A DNA stretch of 64,000 nucleotides from an uncultured Pelagibacteraceae bacterium (GCA_902628195.1 CACOLY010000005.1:1-64000); one strand, 5' to 3'; positions 1-64,000 are shown, counted from the first letter of the stretch. The notes: generated by a model not told the origin, from the letters alone. Program-made: numbers and translations.

Positions 1-2
1 CT

Positions 3-1259
3 GATGTAATTGAGAAAAATCTTAATGTTTTAGCAACAGCAGAATGTTTAGATAATGGTAAACCAATAAGAGAATGTATGGCTGCTGATTTACCTCTAGT
101 AATAGATCATTGGAGATATTTTGCTGGAGTAATTAGAGCAGAGGAAGGTTCAGTTGCTGAAATAAGCAATAGTGAATATTCTTATCACATTCCTGAACCA
201 CTTGGTGTAGTTGGTCAAATTATACCATGGAACTTTCCATTATTAATGGCAACTTGGAAACTTGCTCCAGCTTTAGCGGCAGGAAACTGTGTAGTGCTAA
301 AACCAGCTGAGCAAACTCCAGCATCAATCATGTTACTTATGGAACTAATAGGAGATTTATTACCTCCAGGTGTGGTGAACGTAGTAAGTGGTTATGGTTT
401 AGAAGCTGGTAAACCACTAGCATCATCTAAGAGAATCAAAAAGATTGCTTTTACGGGTGAAACAACGACTGGTAGATTGATTATGCAATATGCATCACAA
501 AACCTAATACCAATCACGTTGGAGCTAGGTGGAAAATCTCCAAACATTTTCTTTGAAGATGTCATGGCTAAAGACGATGATTTCTTTGATAAATGTCTTG
601 AAGGTTTTGCAATGTTCACTTTAAACCAAGGTGAAGTTTGTACTTGCCCAAGTAGGGTACTAGTTCAAGAGTCTATCTATGATAAGTTTATGGAAAAGGC
701 TATTGCTAGAACAAAAGCTGTTAAGCAAGACAATCCTTTAAAAATGGAAACAATGATTGGTGCACAAGCATCATTAGAACAAATGGAAAAAATCAAATCT
801 TACCTTGATTTGGGTAAGAAAGAAGGTGCCAAAGTTCTATGTGGTGGAAATGTTGCTAAAATCAATAGTGGTTTAGAAAAAGGAAATTATATTGAGCCAA
901 CTATTTTTGAAGGTAATAATTCAATGCGTATCTTCCAAGAAGAAATTTTTGGACCAGTAGTATCGGTAACTAAATTTAAAGATGAAGCAGAGGCATTAAA
1001 AATTGCTAATGATACACTTTATGGTTTAGGTGCAGGTGTTTGGACTAGAAATGGAAACATTGCATACAGAATGGGTAGAGAAATTCAAGCGGGTAGAGTT
1101 TGGACAAACTGTTACCATGCTTATCCTGCGCATGCTGCATTCGGTGGATACAAACAATCTGGTATCGGAAGAGAAACACATAAAATGATGCTTAATCACT
1201 ACAGACAAGTGAAAAATCTTCACGTGTCTTATAGTGAGAAAAAATTAGGCTTCTTTTAA
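3..1259 (+). CDS. Aldehyde dehydrogenase (acetaldehyde DH / ExaC-like), 5' truncated by window edge
   Basis: Frame is open from base 3 ([25 protein letters not shown]...) ahead of the listed ATG; ALDH motifs [38 protein letters not shown]. Confidence 0.93.
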
Positions 1260-1278
1260 AAGATAACTTATATATAAT

Positions 1279-1310
1279 GGCCCGTGAGGAATCACGGGCC
1301 ATATTTTTTT
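1279..1310 (+). terminator. Rho-independent terminator-like hairpin (ggcccgtga-ggaa-tcacgggcc followed by atattttttt)
   Basis: Perfect 9-bp inverted repeat 1279-1287/1292-1300 followed by a T-rich run; one of few GC-rich stems in the window. Confidence 0.85.
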
Positions 1311-1664
1311 ATGAAAGTAAAAGCTACAGACTCAGCACTAAAACTCATTGAAGAGCTTAAAGCTCAGCATGGTGAAGAGTTATTATTTCATCAATCAGGG
1401 GGTTGTTGCGATGGAAGTGCACCAATGTGCTATCCAAGAAACGAGTACATGGTTGGGTCAAGTGATGTAAAATTGGGAGAAATTGGCGGCGTTCCCTTTT
1501 ATATGAATGATGATCAATACGAAAAATGGAAACATACTGATTTAACAATTGATGCTGTTAAAGGTATTGGCGGAATGTTTTCTCTAGATAATGGAACAGG
1601 AAAAAGATTTTTAACAAAATCTGAAATTTGTTTAGTAGTCGATAACGATAAATCTACTAATTAA
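1311..1664 (+). CDS. DUF779 family protein
   Basis: MKVKATDSALKLIEELKAQHGEELLFHQSGGCCDGSAPMCYP; DUF779 is commonly next to acetaldehyde dehydrogenases. The listed GTG start at 1284 lies in the terminator stem, so ATG 1311 is preferred. Confidence 0.85.
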   Translation: MKVKATDSALKLIEELKAQHGEELLFHQSGGCCDGSAPMCYPRNEYMVGSSDVKLGEIGGVPFYMNDDQYEKWKHTDLTIDAVKGIGGMFSLDNGTGKRFLTKSEICLVVDNDKSTN

Positions 1665-1715
1665 TTTTGATGTCTCAAATGTGGTTTTTAACCATAAGTT
1701 TTTTATAAATTTTAA

Positions 1716-2048
1716 ATGAGTAATAGAGTTGATGAAAAAATTTTTGAAGAAGCTTTTGATTGGATAAATATCAATAATAAAATTGCTTTAGTCACCGTAA
1801 TCAAAACTTGGGGCTCATCTCCAAGACAAGTGGGAAGCAAAATGATTGTAAATGAAAAAGGTGATTTTTCAGGCTCTATTTCAGGTGGATGTGTAGAGTC
1901 AGCTGTTGTTGGAGAATGTATTGATTTATTAAAAAAGGATAAACCTTCAAAAAAATTAGATTTTAAAGTTTCTAATCAAACAGCTTGGGATATAGGTTTA
2001 GCTTGTGGCGGTGAAATATCAGTTTATCTAGAACAAATTAAAAAATGA
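1716..2048 (+). CDS. XdhC/CoxI N-terminal-domain protein
   Basis: ALVTVIKTWGSSPRQVGSKMIVNEKGDFSGSISGGCVESAVV is the XdhC_CoxI motif. Confidence 0.85.
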   Translation: MSNRVDEKIFEEAFDWININNKIALVTVIKTWGSSPRQVGSKMIVNEKGDFSGSISGGCVESAVVGECIDLLKKDKPSKKLDFKVSNQTAWDIGLACGGEISVYLEQIKK

Positions 2049-2725
2049 ACATAGAAATTTTAAAATCAATCATTGATAATAAAAAAAAAAATTCAGATTT
2101 TGCAATTATTACCAATCTAATGACTGGTGATATAAGTATATTTAAAAAAGAATTACCCTTGAACAAAAACTTGGAAAATTATTCATCTGAAATAAACGAT
2201 TTTTTTAATAATAAAAAGACGGGCATTATTGAGAACTCTGAATTATTTATAGAAACCTTTAGGAGACCAACAAAAGTGATAGTTGTTGGCGCAGTGCATA
2301 TTACTCAGTATCTTATCGATTATATCAAAAACTTAAATTTTGAAATTAATATTATTGATCCCAGAGGATATTTTGCATCAAAAAAAAGGTTTCCTGAAGT
2401 AAATGTAATTAATAAATGGCCAGACGAAGCTTTCAAGGAGATAGATACTAATGAGAGCACAGCGTTAATAGCTTTAACGCATGATCCAAAAATTGATGAT
2501 CCGGCACTGCAGTATGCTTTAAAGAAAAAATTTTTTTACATAGGAGCTCTTGGAAGCAAAAGAACTCATGAAAATAGATGTGAGAGATTAAAAAAGGCTG
2601 GTTTTAGTGATGAGCAAATAAATTTAATTCATGGACCAATTGGGATTAAAATTGGTGGCAAATCAGCACCTGAAATAGCTCTTTCAATTGTTTCTCAGTT
2701 AGTTCTTATTTCTAATAATAGATGA
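2045..2725 (+). CDS. XdhC Rossmann-domain protein (C-terminal XdhC half)
   Basis: VIVVGAVHITQYLIDYIKNLNFEINIIDPR ... ALTHDPKIDDPALQYAL ... YIGALGSKRTHENR; overlaps the upstream ORF by 4 nt. Confidence 0.85.
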   Translation: MNIEILKSIIDNKKKNSDFAIITNLMTGDISIFKKELPLNKNLENYSSEINDFFNNKKTGIIENSELFIETFRRPTKVIVVGAVHITQYLIDYIKNLNFEINIIDPRGYFASKKRFPEVNVINKWPDEAFKEIDTNESTALIALTHDPKIDDPALQYALKKKFFYIGALGSKRTHENRCERLKKAGFSDEQINLIHGPIGIKIGGKSAPEIALSIVSQLVLISNNR

Positions 2726-3289
2726 GCTTGTAAATTTTAAACGAAATAAAAAAAGAATTATAAGTATAATCAAAAATATTAAAGGTTTAAAAAATATAGT
2801 TTTTGATAACCAAATGTAATGAAGTACTCCAAAAATTGAAATTACATAAATTAATCTATGAAGTTTTTTCCAATTATGTTTAAGAAGTTTAACCATTTTA
2901 TCTGACGAGGTAATGGCAAGTGGTATCAATAGAAGCCATGCTGAAAAACCAATGAAAACAAATTTTTTTTTTAATACATCATTTATAAGGGGTGGAAAAT
3001 CAAATCTATAATCTAATCCAACATAACTTAACATATGTATTGAAGCATAAAAGAAAGCAAATAGACCAAGCATTCTTCTGAACTTTATCCATTCTATAGA
3101 TTTTGTAATTTTTCTTAAAGGTGTCATTGAAAGAGTTAATAAAATAAAAATAAGTGTCCATTCACCAAAGTGATTTATAATTCTATCAACAGGCTCAGGT
3201 CCTAATTTATCAAAAAATAATTGATAAGTGATGATATATAATGGCCAAAGAGAGATAAAAAAAACAGCAGGCTTGAAATAATTTTTCAA
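2699..3289 (-). CDS. msrQ: MsrQ/YedZ-like heme-binding membrane subunit
   Basis: Ferric-reductase-like TM protein (NHFGEWTLIFILLTLSMTPLRKI ... RRMLGLFAFFYASIHMLSYVGLDY ... LHRLIYVISIFGVLHYIW) directly downstream of msrP. Confidence 0.88.
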   Translation of the reverse strand: MKNYFKPAVFFISLWPLYIITYQLFFDKLGPEPVDRIINHFGEWTLIFILLTLSMTPLRKITKSIEWIKFRRMLGLFAFFYASIHMLSYVGLDYRFDFPPLINDVLKKKFVFIGFSAWLLLIPLAITSSDKMVKLLKHNWKKLHRLIYVISIFGVLHYIWLSKTIFFKPLIFLIILIILFLFRLKFTSSSIIRNKN

Positions 3290-3296
3290 TTTATTC

Positions 3297-4196
3297 TTAG
3301 TAATTCTTTTTTAAGTCCATGCCACTATAGAGATGAGCAACTTCATCTCCATAACCGTTAAACATCAAAGTTTTAATTCTTGGTGCTAAAATACTTTCTC
3401 CAATTACTCTCTCTGTAGCTTGTGACCATCTTGGATGATCAACTTCAGGATTAACATTTGAGTAAAAACCATATTCTCTAGGTGAAGCATTTTTCCAAGC
3501 AGTATTCGGCATATTTTTTGTTAACTTGATTTTGACAATTGATTTTGCACTTTTAAAACCATACTTCCAAGGTATAAAAATTCTTAAAGGTGCTCCATTT
3601 TGATTTGGTAAAGATCTGCCATACAAACCTGTTACAACAGTTGTAAGAGGATGCATTGCTTCATCTAATCTCAAACCCTCAATATAAGGCCAGTTCAAAA
3701 CAGGATATCTTTGACCAACCATTTCTTCAGGATTATAAACTGTTTCAAATTCAACAAACTTTGCTGTTGGTTTAATCTTAACTTTATTAAGTAATTCACT
3801 TAATGAAAAACCTAACCATGGAATAACCATTGACCAACCTTCAACACATCTAAGTTTTAAAATTCTTTCTTCAGATTTAATTGCTAAAACTTCTTCAATA
3901 GAAAGCTCTAGAGATTTTTCAACTTCACCTTCAATTTTAACACTCCAAGGTCTTGTAGTAAAATTTTTTGCTCTTCTATGAGGATCGCTTTTACCAGTAC
4001 CGAATTCATAAAAGTTATTATAAGTCGTTATGTCTTCATAACTATTTGGTTCATTCAGATTATTCGCTTTAGCATTTATTAATGGCACTGAGCTTAAAGT
4101 GAGCGCACCTAATCCATAGCCCATAGATTTAATGAAAGATCTTCTATCATTATAAATTTTTTCAGGAGTAATGTCTGAGTATCTAAACTTTTTCAT
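3297..4196 (-). CDS. msrP: MsrP/YedY molybdopterin-dependent methionine-sulfoxide reductase catalytic subunit
   Basis: RCVEGWSMVIPWLGFSLSELL, LPNQNGAPLRIFIPWKYGFKSAKSIVKI; N-terminal signal region. Confidence 0.92.
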   Translation of the reverse strand: MKKFRYSDITPEKIYNDRRSFIKSMGYGLGALTLSSVPLINAKANNLNEPNSYEDITTYNNFYEFGTGKSDPHRRAKNFTTRPWSVKIEGEVEKSLELSIEEVLAIKSEERILKLRCVEGWSMVIPWLGFSLSELLNKVKIKPTAKFVEFETVYNPEEMVGQRYPVLNWPYIEGLRLDEAMHPLTTVVTGLYGRSLPNQNGAPLRIFIPWKYGFKSAKSIVKIKLTKNMPNTAWKNASPREYGFYSNVNPEVDHPRWSQATERVIGESILAPRIKTLMFNGYGDEVAHLYSGMDLKKNY

Positions 4197-4635
4197 TGTT
4201 AATTGGATTTCCTTTTAACCAAGCACTATCCTCATTTTCGTAATGTTCTTTTTTCCATATCGGAGATCTTTTTTTAATTTCTTCAATTATATATCTTGAT
4301 AGTACATAAGCTTGATCACGGTGTTTGCAAGCGACTGCGATAATTATACTTATCTCACCTAATTTTAAATGTCCTTTGGCATGTTCAATAAATACTGCTT
4401 TATCTTTAATATTTAGCTTTTGATCTGTTTCATTGTAAATTTCTTCAAAACTTTTAATTACCATTTCGTCATGACTATCATAAGTAATTCCGGTCACTGT
4501 TTTATTATCATTGATATTTCTTACAGTGCCTAAAAAATGAATTGATGCTCCAAACTTAGAATCTTTAATAAATTTTTCAGCGTTTGAAGTAAGTATTTTC
4601 TCTTTTTTAGTATCTACTATTTTTGTATGAAGCAT
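4183..4635 (-). CDS. moaE: Molybdopterin synthase catalytic subunit MoaE
   Basis: GASIHFLGTVRNIN...GITYDSHDEM...HAKGHLKLGEISIIIAVACKHRDQAY...IKKRSPIWKKEHYE. Confidence 0.92.
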   Translation of the reverse strand: MLHTKIVDTKKEKILTSNAEKFIKDSKFGASIHFLGTVRNINDNKTVTGITYDSHDEMVIKSFEEIYNETDQKLNIKDKAVFIEHAKGHLKLGEISIIIAVACKHRDQAYVLSRYIIEEIKKRSPIWKKEHYENEDSAWLKGNPINNEKV

Positions 4636-4904
4636 TAACCTCCTCCGATAGGGGGAATAATACCAATCTTTTGATCTTTTGTGATTTTATAATTGTCGCT
4701 AATTATTTCATTATTTTCTGAACAAAATGCTGAGGATTTAACAACTTTGATAAAGTTTTCATTACCTTGAAAATTTTTATTTATATATCTAATGATTTCA
4801 TTTCGTAAATCATCTATTGAGGCTTTATTTTGGATCTCAATTTCCAAGTGATCTTTATCACTTAAATCTCGACTTGCTCCAAACAATTCCAATTTAATTT
4901 TCAA
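4635..4904 (-). CDS. moaD: Molybdopterin synthase sulfur carrier MoaD
   Basis: Ubiquitin-like ORF ending IIPPIGGG, adjacent to moaE. Confidence 0.88.
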   Translation of the reverse strand: MKIKLELFGASRDLSDKDHLEIEIQNKASIDDLRNEIIRYINKNFQGNENFIKVVKSSAFCSENNEIISDNYKITKDQKIGIIPPIGGG

Positions 4905-6259
4905 TTTATTTCTCTACCGTTTTTAATTGGATCTATTAAAAGTTTTTTTACATTATATTTGTTTCTACTATCATTATAATGCATTGAATTAATCGCTACT
5001 ATTCTTGAGTTTTCTACATCAATCAAAATCGCTTGTCCTCCTCTGCCACCTAGGCCAAATACTATTTTATCTTCTAATCCCGGGTAATCAAAATGAAATT
5101 GACCACCATAAGATTTTGTACGATTAAACTCTGGTTCTGTATATTTTTTACCCCCTTTTGTTGGTAAACTTGATAAGTTCTTAGGTATTCTTTTTTCATA
5201 AATTTTTTTTAAATATTTACCTACACAAGTATCATTTTGGTAATCATCCATGATAGCCTTTGCTAGTCTTAGCCAATCATATCTTGTGGTACGAACCATA
5301 GGATGACTTATACCTAATTCTTCCGAAGGATCTCTTAGCTCATAAAAATGAACCGTATGTTCATTTTTAATTTTGTTTTGAAAAATTTTATTTAAAAGTT
5401 TTTTAAAATCATCTCCAGTTTTAAATCTTACGTAATTAATAAGTATTTGAGTAACAAAACCATTATAGTTATACCTGCTTTTTGATTTTTCAGTATTTTG
5501 AAAATAAAAACCTAAAGTAGTATAGATATTTTTAGTTTCATATTCATAAGAGTCATCCGCCACTATATGAGCCCCTTCTCCAAATTCAAAAATATATTTT
5601 TGATCACCAGCTGCCATATTTAAAAGATCTAATAATTTCTGATTTTCATAAAGTGAAGTTTCTAAAATCGGCCAATCATCAAGTTTACTATCGACACTGT
5701 CTATATAACCATCGCATATTGCGTGACCTAAAATATAAGAAGTTACAGATTTATTCATTGACATTGAAATCAATTTTGTTTCATTTTTCATAAATTCCCC
5801 TAATTTTTCTTTTGGAGTAATTTCATCGATTAAAACTTTACCATCTTGATAATAGAGGTAGCTTAACAAAGCTTTCTTTTTCATTTGTTTTTTTACAAAT
5901 TCATCCTCAATAAGATCAAATTCAAATTTGTAAGGCTCTTTGGAAGGCTTAATCTCAATTGGTATCCACGAATAAGTGTCGGGATCACCTGTTAAATGAC
6001 TGAATTGATATCTATAAAAATAGTAAATCAACGTATCCCGATTTGGATTAGCATCATAGTAAATTTTCCACATACCTTTTCTTGTTTTGATTTTCAATTT
6101 ATGTCTTGGCACTCCGTTTTCATCAATATCAACATATTGATTATATCCATTATCTAATAACCATTTAGTGAAGGTCGGATAAGAACTTTTAGGATCTTTG
6201 GCCAATAAGTGATTTGGTAAGAATATTGTGATTATTAGAATTAAGAATAATTTTTTCAT
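4901..6259 (-). CDS. Exported serine hydrolase (class C beta-lactamase-like)
   Basis: Signal peptide; SMNKSVTSYILG gives an SxxK-type motif; YNYNG, GGRGGQ near C-terminus. Confidence 0.7.
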   Translation of the reverse strand: MKKLFLILIITIFLPNHLLAKDPKSSYPTFTKWLLDNGYNQYVDIDENGVPRHKLKIKTRKGMWKIYYDANPNRDTLIYYFYRYQFSHLTGDPDTYSWIPIEIKPSKEPYKFEFDLIEDEFVKKQMKKKALLSYLYYQDGKVLIDEITPKEKLGEFMKNETKLISMSMNKSVTSYILGHAICDGYIDSVDSKLDDWPILETSLYENQKLLDLLNMAAGDQKYIFEFGEGAHIVADDSYEYETKNIYTTLGFYFQNTEKSKSRYNYNGFVTQILINYVRFKTGDDFKKLLNKIFQNKIKNEHTVHFYELRDPSEELGISHPMVRTTRYDWLRLAKAIMDDYQNDTCVGKYLKKIYEKRIPKNLSSLPTKGGKKYTEPEFNRTKSYGGQFHFDYPGLEDKIVFGLGGRGGQAILIDVENSRIVAINSMHYNDSRNKYNVKKLLIDPIKNGREIN

Positions 6260-6726
6260 TTTTTAAGTTTAGATGAAAACTTTAGATTTTCATTATTAAA
6301 TTGAGATTTATTTTTATCAATAAAATCATCCATTATTTTAATTTTTTCTTCTTCAAATTCTGCAACTTTTCTCTCATTAAGATCTACATATAAAGCTAGA
6401 ATTTCAATAGTTGAAGCTAGAAATTTTTTTTCTTTATGAATCATTTCCATTTTATATTGAAGTCTCTTTTTATCGTGATCAAAATAAACACAATTGATAT
6501 CAACTTCATCATTTAACTGCAGTTCTTGATTATAAGTTATATGAGACTCCACAATCATAGTACTTTTCTTGGTTGTTTTTGCAGACTCTTCACCCATCTT
6601 GAAAATATTATTTAAAGTATCTGCACCATATTTATCAAACATTAAAAGATAATATGAAACATTCATATGATCATTGTAATCAATCCAATCTTTAATTACT
6701 TTTTGAGAACTTAAATAAACGGACAT
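6256..6726 (-). CDS. Thioesterase-superfamily (hotdog) protein
   Basis: IDYNDHMNVSYYLLMFDKYGADTL and VESHITYNQELQLNDEVDINCVY resemble 4HBT / betainyl-CoA thioesterase-type proteins. Confidence 0.7.
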   Translation of the reverse strand: MSVYLSSQKVIKDWIDYNDHMNVSYYLLMFDKYGADTLNNIFKMGEESAKTTKKSTMIVESHITYNQELQLNDEVDINCVYFDHDKKRLQYKMEMIHKEKKFLASTIEILALYVDLNERKVAEFEEEKIKIMDDFIDKNKSQFNNENLKFSSKLKK

Positions 6727-6732
6727 TGAATA

Positions 6733-7278
6733 TTAAAAAATATTTTTTAGGAACTCAGGTAACCCATCAGGATTAGTCCACAATCCACTTTTTCCACCTT
6801 CTTTGATTAACAACTTAATGTTATCAATTTTTAAATGGGGATTTATTATTTTACTTAAATCATAAATAGTTATTAAAGCAGCGTTAACACCCATAATAGC
6901 TTCCATCTCAACACCCGTTTTTGCAACTGCTGAAACCACACAGAAAACTTCCAATGAGTTATCAACCTCATTCATAATAATTTTCGTTGCGGTATGATCA
7001 ATTGGAAGTGGATGGCATAAAGGAATTAGTTCACTTGTTTTTTTAACTCCTAATACAGCTGATACCTCAGCCAAAGTAATTGGATCTCCTTTAGGCATCT
7101 TTTTACTTTTAATTAAATCAAAAACTTCTTTTCCTACATAAATTTTTCCAGAAGCTAATGCTCTTCGGAATGTTTCTTTCTTAGATGAAACATCAACCAT
7201 ATTAAAAGAATTTTTCTGAAATATTTCTTTTGCCCAATCTTTAAGATCTTTTTGATTAACAATTTTTAAATTTTTCAC
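6733..7278 (-). CDS. moaC: Cyclic pyranopterin monophosphate synthase MoaC
   Basis: MVDVSSKKETFRRALASGKI, ELIPLCHPLPID, GVEMEAIMGVNAALITIYDL, KEGGKSG. Confidence 0.95.
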   Translation of the reverse strand: MKNLKIVNQKDLKDWAKEIFQKNSFNMVDVSSKKETFRRALASGKIYVGKEVFDLIKSKKMPKGDPITLAEVSAVLGVKKTSELIPLCHPLPIDHTATKIIMNEVDNSLEVFCVVSAVAKTGVEMEAIMGVNAALITIYDLSKIINPHLKIDNIKLLIKEGGKSGLWTNPDGLPEFLKNIF

Positions 7279-8271
7279 TTAACCACCTGTTTTTGACAGA
7301 TTTTTTGTTAACCCAGTTTCTCCAAGCTCAAGATAATGGGATTCTTTTTTAAATTTCATTTGTCCTAAAATTAAATCTTTCAACTCTTCAGTTTGATCAT
7401 CTTTTTGTAATAAATGTCTTATACTTATTCCAGTATTTCCAAATAAACAAAGTCTTAGATCACCTTTTGATGTTATTCTAAGACGATTACATGATTTACA
7501 AAAATCTTTAGAATATGGCGCAATAATTCCAAACTTACCTTTATATTCTGGATTAATATAGTTTAATGAAGGTCCCGCATCTTGGCCTAAGGTTTGATAA
7601 ATCCATTTATTCTCATTTAAGTAACTTTTAAATATTTTAGATGAAATATGATATCTATTAAAATAATCTAAATTATCTCCAGTTTGCATCAATTCAATAT
7701 ATCTAAAATTAACTTTATTTACTTTTATATATTCAGCCCAAGAATCAAAATCTTTTTTAAAGGAATTAACACCATTTAAAAGTACTGCATTAATTTTGAT
7801 GTTATCAAAATTTAAACTTTGTAAAATTTCTATCCCTTTTAAAATCTCAGGCAATCTGTCATGTTTTGTAATATTCTTAAATGTTTCTCTATCCAAACTA
7901 TCAATACTAATATTAATTCCATCTAAACCACTATCAATTAGCAACTTTGCTTTTTGATCAAGATGATAGCCATTTGTTGTTATGACAATCTTTTTAATAG
8001 ATGTTTCATTTTTTAAAATTTTTACGATTTCATAAAAATCTTTTCTAACCGTAGGTTCTCCGCCAGTTAGTCTTATTTTCTGAACTCCTAGCTCTGAAAA
8101 TCCTTTAGCTAATCTTCTAATTTCATCTATGTTGAGAAATTTTCTATTATCACTCTTATCTGCTTGATAACCATTGGGTAGACAGTATCCACATTTAAAA
8201 TTACACACCTCAGTGATAGACATCCTTATGTAAGGAAATTTTCTTCCAAAATTGTCCTCTAAATGTTTCAC
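7279..8271 (-). CDS. moaA: GTP 3',8-cyclase MoaA (radical SAM)
   Basis: RMSITEVCNFKCGYCLP (CxxxCxxC), IRLTGGEPTVRKDF, APYSKDFCKSCNRLRITSKGDLRLCLF. Confidence 0.95.
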   Translation of the reverse strand: MKHLEDNFGRKFPYIRMSITEVCNFKCGYCLPNGYQADKSDNRKFLNIDEIRRLAKGFSELGVQKIRLTGGEPTVRKDFYEIVKILKNETSIKKIVITTNGYHLDQKAKLLIDSGLDGINISIDSLDRETFKNITKHDRLPEILKGIEILQSLNFDNIKINAVLLNGVNSFKKDFDSWAEYIKVNKVNFRYIELMQTGDNLDYFNRYHISSKIFKSYLNENKWIYQTLGQDAGPSLNYINPEYKGKFGIIAPYSKDFCKSCNRLRITSKGDLRLCLFGNTGISIRHLLQKDDQTEELKDLILGQMKFKKESHYLELGETGLTKNLSKTGG

Positions 8272-8442
8272 ACAATAAACTTATAATAGAAATTAAGATT
8301 AATAAATTTAAATGATTGAGAATTAATCTTAAAAATGAATATTTCAACTTTGGATTGTAAAACTTTCGATTGAATAAATTTTCCAATTTTACTTTTTTGT
8401 CGCACTCTTTTTTGTTAAAATATTTCCATCAGGAGGGACTAA

Positions 8443-9663
8443 ATGAAAAAAAGATTAAAAAAATTAAATTTATCTAGAAGAAATTTCTTAACTGGAACTG
8501 CAACATTAGCAGGTATTGCTGCAACAGCTTCTGTTGTCCCAATTACAATCGCAAATGCAAATCATTCAGAAGGAAAAAAAGGTTTACCAGATTTTATAAA
8601 TTGGAAAAACAGAGATGCTCTAATAGTGCATTCTGACAAAGGCATCGAAACTCATAGAAGTGCCATTGGTGAAAGTTTAATCACTCCAAATCGAAATATT
8701 TATATTAGAAATAATATGCCCACTATGACTGACGAACAAATTGGAAATAGAATGGATTGGAAAGTTTCAATTGAAGGTGTCAAAAATCCAAAAACTTTTA
8801 CAATAGCACAGCTTCAAAAATTAGGTCATCAGACAATGGCTACAATTTTACAGTGTTCAGGAAATGGAAGAGGATTTTTTAAACATAAACCTAGAGGCTC
8901 GCAATGGAAAACAGGTGCAGCAGCATGTGTATTATGGACTGGTGTTCCAATGAAAACTGTTGTTGAAGCATGTGGAGGAATAAATAGTGATGCAGTTTAT
9001 ATGACATCTGCAGGTGTTGATCACGTACCAACTGGTTTAGATCCGAACAAAGCAATGATAGAAAGATCTGTTCCTAAAAAAGTTTTTAAAGATGCTATGC
9101 TTGCTTGGGAAATGAATGGTGTTCCAGTTCCAAATGCTCACGGTGGTCCATTAAGAATGGTAACACCTGGTTATTTTGGAATTAACAATGTAAAACATTT
9201 AGGAAAAGTTGCTTTTACTAGTAAAGAGTCTTCAGTTAAATATATGAAAAAAAGTTACAGAATTTCTCCAATTGGAAAAAAAGGATCACAATATCCATCA
9301 TGTTGGGAAATGCCTGTTAAATCATGGATTACACGTCCTACAGATGAAACCGGAACTGTCAAGGCAGGAAAAGTTCAAATAGTTGGTGTGGCTATGGGCG
9401 GTACTAAAAAAGTAAGAAGTGTTAAAGTATCAGTTGATGGAGGTAGTAGCTGGAAAAAAGCAAAATTTATAGGACCAAATTTAGGTAAATATGCTTGGAG
9501 ACAGTTTGTTTTAGAAACTACTTTATCAGCGGGAACCTATAATATTGCAAGTTTGGCTTCTAATGGTGGTAATGACAAACAACCAGAGTTGAGAATGGAA
9601 AATAGAAGAGGATATGCTCATAACGGTTGGAAAGATCATAGCGTAAATATTACAGTAGTATAA
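8443..9663 (+). CDS. Sulfite dehydrogenase/oxidase, molybdopterin subunit (SorA/SoxC-like)
   Basis: Tat-like N-terminus SRRNFLTGTATLAG; ILQCSGNGRGFF, HGGPLRMVTPGYFGINNVKHL; C-terminal Mo-co dimerisation domain (VRSVKVSVDGGSSWKKA); strong SD aggaggg. Confidence 0.85.
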   Translation: MKKRLKKLNLSRRNFLTGTATLAGIAATASVVPITIANANHSEGKKGLPDFINWKNRDALIVHSDKGIETHRSAIGESLITPNRNIYIRNNMPTMTDEQIGNRMDWKVSIEGVKNPKTFTIAQLQKLGHQTMATILQCSGNGRGFFKHKPRGSQWKTGAAACVLWTGVPMKTVVEACGGINSDAVYMTSAGVDHVPTGLDPNKAMIERSVPKKVFKDAMLAWEMNGVPVPNAHGGPLRMVTPGYFGINNVKHLGKVAFTSKESSVKYMKKSYRISPIGKKGSQYPSCWEMPVKSWITRPTDETGTVKAGKVQIVGVAMGGTKKVRSVKVSVDGGSSWKKAKFIGPNLGKYAWRQFVLETTLSAGTYNIASLASNGGNDKQPELRMENRRGYAHNGWKDHSVNITVV

Positions 9664-9690
9664 AACTATAAAAAGTTTTAAGATTAATTA

Positions 9691-10017
9691 ATGAAAATTT
9701 TAAAATTTTTATTAATCGTTTTTTTTATATCTATATCTAACTATAAAAATATTTTTGCTGATGAAGCTAAAATGAAAAAGGGATTAGAAATTTTTAATGA
9801 AACAGCTGCATGCGCTGCATGTCATATTTTAAAGGCAGCAGGTTCTGAGGGTAATATAGGACCGAATTTAGATACTGTAAGCATGACAATTGAGTCTGTT
9901 ACAGACATGGTTACTAATGGATTAGGAGTTATGCCGGCTTTTGGTGAAGGTGAAATTTTAACAAAAGAAGAAATAGAAATAGTATCCTATTATGTTGTTA
10001 ATGTAGCGGGAAAATAA
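9691..10017 (+). CDS. Exported c-type cytochrome (SorB-like partner)
   Basis: Signal peptide, CAACH heme motif, GPNLDTV, MPAFGEGE; immediately downstream of the sulfite dehydrogenase. Confidence 0.85.
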   Translation: MKILKFLLIVFFISISNYKNIFADEAKMKKGLEIFNETAACAACHILKAAGSEGNIGPNLDTVSMTIESVTDMVTNGLGVMPAFGEGEILTKEEIEIVSYYVVNVAGK

Positions 10018-10025
10018 TAATTAAT

Positions 10026-10054
10026 TTAACTTCCAGCCCGCCACTGGAAGTTAA
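10026..10054. terminator. Inverted repeat between convergent genes (ttaacttccag-cccgcca-ctggaagttaa), probable bidirectional terminator
   Basis: Perfect 11-bp stem with AT-rich flanks in the convergent gap. Confidence 0.6.
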
Positions 10055-10060
10055 TAAAAA

Positions 10061-10378
10061 TTATTGTCCTGGAGCTTTATATCCAATTTTACTTGCTTTT
10101 GCAGTTGCTTTACCAAAGTCGATAGCTTCTAACATCGTTAAATTATCAACTGCACCAGAAGCCTCTACAACTAATTTAATTGCAGCAAAATCATCAAAGC
10201 TTGGCACGTCTGTAACTACAATAAAATCATAAGAACCTCTTACAATATCCATGCTATGCATTTTTCCACCCATGGCCTCAGTAAGTTGTTTTACAACAGC
10301 TTTTCTGTCACTTGCTGGATCTTTAAGAAATCCTTGAAAAGCTTTTGCAGTATAATTTCCCATTATGTATGCTTTCAT
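10061..10378 (-). CDS. GYD-domain protein
   Basis: MGGKMHSMDIVRGSYDFIVVTDVPSFDDFAAIKLVVEASGAVDNLTMLEA. Confidence 0.8.
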   Translation of the reverse strand: MKAYIMGNYTAKAFQGFLKDPASDRKAVVKQLTEAMGGKMHSMDIVRGSYDFIVVTDVPSFDDFAAIKLVVEASGAVDNLTMLEAIDFGKATAKASKIGYKAPGQ

Positions 10379-10482
10379 ATTTACTTCTCCTTTTTATAAT
10401 CTCATTCTACTAACTAAATAAAAATGTTGATATGTTTTATTTGCATGCTAGACACAACCTCAAGTAATGCTAAATTAACATT

Positions 10483-11925
10483 ATGTACGAGAAATTTGGA
10501 CAATTTATCGATGGTAAATGGCAACAATCCTCTGACAAAGGAACTTATGAAGTTATTAATCCTGCAAATGAGGAAATTTTAGGCCACGCTTCAAAGGCAA
10601 CATCTAAAGATGTAGAGGTAGCATTACAATCTGCAGCAAAAGGACTTGAAGTTTGGAAGAGAACTGCTCCTTGGCAAAGGTCATATATCATAAGAAGAAT
10701 TGCAGACAAGATGAGAGAAAAACAAGATGTTTTAGCAAAATGGATGACACTTGAAGTTGGTAAACCTTTAGCTGAAGCTAAGGGCGAAATAGGTGGAGCT
10801 GCAGATATTTTTGAATGGAATGCTGAGGAGACAAAAAGAATTTATGGTCAGACTGTAGAAAGTAGATTTGAAGATACTAGAGTGCATGTTTATTATCAGC
10901 CTGTAGGTGTTGTAGCAGCGTTAACACCATGGAATTTCCCAGCTGTTTTATCAGCTAGAAAAATTTCAACTGCTTTAGCAGCTGGTTGCTCTGTTATAAT
11001 TAAACCAGATGTAATCACACCAGGCATAGTTATGGAAATGGTAGATATTTGTAGGGAATGTGGAGTACCTCCAGGTGTAGTTAATCTTTTATCAGGTGAT
11101 CCACCCAGTATAGCTCAACAATTAATTGCTTCAGATATAATAAAGAAAATTTCAATTACAGGATCTTCAAGAGTTGGAAAGCTTATATTAAAACAAGCTG
11201 CTGATAAAGTTCAAAGAGTTACGATGGAACTTAGCGGTCATTCACCTTTTATTGTATTTGATGATGCGGATATTAAAAAAGCAGCAGATATGGCAATCTC
11301 AGCAAAGTTCAGAAACAATGGACAAGTATGTATATCTCCAAATAGATTTTATATTCATGAAAGTAAAAAAGATGAGTTTGTAAATTTATTCGTAGACAAA
11401 ACAAAAAAATTGAAAATCGGTGATGGTATGGATCCAAATACACAATTAGGTCCATTAACAACAAAGAAAAGATTAAATGAAATTGAAGAGTTAGTTGAAA
11501 AAACCAAGCGAGAGGGTGCTAAAGTTTTGTTAGGGGGAAAAAGACCAGCTGGATTTAACAAAGGGTTTTTTTACGAACCAACAATATTTGATGATGTAAA
11601 AGATGATTATACAATTATGAAACAAGAACCTTTTGGACCATTGGTACCAATGCTCTCATTTAAATCATTCGATGAAGTCATTGAAAGAGCAAATAATCAT
11701 GAACTTGGTTTATGTAGTTATGTTTGTACCAATTCAATGGAAAAAGCACATCTAGCTTCTGAAAGATTAGAAACAGGAACTGTAGGAGTAAACACAGGTA
11801 TGATTGCAGTTGCAGAAGCACCTTTTGGGGGAATAAAACAAAGTGGATATGGAAGAGAGGGTGGCTCTGAAGCTATAAAAGATTATTTAAATGTGAAATA
11901 CACCCATATGGGATTGAAAGGATAG
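10483..11925 (+). CDS. NAD(P)-dependent aldehyde dehydrogenase, succinate-semialdehyde DH type
   Basis: TPWNFPAVLSARKISTALAAGC, ITGSSRVGK, MELSGHSPFIVF, NNGQVCISPNR, EPFGPLVP. Confidence 0.9.
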   Translation: MYEKFGQFIDGKWQQSSDKGTYEVINPANEEILGHASKATSKDVEVALQSAAKGLEVWKRTAPWQRSYIIRRIADKMREKQDVLAKWMTLEVGKPLAEAKGEIGGAADIFEWNAEETKRIYGQTVESRFEDTRVHVYYQPVGVVAALTPWNFPAVLSARKISTALAAGCSVIIKPDVITPGIVMEMVDICRECGVPPGVVNLLSGDPPSIAQQLIASDIIKKISITGSSRVGKLILKQAADKVQRVTMELSGHSPFIVFDDADIKKAADMAISAKFRNNGQVCISPNRFYIHESKKDEFVNLFVDKTKKLKIGDGMDPNTQLGPLTTKKRLNEIEELVEKTKREGAKVLLGGKRPAGFNKGFFYEPTIFDDVKDDYTIMKQEPFGPLVPMLSFKSFDEVIERANNHELGLCSYVCTNSMEKAHLASERLETGTVGVNTGMIAVAEAPFGGIKQSGYGREGGSEAIKDYLNVKYTHMGLKG

Positions 11926-11929
11926 TAAA

Positions 11930-12778
11930 ATGAAATTATTGAGAATAGGTGAAATAGGATCAGAGAAACCTGCATTAATAGATAATCAAAATAAATACAG
12001 AGATTTATCATCAATTATAAAAGATCTAAATCCTGATACTTTAAATTTTGAAACACTAGATAAGATAAAAAATATAGATGCATCTAAACTTTCAGAATTA
12101 AATTCAAACTTAAGAATTGGTGCATGTGTATCGGCACCATCAAAATTTATTGGAATTGGTTTAAATTTTAAAGATCATGCAGAAGAACAAAATTTACCAA
12201 TTCCAAAAGAACCAATTATTTTTTCAAAATTTACTAGCTGCATTACAGGACCTAATGATCCAATTATTGTACCAAAAGGATCTACACATACTGATTGGGA
12301 AGTAGAATTAGGATTTGTAATTGGAAAAAAAGCTGTCAACGTAAGTATTGAACAAGCTTTAGATCATGTATTAGGTTTTTTCTTAGTAAATGATGTTAGT
12401 GAAAGAAATTATCAAAAAAATAAGGGATTAACTTGGGATAAAGGAAAAGGATTTGATACTTTTGGACCAATTGGCCCTTACATTGTTACTAAAGATGAAC
12501 TTCCAGATTTTCAAAAATTAAATATGTTTTTGGATGTTAATGGAAAAAGAATGCAAACAGGAAATACTGAAAAAATGATATTTGATGTAAAAACTTTAGT
12601 ATCTTACATGAGCTCATGTATGAGTTTGCATCCAGGTGATATTTGTTGTACTGGAACGCCTCCTGGAGTCGGGGAAAATATGAAACCTCCATATTTTTTA
12701 AAAGGTGGAGAAGAGGTTGTCTTAGGAATTGACAAACTGGGTCAACAAAAACATCAAGTTGTTCCTTATAATGAATAA
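11930..12778 (+). CDS. Fumarylacetoacetate hydrolase family protein
   Basis: IGIGLNFKDHAEEQNLPIPKEPIIFSKFTSCITGPNDPI ... DWEVELGFVIGKKA ... CTGTPPGVG. Confidence 0.92.
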   Translation: MKLLRIGEIGSEKPALIDNQNKYRDLSSIIKDLNPDTLNFETLDKIKNIDASKLSELNSNLRIGACVSAPSKFIGIGLNFKDHAEEQNLPIPKEPIIFSKFTSCITGPNDPIIVPKGSTHTDWEVELGFVIGKKAVNVSIEQALDHVLGFFLVNDVSERNYQKNKGLTWDKGKGFDTFGPIGPYIVTKDELPDFQKLNMFLDVNGKRMQTGNTEKMIFDVKTLVSYMSSCMSLHPGDICCTGTPPGVGENMKPPYFLKGGEEVVLGIDKLGQQKHQVVPYNE

Positions 12779-15465
12779 TGCAAAAAAGAGATTTATATTA
12801 CGAGAGAATACCTACTAAACTTCTCAGAGATGATGTTAGATATATAGGAAATGTATTAGGAAAAGTTATCAAAGATCAAGAAGGTCAAAATTTTTTTAAA
12901 TTAGTTGAAAAAGTAAGAAAACTATCTAAAGCTAATAAAAAAAGTTTAAAAACCCATCAAACAAATAAAAAAGTAATAAAAGCTATTAAAAATCTAAGTC
13001 CGAAAAATACATTTAAATTAACAAGAGCATTCACTCATTTTATGAATTTTATAAATTTAGCTGAGTTAATAGATGCATCAAGAAGTTTAAATGAATATGA
13101 AAATAATAAGAAAAAAATTGCAAATAACAATTTGTTTATCGAAGAGATTTTTGAAAACCTGTTCAAAAAAAAAAATATTTCAAAAAATAAAATTTATGAT
13201 ACAGCAAAAAATCTAAACATTGGTATTGTTTTAACAGCTCATCCAACTGAGGTGAAAAGAAGAACATTAATTCAGAAATACCACACAATAATAGAAATTC
13301 TTGAACAACGAAACCTATTCAAAAATTTTCCAGCAAAATTAAAAATGATAAACAAAAAATTATTTGATGAACTTACAATAATTTGGAATACAGATGACCT
13401 AAAAAGGGTTAAACCATCACCATATGATGAAGCTAGATGGGGACTAGCAATTATAGAAGATAGTCTTTGGGATACAGTGCCCAAAGTTTATAGGAGACTA
13501 AATTCTATTTTTGCTCAAAATATGAAAAAAAATCTTCCAAAAAACTTTAATCCAATTGAATTTGGATCATGGATGGGTGGTGATAGAGATGGAAATCCTA
13601 ATGTAACTGCAGATGTAACTAGAAAAGTAATTTTACTATCAAGATGGGAAGCAGCTAAATTATATGAAAAAGCTTTAACTAAAATTATTAGATCCTACTC
13701 AATGGAAAAGTGTTCAAAAAAAATTCAAAATAAAGTTGGTAAATCTTTTGAACCATATAGAGTTTTTTTGAGACCTTTAAGAGATAAAATGAGAGTGACA
13801 CATAGATCAATTGAACAGCACTTAGTAAATAAAAAATCCTTAGATCAAAAGAAATTACTTCATTCAAGAGAAGAAATACTAAAACCACTAAGAATTGTAA
13901 GAGAATCTTTAGAACAGAATCAAAATGAAAATATAGCCAGTGGTGAGTTGTTAGATTTAATGAGAAGAGCAAAATGTTTTGGTATAAATCTTGCAAGACT
14001 GGATATTAGGCAAGAGTCATCAAGACACAGTCAATTAGTATTTGAATTTATAAAAAAAAGATACAAAAAAAATTATTACAAGATGAGTGAAAAAGAAAAG
14101 ATTCAATTTTTCAAATTTCAATTAAAATCTAAAAAAAAACAAATCAATAATTTCAAATTTAAGAATAAAGAAAATAAAGAAGTTTGGTCAACTTTTAAAA
14201 TTTTAGCAAATGAGCCCCCTGAATGCTTAGGAGCTTACGTTATCTCTATGACAACATCAGCATCAGATATTTTATCTGTATCTTTTTTACAAAAAGAAGC
14301 AAACATTAGAAACAAATTAAGAGTAGTTCCGTTATTCGAAACATTAGAAGATTTAATTAATGCCAAGGAAATAATGAAAAATTTATTTACACAAAATTGG
14401 TATAGAAAATTAATTCAAAATAAACAAGAAGTTATGATTGGATATTCTGACTCAAGTAAAGATGCTGGCAAAATTTGTGCAAGTTGGCACCAATATAAAG
14501 CTCAGGAAGATATAATTAAATTAGGCAAGAAACATAATATCAAAATAACATTTTTTCATGGTAGAGGCGGATCTGCTGGTCGAGGTGGTGGACCCATCCA
14601 AGCAACACTGAGATCTCAGCCTCCACATTCGGTAAATGGAAAGATAAGAATTACTGACCAAGGAGAAGTAATTCAGCAAAAATATGGATACGAACCAATG
14701 GCTAAATATAATTTATGTAGTTACATAGGTGCTGTTACTGAGGCAACATTAAACCCACCAGCTCATCCAAAAAAAAATTGGAGATCATTAATCGAAAAAA
14801 TGTCAGATATATCTAAAAGTTCATATAGAAAAAATATTAATCAAAACTCTGATTTTATAAAATATTTTGAAACTGTTACTCCACACAAGGCGCTAGGAAA
14901 ACTCTCAATTGGATCAAGACCTTCCAAAAGAAAAAATGTTGATAATATAAAAAGTTTAAGAGCAATTCCTTGGGTTTTTGCATGGACACAGATTAGATTA
15001 ATGTTACCAGCTTGGTTAGGAAGTGCTGAAGCACTTAGATATGCTTACATTAAAGAATTTAGAAAAACTTTATATGATATGGAAAGAAAATGGCCCTTCT
15101 TTAATTCTATGCTTGATATGTTAGATATGGTTATATCAAAAGCAGATCCAGAAATATCTAAAATTTATGAAGAATATCTTGCAGATGAGAGTTTAAAAAG
15201 AGTTGGTAAAAAATTGAGATTTCAATTTGATGTTATTAAAAATTTAAATAAGAAAATTACACCTAAAGAAATAATGAACTCAAGAAAACAATTCAGAAAA
15301 TCAGTAATTGTAAGAAATATATATTCAGAAGTTTTAAATATCATTCAGCCTATAGTTATTAAAAAATTAAAAAGTAATTTAAATTCTCAAAATAAAAAAT
15401 ATTTAAATGATGCTTTATTAACTTCAATTGCAGGCATATCTGCTGCGATGAAAAATACTGGTTAA
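12778..15465 (+). CDS. ppc: Phosphoenolpyruvate carboxylase
   Basis: VLTAHPTEVKRRT, FGSWMGGDRDGNPNVT, GYSDSSKDAG, FFHGRGGSAGRGGGP. Confidence 0.96.
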   Translation: MQKRDLYYERIPTKLLRDDVRYIGNVLGKVIKDQEGQNFFKLVEKVRKLSKANKKSLKTHQTNKKVIKAIKNLSPKNTFKLTRAFTHFMNFINLAELIDASRSLNEYENNKKKIANNNLFIEEIFENLFKKKNISKNKIYDTAKNLNIGIVLTAHPTEVKRRTLIQKYHTIIEILEQRNLFKNFPAKLKMINKKLFDELTIIWNTDDLKRVKPSPYDEARWGLAIIEDSLWDTVPKVYRRLNSIFAQNMKKNLPKNFNPIEFGSWMGGDRDGNPNVTADVTRKVILLSRWEAAKLYEKALTKIIRSYSMEKCSKKIQNKVGKSFEPYRVFLRPLRDKMRVTHRSIEQHLVNKKSLDQKKLLHSREEILKPLRIVRESLEQNQNENIASGELLDLMRRAKCFGINLARLDIRQESSRHSQLVFEFIKKRYKKNYYKMSEKEKIQFFKFQLKSKKKQINNFKFKNKENKEVWSTFKILANEPPECLGAYVISMTTSASDILSVSFLQKEANIRNKLRVVPLFETLEDLINAKEIMKNLFTQNWYRKLIQNKQEVMIGYSDSSKDAGKICASWHQYKAQEDIIKLGKKHNIKITFFHGRGGSAGRGGGPIQATLRSQPPHSVNGKIRITDQGEVIQQKYGYEPMAKYNLCSYIGAVTEATLNPPAHPKKNWRSLIEKMSDISKSSYRKNINQNSDFIKYFETVTPHKALGKLSIGSRPSKRKNVDNIKSLRAIPWVFAWTQIRLMLPAWLGSAEALRYAYIKEFRKTLYDMERKWPFFNSMLDMLDMVISKADPEISKIYEEYLADESLKRVGKKLRFQFDVIKNLNKKITPKEIMNSRKQFRKSVIVRNIYSEVLNIIQPIVIKKLKSNLNSQNKKYLNDALLTSIAGISAAMKNTG

Positions 15466-15466
15466 G

Positions 15467-16174
15467 ATGATAGAATTAGTTATAGCTTTTGGTGCAGGAT
15501 TGATAAGTTTTTTGTCTCCTTGTGTTTTACCATTAATACCTGGTTATATTTCTTATATTTCAGGTAGTTCAATTAATGAATTGTTAGAAAAAAAAAATGT
15601 TAACTTAATACCAATAATTTTGTTTACTGTTGGTTTTTCTATAGTTTTTATTGTTTTTGGTGCGGCGTCCACATTTATTGGTCAAATTCTTTTAAAAAAT
15701 TCATATGAACTACGAGTAGCCGCAGGTTTAATTATTATTGTTTTATCTCTTCATATTTTGGGTGTTATAAATCTTAAATTTTTAAATTATGAAAAAAGAA
15801 TTCAAACAAATTTTAGTAAAAATTTATTTAGCCCGATTTTGATCGGTATGGCTTTTGCGTTTGGATGGACCCCTTGCATCGGTCCTATTCTTGGGTCAAT
15901 TTTAGTGTTAGCAGCTACAGAAGAGAATTTGACAAGAGGTATATTGTTATTATTTTTTTACTCTGCTGGTTTAGCTATACCTTTTATTCTTTCAGGATAT
16001 TTAATTCAAAAATTTTTGATATTCTCAAAAAATTTTAAGAAAAATGTAAATCGAGTATCAAAAATAGGTGGAGTTATTTTGTTAATCACTGGTATTTTAA
16101 TAATTACAAATCATTTACAAGCTTTAGGATATTATTTACTTGATGTATTACCTTTTTTACAAAACTTTGGTTAA
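15467..16174 (+). CDS. ccdA: CcdA-type cytochrome c biogenesis / thiol-disulfide transmembrane protein
   Basis: FGAGLISFLSPCVLPLIPGYISYISG ... AFGWTPCIGPILGSILVLA. Confidence 0.92.
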   Translation: MIELVIAFGAGLISFLSPCVLPLIPGYISYISGSSINELLEKKNVNLIPIILFTVGFSIVFIVFGAASTFIGQILLKNSYELRVAAGLIIIVLSLHILGVINLKFLNYEKRIQTNFSKNLFSPILIGMAFAFGWTPCIGPILGSILVLAATEENLTRGILLLFFYSAGLAIPFILSGYLIQKFLIFSKNFKKNVNRVSKIGGVILLITGILIITNHLQALGYYLLDVLPFLQNFG

Positions 16175-16181
16175 TTAATTT

Positions 16182-16763
16182 ATGAAAATTTATCAAATAG
16201 ATTCAAGTGCAAGAAAAGACGGCTCAACCTCTCGTGCTTTAGCTAAAAAATTACTAAATAAAATAAAAGAACCAAATGATGAAGTTATATACAGAGATCT
16301 AAATGATGAAATGGTTTTTGTAACTGGATTAACAGAGTCTGGAATGAATATTGCTGAAAAAGATCAAAATGAAAATCATAAAAAAATGTTTGAGCTTTCA
16401 AATCAATTAGTGGAAGAGCTTAAAGTGAGTGACATAATTATAATTTCCGCACCAATTTATAATTATGGACCACCTGCAACTTTAAAAGCATGGTCAGATC
16501 TTGTAGCTAGAGTTGGTGAAACATTTAAATTTAAACCTAATGGAAGACGAGAGGGACTATTAAAAAATAAAAAAGCTTATTTAGTAATTACTTCCGGAGG
16601 GACTAAACTAAATAGTAAAGAGGATTTTTTAACACCTTGGTTAAGGTTTATATTAAATTTTTTTGGTATTGAGGAAGTACAAGTTATTAGTGCTGATCAG
16701 ATGGCGTTAGATTATGATAAATCTATTAAAGAAGCAGAAAAACAAATAGAAAATATTAAATAA
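16182..16763 (+). CDS. FMN-dependent NADH-azoreductase-like flavodoxin-fold protein
   Basis: DSSARKDGSTSRALAKKLL, IIISAPIYNYGPPATLKAWSDLVARVGETFKF, LVITSGG. Confidence 0.87.
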   Translation: MKIYQIDSSARKDGSTSRALAKKLLNKIKEPNDEVIYRDLNDEMVFVTGLTESGMNIAEKDQNENHKKMFELSNQLVEELKVSDIIIISAPIYNYGPPATLKAWSDLVARVGETFKFKPNGRREGLLKNKKAYLVITSGGTKLNSKEDFLTPWLRFILNFFGIEEVQVISADQMALDYDKSIKEAEKQIENIK

Positions 16764-18074
16764 TTATTTTTTTTGAAAAATCTTTAAATCTTTTAATAAC
16801 AAAAAAGAAAATATTAGATAAAGTCCAGATGTTTGAAACATTAATCTATCTAATGTTACACTTATATACCACTCATATTCGCTAAAACCTAAAAAAACAA
16901 CAAATATAAAAGTTAAATTTAAAATTAAACAACTGCTTACATACATAAATAATTTTTCATACTTCTTGATAAAAATTAAATAAACTAATAAAGAAAATAA
17001 AGTTAATAACCATAGTGGATATTTTATAAAAGAAATCATTACACCCTCAGAAATTTTTAAAATTTTGATAAATAAAATTTCAGGATTATTTAAAAGATTG
17101 AATAGTTCTATAAAATTATTATGCGGAAATCCATGAATTCCAATTAGATACTTTTGCAATATAATTTGTAGAATTAAAAGAAAAGCCATGAATAGAAAAA
17201 AATAAATTTTAGTTAAAAATTTTATATTAATGAAATAAATTAATAAGAATCCAAAAATTATAAAATAAACAACTCCCTCATCTTTAAACCAGCAATTGAT
17301 ATATAATATTAAAAGAATTAATGAAATAAGATTAAAGTTTTTAGGATTGTTAAAATCAATCAATAAAACATATCTGATTGCTACAATGATGGTAGTAAAA
17401 ATTAAATATTCTTGATACCCTCCAAACAAATAAGGTTCAAAAGAAATTAAGATTAAAAATAAAATTATTAATATTTTAAGTTTTTTGTTATTTAAACTTA
17501 AATTATTGATTATCAAAAAAATTGATAGAATGTAAAAATATGGCTGAAAGTATCTTCCAAAATATTCCAAATTAAGAATTGAATTCTTCCAAAAAAAAGC
17601 CCAAATATATGATCCTAAATGAGGATATTCTGGATGCGAAGGTACTTCCTTAACAGCTTGAATATCATAACCATTATAAAAAATTAGTACTTTTTCTAGC
17701 CACATATGTCCATCAGACTCAAGTCTTAGATTTTGAGCAAGATAAGAAAAAATTGACAATACAATTAATAAAAATAAAAAAGAAAATATAATATTTTCGT
17801 CATCAAATTTTTTACGTAATTTTTTATAGTTAAATAAAATAAAGACTACGGCTAAAACAAAATAAATTTTGAAAAAGAAAATTAAATTAATACCGGTAAA
17901 AGAAAGTAAGAGACTTAGGTAAAGAAAGAAAATAATATTAATTGTATGAGCATCGATGATATTAAATGTTTTTTTTGATCCTATAGAATTGTTTAAAATC
18001 TTTGGTGTAAATGGAAAAGAAAAAATAGTTAGAAATATGATTAATTGACAGAGAATTGAAAATATTTCAATCAT
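16764..18074 (-). CDS. Polytopic membrane protein, possibly glycosyltransferase-like
   Basis: About 10 hydrophobic segments; no soluble domain recognised. Confidence 0.55.
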   Translation of the reverse strand: MIEIFSILCQLIIFLTIFSFPFTPKILNNSIGSKKTFNIIDAHTINIIFFLYLSLLLSFTGINLIFFFKIYFVLAVVFILFNYKKLRKKFDDENIIFSFLFLLIVLSIFSYLAQNLRLESDGHMWLEKVLIFYNGYDIQAVKEVPSHPEYPHLGSYIWAFFWKNSILNLEYFGRYFQPYFYILSIFLIINNLSLNNKKLKILIILFLILISFEPYLFGGYQEYLIFTTIIVAIRYVLLIDFNNPKNFNLISLILLILYINCWFKDEGVVYFIIFGFLLIYFINIKFLTKIYFFLFMAFLLILQIILQKYLIGIHGFPHNNFIELFNLLNNPEILFIKILKISEGVMISFIKYPLWLLTLFSLLVYLIFIKKYEKLFMYVSSCLILNLTFIFVVFLGFSEYEWYISVTLDRLMFQTSGLYLIFSFLLLKDLKIFQKK

Positions 18075-18492
18075 TTAGCTCAAATAGGTAACAATTATTA
18101 TATTTGATTTTAATTTTGTAATTACTTAAAAAGTCATATTTGCCATTAAAAATATTTTCATCATTTTGACTTTGATAATTCAAAATCATCAGAAATTTTG
18201 TTTTTTTGGAGTCTGTTTTTGTTTTATTGAATAATCTTTCTGGGGTAACAAAATTCTGATCATTAATGAGATTAATTTCTTCTTTTTCTAAATCAAATTT
18301 TTTTGAGGCAAAATTATAAAAACCCCAACTTTCATTTTCACAAAACCCATAGTTTTGTTCCATTCTTTTTTCATAATTCCAATTTAATAATGAATAAAAA
18401 TTATAAGGGGTATTAAAAAATTTTAATACTATCAGCGAAATAATTATAAAAAAAAAAATTATTTTAATTTTATTTCGATCAAGTGATTTCAT
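18067..18492 (-). CDS. Hypothetical single-TM protein
   Basis: N-terminal hydrophobic anchor then hydrophilic domain; overlaps the following membrane-protein gene. Confidence 0.5.
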   Translation of the reverse strand: MKSLDRNKIKIIFFFIIISLIVLKFFNTPYNFYSLLNWNYEKRMEQNYGFCENESWGFYNFASKKFDLEKEEINLINDQNFVTPERLFNKTKTDSKKTKFLMILNYQSQNDENIFNGKYDFLSNYKIKIKYNNCYLFELND

Positions 18493-18496
18493 TTAT

Positions 18497-19597
18497 TTAA
18501 AGACCAAATTTTCTTGCTAAATGTTTTAATTTTCCTTCAGTACTATCGTAATCAATATAACATCCTTGTAAAAATCTCTCTCCATCTTTAGTGTCAAAAG
18601 ATGTCCTTCCATGTAATAAACGATAATTATCCATCATTAAGAGATCTCCAGGCATTAATTTAAATTCAATTCTATATTTTTCAGAATTATATAATTCTGA
18701 AATTTTATTTCTTGCTGAATAATACAGTTCTAACTTTTCTTTTTCCATTAACGGAACAAAATCTAGTCTAGGACTAAATCTTACTTGTCTAAATTCTTTA
18801 TTTTCATCTAGTTGAATCATTTCTGCCCAATCTTCTAAAATTACACTTTCGTCAACAAATTGAAATCTTACTTTGGTTTGTGTTAAAATTTCATAATATT
18901 TTGGAAAATCTTTTTTTAATTTTTCTGTAACCGTATAACCATCTACTAATGTAGATAAACCTCCTTGAACTTCGTTAGTGATACAATGTAGCATTTGAAT
19001 ACATGGCACAGGATTACGGTAAGGGTTGTCCGTATGTGGCGCCAGTGGCAATGACGTATATGCTAAATCATTTGGGTTAGGTTTTGATTTAACATCAAAA
19101 TATTCACCAAAATTTGTTCTTCTAATACTACCAATTGAATTTGCAAAATTAATAATGAAATTATTTTTGGTTGGAACTTCTTTAAAAATTACAAAACCAT
19201 ATTTATAAAAACTTACTAAAGCATCATACATTTCTTTTTCTTCAAAAATATTTTTTTTAAAATAAAAATTATTTAAATCTTTTAATGAAGCGTCCCATTC
19301 AATCTTTTTAATAAATTTTACTTCATTTTTATTTGAGAATTCTTTAAGAATGTTTTTTACATTTAATTTAGTATGTGAACCATCTTTGAATGTAACTTCT
19401 AAAAAATCATTTGATAATTCAAGGTGTTTGATTTCCACATTTTTTTTTAGTTCAGTTGGATCAAAAAGTCTTTGTTGAGTTCCTTTATCTACAAATTTTT
19501 CTCCATTAACCCTTTCTCTAAGCCAAAAAGGATGAATTTCTTTTTTTAATCCCTCATTCTCAAAAAAAACTTTATTTTCTAATAATTCAATTTTCAT
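18497..19597 (-). CDS. Gamma-butyrobetaine hydroxylase-like / TauD-family 2-oxoglutarate dioxygenase
   Basis: N-terminal KEIHPFWLRERVNGEKFVDKGTQQRLFDP (GBBH-like N domain) plus PLAPHTDNPYRNPVPCIQMLHC and MMDNYRLLHGRTSF. Confidence 0.85.
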   Translation of the reverse strand: MKIELLENKVFFENEGLKKEIHPFWLRERVNGEKFVDKGTQQRLFDPTELKKNVEIKHLELSNDFLEVTFKDGSHTKLNVKNILKEFSNKNEVKFIKKIEWDASLKDLNNFYFKKNIFEEKEMYDALVSFYKYGFVIFKEVPTKNNFIINFANSIGSIRRTNFGEYFDVKSKPNPNDLAYTSLPLAPHTDNPYRNPVPCIQMLHCITNEVQGGLSTLVDGYTVTEKLKKDFPKYYEILTQTKVRFQFVDESVILEDWAEMIQLDENKEFRQVRFSPRLDFVPLMEKEKLELYYSARNKISELYNSEKYRIEFKLMPGDLLMMDNYRLLHGRTSFDTKDGERFLQGCYIDYDSTEGKLKHLARKFGL

Positions 19598-19663
19598 GCT
19601 TAATATCAATGATTATTTAAAATTTTGCTTTAATCAATACTAATTAAACTGTATTAGTCTCGT

Positions 19664-20470
19664 GTGTTAAAATTAAAATCTTCAGATTATAAAAAATACT
19701 CAAAATTTCTTAGTAATTTAGCTAATAAATTAACTAAATTTTATTACACAAAGCTTAATAAGCCATTTAAAGTTACCAATAAATTAAATGGTAGAGGATA
19801 CGATCCAGTTACCAGTGCTGATAAAGCCTTTGAAAGATTTATTAGAAATCAAATTAGAAAAAAATTTCCCAATCATCAAATAATAGGAGAAGAGCTAGGT
19901 AACAAAAAATCAAAAAGTGATTATTCTTGGGTTATAGATCCAATTGATGGTACCCGATCATTTGTTATTGGTAATCCAACATGGAGTAATTTAATATCTT
20001 TAAATTACAAAGGATATCCAGTTTTAGGCCTTGCAAATTTTCCAATTCTTAAAAAATATTATTATAACAAATCAGAAAAAAATGCTTATGTTTGTGAAAA
20101 TGGAAAAAAAACAAAAATAAAAGTTAATAACAAAGTTTCTTTTTCAAATATAAAATTATCAGCAGGTTTTCATGGGGTACTTACATTAAATCAGCAAAAA
20201 AAAATTCCACAAATTTTAAAAAGAATGCAATTTCCTTGCTCAGATGCTTTAAGCTATTCGCATTTTGCTGAAGGTAAACTTGATGCTGTTCTTCAGTGTG
20301 GAAACAAAATCTGGGATATTCACGCTTTAATACCAATCATTAAAGCTGCTGGAGGTATAGTGACAACTTGGAAAAATGATAATCCAAAAAAAGCTGGAAA
20401 CATAGTTTGTTCAGCAAATAAAAAGATTCACAATAAAATTATAAAAATTTTAAAACCTGTTTCTAAGTAG
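19664..20470 (+). CDS. Inositol-monophosphatase family, probable histidinol-phosphatase
   Basis: PVTSADKAFERFIR, IGEELGN, WVIDPIDGTRSFVIGNPTWSNLISL, KIWDIHALIPIIKAAGG; TTG/GTG-type start. Confidence 0.85.
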   Translation: MLKLKSSDYKKYSKFLSNLANKLTKFYYTKLNKPFKVTNKLNGRGYDPVTSADKAFERFIRNQIRKKFPNHQIIGEELGNKKSKSDYSWVIDPIDGTRSFVIGNPTWSNLISLNYKGYPVLGLANFPILKKYYYNKSEKNAYVCENGKKTKIKVNNKVSFSNIKLSAGFHGVLTLNQQKKIPQILKRMQFPCSDALSYSHFAEGKLDAVLQCGNKIWDIHALIPIIKAAGGIVTTWKNDNPKKAGNIVCSANKKIHNKIIKILKPVSK

Positions 20471-20798
20471 TTTTTCCTAAGGTATTAAGCAAAATTACAC
20501 CTATAACAATCAAAGCTATTCCAACAATTCCATATAAGTTTGGTATTTGATTATATTTAAAAACACCAAATAAAGTTACCGCTGTAATAGTTAAACCGCC
20601 ATAAGTTGCGTAAGTAAAACCTACAGGAATAATATTCATTGCTTTTGATAAACAAAAAATACAGGCTAATATTGATATTGCACAAAATATAGTTGGACCA
20701 ATATTGGTAAAACCATTTGTTGATTTTAAAAAACCATTAGATGTAACTCCAAGAATAATTCCTAAAAACAAAAAGATGTACCCTGTTAAATTAGTCAT
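20463..20798 (-). CDS. Small multidrug resistance (SMR/EmrE-like) transporter
   Basis: Four TM segments; AMNIIPVGFTYATYGGLTI; ALIVIGVILLN. Confidence 0.82.
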   Translation of the reverse strand: MTNLTGYIFLFLGIILGVTSNGFLKSTNGFTNIGPTIFCAISILACIFCLSKAMNIIPVGFTYATYGGLTITAVTLFGVFKYNQIPNLYGIVGIALIVIGVILLNTLGKTT

Positions 20799-20812
20799 AT
20801 CTTAAAATATGA

Positions 20813-21034
20813 TTATTTTGTGATTTTATCTACAAATTTCTGTATTATAGGAGCAACAATTGTTGTAGCAATCATTGCAACAGGTAAGCTTACAGACCAA
20901 GCTTTAAGAAATCTTTTGTAATAAAGCTCATCATAACCAGTATTAATAAAGGTAATTATAAGTGTCATGAGTAAACTCATGCCAAGACCCATAAAAAAAA
21001 TAAATAATAAGTTTGAATATTTTTTTGGAAACAT
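20813..21034 (-). CDS. DUF2798-like small membrane protein
   Basis: LFIFFMGLGMSLLMTLIITFINTG...LKAWSVSLPVAMIATTIVAPIIQKFVD. Confidence 0.7.
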   Translation of the reverse strand: MFPKKYSNLLFIFFMGLGMSLLMTLIITFINTGYDELYYKRFLKAWSVSLPVAMIATTIVAPIIQKFVDKITK

Positions 21035-21354
21035 TATTTAGACATTGGAGTAGCGCCAGTCTCTAAACTTATAATTTTTCCATCTTTGTATCTATAAACA
21101 GCCATCACGGCTTCAACATTGCCGTCATTAAAAGTTACGATTGAATGGTGTATACCAACTTCATCATTTTCATAAACAATTCGTGCTTTATCTTGATTTA
21201 TATCACCGCTCATAGCCCATTTTACAACATCAGCTTTTCCTAAAGAATTTCCAGATTTATGCATTGTAAATTTAAAATCATCATGCAAAAGTTCATTCAT
21301 TGTTGCTTCATCTTTATTTGTTATAGCATCAGTATATCTCTTTAATATCGACAT
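21034..21354 (-). CDS. SnoaL/NTF2-like protein
   Basis: ITNKDEATMNELLHDDFKFTMHKSG...YRYKDGKIISLET. Confidence 0.65.
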   Translation of the reverse strand: MSILKRYTDAITNKDEATMNELLHDDFKFTMHKSGNSLGKADVVKWAMSGDINQDKARIVYENDEVGIHHSIVTFNDGNVEAVMAVYRYKDGKIISLETGATPMSK

Positions 21355-21363
21355 AATTTTTTC

Positions 21364-21678
21364 TTAATCAGTAAATATCATTCTCATTTCATCTTGTATT
21401 GTACCTTCTTTAAAAACATCTTTCATTTTTTTTTGAAGCTCAATAAATTTAGGATCAGTAGACATATTTTGATCATTTTCAAACGCTTTGTCTGTAAATT
21501 GTTCTCCGACTAAAGTTTCTCTTACTGTTCTAGGATTTCCACCAATTTGAAAAGAAAAGTAAACTTCATGATCAGGATAATGTTTTTTTCTTACTTCAGC
21601 TAAACCTTTAGAAATTTCCATGGCCTCACCAAGTTTATCATCATAAACACCGATAGTTCTTGTATAGATTGCCTTCAT
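21364..21678 (-). CDS. Hypothetical protein
   Basis: Intact ORF in tight gene order; no confident family. Confidence 0.55.
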   Translation of the reverse strand: MKAIYTRTIGVYDDKLGEAMEISKGLAEVRKKHYPDHEVYFSFQIGGNPRTVRETLVGEQFTDKAFENDQNMSTDPKFIELQKKMKDVFKEGTIQDEMRMIFTD

Positions 21679-21693
21679 TTTTACTCCTTTTTT

Positions 21694-21999
21694 TTAATAA
21701 GAGTCTGACTCTTCACATATAACAATTGTGCTTTTTGGGTCAGTAGCTTTTCTTCTTTGAACAACAATTTTCTGATGTTCATCTGAATTATACCAACCTA
21801 AAGCTTTTTCCTTATTTGGAAATTCAATTACTACCGTAAGAGTAGTTTCGTCTCCTTCCTTGACTAATTTTTCTGGAGTTCTTACCAGAAATTTTCCATC
21901 AAAAGGTTTTAATGTATCTGCAACTTTACTTGCATATTCTTTTGCAAACATATCTGGGTTTGTGACTTTTGGAACTGCTACTAAATATGCTTTTTTCAT
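21694..21999 (-). CDS. DUF1330-like ferredoxin-fold protein
   Basis: AYLVAVPKVTNPDMFAKEYASKV...GKFLVRTPEKLV...VVIEFPNKEKALGWYNSDEHQKI. Confidence 0.8.
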   Translation of the reverse strand: MKKAYLVAVPKVTNPDMFAKEYASKVADTLKPFDGKFLVRTPEKLVKEGDETTLTVVIEFPNKEKALGWYNSDEHQKIVVQRRKATDPKSTIVICEESDSY

Positions 22000-22014
22000 A
22001 TTTTACAATTTTAT

Positions 22015-22221
22015 TTAGCTTTTAAAAAGAGCAAGAGCCTCATTTAAAAGTTTTTCAGATTTAGCATGGTCACCAGCTTTGTGTGCATCCATACCTTGAT
22101 CTCTAAGTTCTTGAGCTTTTTTTATTTTGTCATCAATATTTTTAGCCATCATTGGACAAGAACCTGCATATGCAGAACTAACAAACAAGACTAGACAAAG
22201 TGATAATATTATTTTTTTCAT
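22015..22221 (-). CDS. Small exported protein
   Basis: Signal peptide MKKIILSLCLVLFVSSAYA, charged helical mature part. Confidence 0.6.
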   Translation of the reverse strand: MKKIILSLCLVLFVSSAYAGSCPMMAKNIDDKIKKAQELRDQGMDAHKAGDHAKSEKLLNEALALFKS

Positions 22222-22239
22222 TTTATTTCCTTTCTTAAG

Positions 22240-22614
22240 TTAATATAAAGTTTGAACTACTTTTTTTACTCTTTCAGCACCATTAGGAATTGAATTAGCT
22301 ATAAACGAATGACAATCTTCAGTTTTAGCTTTGTCATATTTAGATCCATAGTATTTATCTACAGCTTTATTAACTCCTTCATCCCACTCTTTTTCTGAGA
22401 TGCCCACTTCAAGAGCGTATGTTTTCAGAACTTTCACTGATGCCATAGACTTTTCTTTCATACTATATTCAAATTGTTCGCCCGACGGTAAGAAGTAGTT
22501 AGCCATATAAATTCCACTACATTCCCAAGCTTTAGACTTGTCACTGTTACTCATCCCAGCATGAGCAAGATTAAATATTAAGAAAGATAAAATAATTAAG
22601 ATATATTTTTTCAT
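22240..22614 (-). CDS. Exported hypothetical protein
   Basis: Signal peptide MKKYILIILSFLIFNLAHA; two Cys in mature region. Confidence 0.6.
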   Translation of the reverse strand: MKKYILIILSFLIFNLAHAGMSNSDKSKAWECSGIYMANYFLPSGEQFEYSMKEKSMASVKVLKTYALEVGISEKEWDEGVNKAVDKYYGSKYDKAKTEDCHSFIANSIPNGAERVKKVVQTLY

Positions 22615-22670
22615 ACGACCTCAATGTTACTAGTATTCTAACTGTTTTGTTATATGTCTGGTATGCGATA

Positions 22671-23672
22671 TTATAACCAGCTAGGTATAGGTAGGTTTTT
22701 TTCCTTTAAAAATGTTTTGTTAAACATCTTTGAGTTGTATTTATCTGATTTATCACAAAGAATTGTAACGATTGTTTTGCCTGGACCAAGTTCTTTTCCA
22801 AGTCTTATTGCTCCAGCAATATTAACTCCACAACTAGTTCCAAGACTTAATCCTTCATTTTGAATTAAATTATAGAGTATTGGTAACGACTCTTGATCAC
22901 TTATTGAAAAAGCTCCATCAATTTGTGCCTCTGCAAAATTTTTAGTTATTCTACTTGAACCAATACCTTCGGTTATTGATCCACCCTCAGCTTTAAGTTC
23001 TCCATTCATTATATGATTATAGAGAGCAGAACCAGTAGGGTCTGAAAGATAAATTTTAATATCTTTATTTTTTTCCTTTAAGAATTTACTAACTCCACCT
23101 ATAGTCCCACCTGTTCCTGATGCACAAACAAATCCATCAACTTTACCATCTGTTTGTTCCCATATTTCAGGACCTGTTGTTTCGTAATGCCCCTTAGCAT
23201 TAGCAGTGTTATCAAATTGATTAGCCCAAACAACACCATTATTATTTGTACTTTTTAATTCTTCTGCAAGTCTTCCTGCAACTTTTACGTAGTTTCCATC
23301 ATCTTTGTAAGGTTTAGGGGGTACTAATCTTAAATCAGCACCAATATTTCTTAATGTATCTTTCTTCTCTTGGGTTTGATTGTCGTTCATGACAATTATA
23401 GTTTTATAACCAAGAGAATTTCCTAGAAGACATAATCCTATTCCAGTGTTACCAGCAGTTCCTTCCACCACAATTCCACCCTCGGATATTAACTTTTTTT
23501 CTTGAGCATCTTTAATTAAAGCTAATGCCGCTCTATCTTTAACTGACCCACCTGGATTAAGGTATTCAGCTTTTCCATAAATATTACAACCTGTAATTTC
23601 AGATGCTGCTTTTAATTTTATTAATGGGGTATTTCCAATTGAATCGATGAAATTATTTTTTGTATTTTTCAT
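22671..23672 (-). CDS. cysK: Cysteine synthase A
   Basis: NTPLIKLKAASEITGCNIYGKAEYLNPGGSVKDRAAL, EGTAGNTGIGL, ASGTGGTIGGVS, GLSLGTSCGVNIAGA. Confidence 0.93.
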   Translation of the reverse strand: MKNTKNNFIDSIGNTPLIKLKAASEITGCNIYGKAEYLNPGGSVKDRAALALIKDAQEKKLISEGGIVVEGTAGNTGIGLCLLGNSLGYKTIIVMNDNQTQEKKDTLRNIGADLRLVPPKPYKDDGNYVKVAGRLAEELKSTNNNGVVWANQFDNTANAKGHYETTGPEIWEQTDGKVDGFVCASGTGGTIGGVSKFLKEKNKDIKIYLSDPTGSALYNHIMNGELKAEGGSITEGIGSSRITKNFAEAQIDGAFSISDQESLPILYNLIQNEGLSLGTSCGVNIAGAIRLGKELGPGKTIVTILCDKSDKYNSKMFNKTFLKEKNLPIPSWL

Positions 23673-24241
23673 TATTCTTTATCTTCATCTGTAACAGCGT
23701 AAGGTTTAAATCCTTTTGTAGCATCACCAACTCTTCGAGCAGGAATACCAGCCATTACTGATTTTTCTGGCACATTTTTTGTTACAACTGAATTTGAACC
23801 AATTAAAGAGTTTTTACCAATTGTAATTGGTCCTAAAATTTGAGCACCAGAACCTACAACAACATTATCTTCTAAGGTTGGATGTCTTTTCATATTTCTT
23901 TGATCGTTAGAATTAATACTTGGAGCAATTCCACCTAATGTAACATTGTGATAGATAGTAACATTGTTGCCAATTTCAGAAGTTTCTCCAATAACAACAC
24001 CCATGCCATGATCAATAAACAAATTTTTTCCAATTTTTGCTTTTGGATGTATTTCTATTCCTGTTAAAAATCTTGAGAATTGAGAAATAATTCTTGCAAC
24101 TAAATCAAATTTTGCAATAGCAAAAAAATTTGCAATTTTATAGAAAAAAATAGCTTTAATACCTGGGTAAGTTAAGATCAAACTTAACTTAGATTTTGCT
24201 GCAGGATCTCGGTCAATTATAGATTGCAAAAAATCATTCAT
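23672..24241 (-). CDS. cysE: Serine O-acetyltransferase
   Basis: IDHGMGVVIGETSEIGNNVTIYHNVTLGG, RHPTLEDNVVVGSGAQILGPITIG; stop abuts cysK start. Confidence 0.93.
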   Translation of the reverse strand: MNDFLQSIIDRDPAAKSKLSLILTYPGIKAIFFYKIANFFAIAKFDLVARIISQFSRFLTGIEIHPKAKIGKNLFIDHGMGVVIGETSEIGNNVTIYHNVTLGGIAPSINSNDQRNMKRHPTLEDNVVVGSGAQILGPITIGKNSLIGSNSVVTKNVPEKSVMAGIPARRVGDATKGFKPYAVTDEDKE

Positions 24242-24324
24242 TTTTTTTGAGTTTTCTAACAGTTGATTAAAAAAAGTATATACCTTATATAGTAGTTATA
24301 TACGTAATTTAAAGAGGGTTAAAA

Positions 24325-24735
24325 ATGTACAAAAATACAAACTGTTTTCATTTGGCAATTCCATGTGGAGATTTAGAAACAGCGAAGAAATTTTATAGTG
24401 AAACACTTGGCTGCAAACTTGATAATGCTGCTCAAGAATGGGCAGATGTTGATTTTTGGGGAAATGAATTAACGCTTCATGCAAGTGAGCACAAATTAGA
24501 TAATGAAAGACATGACGTTGATATGGGGAATGTTTCTGTTCCTCATTTTGGAGTTCATTTATCCAGAAAAGATTTTGATGCTCTTAAAAAAAGATTAAAG
24601 GAAAAAGGTGCGAAATATTACGATGAGCCTTATTTAAGATTTAAAGGCACAAAGTATGAACAAGAAACTTTTTTTGTTAAAGATCCTAACGAAAACATTT
24701 TAGAGATTAAAACGTTAACTGCAAACGCAGAATAA
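24325..24735 (+). CDS. VOC/glyoxalase-family protein
   Basis: CFHLAIPCGDLETAKKFYSETLGCKL...FVKDPNENILEIKT. Confidence 0.87.
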   Translation: MYKNTNCFHLAIPCGDLETAKKFYSETLGCKLDNAAQEWADVDFWGNELTLHASEHKLDNERHDVDMGNVSVPHFGVHLSRKDFDALKKRLKEKGAKYYDEPYLRFKGTKYEQETFFVKDPNENILEIKTLTANAE

Positions 24736-24747
24736 ACTTAGATTTGG

Positions 24748-25362
24748 ATGGAATTCCTAATCTTAGGATTCTTTACTGGACTTAGTTTAATTTTAGCTAT
24801 AGGTGCACAAAATATCTTTGTAATAGAGCAGGGTTTAAAAAAACAACATATCTTTTTAGTTTGTTTTATCTGCTCTATATCAGACTTGATCTTAATATTT
24901 TTAGGAATTTTTCTTTTTCACTATTTCATTCAGTATTTCAATCATACAATTGAATTAATTTTCAATATTCTTTTAGTAATCTTTTTAATTTATTTTATTT
25001 ATTCAAAAATCAGATCTTTTAATTCCAAAGTACATCTTAACAATGAAATAATAGATATTTCAAAATTTAATGTATCTTTAAAGACACTTGGTTTTACTTA
25101 TCTAAACCCTCACGTTTATTCAGATACTGTTTTCTTTTTAGGAAATTTTTCAAAAAATTTTCTTCTAGATGAAAAAATTTATTTTGGAGCGGGAGCATCA
25201 ATAGCATCTTTCGTGTTCTTTTTTGGGTTAGGCTATCTATCATTATCTTTATCAAGATATGCTCAAAAAGAAAAAACATGGAGGTATATAAATTTATTTA
25301 TTATTAGTTTTATGACTGTGCTTATTTTGTATGTTGTTAAAGAGACATTATATTTACTTTGA
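24748..25362 (+). CDS. LysE/ArgO-family amino-acid exporter
   Basis: LILGFFTGLSLILAIGAQNIFVIEQGLKKQ...LGFTYLNPHVYSDTVFFLG. Confidence 0.9.
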   Translation: MEFLILGFFTGLSLILAIGAQNIFVIEQGLKKQHIFLVCFICSISDLILIFLGIFLFHYFIQYFNHTIELIFNILLVIFLIYFIYSKIRSFNSKVHLNNEIIDISKFNVSLKTLGFTYLNPHVYSDTVFFLGNFSKNFLLDEKIYFGAGASIASFVFFFGLGYLSLSLSRYAQKEKTWRYINLFIISFMTVLILYVVKETLYLL

Positions 25363-25431
25363 AAAATCAGACATTTTAAAGACAATTTTAGCGCATAGTA
25401 ATTTTTTTTTAAGTGTTTATTTAATCCTTAT

Positions 25432-26109
25432 ATGAGTGACTTAAATAAACATTTCGAACCTAAAAATTTTAGTGACAAGGTAGCTTTATCTTTTACAAAA
25501 TTTTTGAGATTTCTGGCGGATACTTTTTTTAAAAAAAGATATGGTCATAGAGCAGTTGTATTAGAAACTGTCGCTGCTGTTCCTGGAATGGTTGCTGGAA
25601 TGTTAATTCATCTTAAATCTTTGAGAAAAATAGAGGATGATAAAGGATGGATAAAAACTTTACTAGATGAGGCAGAAAATGAAAGAATGCATTTAATGAC
25701 ATTTATTCATATTGCCAAACCAACTGCAATAGAAAGATTCATTATTATGATTGCTCAATTTATATTCATTGTAACCTATGCACTGATTTATATAATTTCT
25801 CAAAGAACTGCACATAGAATTGTTGGATACTTTGAGGAAGAAGCAGTAATAAGTTATACTGAATATTTAAATGAACTTGAGGCTGGAACTATTCCAGATC
25901 AACCAGCACCAGAAATTGCAATTAATTATTGGAATTTACCATTACACGCTACTTTAAAAGATGTTGTTAAAGTTATTAGAGATGATGAGGCTGGTCATAG
26001 AGATGTCAATCATACATTCGCAGATTTAATAAATATAAAGAAAAATAAAGAATCAATTAATAAAATTAACAAAGAAAAAAAAGAAAGTGGCGAAGAATTA
26101 TTGGATTAA
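25432..26109 (+). CDS. Alternative oxidase (di-iron ubiquinol oxidase)
   Basis: Di-iron motifs [50 protein letters not shown]. Confidence 0.93.
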
Positions 26110-26112
26110 TTA

Positions 26113-27399
26113 TTAATTTGAAAAACCATATTTTCTAAGTCTTATATCACCAGTCCTAGCGTGAGCTTCCATACCTTCATACCTCGAAATTCTAGCACAT
26201 GTAGCGCCGACAGATTTTGTTGATTCTTTTGTCATTCTTTGAAAACTTAAAGTTTTAATAAATTTACCAACAAATAATCCTCCAGTATAACGACCAGCTC
26301 CTTTTGTGGGTAAAATATGATTAGTTCCAGAACATTTATCTCCATAGGCAACTGTTGTTTCCTCACCGATAAATAAAGAGCCATAATTTTTAAGTCTCTT
26401 GTGAAACCAATCAAGATTTTTTGTTTGAACTTCTAAATGTTCAGGGGCATATTCATCACTAATTGTTGCCATCTCTTCATCTGTATCACAAAGAATTACC
26501 TCACCGTAATCTCTCCAAGCAGCTTCAGCACTTTTTCTGGGTAATTCTGGTAATTCAGCTATTAACTCTGGGACTCTTTTCATAACCTCATCGGCAAGTC
26601 TTTTGCTTGTAGTGTATAGCCAAGCGGGAGAATTATAACCATGCTCTGCTTGTCCTACCAAATCTACTGCTACCATTTCTGAATCGGCATCATCATCGGC
26701 TATCACTGCAATTTCAGTTGGTCCTGCGAATAAATCAATACCGACTTTACCAAATAAAATTCTTTTTGCTTCCGCTACAAATTGATTCCCTGGACCTACT
26801 AAAATATCTGCTGGTGGATTTTTGAATAAACCATTTGTCATCGCTGCTATTCCAGGAACACCACCTAAATTTAAAAATACATCTGCACCACATAAATTAG
26901 CTGTATAAATAATTGCTGGATGTGCACCAGTATCTTTTTTTGGAGGACTACAAGCAATAATATTTTTGACTCCTGCAACTTTTGCAGTTGTAACACTCAT
27001 AACAGCCGAAGCTATATGTGCATATCTACCACCTGGAATATAACAACCAGCTGTATTTACAGGAATTAACTTTTGACCTGCGTAAAGACCTGGTGAAAGT
27101 TCAACCTCGAAATCTTGTCCATAATTTTTTAATTGTGCTTCTGCAAATTTTTTTACTCTTTCGTGAGAAAATTGAATATCATCTTTTGTTTTTTGATCTA
27201 ACTCTTTAATTATTTGCTCTATTCTCTCTTTTGAAACTACTATTTCACCATCATAGTTATCAAATTTTTTGGTTAGATCAATGCAGGCCTCTTCTTTTGA
27301 TATTTCGATTTCTTTTAATAATCCTTTTACGATTTCATTTGTTTTACTATCGTCAGTGGAAGAAGTTTTTGGTGATTTTTTAAGGTATTTTATAGCCAT
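26113..27399 (-). CDS. Histidinol-dehydrogenase-family protein, probable sulfopropanediol 3-dehydrogenase (HpsN-like)
   Basis: HisD-fold motifs (PGGRYAHIASAVMSVTTAKVAGV, GPGNQFVAEAKRILFGKVGIDLFAGPTEIAVIAD, DEYAPEHLEV); not near his genes, sits in a sulfonate-type cluster. Confidence 0.75.
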   Translation of the reverse strand: MAIKYLKKSPKTSSTDDSKTNEIVKGLLKEIEISKEEACIDLTKKFDNYDGEIVVSKERIEQIIKELDQKTKDDIQFSHERVKKFAEAQLKNYGQDFEVELSPGLYAGQKLIPVNTAGCYIPGGRYAHIASAVMSVTTAKVAGVKNIIACSPPKKDTGAHPAIIYTANLCGADVFLNLGGVPGIAAMTNGLFKNPPADILVGPGNQFVAEAKRILFGKVGIDLFAGPTEIAVIADDDADSEMVAVDLVGQAEHGYNSPAWLYTTSKRLADEVMKRVPELIAELPELPRKSAEAAWRDYGEVILCDTDEEMATISDEYAPEHLEVQTKNLDWFHKRLKNYGSLFIGEETTVAYGDKCSGTNHILPTKGAGRYTGGLFVGKFIKTLSFQRMTKESTKSVGATCARISRYEGMEAHARTGDIRLRKYGFSN

Positions 27400-27452
27400 A
27401 ATATTTCAATTAGTTTGTTTAAAGCATATTAGATTTTTTTTCAATGAAACAA

Positions 27453-28364
27453 TTAATCTAAAGCAACAACAGCTGCGGCGATAGAAGCTAATCTAGCTTG
27501 AGCTTCGTCAGAACGACTTGTAATTACAACTGGTACTTTACCACCTACAACAACACCAGCGGCACATGCACCACAAAAATAAATTAACATTTTAACCAAA
27601 CCATTACCTGTTTCAACACTAGGGACCAGTAAAACGTCAGCTATTCCCGCTACATCATTTTTTATTCCTTTTATAGCAGCAGATTTTTTTGAAATACTAT
27701 TATCAAATGCTAATGGACCAAAAACATCAGCATTCAAATTTTCTTTCTTAGCTAATTTTGTTATTTCTTCAGCCTCTTTAGAACTTGGAACACTATCTAA
27801 AACTTCCTCTGTAGCTGACAAAACTGCAACCTTAGGTCTTTCAATACCAATTCGATTTGAAAAATTTATAACATTCTTTAAAATATGCATTTTTGTCTTA
27901 ACATTTGGTAAGACGTTTAAAGCTCCATCAGTAATAATCAAAGGTTTATCTTCTTTTTCCAAAGTCATATGCCAAATGTGACTTAGTCTAGTTTTACCTA
28001 ACAAATTATATTCTCTTTTAAGAACTTCTTTCATTAAAACATCTGTATGAATATGTCCCTTAACAATAATTCTTATTTTTTTTTCACTAGCTAATTTTGC
28101 AGCTATAGTTGCCGTATTATTTTCAACGGGTTCATGAATAATTTCATATTTTGAGATATCCCATTTCAAATTTTCTGCACATTTTTGAATTTCTTTTTTG
28201 TCACCAATAAAAATAGGCTCGATCAAATTTTCTTTAACTGCATCTTGAACAGAAAGCATTGGCAAAGGTTTTCCAGCGTTAACAATACCTGCTTTTACTC
28301 CTTTTTTTTTATGTGCAAAATTTAAAAGATTATTAGGTACAACTATTTCTTTACTTGAGAGCAT
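27453..28364 (-). CDS. Phosphate acetyl/butyryltransferase-family protein
   Basis: VKGHIHTDVLMKEVLKRE, RLSHIWHM, DNSISKKSAAIKGIKNDVAGIADVLLVPSVETGNGLVKML. Confidence 0.87.
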   Translation of the reverse strand: MLSSKEIVVPNNLLNFAHKKKGVKAGIVNAGKPLPMLSVQDAVKENLIEPIFIGDKKEIQKCAENLKWDISKYEIIHEPVENNTATIAAKLASEKKIRIIVKGHIHTDVLMKEVLKREYNLLGKTRLSHIWHMTLEKEDKPLIITDGALNVLPNVKTKMHILKNVINFSNRIGIERPKVAVLSATEEVLDSVPSSKEAEEITKLAKKENLNADVFGPLAFDNSISKKSAAIKGIKNDVAGIADVLLVPSVETGNGLVKMLIYFCGACAAGVVVGGKVPVVITSRSDEAQARLASIAAAVVALD

Positions 28365-28366
28365 AA

Positions 28367-29407
28367 TTATTTTTTTAGAGTTTCTAAATCTTTTTTTGTT
28401 ATATGTGTTACTTTAATTTCTTTTTTTGAATTCATTTTAAATCTTTTATATTTATTTTGACCAGGATACATTATTTCTTTTACACTTTTAATTTTTGGTA
28501 ATCTTTTAATTTTTTTTATATTATCTTTTATCCTAGTGTTATAATTTTTTACAAATAAATTTGTTTTAAATGTGATAAATAAATGCCCAATATTTTGAGG
28601 ACCTGAAAAATCATCAAAAGGATCTTTTACTCTTCCTGCATGATTTCCTCCAGTTAATACCCCACTTAATATATCAACCATCCACGCTAAGCCAGAACCT
28701 CTAAAACCTGCTATAGGTAGTTGCACACCTTGAAGAGCTTTTTTTGCATCTGTTGTTGGTTTACCAAATTTATCTAGGGCGACACCTTTTGGTATCTTTT
28801 TATTATTTCTTTCTGCTAATCTGATATTCCCTCTATTAATCATTGAAATAGATGTATCTAAAATAAATGGTATTTTAGATCCTGTTGGAGTTCCAAAACA
28901 AATTGGATTGGTGCCAAATAAACTTTTTAAAGCTCCATGAGGTGCAACAGCAGGTGGAGCATTAGTATAAATCATTGTTACTAAATTTTTTTTAACAGCT
29001 TGTTCTGCGTAATATCCTGATAAACCGTAATGACCACTGTTTTTAACAGCCACTAAGCCGATGCCAGTTTTTTTTGCATTTCTAATTGCCTGTTTAATTG
29101 CTATATCTGCAGCAACAAAACCAATACTATCATCAGCATCAATATGAGAAATTGATGTTGATATTTTTTTTATTTTTATCTTTGGTTTTGGATTTATTAG
29201 TTTTTTAGAAATTCGATCACAATACATTTTTAGTCTTGAAAGTCCGTGTCCATATGCACCGACAAGCTCTGCATTTATAATTGCGTTTGCTGAAATTAAA
29301 GCATGATTATTATTCAAACCAAACTTTTTGAAAATTTTAATAATTTCTTTTTTTAAAATTTTAGTCTTCAAATTAACCTTTTCCACGCCATGGAATTGTC
29401 TTATCAA
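28367..29407 (-). CDS. LDH2/malate-lactate dehydrogenase family oxidoreductase (ComC-like sulfolactate DH candidate)
   Basis: VGAYGHGLSRLKMYCDRI, GLVAVKNSGHYGLSGYYAEQAV, PHGALKSLFGTNPICFGTPT, GFRGSGLAWMVDILSGVLTGG. Confidence 0.82.
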   Translation of the reverse strand: MIRQFHGVEKVNLKTKILKKEIIKIFKKFGLNNNHALISANAIINAELVGAYGHGLSRLKMYCDRISKKLINPKPKIKIKKISTSISHIDADDSIGFVAADIAIKQAIRNAKKTGIGLVAVKNSGHYGLSGYYAEQAVKKNLVTMIYTNAPPAVAPHGALKSLFGTNPICFGTPTGSKIPFILDTSISMINRGNIRLAERNNKKIPKGVALDKFGKPTTDAKKALQGVQLPIAGFRGSGLAWMVDILSGVLTGGNHAGRVKDPFDDFSGPQNIGHLFITFKTNLFVKNYNTRIKDNIKKIKRLPKIKSVKEIMYPGQNKYKRFKMNSKKEIKVTHITKKDLETLKK

Positions 29408-31295
29408 TAATTTTTCTTAAAGTTACGTCAAATAAGAGACCCAACATTCCCATTATAAATATCGTGATCCAAATGACCTCATATTGAAAATATTTTTTGG
29501 CAACATTTTCTACAAATCCAATACCCGTTGTCCCAGCTAAAAATTCAGCTGCAACTAAAGTTCCCCAACACATTCCAACTGCAACTCTTATTCCTGTTAA
29601 TATTTCAGGTAAAGAATTAGGGAAAATTACATATCTTAATATTTGTTTTTTAGATGCTCCCAAAGAGTGAGCAGCATGAATTTTTGATAATTGAGTTCCG
29701 GATGCACCAGCTCTAGCTGAAATAATCATTATAGATAATGACACCATAAATAATAAAAAAACCTTTCCTGTATTATCAATTCCTAAAACAGAAATAATTA
29801 GAGGAGCCCAAGCTAATGGAGGCACTGGTCTATATAGTTCTATTAAAGGATCAAAAAAACCTTTGGCAAATCTATTTAAGCCCATAAACAATCCTAAAGG
29901 AACGCCTATAAGGATACCAAAAACTAGTCCTAGGAATACCCTCATAAATGAATCCCAAATATGACCGTATGGCACTGGGATTTTAAATAATTCAAAGTCA
30001 CCTGTAACAACTTTAAGAACATAGCCTTTAAAGTTTTGTTTGACTATTCCATCTTTAGTGTGAACAGGATAATCACCAGGAAGAATATCTGCAATCCAAT
30101 CAGGCAAAACAAAACCAATCATTTTGCTTACATCGACCATATCAATCCATAAAAGGGGAATATCTTTGTAACCTACACTTGGTTTTAACATTAGTGCAAA
30201 TTTATTAAAAGTATCAGAAGGTTTTGGAAGCCATCTACCAGAACCTTGTTCAGAACAACTTGGACCACTTGCGATAATAGTTCCTGCTGGAAACAAAAAG
30301 ATATCAATAAATCTTAATCCCCCTTGGGCTTCTTTTTGAGCAACATCAAATTTAATAATTGCATTTTGCATTTTATCTAATGCGTTAGGTGGGTAGATAC
30401 TTGCAAATTCTATTCTTCGAGCAATTTTTACAATGTTTTTGGCGTACATTGATGATAAATCTTCGCTATCTAGATCTTGTCTATAAGATTTAATTTCATC
30501 CTTAAGTTCTTTAATTTTTTCTTTAAATTGAGGGTTATGATTTCTCAATTTGAAAAAATCATCACTTATCAAATTTAATTCTTTTGCAGCGGCATGAAAT
30601 TTTAACCCTCTATCAGTTGCTGGAATTAGAGGGACTTCTATAGTATTTTCTATAGATCCAGTTCCAGCGCTTACTTTAACTATACCCCATCCACCTTCTT
30701 CACTTATAGCTTTTTGTCTTTCATCATATTCTTGTTCTGACTCAAATGGATAATCAGGCTTTTGGAAATTTTCAGTCAAAAGATTAATTCTGCCAGTAAT
30801 GTCATCTATTTTTTGTCTAGTATCAATTTCAAGTAAGTCCTCATTTGTAAGTAAAGGAATTAATTGATTGGTTTTATTGATAAAATTAGCAAGAATTATT
30901 TTTTGTTGACTATTTAGCTCATTAGAATTTTGTATTTCATCTAAGATTATTTGGAGATTTTTATTTTCTTTTTTAATTTGAGAGGTGCTTTTAAATTGCC
31001 TCTCTTCTATTGGGAATTGGTATTTTAATCCTAATAAAGAGTCATTAACTTTAGCTACTTGACAAAGTTCATTAGCAGATTTTGGATAAAAACCTTTTGC
31101 GATATCCCATGAATAATAAAGCCATACTAAAAGAAGAAAACTACTACCAACTATGACCCAATGAGTACCACCTCTTGCTCTTTCTGGATTTCCAAATACT
31201 GCATCAACTTTTTCAGTTCTTATAAGACGTCTTCCATAAAGAATACATCCAACAACAGCAAAAAAGATTAGAAAAGTTACTATTTGTGTTAACAT
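29373..31295 (-). CDS. TauC/SsuC-type ABC transporter permease with large N-terminal extracytoplasmic extension
   Basis: C-terminal about 230 aa is a standard binding-protein-dependent permease (FGILIGVPLGLFMGLNRF, PVPPLAWAPLIISVLGI, HSLGASKKQILRYVIFPNSLPEILTGIRVAVGMCWGTLVAAE); about 400 aa precede it. Confidence 0.88.
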   Translation of the reverse strand: MLTQIVTFLIFFAVVGCILYGRRLIRTEKVDAVFGNPERARGGTHWVIVGSSFLLLVWLYYSWDIAKGFYPKSANELCQVAKVNDSLLGLKYQFPIEERQFKSTSQIKKENKNLQIILDEIQNSNELNSQQKIILANFINKTNQLIPLLTNEDLLEIDTRQKIDDITGRINLLTENFQKPDYPFESEQEYDERQKAISEEGGWGIVKVSAGTGSIENTIEVPLIPATDRGLKFHAAAKELNLISDDFFKLRNHNPQFKEKIKELKDEIKSYRQDLDSEDLSSMYAKNIVKIARRIEFASIYPPNALDKMQNAIIKFDVAQKEAQGGLRFIDIFLFPAGTIIASGPSCSEQGSGRWLPKPSDTFNKFALMLKPSVGYKDIPLLWIDMVDVSKMIGFVLPDWIADILPGDYPVHTKDGIVKQNFKGYVLKVVTGDFELFKIPVPYGHIWDSFMRVFLGLVFGILIGVPLGLFMGLNRFAKGFFDPLIELYRPVPPLAWAPLIISVLGIDNTGKVFLLFMVSLSIMIISARAGASGTQLSKIHAAHSLGASKKQILRYVIFPNSLPEILTGIRVAVGMCWGTLVAAEFLAGTTGIGFVENVAKKYFQYEVIWITIFIMGMLGLLFDVTLRKIIDKTIPWRGKG

Positions 31296-32093
31296 TTAAT
31301 TTTCTTTCCCCATAATTTCTTCTTCCATATTCCAAATCATTTCTAAAATTTCTTCACGTTTTGCAGAAAATTCTTTATTCTTTTTAATTTCTCTCAAATC
31401 GTCTTTTAATCCCATTGATGCAAATGGTAGATTGTATTCTTTATGTATTCTTCCTGGTCTTGGAGCCATTACATATAACCTTTCACCAAGCAATAAAGCT
31501 TCTTCAACAGAGTGAGTAATTAAAATAATTGTTTTTCCAGTTTCTTTCCAAATTTTTAGAACTAATGATTGCATCTTTTCTCTTGTTAATGCATCAAGCG
31601 CTCCTAATGGTTCATCCATTAGAATTAAATCAGGATCGTTTATTAAACATCTAGCAAGGGCAACTCTTTGCTGCATCCCTCCAGATAATTGATAGGTTGG
31701 TGTATTTCCAAATCCTTTTAATCCAACTATTTCTAACCATTCATCAACTTTTTTTTGAGTTTTTATTGGATCTTCATTTTTCATTCTTAATCCAAAGTTG
31801 ACATTTTCAGCTACTGTTAGCCATTCAAATAATGCCCCTTGTTGAAAAACCATTCCTCTTTCAACCCCAGGACCATCAATCTCTTTATTATTTAAAGTAA
31901 TACTTCCAGATGTAGGTCTTATAAAACCTGCGGTGATATTTAACAAAGTTGTTTTTCCACAACCTGATGGACCAAGAACAGTTAAGAGTTCTCCTTTTTT
32001 TAAAGTGAAATTTAAATCTTTTAAAGCATGGACAGTTTCTCCTTTTGGAGTTTTGAAAATCATATTTAGATTTTGAGAAACTAAATCACTCAT
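31296..32093 (-). CDS. TauB/SsuB-type ABC transporter ATPase
   Basis: GPSGCGKTTLLNITAG, LSGGMQQRVALARCLINDPDLILMDEPLGALDALTRE. Confidence 0.95.
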   Translation of the reverse strand: MSDLVSQNLNMIFKTPKGETVHALKDLNFTLKKGELLTVLGPSGCGKTTLLNITAGFIRPTSGSITLNNKEIDGPGVERGMVFQQGALFEWLTVAENVNFGLRMKNEDPIKTQKKVDEWLEIVGLKGFGNTPTYQLSGGMQQRVALARCLINDPDLILMDEPLGALDALTREKMQSLVLKIWKETGKTIILITHSVEEALLLGERLYVMAPRPGRIHKEYNLPFASMGLKDDLREIKKNKEFSAKREEILEMIWNMEEEIMGKEN

Positions 32094-32120
32094 AAAAATC
32101 TTTATATTTTAATTTTTAAT

Positions 32121-32160
32121 AAAAAAATAGGCACCAATTCAATAAAATTGGCGCCTATTT
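32121..32160 (-). terminator. Intercistronic terminator/attenuator hairpin between binding-protein and ATPase genes
   Basis: On the minus strand aaataggcgccaatt...aattggtgcctattttttt; 14-bp stem with one mismatch followed by a T run. Confidence 0.8.
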
Positions 32161-32180
32161 AAATTTTAATTACCTTTATA

Positions 32181-33122
32181 TTATAAAGGTAAGAAACTTG
32201 TGTCTACGTTTCCTCTTGGTGTTCCCATTCCTTTTAAGAATGCATCAAGATTTCCACTCTCCATAGATTGTTTTGTTTCTTCTGGAGTTAGGAATTTAAA
32301 GCCACTTAAAGTTTCTTTCATATCAGCAACTTTCATTTCTGAAGCTTTTGACATTGAATTCATATCGCTTTTTCCAGCTCTATATCTTGCATTTGCTTCA
32401 TGAGTCACTTCGATAAAAGTTCTAAGCATGCCAGGATTTTCCTTCATAAACTTTGTAGTTACTGAAGTAATATCTATACCTAAGATACCAGCATCTCTAG
32501 CTTCTTGAACTGTAAGTAATCTAGATCCAACTGCAGTTGCAGCTTTAATAGAGTTACCACCGAATAAACATGCCATTACGACATCACCGCTTACTAATGC
32601 AGCAGCTCCCTCTTCAGGATCCATTTGAATGATATCCATTTTTTTTCTGTCAGCTCCAACAACTTTCATACTTTCATCGAAAACATATTCAGCCATTGTT
32701 CCTAGTGGAACAGCAACTTTTTTTCCCTCTAACTCTGTTGCGTTTGCTTTTGTAATACCAGAAGCATTAGATGTTACACAAGTAGTACCACCCATTCCGT
32801 ATTCCATAGCAATATCAACAAGTTTGATAGGTGCTTTTGATTTTACCGCATTAATGAAAGGAACCAGACCTTGAGAATAAGAGATATCGATATCTCCTGC
32901 TAACATAGCATCAGTCATTGCTCCTCCATTAGTGAAATTTGTCCACTTAACAGGAACTCCTAAAGCTTTAGCAAAGTTCTTTTTCATCATATCTTCAAGA
33001 TTTGGACTTGGCCATTCTAAAAAGTATGCAACTCTAACTTCATTAGCTGCTGAATTAGCAACTGAAATTGAAAGATTAAGAGCTACAAAACATCCAAGAA
33101 TAAAACTTATTATTTTTTTCAT
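32181..33122 (-). CDS. TauA-like ABC transporter substrate-binding protein
   Basis: Signal peptide; VRVAYFLEWPSPNLEDMMKKNFAKALGVPVKWTNFTNGGAMTDAMLAGDIDISYSQG (NMT1/TauA family). Confidence 0.88.
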   Translation of the reverse strand: MKKIISFILGCFVALNLSISVANSAANEVRVAYFLEWPSPNLEDMMKKNFAKALGVPVKWTNFTNGGAMTDAMLAGDIDISYSQGLVPFINAVKSKAPIKLVDIAMEYGMGGTTCVTSNASGITKANATELEGKKVAVPLGTMAEYVFDESMKVVGADRKKMDIIQMDPEEGAAALVSGDVVMACLFGGNSIKAATAVGSRLLTVQEARDAGILGIDITSVTTKFMKENPGMLRTFIEVTHEANARYRAGKSDMNSMSKASEMKVADMKETLSGFKFLTPEETKQSMESGNLDAFLKGMGTPRGNVDTSFLPL

Positions 33123-33299
33123 TTATTCCCCTTAGTTGATTATTTATATGTTCTAAGTTTAAGATTAATTTGTAGTAGATGTAAAACAAAAAAGTGTTTA
33201 AATTGAATGCAACTTTGAGTTGTGACATTATTTTGGTGGTTAATTACACCCATTTAGTCTAAAGAATTCTTTAAGTTAAAATTTAAAAAATAAAAAAAT

Positions 33300-34646
33300 A
33301 TGAGCTCAGAAAAAAGAACTTCAGTACCTAATTCGCTAAATGAACATTGGATGCCTTTTTCATCTAATAGAGATTTTAAAGAAAATCCTAGACTAATAGT
33401 TGAGGCAAAAGGTGTTTATTTAAAAAACCATCAAGGTCAGACACAAATAGATGCGAGCTCAGGATTATTTTGTAATCCACTAGGTCATGGAAGAGAAGAA
33501 ATCATAGAAGCTATAAGCAATCAGCTTAAAACTTTGGATTATTGTCAGCCATTCCAACAAGGATTTGGTGGATCATTTGAACTTGCAACAAGAATATCAA
33601 AACATACACCAGGAAATTTAAATAGAATATTTTATACAATTTGTGGATCTACCGCAGTTGAGACAGCAATTAAAATAGGTATTGCATATCATAGAGCAAG
33701 AGGAGATAGCCAAAGATTTAGATTTGTGGGAAGAGAACGTGGTTATCATGGAATGAATATTGGAGCTACTTCAGTTGGGGGAATGGTTAATAATGTTAAA
33801 ACATTCGCAAGTGTGTTGATGCCAGGTGTAGTTCATATGAGACATACTCATTTACCTGAACATAAATTTGTAAGTGGTCAACCAGAGACAGGTGTTGAAC
33901 TTGCTGAAGATCTAGAGAGAATTTGTACAAATTTTGGAGCAGAAAATATTGCTGCTTGCATTGTTGAACCTATTGCTGGATCAACAGGAACTTTAGTTCC
34001 ACCTAAAGGGTATTTACAAAGATTAAGAGAAATTTGTGACAAACATGGAATACTTTTAATATTTGATGAAGTTATTACAGGATGGGGAAGAACAGGATCA
34101 GCTTTTGCCTCACAAGAATATGGGGTAACACCAGATTTAATGACAATGGCAAAAGCCACAACAAATGGTATCAGTCCTTTAGGAGTTGTTGCTTGTAAAG
34201 AAGAAATTTACGATGCAATAATGGATAGCGCACCAAAAGGAACAATAGAATTGTTTCATGGTTACACTTACTCAGGAATTCCAATTTCAGTAGCTGCTGG
34301 TTTAGCTGTTCAAGATATATTTGAAAAAGATGATATTTTTAATAGAGCAAAAGATTTAGCACCTTATTTCCAAAAAGGATTAATGTCTTTAAAAGATATT
34401 GACGTTGTGGATAATATAAGAGGTTATGGAATGATGGGTGGAATTGATATTAAAATGGATAAAAAACCAGGTGTTGCTGGATTTACTTGTTTTAAACATT
34501 GCTATGAGGCTGGAGTTAATTTTAAAGCTACTGGTGATTGTTTAATAATTGCACCAATGTTTATTTGTGAAAAGAAACATATTGATGAAATTATTGAAAA
34601 ATTAAGAACAGGAATAACTAATTACGCAAAAAGTAAAAAAAATTAA
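33300..34646 (+). CDS. Class III omega-aminotransferase, taurine/beta-alanine:pyruvate type
   Basis: HWMPFSSNRDFKENPRLIVEAKGVYL, FYTICGSTAVETAIKIG, ERGYHGMNIGATSVGG, LLIFDEVITGWGRTGSAF, TMAKATTNG. Confidence 0.85.
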   Translation: MSSEKRTSVPNSLNEHWMPFSSNRDFKENPRLIVEAKGVYLKNHQGQTQIDASSGLFCNPLGHGREEIIEAISNQLKTLDYCQPFQQGFGGSFELATRISKHTPGNLNRIFYTICGSTAVETAIKIGIAYHRARGDSQRFRFVGRERGYHGMNIGATSVGGMVNNVKTFASVLMPGVVHMRHTHLPEHKFVSGQPETGVELAEDLERICTNFGAENIAACIVEPIAGSTGTLVPPKGYLQRLREICDKHGILLIFDEVITGWGRTGSAFASQEYGVTPDLMTMAKATTNGISPLGVVACKEEIYDAIMDSAPKGTIELFHGYTYSGIPISVAAGLAVQDIFEKDDIFNRAKDLAPYFQKGLMSLKDIDVVDNIRGYGMMGGIDIKMDKKPGVAGFTCFKHCYEAGVNFKATGDCLIIAPMFICEKKHIDEIIEKLRTGITNYAKSKKN

Positions 34647-34655
34647 ATTTCAATA

Positions 34656-35774
34656 ATGATTATTGGCGTACCTAAGGAGATAAAACCTCAAGAGAATAGA
34701 ATTGGTTTAACACCAGACAGTGTAAAAACTCTTGTGTCAGAGGGCCACAAAGTTTTAATAGAAAATAATGGTGGTTTTGAAGCAGGTTTTGATAATGAAC
34801 AATATACAAATGTAGGAGCAAAAATTGTTAATAAAGCTTCTGATATTTTCAATGATGCAGAAATAATTGTTAAAGTAAAAGAACCTCAAAAAGTTGAAGT
34901 TGATATGATTAAAGAAAATCAAATCATATACACCTATCTTCACTTAGCTGCTGCAAAAGAATTAACTAAGGGATTAATCAAATCAAGAAGTATAAATATT
35001 GCATATGAGACTGTTACCGATGATAATGGTAGACTTCCATTACTTGCACCAATGAGTGCCGTTGCAGGTCGTATGTCTGTACAGGCAGGGGCGCATTGTT
35101 TAGAAAAAAATCAAAAAGGTAGAGGGGTATTGTTAGGTGGAGCACCTGGAGGTGAACCAGCAAATGTACTAATTCTTGGTGGCGGAGTAGTTGGAGAGAA
35201 TGCTGCAATTATAGCTACTGGTATGAGAGCTAAAGTTCATATTGTAGATAAATCTGAGGTAAGATTAAAACAATTAGTTGAGATTTTTGGTGATAAAATT
35301 ATTCCAGAACAAAGTGATAAAATAGATTTAAATAAATTAGTTGCTGAAGCAGATTTATTAGTGGGTGGAGTTTTAATACCTGGTGCAGAAGCTCCGAAAT
35401 TAGTTACAAAAGACATGCTAAAATTAATGAAAAGAGGATCTGTAATTGTTGATGTTGCAATTGATCAAGGAGGATGTGTAGAAACTAGTAGACCAACTAC
35501 TCATGGAGATCCAACATATATAGTAGATGATGTAATTCATTATTGTGTTGCCAATATGCCAGGAGGAGTTCCAAGAACTTCTACTTTTGCTTTAAATCAG
35601 GCAACGCTTCCTTATTTAGTTAAATTAGCTAATAAAGGTTATCAAAAAGCTCTTGGTGAGGATAAAAATTTTTTAGCAGGATTGAATGTTCATAAGGGTC
35701 ATGTGACTTATAAAGCTGTTGCAGATGTTTTTGGACATGAATATGTTAACCCTGGAGATGCAATCAAAAATTAA
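34656..35774 (+). CDS. ald: Alanine dehydrogenase
   Basis: MIIGVPKEIKPQENRIGLTP, TYLHLAAAKELT, MSAVAGRMSVQAGAHCLEKNQKGRGVLLGGAPG, DQGGCVETSRPTTH. Confidence 0.95.
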   Translation: MIIGVPKEIKPQENRIGLTPDSVKTLVSEGHKVLIENNGGFEAGFDNEQYTNVGAKIVNKASDIFNDAEIIVKVKEPQKVEVDMIKENQIIYTYLHLAAAKELTKGLIKSRSINIAYETVTDDNGRLPLLAPMSAVAGRMSVQAGAHCLEKNQKGRGVLLGGAPGGEPANVLILGGGVVGENAAIIATGMRAKVHIVDKSEVRLKQLVEIFGDKIIPEQSDKIDLNKLVAEADLLVGGVLIPGAEAPKLVTKDMLKLMKRGSVIVDVAIDQGGCVETSRPTTHGDPTYIVDDVIHYCVANMPGGVPRTSTFALNQATLPYLVKLANKGYQKALGEDKNFLAGLNVHKGHVTYKAVADVFGHEYVNPGDAIKN

Positions 35775-35778
35775 TTAG

Positions 35779-38223
35779 ATGGAAAAAAAGCTTCCAAGTA
35801 GCACTAAAGTTGTTGTTATAGGAGGTGGAGTGGTTGGTTGTTCAGTCGCTTACCATTTAGCCAAATTTGGTTGGAAAGACACTATTCTTTTAGAAAGAGA
35901 CCAGTTAACATCAGGAACAACTTGGCATGCAGCTGGACTTGTAAGTCAATTAGGCCCAACAGCAGCAATAACAAAAATTAGAAAATATACACTAGATTTA
36001 TATAAAACATTAGAAAAAGAGGTTGATCACTCTGCAGGCTTAAGATTAAACGGTGCACTTTCAATTGCACAAAATAAAGGAAGATGGCAAGAACTTCAAA
36101 GACAAGCAACAACAGCTCAACTTTATGATGTTGATGTAAGAATTTTAGATAAAGATCAAATCAAAAAAGATTATCCAATTATAAACACTGACGATGTTAT
36201 TGGTGGAATTTTGATGCCAGGTGATGGAGCTGCTGATCCATCAGGTGTAACTCACATGCTCGCAAAAGGGGCAAGAATGGAGGGTGCACAAATTTTTGAA
36301 AAATCACCAGTAGAGGAAATTTTAACAAAAGATGGAAAAATTTCAGGTGTAAAAGTAAATGGTCAAATAATTGGATGTGAATATATTGTATTAGCTTCAG
36401 GCATGTGGTCTAGACAAATTGGTGAAAAGGCTGGGGTAAGTATTCCGCTTTATCCTGCAGAACATTTTTATATTATTACTGAACCTATAGAAAATTTATC
36501 TAAGACTTTACCGGTTATTAGAGATTTTGATAACAGTACTTACATTAAAGAGGATGCTGGTAAAATCTTAGTTGGTATTTTTGAGGGAAAATCTATACCA
36601 GCTTTTGATAAAACCAATATTGTGCCTGATGATTTTTCATTTGGAGAATTTCCTGAAAATTTTGAACATTTTGAACCATATTTAACATCTGCGATCAAAA
36701 GATTTCCAGTTTTAGAAAAAGCTGGAATTAGAAAATTTTTTGCAGGACCAGAATCTTTTACTCCAGACACTAATACTTTGTTAGGGGAAGTTCCAGAAGT
36801 TAAGAACTTTTTTGTTTGTTGTGGTTTAAATAGTATTGGAATTGGAAGTGGAGGAGGAGTAGGAAAAGTTACAGCTGAATGGTTAATGACTGGACATATT
36901 AATCAGGACATATTTAGTTATGATATTAAAAGATTTCAAAAATTTCATTCAGAACTAGGTTTTATTAAAAAAAGAATTACTGAAACGCTAGGTGATCTTT
37001 ATGGAATGCACTGGCCTTTTAAACAGCATAAAACCTCAAGAAATATAAAAACACTTCCTTATCATGATAATTTAAAAAGTTTTGGAGCATGCTTTGGTGT
37101 TTCAGCAGGGTATGAGAGACCAATGTGGTTTGCGCTTGATGGAGAAAAATCAGAGTATGAATACAGCTATAATTATCAAAATTGGTATCCATCAGCTGAA
37201 TATGAGACCAATAATACTATTAAAAATGTCGGTTTATTTGACTTAACCCCTTTTTCAAAGTTTGAAATTAAATCGGAAAAAGCTCATAAAGAATTGCAAA
37301 GAATATGTACTGCAAATATTAAAAATGAGGTTGGTAAATGTACATATACCCATATGTTAAATAATGATGGTGGGATTGAAACTGATTTAACAGTCGTTTG
37401 TTTAGATAAAAATTATTTTAGGATAATTAGTTCAGCTGCAACAAGGGAAAGAGATAAATTTCATATAAATAAACATCTATCTAAAGGTGTAGAATTAAAA
37501 GATATAACTGATGATTATTGTGTATTTGGATTATTTGGTCCAAAGAGTAGAAGTTTAATTAAAACTATTTCAAAAGACAGTTTCGATAACAATGATTTTA
37601 AATTTAGTACAGCAAAATATATAGATATTGAAGGGATAAAAATTTGGGCCCAGAGATTATCTTATGTTGGTGAGTTAGGATATGAATTATATGTAAAAGT
37701 TAGTGAAGCTAAGAAAATATATGAATTGCTAATTGAAAAAGGTAAAGATTTTAATCTCTCAAATTGTGGAATGCATGCAATGGATATTATGAGAATGGAG
37801 AGTGGTTTTTTACATTGGGGCCATGATATATCACCTGAAGAAAACCAATATCAAGCTGGCTTATCATTCACAATAAGTAATAAAAAGGATGTAGATTTTA
37901 TTGGTAAAAAAGCTTTAAAAAAAATTAAAAAAGAAAAGATTAAAACTAGATTTGCAATGTTTACTTTAAAAGAAAGCAAACCAGGTGAACCATTATTGCT
38001 TCATGACGAACCTATTTATCTAGAGAATAAAATTATTGGAAGATCCACTTCAGGAAATTATTCATTTAATTTCAAGAAAAATTTGACCTTTGGATATATA
38101 AATAATGATTTTTCTAACGAAGAACTTAAAAACAAAAATTTATTTGTTGAGGTAGAAAAAAAGAAATATCCTATTTCAATTCAAACAGATCCCTTAAAAA
38201 GAACAGACTTTAAAAATTTATAA
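35779..38223 (+). CDS. FAD-dependent oxidoreductase with C-terminal GcvT-type folate domain (dimethylglycine/sarcosine dehydrogenase-like)
   Basis: VVVIGGGVVGCSVAYHLAKFGWKDTILLERDQLTSGTTWHAAGLV; C-terminal GcvT-like segment MESGFLHWGHDISPEENQYQAGL. Confidence 0.9.
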   Translation: MEKKLPSSTKVVVIGGGVVGCSVAYHLAKFGWKDTILLERDQLTSGTTWHAAGLVSQLGPTAAITKIRKYTLDLYKTLEKEVDHSAGLRLNGALSIAQNKGRWQELQRQATTAQLYDVDVRILDKDQIKKDYPIINTDDVIGGILMPGDGAADPSGVTHMLAKGARMEGAQIFEKSPVEEILTKDGKISGVKVNGQIIGCEYIVLASGMWSRQIGEKAGVSIPLYPAEHFYIITEPIENLSKTLPVIRDFDNSTYIKEDAGKILVGIFEGKSIPAFDKTNIVPDDFSFGEFPENFEHFEPYLTSAIKRFPVLEKAGIRKFFAGPESFTPDTNTLLGEVPEVKNFFVCCGLNSIGIGSGGGVGKVTAEWLMTGHINQDIFSYDIKRFQKFHSELGFIKKRITETLGDLYGMHWPFKQHKTSRNIKTLPYHDNLKSFGACFGVSAGYERPMWFALDGEKSEYEYSYNYQNWYPSAEYETNNTIKNVGLFDLTPFSKFEIKSEKAHKELQRICTANIKNEVGKCTYTHMLNNDGGIETDLTVVCLDKNYFRIISSAATRERDKFHINKHLSKGVELKDITDDYCVFGLFGPKSRSLIKTISKDSFDNNDFKFSTAKYIDIEGIKIWAQRLSYVGELGYELYVKVSEAKKIYELLIEKGKDFNLSNCGMHAMDIMRMESGFLHWGHDISPEENQYQAGLSFTISNKKDVDFIGKKALKKIKKEKIKTRFAMFTLKESKPGEPLLLHDEPIYLENKIIGRSTSGNYSFNFKKNLTFGYINNDFSNEELKNKNLFVEVEKKKYPISIQTDPLKRTDFKNL

Positions 38224-39099
38224 TTAAGTTTTTTTTCTCAAGAAAATTACAAAAATAACAGCTGTCATCATCATGATTAAAGCATATGCAGCAGTTGGCA
38301 CCATATACATCATGTCTTGACCAAATAATTGTGTTCCAACAAAAACAGCCAATGTTCCATTTTGTAAACCACATTCTAAAGAAATACATCTTTGTTGAGC
38401 AACTCCCGATGCAAAAAACTTGGCAACAAAAAAACCTATTATCATCATAGAAATATTTAAGATAAGAGATACAGTTCCTGCAGTAGTTAAAAACATTATG
38501 ATACTGTCCCATTCCTCAATATAGATAGCTATAAAAACAATTAAAAATAATATAATAGATATTTTTTCAATTATTTTTATATTTCTTTCAATAAAATCAC
38601 TAAATAGTTTTCTAATTGTCATTCCAATTATTACTGGAATAGTAACAACACCAAACATCTTTAATGAAATTCCTAGCATTGAGACTTCTTTGTTTACATA
38701 AGTGATATCAAATAGCTCAATTGATAAAAAAACTATATAAGGAACTGATACAATACTTATTAAACTTGTAAATGCTGTAAGAGATATAGATAGTGCAACA
38801 TCACCGTCTGCGAATTTGGTTAAAACATTTGAAGTAACCCCTCCAGGGGCTGAAGCAATTAACATTACTCCTAAAGCAAGTTCTATTGGAGTTTTTAAAA
38901 TTATGATTAATAAATAGCCAACGATTGGCAGAACAATTAATTGACAAGTTAAACCAACAAAAAATTCTTTAGGGTGTTGAAATACTCTTGTAAAATCTTT
39001 TACTGTTAAAGATGCGCCAAGTCCTAACATTATTAATGCAAGCGCGAACGGTGCAATTGTTGTTACTATACCCATGACCCCTATAAGTATTAATTTCAA
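38224..39099 (-). CDS. Bile acid:sodium symporter (BASS) family transporter
   Basis: TM protein; VGLTCQLIVLPIVGYLL, LIASAPGGVTSNVLTKFADGDVALSISLTAFTS. Confidence 0.87.
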   Translation of the reverse strand: MKLILIGVMGIVTTIAPFALALIMLGLGASLTVKDFTRVFQHPKEFFVGLTCQLIVLPIVGYLLIIILKTPIELALGVMLIASAPGGVTSNVLTKFADGDVALSISLTAFTSLISIVSVPYIVFLSIELFDITYVNKEVSMLGISLKMFGVVTIPVIIGMTIRKLFSDFIERNIKIIEKISIILFLIVFIAIYIEEWDSIIMFLTTAGTVSLILNISMMIIGFFVAKFFASGVAQQRCISLECGLQNGTLAVFVGTQLFGQDMMYMVPTAAYALIMMMTAVIFVIFLRKKT

Positions 39100-39130
39100 T
39101 TCCGCTATTAAAACAAAATTTATAAGATAT

Positions 39131-40108
39131 TTAAGAAATTACAAGAAGATTTAAAACTTTTCTAATAAATTTAGCTTTATATTTAAAAGCCTCTGTTTGA
39201 TAAGGTAAAATTTTTTTAAAATTTGTATCCGTTAATATATATTGTTTTTTTTCATTAATCTTAAGTAAATCTTTTTTAATTAAATATTTACATTTTCTAA
39301 TTATTGTAGCTCGAGGAATTTTTGTCATATCAGAAATTGACATTGCACTAACACCACTTGTTGCACCTAGATTCTTTATTAGAATATTACTAGTGGTAAA
39401 GTGATCTAATGCAGGTTTGTTAATACCACTTTCTAAATGTTTTGAAACATTTAAAACTTGGTTCATAGTTACTGTTCCCCAAATATGAAACGTAGTTAAA
39501 TCTTGCATAAATTTTTGATATCCAATAATCAAAGGTATTTGCATACGATAAAACCATCTCCAACATAATGAAAATCTTTTTTTAATAATTGTTTCAATCA
39601 TTTGAGGATCAAGTTTTTTTGTGTAAAGTTTATCTTTATTCAAAGCTTGTGAAACTAAATATATATATTTTGAGGAAAATTTTATCTGGTTTTCGGGTTT
39701 GACAAAAGGAAATGCTCTTCTATCAATTATGATCTTTTTTTTACTACGACTTATTACCCCATCTCTTTCAAGCTCTAAAACTTTTCTCCTTACAGTTTCT
39801 TTTGGTAAATCTAATTTTTCACAAAGTTCTGTAATACTGAATTTTTCAATTTGTTGATAAGATTTTGAATAATATTCGTCATAGCTATATTGAATTTGCA
39901 TTTGGTCGTAAAATTGAAGAGTTTTTTCAATCAATGAAATTACTACCATATACTTGTAATGATCGTTAAAAGACCAGTAGACATTATTCATCCAATTCCA
40001 TTGATGAAATATCCATTCTTTACTTAGATCAGAATAGTTTCCCATGATGGAACTATAAACCTGCTCATCAGTAAGTGTTTTGGTAAAATCTATTTCTTGA
40101 ATGCCCAT
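39131..40108 (-). CDS. Putative transcriptional regulator with two winged-helix-like segments
   Basis: FSITELCEKLDLPKETVRRKVLELERDGVISRSKKKIIID and MSISDMTKIPRATIIRKCKYLIKKDLLKINEKKQYILTD. Confidence 0.65.
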   Translation of the reverse strand: MGIQEIDFTKTLTDEQVYSSIMGNYSDLSKEWIFHQWNWMNNVYWSFNDHYKYMVVISLIEKTLQFYDQMQIQYSYDEYYSKSYQQIEKFSITELCEKLDLPKETVRRKVLELERDGVISRSKKKIIIDRRAFPFVKPENQIKFSSKYIYLVSQALNKDKLYTKKLDPQMIETIIKKRFSLCWRWFYRMQIPLIIGYQKFMQDLTTFHIWGTVTMNQVLNVSKHLESGINKPALDHFTTSNILIKNLGATSGVSAMSISDMTKIPRATIIRKCKYLIKKDLLKINEKKQYILTDTNFKKILPYQTEAFKYKAKFIRKVLNLLVIS

Positions 40109-40219
40109 AAAATTTTTTTTACGAGTAGAAACCCATTATGGACAGTTGTCAATCCAAAAGTGACCCAAATTGAACTTTGAAAAAATTGAAGCTTTAAGAG
40201 TTTCATGTTTTATTTAGTT

Positions 40220-40450
40220 ATGGATAATAAAGGCTTTGCAGAAATAAAAACTAATATCGAGACCCCAAATGGTAATAGTTTTACTGAAAAGCCTTTAAAA
40301 ACAAATCAAATTAGGCCCAATAGAGTCGATATAAATGTTTTAAAATCCAAACTTCAACAATCTGAGAGCAGAGAATTTAAAAAGAATGTTTATGTATTAT
40401 CAACTCTAGTAGTGGGGCTTGGGGTTTTAGGAATTTATCTATCCTTATAG
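40220..40450 (+). CDS. Small tail-anchored membrane protein (paralogue 1)
   Basis: C-terminal TM VYVLSTLVVGLGVLGIYLSL preceded by DINVLKSKLQQSE; similar to the next ORF. Confidence 0.6.
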   Translation: MDNKGFAEIKTNIETPNGNSFTEKPLKTNQIRPNRVDINVLKSKLQQSESREFKKNVYVLSTLVVGLGVLGIYLSL

Positions 40451-40491
40451 GAAAATTTGCAAATATTTCACTTCCATGATTAAATAATTTT

Positions 40492-40698
40492 GTGAAAAAT
40501 TTAAGCACATCAGTTCGTAATAGGTTAATTTCCCGATATCTAGATAATGATATTCCTAAGGCTCAAACTAAGAGTACTGACATTAATGTTCTTTTAAATA
40601 GAGTTAAATCAAATCAAAAAAATGAGAAAAGAAAAAAATTATATTTCTCTGCAGCAGCATCTACAGGTTTAATTCTTTTCGGATTGATAATTTTTTAA
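40492..40698 (+). CDS. Small tail-anchored membrane protein (paralogue 2)
   Basis: GTG start; TDINVLLNRVKSNQKNEKRKKLYFSAAASTGLILFGLIIF matches paralogue 1 in order and spacing. Confidence 0.6.
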   Translation: MKNLSTSVRNRLISRYLDNDIPKAQTKSTDINVLLNRVKSNQKNEKRKKLYFSAAASTGLILFGLIIF

Positions 40699-42210
40699 TT
40701 AACTGTAAAAAAATTTATCTTTAATTTGCTTCAAAAAAATTAAAAAACAAAGATAATCAAAAGGAAATCTGTGTCTTGCTATTTCACCATCTTCAAAAAT
40801 AACAAAAGCGGAAAAAATAAAAATAAAGGTAAATAACCAAAAGTTAATTATAATTGTTTCCCTATCTTTTTTATCAAATAAACTTTTTATTAAAAAAAAT
40901 AATAGTATTATATAAACAATCACTAATAAAAAGTTAGTATATTGAAGAGAATAAATAATTTTTTCTTTGTAATTTAAAGGTCCCGTATCTAAAGATTTAA
41001 AAGGTTGTCCATCTATTGTATAAACTGTTTTCCAATCAAACTCATATTCATAAATACATATTGGGGTCAATTTTATACAATCTGAGATTTTTATTAAATA
41101 ACTCATTTTATCAGCATTATGTTTTGTAAAATTAAAGTAATCACTTGAAGTAAAAAGGTGTCTTGTAATTGAATTAATTATATTCACTATAATTAACAAA
41201 GGCTGTTCTTTGAGAACTAATAAAAAATCTTTTTTTCTATATTTATCAACTTCGAAAAATACCTCATTAAAAGAAGTATTAGAATTCAACAATTTATTAT
41301 CATTATTCGATTCGTAATTGAGGTAATTTTTATAAAATTTTGCACCTGAATTAATTTTTACATCATACAATATTGAAGTTTTTTCTTTAAATTTTTGATA
41401 ATTTTGATGGGATCCAAAAGTTAAATCTCTTATTTTTTTATGACGATTCGGATCATCCATTTCTTTAACATATTCAATTTTTTGATTTAAATGCTCATAT
41501 AGAGATGTCGTATTGATAGCAAATTTATCAAATAAGATTAAATTTTTTACGTAAAAAGGCATTACAATAATTGTGAATATAAAAAATAATATTAATTTAT
41601 TTAAAATATTAAAATTTTTTTGAATGATGATTATTAGAATATACCCCCAAACAATATGAAATGTTTCTCTTGTAAGGCAAAGTAAAGATAAACTTAAAGA
41701 TAAATATAAAATATATTTTAAAGAGTTAGGTGTTTTTAAAATTCTTATAGTTGAATAGAATAACCAAAGAAGAAGAAAAAAAGTAATATATTCTTTGTAA
41801 AGGTGGTTTTCATATAAGATAGTGGTTGGTAATATCATTAATACTGCAGATAATGAAAAAGAAAAATTTTCTGAAAAATTAAAGTTTTTTGAAATCAAAT
41901 AAATCAATACAAAAGATAAAAATCCGATTATCAAATATATGAATTGAATGATTAAAAGATAATGATCTGAAAATTTTATCATAAGGCCAACAAATAAGTT
42001 TAAGAATGGTGCTTGCCAGTGATTAAAATAAATAGAATTCAAAAGATCATTTTCTAATAAATCTTTAGGAATAAACTGCCAATAAATATCAATAGTCCAA
42101 TTATCAAAAGTTATATTAAGAAAATTTAAATAAACAAATCTTGATATTATAAAAATTAAAAAAAGATAAGTAATTTTATGTGATAGAAAATTTGTTTTTT
42201 TTAATTCCAT
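40699..42210 (-). CDS. Polytopic membrane protein, probable GT-C-type (ArnT/PMT-like) glycosyltransferase
   Basis: Multiple TM segments; NHWQAPFLNLFVGLMIKFSDHYLLIIQ; next to a GT2 glycosyltransferase. Confidence 0.6.
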   Translation of the reverse strand: MELKKTNFLSHKITYLFLIFIISRFVYLNFLNITFDNWTIDIYWQFIPKDLLENDLLNSIYFNHWQAPFLNLFVGLMIKFSDHYLLIIQFIYLIIGFLSFVLIYLISKNFNFSENFSFSLSAVLMILPTTILYENHLYKEYITFFLLLWLFYSTIRILKTPNSLKYILYLSLSLSLLCLTRETFHIVWGYILIIIIQKNFNILNKLILFFIFTIIVMPFYVKNLILFDKFAINTTSLYEHLNQKIEYVKEMDDPNRHKKIRDLTFGSHQNYQKFKEKTSILYDVKINSGAKFYKNYLNYESNNDNKLLNSNTSFNEVFFEVDKYRKKDFLLVLKEQPLLIIVNIINSITRHLFTSSDYFNFTKHNADKMSYLIKISDCIKLTPICIYEYEFDWKTVYTIDGQPFKSLDTGPLNYKEKIIYSLQYTNFLLVIVYIILLFFLIKSLFDKKDRETIIINFWLFTFIFIFSAFVIFEDGEIARHRFPFDYLCFLIFLKQIKDKFFYS

Positions 42211-42221
42211 TCTGAAATAAA

Positions 42222-42947
42222 TTAATATCTATAAAATTTTATCATCATTAAACTTAATAATATCTTAATTGAATCTTTAAAAAAACTTATCTTTCCTTGA
42301 GTTTTGTGTTCCCAAATCACAGGTAGCTCAGTAATAGCAAGCTTCATTTTTTTTGAAATAATACAAATTTCTAAATCATGCATATAACCGTTAGTTTTAA
42401 TTTTAGAAAAAATTTTTTTTGCTATGTTTGATTTATATAATTTAAAGCCACACTGTGTGTCTGAAATTTTAACATTAAACATAAGAGAAATAGCAAACCT
42501 AAAAATAGCTCCTATTATTTCCCTACTTTTAATTTTCTTTACTTGAGAATTAGAATGATTTCTAGATGCAAAATAAATCATATTTCCTTTATTTATGTAA
42601 TCTTTTTTTATCCATCTAAGTATTTGAAAATTTGAGACTGAACAATCAGAGTCCGTTGTAAGTACCCATTTTTTTGTTGAATTTAACACGCCAGATTTTA
42701 ACGCAAAACCTTTACCTTTATTAACTTTATAACTTATAATCTTATATTGAATTTTCGAGTTTTTATTCAGTTTTATGAACTTATTAATTTTTTGTTTTGA
42801 ATTATCAAAACTTCCATCATCAACAAAAATATATTCTTTATTAATTTGACGTGTTTTTTTATTAAATTTCTTTATATCTTGAAAAATGTTAAACAATCTT
42901 TTTTCCTCATTAAAGATCGGGTATATTATTGATAAGTTTTTAATCAT
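42222..42947 (-). CDS. GT2 glycosyltransferase (dolichyl/polyprenyl-phosphate glucosyltransferase-like)
   Basis: LSIIYPIFNEEKRLFNIFQDI, YIFVDDGSFDNS, GKGFALKSGVL, LTTDSDCS, DTQCGFKLYKS. Confidence 0.87.
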   Translation of the reverse strand: MIKNLSIIYPIFNEEKRLFNIFQDIKKFNKKTRQINKEYIFVDDGSFDNSKQKINKFIKLNKNSKIQYKIISYKVNKGKGFALKSGVLNSTKKWVLTTDSDCSVSNFQILRWIKKDYINKGNMIYFASRNHSNSQVKKIKSREIIGAIFRFAISLMFNVKISDTQCGFKLYKSNIAKKIFSKIKTNGYMHDLEICIISKKMKLAITELPVIWEHKTQGKISFFKDSIKILLSLMMIKFYRY

Positions 42948-42998
42948 AATGATTTAAGTAATCATTTTTATATATAAAAAAGTATTTATTGTAAAAAA

Positions 42999-43027
42999 TT
43001 GATTGTATCAGGGTATTTTTCTATTAT
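42999..43027 (+). promoter_or_regulatory. Candidate sigma70 promoter for tRNA-Met (TTGATT-N17-TATTAT)
   Basis: Boxes at 42999-43004 and 43022-43027 with 17-nt spacer; tRNA begins 20 nt downstream. Confidence 0.5.
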
Positions 43028-43046
43028 ATATCTTCATTTACTATAT

Positions 43047-43123
43047 GGCGGGGTAGCTCAGTTGGTTAGAGCGCGGGACTCATAAGCCCGAGGTCAGTGG
43101 TTCGATCCCACTTCCCGCTACCA
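43047..43123 (+). tRNA. tRNA-Met (anticodon CAT), CCA encoded
   Basis: ggcgggg acceptor pairs with tcccgct; D-arm tagctcagttggttaga; anticodon loop ctcataa; T-arm ggttcgatcc; ends acca. Confidence 0.93.
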
Positions 43124-43144
43124 TAAATCATTAGTTAAAAATAT

Positions 43145-44197
43145 TTATTTAACAAATGTATCATTAAATTGACTTGATACTCTTACAAAAGTTGTACATT
43201 TGCTTAATTGTTTTAAAGATGGTGCACCAACATATGTGCAGCTACTTCTTACTCCACCAAGAATATTTAATATGGTGTCATTAATTTTTCCTCTGTATTT
43301 TACTCTTACTGTTCTACCCTCACTACTTCTATAATTTGACAATCCACCATAATGTTTTTTATTTGCAACTTCAGAACTTGACCCATAAAATTCAATATAT
43401 TTAGATCCGTTTACTTTTATTAATTTACCTTTTCCTTCATCATGACCAGCTAACATACCACCTAACATAACAAAATCTGCGCCTCCACCAAATCCTTTGG
43501 CAACATCACCTGGGCAAGTACAACCTCCATCTGCAATTACATGCGCTCCAAGACCATGCGCTGCATCCGCACATTCTATAACTGCACTTAATTGTGGATA
43601 ACCAACTCCAGTTTGAATTCTTGTGGTACAGACACTTCCCGGACCTATTCCAACTTTTACAATATCTGCTCCACTAAGAACCAGTTCTTGTGTCATATCA
43701 GCAGTTACAACGTTCCCAGCTATTATTGTTTTGGTAGGGTATTTATCTCTTACGGATTTAACAAAATTAGTAAAATGTTCTGAATACCCGTTAGCAACAT
43801 CAATACAAATAAATTTAAAAAAACTAAATTCTTTCAACACTTTATCTAAATTTCGAAAATCTTCTTTTTTAATACCTACGCTCAGAGCGATATTAGAATA
43901 GATTTTTTTGATATTTCTATTTTGTTTAATTTTTTTAATATCATGTTGTTTTGTTAAGCATGTAATCATTCCATATTCATTTAATTTTTCAGCAATACTT
44001 AATTCTCCGACACCATCCATATTCGCTGCCATTATAGGAATTCCAGACCATTCATTTTTACTATATTTAAAACGATAAGTTCTAAGGAGGTTTACATCTT
44101 TACGACTTTTTAATGTACTTCTTTTAGGTCTAAATAGTACATCGGAATAATCTAGTTTTAGCTCTTCTTCTATTCTCACAAAAAAAGAAACTACCAA
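43145..44197 (-). CDS. guaC: GMP reductase (IMPDH/GMPR family)
   Basis: LDYSDVLFRPKRSTLKSRKDV, GADIVKVGIGPGSVCTTRIQTGVGYPQLSAVIECADAAHGLGAHVIADGGC, FVMLGGMLAGHDE, SCTYVGA. Confidence 0.92.
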   Translation of the reverse strand: MVVSFFVRIEEELKLDYSDVLFRPKRSTLKSRKDVNLLRTYRFKYSKNEWSGIPIMAANMDGVGELSIAEKLNEYGMITCLTKQHDIKKIKQNRNIKKIYSNIALSVGIKKEDFRNLDKVLKEFSFFKFICIDVANGYSEHFTNFVKSVRDKYPTKTIIAGNVVTADMTQELVLSGADIVKVGIGPGSVCTTRIQTGVGYPQLSAVIECADAAHGLGAHVIADGGCTCPGDVAKGFGGGADFVMLGGMLAGHDEGKGKLIKVNGSKYIEFYGSSSEVANKKHYGGLSNYRSSEGRTVRVKYRGKINDTILNILGGVRSSCTYVGAPSLKQLSKCTTFVRVSSQFNDTFVK

Positions 44198-44318
44198 CCA
44201 AAATCATTATTTCAATTAAATTATTAGTTGTGGATAAGTATTGAAACGAAACTTAAAACTAATATAAATCAACATTAATCTTAATTATTAGATAAGAATT
44301 ATGTGAGACATGTGCGAT

Positions 44319-46430
44319 ATGAGAAAAACTATTCTTTTTTGTTTAATTTTCTTTTTTACATTTTTATCTAATTCTTTCGCTAATTTACAATTTAAACAAT
44401 CAAAAGATATTTCTGATGATACTGATGATTTAAGAGGAATTTTTATAAAACCAGATGGAACAAGGGTATATGTTACTTCTGATGATGCAACTCCTACAGT
44501 TATCGAATATACATTAAATGTTCCATTTGATATTAGTACTGCAACTAAAACTTCTCAAACTAACCTTTTAGTGTCTGGTGGGGCTGCTATGGATAAGCCC
44601 CATGCAATAGAATTTAAACCAGATGGGAAAGTCATGTATGTAATTCATAGTAATTCAGGCTCGGTCGGTGTAGAACAGTTTAATCTTACCACTGCCTGGG
44701 ATACTCAAACTTTATCATATGATGCTAGCTTGAGTATTTCTGATGATGTTCAGATAAGAGCTCTAGCTTTTAAATCTGATGGCTCTCGTGTGTATATCGC
44801 GCAACGAGATCATGGAAAAGTCAAACAATTTGATTTACCAACACCATGGGACTTATCGAGTGCAACCAATAAAGTAGAGTCAAATTCTTTTACAGGTGAA
44901 GAAAATAATTTAAGAAATATACAATTTAGTTCAGATGGAACCTTTATGTATTTAGGTGGAAATGGGGGAGACGATATTAATAGATATAAACTGCCTACTG
45001 CATGGGATATAGGCACAATTACGCATGAAACTACTTTTTCAATTAGCTCACAAACAGGTGAGATGCGAGGATTTAAGTTTTCAGCTAATTTTACAAAACT
45101 ATATGTTACTGGAGATGACGGAAGTAGTTCAGGTGATAATGTAATTTATGAATATGATGTTGATTGTGCTGGAACTATAACTTGTCTTGATGCATCAACT
45201 AATGCTGATGTAAAAGCTATCATTGAAGCTAATGTAGAGTTATCTAAAAGAATCATAAGGAATAATATACTTCCAGTGTTTCATAGAACTGAATGGCTTA
45301 GAAGACATAAAAATAAAGATAATCTTACAAATTTGAATGCTGAAATTGATTTTACAAATCAAAAAATTGCAAAATTAGTAAGCAATTTAGAAACTTTTAA
45401 AAAAGAAAAAGATAGAACTTACAATAGTGATGATTGGTTTCAATGGAGTGAGGGTAGAGTAAGTTTAGGTAAAAGACATGCAATAGATACTTCATCTAGA
45501 GATATTCACACATATGGTATTTCAATTGGCGCCGATAAAATTAAGGATGAAGATAGAGATACAATGTATGGTTATGTTTTTCAATATGGAAATGATAATA
45601 TTGAAATTGGTGGCCAAGGCACAGGATTAGATACAGATTCTTATAGTTTAGCTCTTTATGGAACAAATATTGGAGAAGATGATTTTTTTACAGATGGGAT
45701 TATTGGGTTAAGCTTATTAGATATTGACCATACGAGAGTTACTTATGGCAATACTCTCAAAGGAAATAGAGAAGGACAGCAAATTTATGGGTCAGTAAAT
45801 TTTGGAAAAAGATTACATCATGAAGAAATAAATTTAAATCCAGGAATAAAATTAGATCTTGGTTATACTAAACTTAAAGCTTTTAGAGAAAAAACAACAT
45901 TAGGTGGTAATTTAGCGGATACTTTAATTTATCGAGATCAAAATATAAAAACTGCCCTAGCTACGATCGGAGTACTTTTTGATAATACAGATAAAAGGGA
46001 AGATAAAATAATTAATCATCATGGAAGATTAGAATATGTAGGAGATTTAAGTCCATCCTCAAATGCAGAATTTTATTTTGTTAACAGTCAAAGTACTATC
46101 TATAAATACAAAACAAATAACGAGTCAAAACATAATTACAGAATTGGATATGGTTTTGATATAACATCAATAAGTGGTTGGTCAGTGGTTACAAATTTTG
46201 AAAGATTTGGTGCAAGTGGGAAAGGTTATAGTAATGAATTTTATATATCTTTAGGATATGTACCGATAGATGATACAAAATTTACATTTCAATTAAATGA
46301 TTTCAAAAATGCTGGTTTAGATTTTATTAAAAAAGTAAATGAACTAGATTTAAAAATAAGTACAAATTATGATTTTTTTAGTATTACACCTAATTACAAT
46401 GCAAATATTTCAATAAGTAATAGTTTTTAA
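44319..46430 (+). CDS. Secreted propeller-like repeat protein with C-terminal autotransporter/OM beta-barrel
   Basis: Signal peptide MRKTILFCLIFFFTFLSNSFA; repeats such as LRGIFIKPDGTRVYVTSDD, LRNIQFSSDGTFMYLGGNG, MRGFKFSANFTKLYVTGDD; C-terminal beta-rich barrel ending in Phe. Confidence 0.8.
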   Translation: MRKTILFCLIFFFTFLSNSFANLQFKQSKDISDDTDDLRGIFIKPDGTRVYVTSDDATPTVIEYTLNVPFDISTATKTSQTNLLVSGGAAMDKPHAIEFKPDGKVMYVIHSNSGSVGVEQFNLTTAWDTQTLSYDASLSISDDVQIRALAFKSDGSRVYIAQRDHGKVKQFDLPTPWDLSSATNKVESNSFTGEENNLRNIQFSSDGTFMYLGGNGGDDINRYKLPTAWDIGTITHETTFSISSQTGEMRGFKFSANFTKLYVTGDDGSSSGDNVIYEYDVDCAGTITCLDASTNADVKAIIEANVELSKRIIRNNILPVFHRTEWLRRHKNKDNLTNLNAEIDFTNQKIAKLVSNLETFKKEKDRTYNSDDWFQWSEGRVSLGKRHAIDTSSRDIHTYGISIGADKIKDEDRDTMYGYVFQYGNDNIEIGGQGTGLDTDSYSLALYGTNIGEDDFFTDGIIGLSLLDIDHTRVTYGNTLKGNREGQQIYGSVNFGKRLHHEEINLNPGIKLDLGYTKLKAFREKTTLGGNLADTLIYRDQNIKTALATIGVLFDNTDKREDKIINHHGRLEYVGDLSPSSNAEFYFVNSQSTIYKYKTNNESKHNYRIGYGFDITSISGWSVVTNFERFGASGKGYSNEFYISLGYVPIDDTKFTFQLNDFKNAGLDFIKKVNELDLKISTNYDFFSITPNYNANISISNSF

Positions 46431-46440
46431 TACTTCTCTT

Positions 46441-46968
46441 TTAATGTCCTGGAAATTCAATTAAATTTTCAATTTTGTAACCTTTTTTTTTTAAAGTTTC
46501 ACATCCACCTAGATCAAATAAGTTAATTACAAAGATAAAAGCTGAAACTTTGGCCTTTGACATTTCAACTAATTTAGCTGCAGCTTCAGCTGTACCACCA
46601 GTTGCAATCAAATCGTCAATAATTAATACATTTTCATTTATATTTATAGAATCTTTATGCACTTCAATAGTTGCTGTTCCATATTCCAATTCAAAGTCTA
46701 TTGAATGGACATCAGCTGGTAGTTTATTCTTTTTTCTTAACATAATAAAAGGTTTTTTTAAAATGTATGAAACTGCTGATGCAAAAACAAATCCTCTAGA
46801 CTCAATTGCAGCAATTTTATCAAAATTATATTTTTTAGATTTTTCAACTATCTGATTTACACACTCTGAAAAAGCATCTTTATCTTTTATTAGTGTTGTT
46901 ATATCTCTGAAAAGAATTCCTTTTTTTGGATAATCAGGAATTGATCTAATATAATCTTTTAAATCCAT
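46441..46968 (-). CDS. apt: Adenine phosphoribosyltransferase
   Basis: IRSIPDYPKKGILFRDITTLIKD, AAIESRGFVFASAVSYIL, VLIIDDLIATGGTAEAA. Confidence 0.95.
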   Translation of the reverse strand: MDLKDYIRSIPDYPKKGILFRDITTLIKDKDAFSECVNQIVEKSKKYNFDKIAAIESRGFVFASAVSYILKKPFIMLRKKNKLPADVHSIDFELEYGTATIEVHKDSININENVLIIDDLIATGGTAEAAAKLVEMSKAKVSAFIFVINLFDLGGCETLKKKGYKIENLIEFPGH

Positions 46969-47009
46969 ATTAATTTAAGTTATATAAATAAATAAATTAA
47001 ATTTTTAAT

Positions 47010-47882
47010 ATGGCAAATAATAAATTAGCAATCATAGGTGGTAGTGGCCTATACGATGTAGAGGAGTTTAAAAATAGAGAATTATTAGACTTAAAAACAC
47101 CATGGGGAAAGCCTTCTGACCAAATTTTAAAAACAAATTATAATGGAAAAGAGATTTTTTTTTTACCAAGACATGGAAGGGGGCATTTTGTTTCACCTTC
47201 AAACATTAATTTTAGAGCAAATATCGATGCTTTGAAACAATTAGGAGTAACAGACATTGTCTCTGTTTCTGCTGTTGGATCTTTAAAAGAAGATTTGCCT
47301 CCAGGTAAATTTGTAATAGTAGATCAATTTATTGATCGTACTTTCGCTAGAATTAAAACTTTCTTTGATGAAGAAATAGTTGCGCATGTATCTATGGCAC
47401 ATCCAACTTCTGATGGATTGATGAATGCATGTGAAGAAGCAATCAAGAATGAAAAAATTGAATATCAAAGGGGTGGAACTTATGTCGTGATGGAGGGACC
47501 ACAATTTTCTACATTAGCGGAGTCAAATTTATATAGATCATGGAAAGCAGATGTAATTGGAATGACGAATATGCCGGAGGCAAAACTAGCAAGAGAAGCA
47601 GAAATTAGATATGCATCGGTTTCAATGGTTACAGATTATGATTGTTGGCACCCAGATCATGAGAATGTTGATGTTCAACAAGTTATAAAAGTTCTTTTGG
47701 GAAATGCTGCAAAAGCAAAAAATATGATTAAAAATTTAATAGAAAATTTCGAAAAACATATTGATCCAAAAGATCCAACAAATAATTGTTTAGATGTAGC
47801 AATAATAACCGCACCAGAAAAAAGAACTCAAAAAACTATAGATAAACTTAAAACTGTTGCTGGTAGAGTTTTAAATAGATGA
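47010..47882 (+). CDS. mtnP: S-methyl-5'-thioadenosine phosphorylase
   Basis: LAIIGGSGLYDVEEF, FLPRHGRGHFVSPSNINFRANIDALKQLG, YVVMEGPQFSTLAESNLYRSWKADVIGMTNMPEAKLAREAE. Confidence 0.95.
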   Translation: MANNKLAIIGGSGLYDVEEFKNRELLDLKTPWGKPSDQILKTNYNGKEIFFLPRHGRGHFVSPSNINFRANIDALKQLGVTDIVSVSAVGSLKEDLPPGKFVIVDQFIDRTFARIKTFFDEEIVAHVSMAHPTSDGLMNACEEAIKNEKIEYQRGGTYVVMEGPQFSTLAESNLYRSWKADVIGMTNMPEAKLAREAEIRYASVSMVTDYDCWHPDHENVDVQQVIKVLLGNAAKAKNMIKNLIENFEKHIDPKDPTNNCLDVAIITAPEKRTQKTIDKLKTVAGRVLNR

Positions 47883-48949
47883 AAATAGACGGAAAAGAAT
47901 ATAGAACTATATGGTTTGAAAATAGTACTGTAAAAATAATAGATCAAACAAAACTTCCACATCAATTTGTTATAAAGGATTTAAAATCAGTAAATGATGC
48001 GATTAACGCCATTAAAATTATGGAAGTGAGAGGTGCACCTTTAATAGGAGCTACAGCAGCTTATGGATTAGTTTTAGCTATAATTGAAAATAATGATCAG
48101 TCATTTTTAAAAAAATCAGCAGAAAATTTAATTATTTCAAGACCAACAGCTATTAATCTTAAATGGGCAGTTGATAGAATGATGAATAAACTATCAGGCG
48201 TTAATAGTGATAAGATTTTAGAAATAGCTTTAAATGAAGCAAAAGAAATTTGTGAAGAAGATATAAAGTTTTGTGAAAATATAGGATTAAACGGTCTTAA
48301 AATAATTGAGGAAATTTATAATAAAAAAAAAGATACAGTAAATATTTTAACTCATTGTAATGCAGGTTGGCTTGCAACCATTAATTGGGGAACAGCAACT
48401 TCTCCTATTTACCATGCGCACAAAAAAGGAATTCCAGTTCATGTTTGGGCTGATGAAACAAGACCAAGAAACCAGGGAGCCAACTTAACTTCATACGAGT
48501 TAAATGAAGAAGGAATTAAAAATACAATCATCGCAGATAATACTGGTGGAATTTTGATGCAAAGGGGAGAGGTTGATTTATGTATTGTTGGTACAGATAG
48601 AACTTTAGCTAATGGTGATGTTTGTAATAAAGTTGGTACCTACTTAAAAGCATTAGCAGCTCATGATAATAATGTTCCTTTTTATGTAGCTCTCCCAAGC
48701 TCAACAATAGATTGGAAAATTAAAGATCATAAAGATATTCCTATTGAAGAGAGAAACTCTGAAGAACTATCACATGTAGAAGGTTTAGATGAAAAAGGAG
48801 ATCTAAAAAAAATACAAATTTATCCAAAAAAAAGTAAAGCTATGAATTTAGCATTCGATGTAACACCTGCTAAATACGTAACAGGTTTGATTACTGAAAA
48901 AGGTATTTGTGAAGCATCGGAAAAAGGACTTAAAGACTTATTCAAATGA
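47879..48949 (+). CDS. mtnA: S-methyl-5-thioribose-1-phosphate isomerase
   Basis: IKIMEVRGAPLIGATAAYG, RPTAINLKWAVDRM, ILTHCNAGWLATINWGTA, VWADETRPRNQGANLTSYEL. Confidence 0.95.
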   Translation: MKIDGKEYRTIWFENSTVKIIDQTKLPHQFVIKDLKSVNDAINAIKIMEVRGAPLIGATAAYGLVLAIIENNDQSFLKKSAENLIISRPTAINLKWAVDRMMNKLSGVNSDKILEIALNEAKEICEEDIKFCENIGLNGLKIIEEIYNKKKDTVNILTHCNAGWLATINWGTATSPIYHAHKKGIPVHVWADETRPRNQGANLTSYELNEEGIKNTIIADNTGGILMQRGEVDLCIVGTDRTLANGDVCNKVGTYLKALAAHDNNVPFYVALPSSTIDWKIKDHKDIPIEERNSEELSHVEGLDEKGDLKKIQIYPKKSKAMNLAFDVTPAKYVTGLITEKGICEASEKGLKDLFK

Positions 48950-49602
48950 AAAATTTAGATCAAAGAAATCAAATTATTGAATATTCATTAAAATTAAACT
49001 CTACAAATCTTTCGCCTCTTAGATCTGGCAATATATCTTTAAGAGGAAGAGAAAATAATAAAGAAGGATACTTAATTACTCCATCAGGAAAAAAATATGA
49101 AACATTAAAACCTGAAGATATAGTCTTTATGGGTTTAAATGAAGAGGAAGAAAATAACGACTCAAATAATAAACCTTCATCTGAATGGAGATTTCATAGA
49201 GATATTTATGCAAATAAAAAAGAAGCGTATGCTATTGTTCATGCTCATTCTCCACACGCAACAGCTGTATCTTCACACGGAAAGCCAATACCGCCGTTTC
49301 ATTACATGGTTGCTCTCGCAGGAGGAGATGACATTAAATGTGCTGATTACGCTACTTTTGGAACAGAACAGCTTTCAAAAAATGTAATTAAAGCTTTAGA
49401 AAACAGAAGTGCTTGTCTAATGTCAAATCACGGTCAGGTTGCTTTTGGAAAAAATTTAGACCAAGCTTTTGAACTTGCACAAGAGATAGAAAATATTTGT
49501 CATCAATACACTATTGCACTAAAGTTAGGGCAACCAAAGATTCTTTCATATAAAGAAATGAAAAAAGTTTTGGACAAAGCTAAAGATTACAAAAAAGGGT
49601 AA
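48946..49602 (+). CDS. Class II aldolase/adducin family protein; candidate 5-methylthioribulose-1-phosphate aldolase (Ald2-type)
   Basis: SGNISLRGREN, AYAIVHAHSPHATAVSSHGKPIPPFHYM, LMSNHGQVAFG; overlaps mtnA stop by 4 nt. Confidence 0.85.
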   Translation: MKNLDQRNQIIEYSLKLNSTNLSPLRSGNISLRGRENNKEGYLITPSGKKYETLKPEDIVFMGLNEEEENNDSNNKPSSEWRFHRDIYANKKEAYAIVHAHSPHATAVSSHGKPIPPFHYMVALAGGDDIKCADYATFGTEQLSKNVIKALENRSACLMSNHGQVAFGKNLDQAFELAQEIENICHQYTIALKLGQPKILSYKEMKKVLDKAKDYKKG

Positions 49603-49603
49603 G

Positions 49604-50644
49604 ATGATTAAAGTTGGGGAGCACATTACTCTGGATATCATTGGGACTGATAAAGAGTATGATCCATCAGTCTTTGAAAAAGTAATTAATGAAATTGCTA
49701 GAACTGCAAAAGTTACAATTCTCAATATTTCAAAGTATAAATTTGAGCCACAAGGTTTTACAATCTTGGCTTTATTAGCCGAAAGCCATATCAGCTTTCA
49801 CACATTTCCCGAAAAAGGAATTATAAGTTTTGATTTTTTTACTTGTGGAAAAATCAGCCCTTCAATTGCTATTAATATTGTTAAAAAAGAATTTAAACAT
49901 AAAAGAATAGTAAAAAAAGAGTTTAATAGAGATACAAGATCTTTATATCACGATATCTATAGCTCACCTGGCTTACAAAAATCATATGTAGTTAATGATG
50001 TATTAGAAGATTTTAAATCTAAAGTTGGTCAACATATTGAAATTCTAGATTTAGAACAATTTGGAAAATCTTTATTCATTGATGGCGAGATACAAGTAGC
50101 TTCGACTGATGAACACCTTTATAGCTCAACATTTGTTGGATCAGGTTTAAAATTAAATAAATCAAATGATAAGGCTGCTATTATTGGTGGAGGAGATGGT
50201 GGAGTTGCAAGAGAATGTATTTCTAAAAAATTTAATTTTATAGACTGGTATGAACTTGATCCAGAGGTAGTAGAAGTTTGTAGCAAACATTTGGGTGATA
50301 TAGGAAAAAAAGCTACTGAAAAAAATTCAGTTAAGTGCATATGGGGAGATGCATTCGAAAGTATTAAATCTATTAAAGATGATACATATGATCATATATT
50401 TGTTGATTTAAATGATGATCAATTTTGTATTGATCTCGCTGCAAAAAATATGGATTCTTTGGTCAGAATTTTAAAACCAAAAGGAGTTATTACTGCACAA
50501 GTAGGAAGCCAAGATAAAAAACCCCACCAAGTTGAAAATTGGTTAAATGTATTTCACCAACATTTTGGAAACACTAAATTATCAAGGGTTTATGTGCCTA
50601 GTTTTGATTGTTCTTGGAATTTTTCATCATCTATAAATCATTAA
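49604..50644 (+). CDS. S-adenosylmethionine decarboxylase - spermidine synthase fusion (SpeD::SpeE)
   Basis: N-terminal ESHISFHTFPEKG with S61, H66 and C81 at the spacing of class 1B AdoMetDC; C-terminal IIGGGDGGVARECISK...YELDPEVVEVCSKHL spermidine synthase core. Confidence 0.9.
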   Translation: MIKVGEHITLDIIGTDKEYDPSVFEKVINEIARTAKVTILNISKYKFEPQGFTILALLAESHISFHTFPEKGIISFDFFTCGKISPSIAINIVKKEFKHKRIVKKEFNRDTRSLYHDIYSSPGLQKSYVVNDVLEDFKSKVGQHIEILDLEQFGKSLFIDGEIQVASTDEHLYSSTFVGSGLKLNKSNDKAAIIGGGDGGVARECISKKFNFIDWYELDPEVVEVCSKHLGDIGKKATEKNSVKCIWGDAFESIKSIKDDTYDHIFVDLNDDQFCIDLAAKNMDSLVRILKPKGVITAQVGSQDKKPHQVENWLNVFHQHFGNTKLSRVYVPSFDCSWNFSSSINH

Positions 50645-50704
50645 ATTTTTCTTTTTTAAATCTTTAATCTGTGAAATACTATTTTTTTATTAAAGGAGAG
50701 AACA

Positions 50705-51532
50705 ATGAATATATTTAAGAAAACTATTTTTTCAGTTTTACTTTCTTTGTTGGTTATTGGAAATGTAAATGCTGATAAAATTAGAATTGGAACTGAAGGT
50801 GCTTACCCTCCATGGAATTCAAAAGATGAATCTGGTAAATTAATCGGTTTTGAAGTTGAATTAGCTTGGACACTTTGTAGATACATTGGTCAACAATGTA
50901 CAATCGTAGAGCAAGATTGGGATGGAATGATACCAGCTTTAATTATGAGAAAGTTTGATGCAATAATGGCAGGTATGTCAATTACTGCAGAAAGACAAAA
51001 GGCAATTAGCTTTTCTCAGGGTTACGCAGATGAAGTTGCATCACTAGCTGTTATGAAAGGCTCTAGTCTTGAAGGTCTAGATACTCCGGCTGGAATTAAT
51101 CTAACTAAACCTAATGCAGCTGCAAAAAAAGCATTAAAAACTCTTACATCAGCATTAGCAGGTAAAACTGTGTGTGTTCAAACTGCTACAATTCACCAAA
51201 ACTTTTTAGATTCAGGTGATGTTGGAAAAGTAAAAGTAAGAACTTACAAAACACAAGATGAAGTTAACTTAGATTTAGCATCAGGAAGATGTGATGCTGC
51301 ATTAGCTGCTGCGGTAGCATTTAGTGATTATGCAGAAAAATCTGGTAAGCCTGTTGTTTTAACAGGTCCAACTTTTTCAGGTGGTGCATTTGGAAACGGT
51401 GTTGGAGTCGGTATTAGAAAAGATGATACTGAACTTTTGAAAAAGTTTAACGCTGCAATTAATAAAGCAAGAAAGAACGGAGATATTAGTAGAATAGCTA
51501 CTAAATGGTTCGGTTTCGACGCTTCTATGTAA
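50705..51532 (+). CDS. Polar amino acid (Lys/Arg/Orn-type) ABC transporter substrate-binding protein
   Basis: Signal peptide; KIRIGTEGAYPPWNSKDESGKLIGFEVELAWTLCRYIGQQCTIVEQDWDGMIPALIMRKFDAIMAGMSIT; SD aaaggagag. Confidence 0.93.
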   Translation: MNIFKKTIFSVLLSLLVIGNVNADKIRIGTEGAYPPWNSKDESGKLIGFEVELAWTLCRYIGQQCTIVEQDWDGMIPALIMRKFDAIMAGMSITAERQKAISFSQGYADEVASLAVMKGSSLEGLDTPAGINLTKPNAAAKKALKTLTSALAGKTVCVQTATIHQNFLDSGDVGKVKVRTYKTQDEVNLDLASGRCDAALAAAVAFSDYAEKSGKPVVLTGPTFSGGAFGNGVGVGIRKDDTELLKKFNAAINKARKNGDISRIATKWFGFDASM

Positions 51533-51545
51533 TTCAATTTTAGAT

Positions 51546-51572
51546 TTGGCGACTATCATGTATAGTCGCCAA
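51546..51572 (+). promoter_or_regulatory. Intercistronic hairpin ttggcgactat-catgt-atagtcgccaa without T tract
   Basis: Perfect 11-bp inverted repeat between binding-protein stop (51532) and permease start (51578). Confidence 0.75.
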
Positions 51573-51577
51573 TCTGT

Positions 51578-52270
51578 ATGGAATTTCTAGCATTTGGAGA
51601 TACTGGTTGGGGTGATGAATTATTTCGTGCTACCCTAATGACAATAGCTGTATCAATTACAGCAATGTTAATTGGTTTCAGTTTTGCTGCAATATTTACT
51701 CCATTAAAGTTATCTAAATTTAAATCATTAAATTTAATTGCAAATATTTACACTACAGTCATTAGAGGTGTTCCAGAATTATTAGTTATTTACCTTTTCT
51801 TTTTTGGAGGAAGTGGAGCGGTAATGTTTGTTGCTTCTATATTTGGTTACAATGAATATATAGAAATAAATGCGTTTGTAACTGGTTCGTTTGCTATTGG
51901 AATTATATCTGGCGCGTATTCTACTGAAGTTTTTAGAGGTGCAATTCAGTCAATCGATAAAGGACAATTTGAGGCAGCAAAAGTTTTAGGTTTTAGTAAA
52001 TTTAAACAATTTTATAAGATTATTCTTCCTCAAATGTTAAGACTTGCAATTCCTAATTTGAGTAATGTTTGGCAAATAACTCTTAAAGATACATCGCTAA
52101 TTTCAGTAACGGGTTTGGTCGAGATCATGAGACAATCTTATATTGCAGCTGGATCTACAAGAGACCCTTTGTTCTTTTATTCTTTTGCAGCAGTTTTATA
52201 TCTGTTGCTGACGTTTTTAAGTATGAAATTGATAAACAAATTAGAAGTTAAGTATAGCAGGGGGTATTAA
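51578..52270 (+). CDS. Polar amino acid ABC transporter permease (HisQ/ArtQ-like)
   Basis: TVIRGVPELLVIYLFFFGG; GAYSTEVFRGAIQSIDKGQFEAAKVLGFSKFKQFYKIILPQMLRLAIPNLSN. Confidence 0.93.
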   Translation: MEFLAFGDTGWGDELFRATLMTIAVSITAMLIGFSFAAIFTPLKLSKFKSLNLIANIYTTVIRGVPELLVIYLFFFGGSGAVMFVASIFGYNEYIEINAFVTGSFAIGIISGAYSTEVFRGAIQSIDKGQFEAAKVLGFSKFKQFYKIILPQMLRLAIPNLSNVWQITLKDTSLISVTGLVEIMRQSYIAAGSTRDPLFFYSFAAVLYLLLTFLSMKLINKLEVKYSRGY

Positions 52271-52944
52271 TGGATTTTGAATTGATGATTAATAGTATTC
52301 CGAAGTTATTAAATGCTGCTATTGTAACTTTAAAACTTTTATCTGTATCTTTAATTGTAGGCTTATTTATTGGATTATTATTTGCAATTTTAAGATTAAA
52401 TAAAAACATTTTTATAAATAAATTTGCATATGGATATTCATACGTTTTCAGAGGAACCCCATTATTAGTACAAATATTCATAATTTATTTTGGCTTAGGT
52501 CAAATTGAATCTTTAAGATCTTCTTTCTTATGGGTGATTTTAAAAGAACCTTATTGGTGTGCAATTATTGCTTTCGCATTAAACACTGGTGCTTACACTT
52601 CTGAAATTTTAAGATCAGCATTTCAAACAATTAAACCTGGTATAATTGAAGCTGGTCAAAGCTTAGGTATTTCAAACAAAATTATATTTTATAAAATTCA
52701 AATTCCTATAGCGATTAGACAATCATTACCGGCGTACGGTAATGAAATTATTTTGATGATGAAAGGCACTTCGTTAGCAAGCACAGTCACTTTAATGGAT
52801 TTAACTGGTGTTGCAAAATATATAATTTCTACAACTTTTAAACCAATAGAAGTATTTATTGTAGCTGGTGGTATTTATCTATTTATGACTTTTATAATTC
52901 ATAATGTGATTAAATTTTTAGAAAAAAAATACAGTTTTAACTAA
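52270..52944 (+). CDS. Polar amino acid ABC transporter permease (HisM/ArtM-like)
   Basis: SYVFRGTPLLVQIFIIYFGLGQ; NTGAYTSEILRSAFQTIKPGIIEAGQSLGISNKIIFYKIQIP. Confidence 0.93.
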   Translation: MDFELMINSIPKLLNAAIVTLKLLSVSLIVGLFIGLLFAILRLNKNIFINKFAYGYSYVFRGTPLLVQIFIIYFGLGQIESLRSSFLWVILKEPYWCAIIAFALNTGAYTSEILRSAFQTIKPGIIEAGQSLGISNKIIFYKIQIPIAIRQSLPAYGNEIILMMKGTSLASTVTLMDLTGVAKYIISTTFKPIEVFIVAGGIYLFMTFIIHNVIKFLEKKYSFN

Positions 52945-54104
52945 AGAATAACCAGATCTAATTTTTGATTACCCAGTCTTTCGTTACCTTTTTCAGTAAC
53001 TAGATAAGTTTCTCCTAAGTTCATTGCTAATTGATTTACTGAATCCATCAAGATCATATGCATAAAGAAAACATTACCTGGTTCAATAACGTATGGATTT
53101 CCTGTGTATAACATAGGCCAATCCATCCAATTTGGAGAAAAAGTTGTACCCAAAGAATAGCCACATGCATTCATTCTAGCTTTGTTAAAACCAAGATCAT
53201 CAAAAGTCTTTGCGTGAGCATCAAAAACTTCTCCAATTTTATTTCCGGGTTTTAGTTTGTTTTCACAATTCTTTAATGCATCAACACAAGCTTCATGCAT
53301 TTTATGATGTTTAGGATCCGCTTTACCAATAGGAATAGTTCTAAACATTGCAGAATGATAATGTCTATAAGTTCCTGCCCATTCTAAAGTTAATTGATCT
53401 TGTTTATCTAAAATTTGTTTCTCTGATTGATATCGACATAGAAGAGCATTTTTACCAGAACCTATTATAAACTCATTTGCGGGATAATCTCCACCTCCTT
53501 CAAAAATAACTCTATTCATTTCAGCTAATATTTTAGACTCACTTACACCAGCCTTTGCATGTTTCCAAACTTCGTCTAAAGCTTTATCAGCAAGCTCAGC
53601 AGCTTTTTTTACATATATAATTTCTTCCTTAGATTTAACCACTCTTAATTTAGTTATTAGTTCTGATTTATCTTTAACAGCACAATAGTCCTCTAAAGAT
53701 TTATTAAGTCGAAGTGCATTACGTCCAGTTAAACCATATGCTTCATATTCAATCCCTAACTTTTTTCCTTTAAGATTTAATTCATTCAAAATAACTTTAA
53801 GATCATCAGTTGGATTTGATCCATCTTTATCAACCCAAATTCTAATATCTTCAATATTAGATGTATTTTGGGCTTGTCTTAAATCAGGAGCTCTAGTTAG
53901 TAATATTATGTTTCCATTTTTATCCAAAATTAAAGTTTGAAAAAAAACATATCCAAATGTGTCGTACCCTGTTAACCAATACATAGATTCTTGTCTAAAC
54001 ATTAAAAGAGCATCTATATTTTGCTCTTTCATTGAATTTAAAACTTTTGATTTTCTTTGTAAAAATTCTTCCTTTGAAAAATGAAGTCCCATTAAATAAT
54101 TCAA
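52941..54104 (-). CDS. M24-fold hydrolase, creatinase/ectoine-hydrolase (DoeA-like) type
   Basis: Creatinase N-domain (ALLMFRQESMYWLTGYDTFGY); TLEWAGTYRHYHSAMFRTI, GYSLGTTFSPNWMDW, LGETYLVTEKG. Confidence 0.7.
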   Translation of the reverse strand: MNYLMGLHFSKEEFLQRKSKVLNSMKEQNIDALLMFRQESMYWLTGYDTFGYVFFQTLILDKNGNIILLTRAPDLRQAQNTSNIEDIRIWVDKDGSNPTDDLKVILNELNLKGKKLGIEYEAYGLTGRNALRLNKSLEDYCAVKDKSELITKLRVVKSKEEIIYVKKAAELADKALDEVWKHAKAGVSESKILAEMNRVIFEGGGDYPANEFIIGSGKNALLCRYQSEKQILDKQDQLTLEWAGTYRHYHSAMFRTIPIGKADPKHHKMHEACVDALKNCENKLKPGNKIGEVFDAHAKTFDDLGFNKARMNACGYSLGTTFSPNWMDWPMLYTGNPYVIEPGNVFFMHMILMDSVNQLAMNLGETYLVTEKGNERLGNQKLDLVIL

Positions 54105-54490
54105 TAACTGGTATATTCTTTTATTTCCTTGATGACTGATCCAGTGTGATTGTTTATTTCTAATTTAATTTTTGCACGATCATCATTTAGAAAATGCACA
54201 TCTCTTGAAAGTTTGATAAACTTTTCTCCAAAATCTTTGTCTTTTTCACATTGTCTTTTATTATCTTCAATGATCCAAAGTTTAGCATTAATTTCTTTGA
54301 GTGATTGATAAAGATTATTCAACTTATCATCAGACTTAACATTTTTTCCTAATTGATCTTTTAAGATAGAATGTTCGTTGTTGATGAATTTTAACTTTTC
54401 AAGATCTTTTATTTTTTCCTGTTTAATCTCTAAAATCGAAATTTTGTCTAAAAGTTCTCCAATTGAAACTTCTACTATAATTTTATTCAT
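54101..54490 (-). CDS. DUF6165-like small protein
   Basis: IIVEVSIGELLDKISILEIKQEKIKDLEKLKFI ... LWIIEDNKRQCEKD; overlaps the following gene by 4 nt. Confidence 0.65.
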   Translation of the reverse strand: MNKIIVEVSIGELLDKISILEIKQEKIKDLEKLKFINNEHSILKDQLGKNVKSDDKLNNLYQSLKEINAKLWIIEDNKRQCEKDKDFGEKFIKLSRDVHFLNDDRAKIKLEINNHTGSVIKEIKEYTSY

Positions 54491-54522
54491 AAAATTTAAT
54501 ACTGTGCTATCTTGTTATAAAT

Positions 54523-55461
54523 ATGTCTAATATTTTAATAATTAAACATGGTTCATTAGGAGATATAGCTCAAGCAAGTGGTGCAATTCAAGATATATCT
54601 GAAAATCATAAAAATGATAATTTATATTTACTTACTACTAAACCTTATTTTGATTTATTTAAAAAAAATCCTTTTATTCACGAGGTGATTTTAGACAAAA
54701 GATTACCAAAATATAATCTAATTTATTTATATTTTTTAATGAGAGAATTGAAGAAATATAACTTTTCAAAAGTTTTTGATCTTCAAAATTCTTCCAGAAC
54801 CAATTTTTATAGAAATATTCTTTTCCCAAAGGCTGATAAAATAGTTTGGTCAAGTTCAGTATCAACATTGCCATCTAATAAAGATAAAGAAGAATTTGAC
54901 AAAATTTCTGTTCTTGAAAGATTTGACCATCAATTAAAAGAGTCTGGTTTAAATACACATAATACTTTAAGGCCTGATTTTAGTTGGGCATCAACAGACA
55001 TTAGTGAAATAAAAAATTTTTATAAGTTGAATAAATATATTCTTTTATTTCCTTTTTGCTCACCTCATTTGACAATTAAAAAATGGCCTTATTACAATAA
55101 TCTAATAGAAAAAATTTCAAATGAATATGGTGATGAGTATAAAATCGTTACTGCACCAGGACCTTCTGAAATAAATGATTCAAAAAATATTAATGCAGTA
55201 GCTTTGTTAGATAATGGAAAAGCATTAGATATATCGCAACTAACCTCATTAATTAAAGGAAGTTCTTTTGTAATTGCTAATGATACTGGTCCTGCACATA
55301 TCACTGCACATACCGGAACTAAAGGTCTAACATTGTTTGGCAAACACACAACAGCTTATAAGGTTAGTATTGAAAGAGAAAACTTTAGAGTAATTGAAGT
55401 GAGTGATCTTAAGAACTTAAGTGCTGAAAAAGTTTTTGAAAGATTGACTAGCTTACTTTAA
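54523..55461 (+). CDS. GT9 (heptosyltransferase-like) glycosyltransferase
   Basis: ILIIKHGSLGDIAQASGAIQDI, LFPFCSPHLTIKKWP, FVIANDTGPAHITAHTGTKGLTLFG. Confidence 0.87.
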   Translation: MSNILIIKHGSLGDIAQASGAIQDISENHKNDNLYLLTTKPYFDLFKKNPFIHEVILDKRLPKYNLIYLYFLMRELKKYNFSKVFDLQNSSRTNFYRNILFPKADKIVWSSSVSTLPSNKDKEEFDKISVLERFDHQLKESGLNTHNTLRPDFSWASTDISEIKNFYKLNKYILLFPFCSPHLTIKKWPYYNNLIEKISNEYGDEYKIVTAPGPSEINDSKNINAVALLDNGKALDISQLTSLIKGSSFVIANDTGPAHITAHTGTKGLTLFGKHTTAYKVSIERENFRVIEVSDLKNLSAEKVFERLTSLL

Positions 55462-56536
55462 GAACTTTTTTGTAATTTTCTACAATGTTAGACCAATAAA
55501 ATTTGGAAGATAATTCTTTAGCATTTTTTCCAAGTTCTAAGTATTTTTTATCCTCTATCATTGAATTGAGCGAAGAATAGATATCATCAAGATTATTTCC
55601 ATCACAAATCAATCCAGTTTTATCATGCTGAATTGCATCTGGGGCACCGCCATCTTTTCCACCAAGAGATGCAACACCATATTGTGCAGCTTCAACATAT
55701 GCAATTCCAAATCCTTCAACTGAAGTCTTATGTATGACAGACGGCATAACAAATATATTTGATTTGGCGATTAATGCATTTTTTAAATCATCACTGATAT
55801 CTTTAAAAAATATAACTTGTGTTCCCAAATCAAGTTCTTTAACTAATTCTTTTATGTTATCCTCTTCTTCTCCGTAACCGATACAAATATAAACAATATC
55901 TGGATATATTTGTTTTAAATTTCTTAATGCCATTAAAACTTTTTCATGATTTTTTCTTTTATCAAATCTAGAAACAGTAATTAATCGAGGTGTTTTAATC
56001 TTTAATAAACTTTCTACCTTGTCTAATGATTTTTTATTAAGCTCCTTAACTGGATTTACTCCGGGATTAATTACTACTATCTTAGCCTTATCAACACCAA
56101 TATTAATTGCTAAATTTTTTGTATACTCTGAATTAGCAATTACTTTTTCAACATCATTTAAAACTTTTACTATTTTTTTATTTTGAAAACTTCCTTTAGG
56201 ATGATTGATTTCTTTTCCATGAATTAAGCAATATTTATTCTTTGTAGTTTTGATTAACTCTAAGCTTTTCCAATGGTCAGCTATAATTCCTTGTATTTTA
56301 TTTTCTTTTAAAAATTCATTTATTAATTGAGCTTTTCTTATTTTTCGTAAAAACTTAATTCCTCCAACCCTTTCAATTGAAAAATTAACTTCTTTATCAA
56401 AATCTTTGTGATTTTCTTGGTAATCTGCAAAAACTTTAATCATGAAGTTCTTAGACATTTCTTTAGCAAGGCCCCACATTAAGCTTTGCATGCCGCCTAC
56501 TTCTGGTGGAAAAGATCTTGTTGCAATCAAATACAT
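55448..56536 (-). CDS. GT4 glycosyltransferase (group 1)
   Basis: RSFPPEVGGMQSLMWGLAKEM, ITVSRFDKRKNHEKVLMAL, VMPSVIHKTSVEGFGIAYVEAAQYGVASLGGKDGGAPDAI. Confidence 0.93.
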   Translation of the reverse strand: MYLIATRSFPPEVGGMQSLMWGLAKEMSKNFMIKVFADYQENHKDFDKEVNFSIERVGGIKFLRKIRKAQLINEFLKENKIQGIIADHWKSLELIKTTKNKYCLIHGKEINHPKGSFQNKKIVKVLNDVEKVIANSEYTKNLAINIGVDKAKIVVINPGVNPVKELNKKSLDKVESLLKIKTPRLITVSRFDKRKNHEKVLMALRNLKQIYPDIVYICIGYGEEEDNIKELVKELDLGTQVIFFKDISDDLKNALIAKSNIFVMPSVIHKTSVEGFGIAYVEAAQYGVASLGGKDGGAPDAIQHDKTGLICDGNNLDDIYSSLNSMIEDKKYLELGKNAKELSSKFYWSNIVENYKKVLKVS

Positions 56537-57090
56537 TAATTATTTTTCCACTTAATACTACATCCAGCACTTGGAGTTTGTTGCTTTGGCCCTTCACCAG
56601 TTTCTGAAATTTGTTTCATTGCTTTGTATAAATCACTGTCATCATCTCTTACTGGCACTAGATTTTTAAGCTCTCTTAATCTTCCTCTATACTGAAGCTC
56701 TAATTCTTTATTGTAACCAAAGAAATCTGGTGTACATACTGCATCATAAGTTCTCGCAATCTCTTGTGTTTCATCTACCAAATAAGGAAAATCAAATTGA
56801 TTTTTTTTTGCAAATAGGATCATGTTATCAAAAGAATCTTCAGGATAGTTTTCTGCATCATTTGCACATATAGCAACTGAATTAACACCTAGATCTTTTA
56901 ATTTTTTACAATCTTCAACAATATCTTTCGTAACTGCTTTGACATAAGGACAATGGTTACAGATAAACATTATCAAAGTCCCATTTTCACCTTTTACATC
57001 TTCTAAGGAAATTATTTTATTCTCTGTTGATTTAAGCTTAAAGTCGTGTGCCTTTTGGCCGAAATCACATATTGGAGTTTGTATTGGCAT
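56536..57090 (-). CDS. Thioredoxin-family (peroxiredoxin/ResA-like) protein
   Basis: LIMFICNHCPYVKAVTKDIVEDCKKL, DETQEIARTYDAVCTPDFFGY. Confidence 0.88.
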   Translation of the reverse strand: MPIQTPICDFGQKAHDFKLKSTENKIISLEDVKGENGTLIMFICNHCPYVKAVTKDIVEDCKKLKDLGVNSVAICANDAENYPEDSFDNMILFAKKNQFDFPYLVDETQEIARTYDAVCTPDFFGYNKELELQYRGRLRELKNLVPVRDDDSDLYKAMKQISETGEGPKQQTPSAGCSIKWKNN

Positions 57091-57110
57091 AATGTAATAA
57101 TATATAAATT

Positions 57111-57623
57111 ATGTTTTATGATTTAAAAGATAAAAAACCAAAAAACTCTGGCGAAAATTGGGTAGCTCCTAATGCAACTATAATAGGTGATGTTACTTTA
57201 GAAAAGAATTCTAGTATTTGGTTTAATGCAACCTTAAGAGGAGATATTGAAAATATTCACATTGGTGAAGGTTCAAATGTTCAAGACGGTAGTGTTTTGC
57301 ATACAGATCCAGGTTGTCCCTTGAAAGTTGGAAAAGATGTAACCATTGGACATTTAGTTATGCTTCATGGATGTACGATAGGGGACAATAGTTTAATTGG
57401 AATTGGGGCAGTGATTCTTAATAAAGCAAAAATTGGGAAAAACTGTATTATAGGTGCCAAAGCTCTAATTACTGAGAATAAAGAAATACCTGACAACTCT
57501 TTAGTAATTGGTTCGCCAGGTAAAGTTGTAAGAGAAGTGACTGAAGAGGAAAAAAAAGCAGTTTGGGAAAATACAAAACATTATCAAGACAACTGGAAAA
57601 AATATTCTAAATCAATTTTTTAG
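57111..57623 (+). CDS. Gamma-carbonic anhydrase family protein (LbH)
   Basis: NWVAPNATIIGDVTLEKNSSIWFNATLRGDIENIHIGEGSNVQDGSVLHTDPG; GHLVMLHGCTIGDNSLIGIGA. Confidence 0.92.
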   Translation: MFYDLKDKKPKNSGENWVAPNATIIGDVTLEKNSSIWFNATLRGDIENIHIGEGSNVQDGSVLHTDPGCPLKVGKDVTIGHLVMLHGCTIGDNSLIGIGAVILNKAKIGKNCIIGAKALITENKEIPDNSLVIGSPGKVVREVTEEEKKAVWENTKHYQDNWKKYSKSIF

Positions 57624-58370
57624 GTGGCAGCTCACAAAAAATATAAAAACAAAGCTGAACGTTTGGCGGCTAAAAAAAGGTATTATGACAAAAATAAGCA
57701 TTGGTTAAATGCAAATAGAAGAGAAAAAAGAAGAATTGCAAGAGAAAAAAAACCAATAAGCAAATTCAAAAACTGTACTAGTTGTGGAAAACGATTAGCG
57801 AAGACGGAAAAAAATTTTAGATACAAAAGTAAGAAAAGAGACATTCTAACTTTCAGACCAACTTGTAGGCCTTGTGAAAGAAAAGAAGTCGCTAAATACT
57901 CAAAAACACCAGCTGGAAGGGCAATGAAAAAAAAAGCTGGGAAAAAATATAAAGCAAGTTCAAAAGGAAGGGCTGCAGACAAAAGATATTATGATAAAAA
58001 TAGAAAAATATTAAATCAAAAAAACATTAAAAGAAGAGCTATAAAAAGAAAAATAGATCCTCATACAAAAATAAGAGATAATTTATCTTTGAGGATGAGA
58101 TTAGCTTTAAAAGAGCAAAATTTAACCAAAAGAAATACAACAGCCGCTCTTGTAGGTTGTTCAATACCTTTTTTAAAAAAATATCTTGAAAATAAATTTA
58201 AAAAAGGAATGAACTGGAAAAATCAAGGTAGATATGGTTGGCATATAGATCATATTAAACCATGTGCCTCATTTGATTTAAGTGATCCAAGACAACAGCT
58301 AAAATGCTTTAACTATAAAAATCTTCAACCTTTATGGGCTGAAGAAAATATAAAAAAATCAAATAAGTAA
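57624..58370 (+). CDS. HNH endonuclease, phage/homing-like, with basic N-terminal repeats and zinc-finger-like cysteines
   Basis: NCTSCGKRL...CRPCERKE; ALVGCSIPFLKKYLENKFKKGMNWKNQGRYGWHIDHIKPCASFDLSDPRQQLKCFNYKNLQPLWAEENIKKSNK; GTG start. Confidence 0.82.
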   Translation: MAAHKKYKNKAERLAAKKRYYDKNKHWLNANRREKRRIAREKKPISKFKNCTSCGKRLAKTEKNFRYKSKKRDILTFRPTCRPCERKEVAKYSKTPAGRAMKKKAGKKYKASSKGRAADKRYYDKNRKILNQKNIKRRAIKRKIDPHTKIRDNLSLRMRLALKEQNLTKRNTTAALVGCSIPFLKKYLENKFKKGMNWKNQGRYGWHIDHIKPCASFDLSDPRQQLKCFNYKNLQPLWAEENIKKSNK

Positions 58371-58395
58371 TTTATTAAGGAACTAACCAAGCAAT

Positions 58396-58698
58396 TTATA
58401 ATACCTTTTCAAAGCCCTCAAAATTTGGGTGGCCAATATATAGATCACTATGCTTTCCTGCATCTTTATGCGCAAGTCTGAAAGCCTCTGATTTTGTCCA
58501 GTTCCAAAAATCATCTTTTGTTTCCCAAATACTATGTGAAGCATACAAGGTGTGATCATCTTTTGTCTCACTTTTTACTAAATTAAAATTTTTAAATCCT
58601 GGCACTTTATCTAAATGTGTTTCTCTATTTTTCCAGACATTTTCAAATTCAGTCTCCTTTCCTTTAACAATCTTAAATCTATTCATTGCGATAAACAT
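58396..58698 (-). CDS. Antibiotic biosynthesis monooxygenase (ABM/IsdG-like) family protein
   Basis: MFIAMNRFKIVKGKETEFENVWKNRETHLDKVPGFKNFNLVKSE ... WETKDDFWNWTKSEAFRLAHKD. Confidence 0.82.
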   Translation of the reverse strand: MFIAMNRFKIVKGKETEFENVWKNRETHLDKVPGFKNFNLVKSETKDDHTLYASHSIWETKDDFWNWTKSEAFRLAHKDAGKHSDLYIGHPNFEGFEKVL

Positions 58699-58706
58699 TT
58701 TTCCTC

Positions 58707-58823
58707 CTATATTTTACCTATTCCGAAAAAAGCACCTGCAATAATTAATAACCAAATTATTCCTTTTATTAAAAAAAAGGAAAAACTACCTATTAATAAA
58801 AACTTTTTAACTTTATTTTTCAC
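58707..58823 (-). CDS. Possible 38-aa single-pass membrane protein (not in ORF track)
   Basis: GTG-start minus-strand reading VKNKVKKFLLIGSFSFFLIKGIIWLLIIAGAFFGIGKI*; just upstream of the ABM gene. Confidence 0.45.
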   Translation of the reverse strand: MKNKVKKFLLIGSFSFFLIKGIIWLLIIAGAFFGIGKI

Positions 58824-58956
58824 ACTCAAAAAATATCATTAAAAATTTTACTTTCGATGCGATATTTAGACTTATGAATTTTCCAAATTATAAGCTTTTA
58901 CTACAAAGAATTAATCAAGCTTTCTTATAATTTTCTAAATTTATATTTTAAGATAA

Positions 58957-59730
58957 TTATTTTATTACAAAGTAACTACCAGTTGTTGGTTGAAAAGAAA
59001 AAGAGAAGGTCTTATCTTTAAAATATTCATCACAAGCTTTTTTAGCTCCATCAAATACTTTTGAATTATAATCATCACATATTATTATTCCACCATCAAT
59101 AAGTTTTGGGTAAAAAAATTTTAATGACTCTAAAGTTGGTTCATACAAATCAACATCGATATGAACTAAAGAAAATTTTTTATTTTCTAAAATATGAAAT
59201 TTTTCAGGTATCCATCCTTTGTAAGTATTAATAAAATTAAAATCACCTAATACTTTATCCTTTACAAAAGTTTCATCTGATTTGAACTGGGTACGAATTT
59301 TTAATAATTGATTATCACTAAATTTTGAGAGATTTTCATCAAATTTTGACTTCTCGGAAAGACCCTCAAAACTATCAAAAATATGAAAATTTATCTTTTT
59401 TTTAGAATATTTTTTTATTAGGCACGATATTACATATGAGGAATGACCTCGCCAACATCCTATTTCTGCAAAATCTTCTATTTCATTTTTCTTTAAAGTA
59501 AATTTAACTAAATTTATTAGATCTAAAAATCTAGACTGTTTAAAAGAATTGTCTGATTTTTCATTTTCACTTTTTATCAAACCATCTAAATAAAGTTGAT
59601 AATCTGGATTACTACTATCAAAAGAAAATAGATCATTTTTACTTATCAAGAATGAAGAATTTATTTTGATAATTTTTAAGTTAATCATCTTCAAAATAGA
59701 TTGAATAGAGTTCTTAAAAAATCTTAACAT
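58957..59730 (-). CDS. TylF/macrocin-O-methyltransferase-like SAM-dependent methyltransferase
   Basis: DFAEIGCWRGHSSYVISCLI, FHIFDSFEGLSEKS, FSLVHIDVDLYEPTLESLKFFYPKLIDGGIIICDDYNS. Confidence 0.88.
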   Translation of the reverse strand: MLRFFKNSIQSILKMINLKIIKINSSFLISKNDLFSFDSSNPDYQLYLDGLIKSENEKSDNSFKQSRFLDLINLVKFTLKKNEIEDFAEIGCWRGHSSYVISCLIKKYSKKKINFHIFDSFEGLSEKSKFDENLSKFSDNQLLKIRTQFKSDETFVKDKVLGDFNFINTYKGWIPEKFHILENKKFSLVHIDVDLYEPTLESLKFFYPKLIDGGIIICDDYNSKVFDGAKKACDEYFKDKTFSFSFQPTTGSYFVIK

Positions 59731-59731
59731 A

Positions 59732-60331
59732 TTAAGGGATTAACCAACTATTTTTATTATTTTCAAGATCAAATTTAGCTCTCCGATGTCCTCTAGCTGC
59801 AAGATATAGCCATTCAATAGATTTGATTTTGCATTTTATAACAGTAAAGTTTTTATAACCCTCTTCACTTTGCTCCATTGTATAATCAAAATCTTCTAAT
59901 TTAGATATCATACCTGATGTTGGATTTTCTGATGCGGTTCCTGGAGGGCTATCAGTTAAATAACATCGTCTACTTATATGCTGAGTTTTTTTCCATGACT
60001 CCTCTGTTGTAGAATTTTGATTATTTATTTCACACTCTACTTTTACTCTTAATTGTACCTTTTCTTCCTTGTCGTAAAAAACTAGAGAGGCATTCTTATT
60101 TTTTTTAAGAATATCTACCTTTGGAGATCTTAAATCAGTATGGAATTGTAATAGATTATTTACTCTATCTGATTTACGTAAAACAACAATTCTACCATCT
60201 ACTTCATCTTGATGAGCACATATGAAAACAGGAATTCTAAATGGTGAACCTCTGTTAGTCACAGCATCATCTAGCATTGACCAATACTTATTCTTAATTT
60301 CTTCTAAATTTTCATAGTATGCAGGCTGCAT
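59732..60331 (-). CDS. Pyridoxamine 5'-phosphate oxidase-family FMN-binding protein
   Basis: DGRIVVLRKSDRVNNLLQFHTDLRSPKVDILKKNKNASLVFYDKEEKVQLRVKVE; C-terminal SIEWLYLAARGHRRAKFD. Confidence 0.87.
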   Translation of the reverse strand: MQPAYYENLEEIKNKYWSMLDDAVTNRGSPFRIPVFICAHQDEVDGRIVVLRKSDRVNNLLQFHTDLRSPKVDILKKNKNASLVFYDKEEKVQLRVKVECEINNQNSTTEESWKKTQHISRRCYLTDSPPGTASENPTSGMISKLEDFDYTMEQSEEGYKNFTVIKCKIKSIEWLYLAARGHRRAKFDLENNKNSWLIP

Positions 60332-60334
60332 ACA

Positions 60335-61204
60335 TTACTTTCTAAATCTTTTTATTAAACTTGAGGTATCCCAACGATTTCCACCTAAACCTTGAACTTC
60401 TCCATAAAATTTATCAACAAGCTCTGTGACAGGTAACAATGAACCATTATTTTTAGCTTCATCCATTGCAATCTTTAAATCTTTTCTCATCCAATCAACT
60501 GCAAAACCAAAATCAAATTTATCATCAATCATTGTTTTATATCTGTTTTCCATTTGCCAAGATTGTGCAGCACCTTTTGAAATTACTTCAATAACATCTT
60601 CCATATTTAATCCAGCTTTCATTCCAAAGTTAATTCCTTCAGATAAACCTTGAACTAATCCTGCTATACAAATTTGATTTACCATCTTAGCTAATTGTCC
60701 ACAACCAGCTTTACCAAGTAGTTTCATTTTTTTACTGTAACAATCAATTTTATCTTTTGCTTTATCAAAGTCAGCTTGATCACCACCGATCATCACTGTT
60801 AGTGCACCATTCTCTGCACCAGCTTGTCCACCCGATACTGGAGCATCTAATGCACCAAATTCATTTTTCTTAGCATATTCATAAATTTCTCTAGCAATTG
60901 TTGCTGACGCGGTAGTGTTATCAATATAGATTGCATCTTTTTTAATAGTTTTAAATGCACCATTTTCACCAAACGTTACTTCTCTTAAATCATTATCATT
61001 TCCAACACAGGTAAAAATATACTCTGCATCTTTTGTAGCTTCAGCAGGAGTTTCCGCCATTTTACCTTTGTATTCTTTAATCCATTTTTCTGCTTTTGTT
61101 TTTGTTCTGTTAAAAACAGTTACATTGTGGCCACCTTTTGATATATAACCAGCCATTGGATAACCCATGACACCAAGACCTATAAAAGCAACATTACAAC
61201 TCAT
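60335..61204 (-). CDS. 3-hydroxyisobutyrate dehydrogenase-family NAD(P)-dependent oxidoreductase
   Basis: VAFIGLGVMGYPMAGYISKGGHNVTVFNRT, DAPVSGGQAGAENGALTVMIGG, GQLAKMVNQI. Confidence 0.92.
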   Translation of the reverse strand: MSCNVAFIGLGVMGYPMAGYISKGGHNVTVFNRTKTKAEKWIKEYKGKMAETPAEATKDAEYIFTCVGNDNDLREVTFGENGAFKTIKKDAIYIDNTTASATIAREIYEYAKKNEFGALDAPVSGGQAGAENGALTVMIGGDQADFDKAKDKIDCYSKKMKLLGKAGCGQLAKMVNQICIAGLVQGLSEGINFGMKAGLNMEDVIEVISKGAAQSWQMENRYKTMIDDKFDFGFAVDWMRKDLKIAMDEAKNNGSLLPVTELVDKFYGEVQGLGGNRWDTSSLIKRFRK

Positions 61205-61212
61205 AATTTTTT

Positions 61213-62421
61213 ATGTTTAATAGTTTAAGTTTAAAAGTAATTATATTTGGATTTATTTTTACATTTTTTTCTAGTTTTGGACAGAGTTTTTTTCTTGGTT
61301 TGTTTAATTCTAGCATTAGAGAAACACTTTCAATTACTCATGGACAATTTGGCTCAATATATGCCTCAGCAACATTGCTAAGTAGTTTTCTTTTAATTTG
61401 GGTTGGAAAAAAAATTGATGATATTAATATCTTTAAATTTGCTTTTTATGTAACTTTACTTCTATCTTTTTCTTGTTTTTTCTTTTCAAAGATCTCATCT
61501 ATAACTTTTTTATTTATTTCTGTTTTTTTAATGAGATTTTCTGGGCAAGGACTGATGTCCCATACAGCAACAACAACTATTACAAGATATTTTATTAAAT
61601 CAAGAGGTAAAGCTTTAAGTATTGGATGGTTTGGTCTTTCAACTGCGGAATTTATTTTACCTGTATTAATCGTTTATTTATTAACAATCACTGCCTGGCA
61701 AAATATTTGGATATCTATATCTATTTTTATTTTGATTTTTTTACCATTAGCATCATTTTTTTTAATAAAAAAATTAGATTTTGATACAAGAGAACAATTA
61801 GGCTCAAATGATCCTGAAATAAAGGAAATCAAACAATGGAAAAGAATTGAAGTTTTAAAGGATTACAGATTTTATATAGTTTGTTTGAATATGTTAGCAA
61901 TGCCATGGATTGCAACAGGTGTATTTGTTTATCAATCTTTTATCACTGAAGCTAAAGAATGGGGATCCTTTGTTATTGCTCAATCATTTATGGTTTATTC
62001 AATATCATCTGTTGTTACTTTATTAGGATCTGGCTTTTTAATCGATAAATTTACTAGTAGAAAACTTTTAATTTTTATGAATATACCTTTGCTGTTTTCT
62101 ACATTAGTTTTATTTTACTTCGACAATCCAATTATTTCTTTTATTTTTCTTGGTTTAATTGGTATTTCCAATGGTCTAGCCAATGTTTTAGGCTCATCAA
62201 CATGGGCTGAAATTTATGGTGTCAAATATATTGGATCAATTAAAGCTTTAACCACTGCTTTAATGGTTTTTTCCACTGCTTTTGGAACTGCTCTGTTTGG
62301 ATTTTTGATAGATAGAGGTTTTTCTATTGAACAGATTGCATTAGTTTCATTTATATATATTTTTATCTCTTTAATCCTCCTATTTTTTGTTAGAAACAAG
62401 CTAAATCCACAATATATCTAA
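61213..62421 (+). CDS. MFS transporter
   Basis: 12-TM-like pattern; SLSITHGQFGSIYASATLLSSFLLIWVGKKIDD-type N half; LIDKFTSRKLLIFMNIPLL. Confidence 0.87.
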   Translation: MFNSLSLKVIIFGFIFTFFSSFGQSFFLGLFNSSIRETLSITHGQFGSIYASATLLSSFLLIWVGKKIDDINIFKFAFYVTLLLSFSCFFFSKISSITFLFISVFLMRFSGQGLMSHTATTTITRYFIKSRGKALSIGWFGLSTAEFILPVLIVYLLTITAWQNIWISISIFILIFLPLASFFLIKKLDFDTREQLGSNDPEIKEIKQWKRIEVLKDYRFYIVCLNMLAMPWIATGVFVYQSFITEAKEWGSFVIAQSFMVYSISSVVTLLGSGFLIDKFTSRKLLIFMNIPLLFSTLVLFYFDNPIISFIFLGLIGISNGLANVLGSSTWAEIYGVKYIGSIKALTTALMVFSTAFGTALFGFLIDRGFSIEQIALVSFIYIFISLILLFFVRNKLNPQYI

Positions 62422-62466
62422 AAAAATCTCCTTGATTTTATTTAGCTCACTGTGTAGATACTGCGG

Positions 62467-63000
62467 ATGGCTAGAGTCACAGTTGAAGATTGCATCGATA
62501 AAGTTGAAAGTCCTTACGAATTAGTTTTAGTTGCAAAAGAAAGAGCTACACAATTAAATTCAGGGATTGAGCCTACTTTAGATAAAGATAATGACAAAAA
62601 TACTGTTATCGCATTAAGAGAGATAGCTGAAGAAAATATAAAAGTTCAAGAATTAACTGAGAGTGCAGTTTACAAATTAAGAAAACATGTAGAACAAGTT
62701 GATGATGGAGTTGAGGCTGATGAGGACATAGGTGATGATTTCGAAAGTTTATATAAAGGAGAGATTTCGAAAAGTGGAACACCTATTTTACCATCAAAAA
62801 GAGCTAGAAAAAATCCTGAGAAAATTCAAGTCTCAAAAGAAGATTTAGCTGAATTATCAGAAGCAGCGCAACCCGAAATAGATGTAAATGAAACCGAAGG
62901 TACTGAATCTGAACAAGCAGAAGTTTCATTAGAAGAAGTAACTGATAGCGAAAATCAAACAGATGATAATTCAGATGACTCAGATACTTCAAACACTTAA
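62467..63000 (+). CDS. rpoZ: RNA polymerase omega subunit with acidic C-terminal extension
   Basis: [58 protein letters not shown]. Confidence 0.9.
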
Positions 63001-63022
63001 TAAAAAAACATAAAGTTTTAAA

Positions 63023-64000
63023 ATGAATAGGAAAGTTTCCGTTGCTCCTATGATGGATTGTACTGATCGTCATGAACGATTTTTCCTAAGACTAATTTCA
63101 AAAAATACACTTCTTTATACAGAGATGATTGTAGATGAGGCAATTAATAGAGGTGATAAAAAAAAATTATTAGAATTTAATATAAATGAAAAACCAGTAG
63201 CACTTCAGATTGGTGGTTCATCACCAAAACTTTTAGCCGAAGCAACAAAAATTGGTGAAGATTTTGGCTATGATGAAATTAATTTAAATTTAGGATGTCC
63301 AAGTAAAAAAGTTGAAAAAAATAAGTTTGGTGCTTGTTTAATGAAAGAACCAAATTTAGTAGCTGATTGTCTAAGTAAAATGCAAGCAATCACCAAACTT
63401 CCAATTACAATAAAAACTAGAATTGGATATGATGATGTTGAGGATTACGATAATTTTCATAATTTTATATCAACTTTAAAATCAACTGGAATTAAAACCT
63501 TTATTGTTCATGCAAGGAAGGCAATGTTAGGAAAATTTACACCAAAACAGAATTTAAATATTCCACCATTAAAATATAATTATGTTTATAATCTAAAAAG
63601 AGATTTTCCTAATGAAGAAATTATTATAAATGGTGGAATTATATCAGTGGATGAAATTCAAAATCATTTAGAAAAAACAGATGGAGTAATGATTGGTAGG
63701 GCGGCCTATCATACCCCATATTTATTAGCAGACATTGAAAGAGAAATTTTTAAAAATGAAATAATTCCAAGTAGGCAAGAAATTATTGAAAATCTAATCC
63801 CTTACGTAAAAGAGGAATTAAAAAAAGGGACAAGATTAAATCAAATAATGAGACACACACTAGGTTTATTCCACGGTCAAGCAGGTGCTAGTCACTGGAA
63901 AAGGTATTTAAGTGAAAACATGTGTGTTAGAAATGCGGACGTCCAAAAAATAGATCATATAATGGACAAGATAAAATATAACAATGTAGAAAGAAGAGTA
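63023..64000 (+). CDS. dusA: tRNA-dihydrouridine synthase A, 3' truncated by window edge (not in ORF track)
   Basis: Open from ATG 63023 to window end: MNRKVSVAPMMDCTDRHERFFLRLIS ... YDEINLNLGCPSKKVEKNKFGACLM ... FIVHARKAMLGKFTPKQN. Confidence 0.93.
   Translation, partial: MNRKVSVAPMMDCTDRHERFFLRLISKNTLLYTEMIVDEAINRGDKKKLLEFNINEKPVALQIGGSSPKLLAEATKIGEDFGYDEINLNLGCPSKKVEKNKFGACLMKEPNLVADCLSKMQAITKLPITIKTRIGYDDVEDYDNFHNFISTLKSTGIKTFIVHARKAMLGKFTPKQNLNIPPLKYNYVYNLKRDFPNEEIIINGGIISVDEIQNHLEKTDGVMIGRAAYHTPYLLADIEREIFKNEIIPSRQEIIENLIPYVKEELKKGTRLNQIMRHTLGLFHGQAGASHWKRYLSENMCVRNADVQKIDHIMDKIKYNNVERRV

Follow-up and report, generated by a model that had tools for sequence, protein, structure and literature searches.

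A spermidine synthesis operon of SAR11 bacteria that very probably disposes of methylthioadenosine through an MtnP-type DHAP shunt

What becomes of the methylthio group when a SAR11 cell makes spermidine? The question is raised by a locus in the window analysed here, a 64,000-nucleotide stretch of an uncultured Pelagibacteraceae bacterium (CACOLY010000005.1:1-64000 of GCA_902628195.1). Few cells in the ocean are as abundant as SAR11 bacteria, which reportedly need their sulfur in reduced organic form. The fate of the group decides whether each spermidine costs methionine sulfur or a small sulfur compound is released to seawater. The genome that holds the window comprises 1,024,646 bases, is 93% complete and has its nearest records in the Pelagibacteraceae (SAR11).

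A tightly packed operon next to a divergent apt gene

The initial annotation had described a module of speD::speE, mtnP, mtnA, a class II aldolase gene and a divergent apt, and all five open reading frames were recovered (Table 1). Four of them, mtnP, mtnA, the aldolase gene and speD::speE, form a single tightly packed operon: mtnP overlaps mtnA and mtnA overlaps the aldolase gene by 4 bp each, and 1 bp separates the aldolase gene from speD::speE. The apt gene diverges from the operon at a spacing of 41 bp. Gene order is kept in all 80 of the closest SAR11 loci (named genomes; mtnP falls inside the retrieved stretch in 76), the median gaps being -1, -1 and 4 bp, so that the arrangement is far beyond chance. 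In 73 of these 76 loci apt is divergent and no more than 400 bp from mtnP, in line with the role in adenine recycling that had been proposed for it. The ABC transporter genes downstream adjoin speDE in many relatives, though not in every one, and probably do not belong to the MTA module. A scan of positions 40000-56000 for regulatory RNA at the operon gave only a tRNA at 43047-43120.

Table 1. Genes of the locus, with positions in the window and the matches that identify them
Feature	Coordinates	Strand	Basis of assignment
apt, adenine phosphoribosyltransferase	46441..46968	-	TIGR01090, 196.6 bits (cut-off 185.9)
mtnP, 5'-methylthioadenosine phosphorylase	47010..47882	+	NF006492, 449 bits (cut-off 437)
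mtnA, 5-methylthioribose-1-phosphate isomerase	47879..48949	+	TIGR00512, 422 bits (cut-off 279)
class II aldolase, predicted 5-methylthioribulose-1-P / 5-deoxyribulose-1-P aldolase (Ald2-like)	48946..49602	+	PF00596 (Aldolase_II), 179 bits
speD::speE fusion, S-adenosylmethionine decarboxylase + aminopropyltransferase	49604..50644	+	TIGR03330, 97 bits (cut-off 76), residues 4-109; PF01564/PF17284 (Spermine_synth), residues 119-340
ABC transporter genes (binding protein + two permeases, lysine/arginine/ornithine type)	50705..52944	+	TIGR01096, 231 bits (below cut-off 256)

MtnP, MtnA, Apt and SpeD all exceed the cut-offs of curated models, and the SpeE part is assigned by its Pfam domains. MtnA is the sole IF-2B-family protein in the whole genome. 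SpeD::SpeE joins, in one open reading frame, a SpeD domain with its processing serine (in an ESH motif) and an aminopropyltransferase domain. The same fused architecture is found in Candidatus Pelagibacter ubique, whose protein is reported, as cited in PMC8437039, to be active over a broad polyamine range. There is a chance that SpeD instead acts as an arginine or ornithine decarboxylase, as some phage SpeD homologues do (PMC10407285, PMC9992855); against this stands the activity in polyamine synthesis that PMC8437039 cites for the Pelagibacter fusion. A literature search made largely without subscription papers returned no report of an operon link between this SpeD::SpeE and an MTA-disposal module.

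The predicted MTA pathway and the substrate of the aldolase

We consider it very probable that the operon ties the making of spermidine to removal of the by-product by an MtnP-type DHAP shunt. The locus holds a linked MtnP, a linked MtnA and an aldolase of the mtn group with intact catalytic residues. From gene content and order, these residues, the clade of the aldolase, the absence of competing pathways and the exchange of the third step, all observed, we infer the reactions and the fate of the aldehyde. SpeD would decarboxylate S-adenosylmethionine, and SpeE would pass the aminopropyl group on to putrescine to form spermidine, with MTA left over. Phosphorolysis of MTA by MtnP would yield adenine, to be converted to AMP by Apt, and 5-methylthioribose-1-P, to be converted by MtnA to 5-methylthioribulose-1-P. 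The aldolase would then release DHAP and 2-(methylthio)acetaldehyde, and 5'-deoxyadenosine would probably be handled alike by the same enzymes. If this reading is true, the operon breaks down a toxic by-product of spermidine synthesis and recovers adenine and sugar carbon. The terms "self-contained" and "nearly closed" loop in the initial annotation were too strong: both a putrescine source and a consumer of methylthioacetaldehyde are absent from the operon. SAR11 SpeE may also run in reverse (PMC8437039), which would alter the MTA flux.

In Rhodospirillum rubrum and Rhodopseudomonas palustris, MtnP, MtnA and Ald2 turn MTA into DHAP and methylthioacetaldehyde (PMC5893883). The same three families in the same reaction order are present in the SAR11 operon, and the R. 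rubrum shunt is likewise encoded in one operon (PMC5893883). In contrast to these systems, the SAR11 operon includes the MTA source, SpeD::SpeE, and lies beside a divergent apt; its host is a streamlined marine bacterium without RuBisCO-like protein (RLP) or a methylthio-alkane reductase component, whereas published carriers are mostly terrestrial. During aerobic operation of the R. palustris DHAP shunt, sulfur returns to methionine via methanethiol by enzymes that are unidentified there (PMC5893883), so the absence of salvage genes does not by itself decide the initial annotation's proposal that methionine is probably not regenerated. The MtnK-type shunt of ExPEC E. coli and the drdK-drdI-drdA system of Bacillus thuringiensis (for 5-deoxyribose) also use an isomerase and a class II aldolase to form DHAP and an aldehyde, but start with a nucleosidase and a kinase where SAR11 uses the phosphorylase MtnP. 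In a literature search made largely without subscription papers, no account of a SAR11 DHAP shunt was found.

Alternatively, MTA might be a secondary substrate, the main one being 5'-deoxyadenosine released by radical SAM enzymes or some other deoxynucleoside. Dual function has been described for MtnP, MtnA and enzymes of the Ald2/DrdA type in other bacteria (PMC10986504, PMC6079011), and a broad MTAP specificity has been proposed for Prochlorococcus (PMC11698098). We regard this as improbable: the operon ends in an MTA-producing enzyme, and all module types at the locus (see below) stay joined to speDE, save in the speDE-less genomes of genus g5.

The aldolase is the sole Aldolase_II/adducin protein found when the whole genome was searched. 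It aligns over its length with E. coli FucA, its closest solved structure. E80, H99, H101, Y120 and H162 align with FucA catalytic residues and are invariant among 131 SAR11-like sequences; from what is known of FucA we take E80 to be the catalytic glutamate, H99, H101 and H162 the metal-binding histidines and Y120 the catalytic tyrosine. Given this likeness, the protein could be an aldolase for L-fuculose-1-phosphate or another sugar phosphate, present in the operon by chance, and its top NCBIfam match is indeed an L-fuculose-phosphate aldolase model. That match is under its cut-off, as are those to every other fuculose-phosphate model (172 bits against 400 for the curated FucA model). In a maximum-likelihood tree of 50 rows, with plasmid homologues as sugar-side references, a branch supported at 97/91 splits E. 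coli FucA and aldolases of sugar operons from a side where 24 alphaproteobacterial aldolases with mtnP/mtnA linkage join the SAR11 sequences; the rows exclude the experimentally tested Ald2 proteins of R. rubrum and R. palustris and 6btd, which we take to be the B. thuringiensis aldolase DrdA. One exception, a Caballeronia aldolase from an mtnK-mtnA operon, falls on the FucA/sugar side. The mtn-linked aldolases are therefore not one group, and mtn linkage requires two changes on the tree. Of the 25 nearest non-SAR11 homologues examined, 24 have mtnA or mtnP no more than 1.5 kb away and on the same strand. The conserved 4-bp overlap with mtnA, and the near-perfect co-occurrence of mtnA with either the aldolase or its substitute, also speak against a sugar aldolase. 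This assignment, rejected on the tree and the model cut-offs, is very unlikely.

That the protein is an MtnB-type dehydratase, opening universal methionine salvage, is scarcely credible: it shares superfamily and substrate with MtnB and gives a weak partial match, but 67.6 bits is about half of the cut-off of 137, the FucA aldolase tyrosine Y120 is retained, and the partners MtnD (absent from the window genome, and not above cut-off in 147 family genomes) and MtnW/RLP are missing. The role was rejected on these scores and absences. The aldolase thus stands outside the FucA/sugar group, beside mtnP/mtnA-linked aldolases and apart from MtnB, the check on which the initial annotation had made its DHAP-shunt reading depend. 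Since class II aldolases are promiscuous, context and clade carry the assignment, and they point to 5-methylthioribulose-1-P as the probable substrate.

Competing routes for MTA were sought in the window genome, which is a 93%-complete assembly. It was found to hold no RLP/MtnW, no nitrogenase-like Mar component of methylthio-alkane reductase, no ARD/MtnD and no MtnB, the single Aldolase_II protein scoring far below MtnB models. The lack of mtnB and mtnD noted from the operon thus extends to the genome. Three ARD matches among the relatives were partial and under cut-off, and were read as other cupins. With no RLP, no MtnD and a single Aldolase_II protein, universal methionine salvage and the MTA-isoprenoid shunt are excluded within the limits of this assembly. 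Of the known routes for 5-methylthioribulose-1-P, this leaves the DHAP shunt (PMC5893883; PMC10986504), and the earlier reading of the operon is strengthened accordingly.

Exchange of the aldolase with an aldolase/dehydrogenase fusion

The same 147 family genomes were searched with the aldolase, MtnA and SpeD::SpeE, then with a second protein found as follows. Many of these genomes have mtnA, lack the aldolase and carry 2-4 kb of other DNA ahead of speDE. In the aldolase-less loci the space between mtnA and speDE is taken by an antisense open reading frame of 677-679 aa, whose product combines a class II aldolase domain and a short-chain dehydrogenase. The fusion matches NF006192 with 887 bits (cut-off 639) and stays below the cut-off of the rhamnulose-1-P aldolase/dehydrogenase (RhaD-ADH) model (457 against 568). 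Among 83 full-length proteins, conservation is no lower than 97% at the Glu and His positions of the aldolase domain (E127, H141, H143 and H202, in L115 numbering) and in the dehydrogenase motifs NAG and YxxxK.

The aldolase was found in 68 of the 147 genomes and the fusion in 43, and not one genome had both (about 20 expected). Exactly one of the two is present in 108 of 110 mtnA-bearing genomes; each of the two exceptions, and of the three cases of the opposite kind, is an incomplete genome or a match at a contig end. Fisher tests, uncorrected for ancestry, gave p ~1e-15 for aldolase versus fusion and ~1e-27 for mtnA with either. A quick SpeD::SpeE tree requires at least four changes between aldolase and fusion, and eight for all three module types, with the reservation that recombination at the locus could add or hide changes; for example, G069 and G109, with the aldolase, lie near G101, G123, G131 and G146, with the fusion. 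Outside SAR11, in the Alphaproteobacteria, 18 of 30 fusion loci have mtnA or mtnP no more than 1.5 kb from the fusion gene, in every case on its own strand, and linked and unlinked members intermingle in the fusion tree. Avoidance of the two proteins extends across the class, where 5 genomes have both against about 20 expected.

These patterns suggest that the fusion would carry out the same aldol cleavage and then act on the aldehyde, making it a candidate for a second aldolase of the DHAP shunt, one that carries its own aldehyde dehydrogenase. RhaEW, a rhamnulose-1-P aldolase fused to lactaldehyde dehydrogenase, has the same architecture of aldolase and short-chain dehydrogenase; it oxidises lactaldehyde with NAD+ and shows no reaction with NADH (PMC3870299). 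Oxidation of the aldehyde to (methylthio)acetate is on this analogy a first guess for the fusion. RhaEW orthologues are reported always inside rha loci, whereas the SAR11 and alphaproteobacterial fusion is linked to mtnA/mtnP and, unlike a RhaEW-type assignment, belongs to NF006192 and fails the RhaD-ADH model. The alternative, reduction to methylthioethanol, would fit the published shunt, where the aldehyde step is assigned to a "putative alcohol dehydrogenase" (PMC5893883). The fusion is thus proposed as a candidate for the missing step of a known pathway, the one credited to an unidentified alcohol dehydrogenase.

On balance we favour a wider proposal, that the NF006192 fusion is an unrecognised DHAP-shunt enzyme which cleaves 5-methylthioribulose-1-P (and 5-deoxyribulose-1-P) and oxidises or reduces the aldehyde in the same protein. 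On this view, SAR11 lineages have repeatedly traded it against the stand-alone aldolase or fallen back on a short MTA nucleosidase, and the form in which the cell loses the sulfur from spermidine production would differ between lineages. The literature search, again largely without subscription papers, gave no description of the fusion in such a role. What is new here is the swap and fusion pattern, which lies outside positions 46441-50644; the SpeD::SpeE fusion itself has already been reported. The swap is a natural experiment: it assigns a role that can be tested to a protein that is widespread but loosely annotated. The DHAP shunt has been described mainly in terrestrial and pathogenic bacteria, and about three quarters of the sampled SAR11 family carry a predicted form of it.

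A putative short nucleosidase as a third module

Six genomes (G026, G078, G140, G143, G012 and G040) lack mtnP, mtnA and the aldolase gene at the locus and have a single 174-178-aa phosphorylase-superfamily protein between apt and speDE. It resembles MTA/SAH nucleosidases, under their cut-offs, and most copies retain the expected Glu and Asp motifs, whose roles we presume from MtnN. The apt gene was found in all three locus types wherever the contig extends to its position. With three module types at one locus, the common denominator is therefore removal of MTA beside its source, with apt for the adenine. G005 has this short protein and, by genome search, no speDE; G028 is similar, with its locus cut by the contig end. 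G048 retains mtnP alone, together with a short remnant of the aldolase gene.

Genes downstream of speDE

Immediately downstream of the speD::speE fusion gene (speDE), the window encodes a binding protein and two permeases of the lysine/arginine/ornithine type. No ATPase gene was seen adjoining these genes. Such a transporter could supply an arginine-to-putrescine route. Some relatives do not have the transporter genes beside speDE. In the genera g9 and g12, a carbon-nitrogen hydrolase gene takes their place immediately 3' of speDE; its closest model was deaminated glutathione amidase, with a score below cut-off. For the M24 peptidase-fold protein of the window, the closest models were those of the ectoine hydrolase DoeA, with scores far under the cut-offs.

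Coordinates of the neighboring genes in the window and comparison loci (L117, L118, L129 and L131, SAR11 relatives; L197 and L219, other Alphaproteobacteria)
Feature	Locus	Coordinates	Strand	Position or basis
IMPDH/GMP reductase family gene	window	43145-44197	-	near apt
706-aa protein	window	44310-46430	+	slot adjoining apt
Binding protein, two permeases	window	50705-52944		immediately 3' of speDE
M24 peptidase-fold protein	window	52941-54104	-	model search
Carbon-nitrogen hydrolase	L129	5336-6136		after speDE
Carbon-nitrogen hydrolase	L131	8268-9065		after speDE
Extra genes	L117	7033-8288		between mtnA and fusion gene
Extra genes	L118	6536-8323		between mtnA and fusion gene
bc1-like genes and mtn operon	L197	1277-8043		ORF sequences and sizes
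bc1-like genes and mtn operon	L219	5995-11996		ORF sequences and sizes

The apt side and the mtnA-fusion interval

The 706-aa protein probably carries a signal peptide; its N-terminal part is repeat-like, and its C-terminal part looks similar to an outer-membrane barrel. Relatives have other genes in this slot. The IMPDH/GMP reductase family gene is a second purine-interconversion gene near apt.

In some relatives, additional unrelated genes (enoyl-CoA hydratase, CoA-binding-like and flavodoxin-fold proteins in L117 and L118) separate mtnA from the aldolase/short-chain dehydrogenase fusion gene, and this interval therefore looks like an insertion hot spot.

Genes ahead of the mtn operon in other Alphaproteobacteria

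Judged by ORF sequences and sizes, genes that look like those for Rieske protein, cytochrome b and cytochrome c1 of the bc1 complex precede the mtnP-(apt)-mtnA-aldolase/fusion operon in other Alphaproteobacteria, as in L197 and L219. On the same basis, bc1-like genes likewise lie ahead of the operon in L221, L224, L229 and L234.
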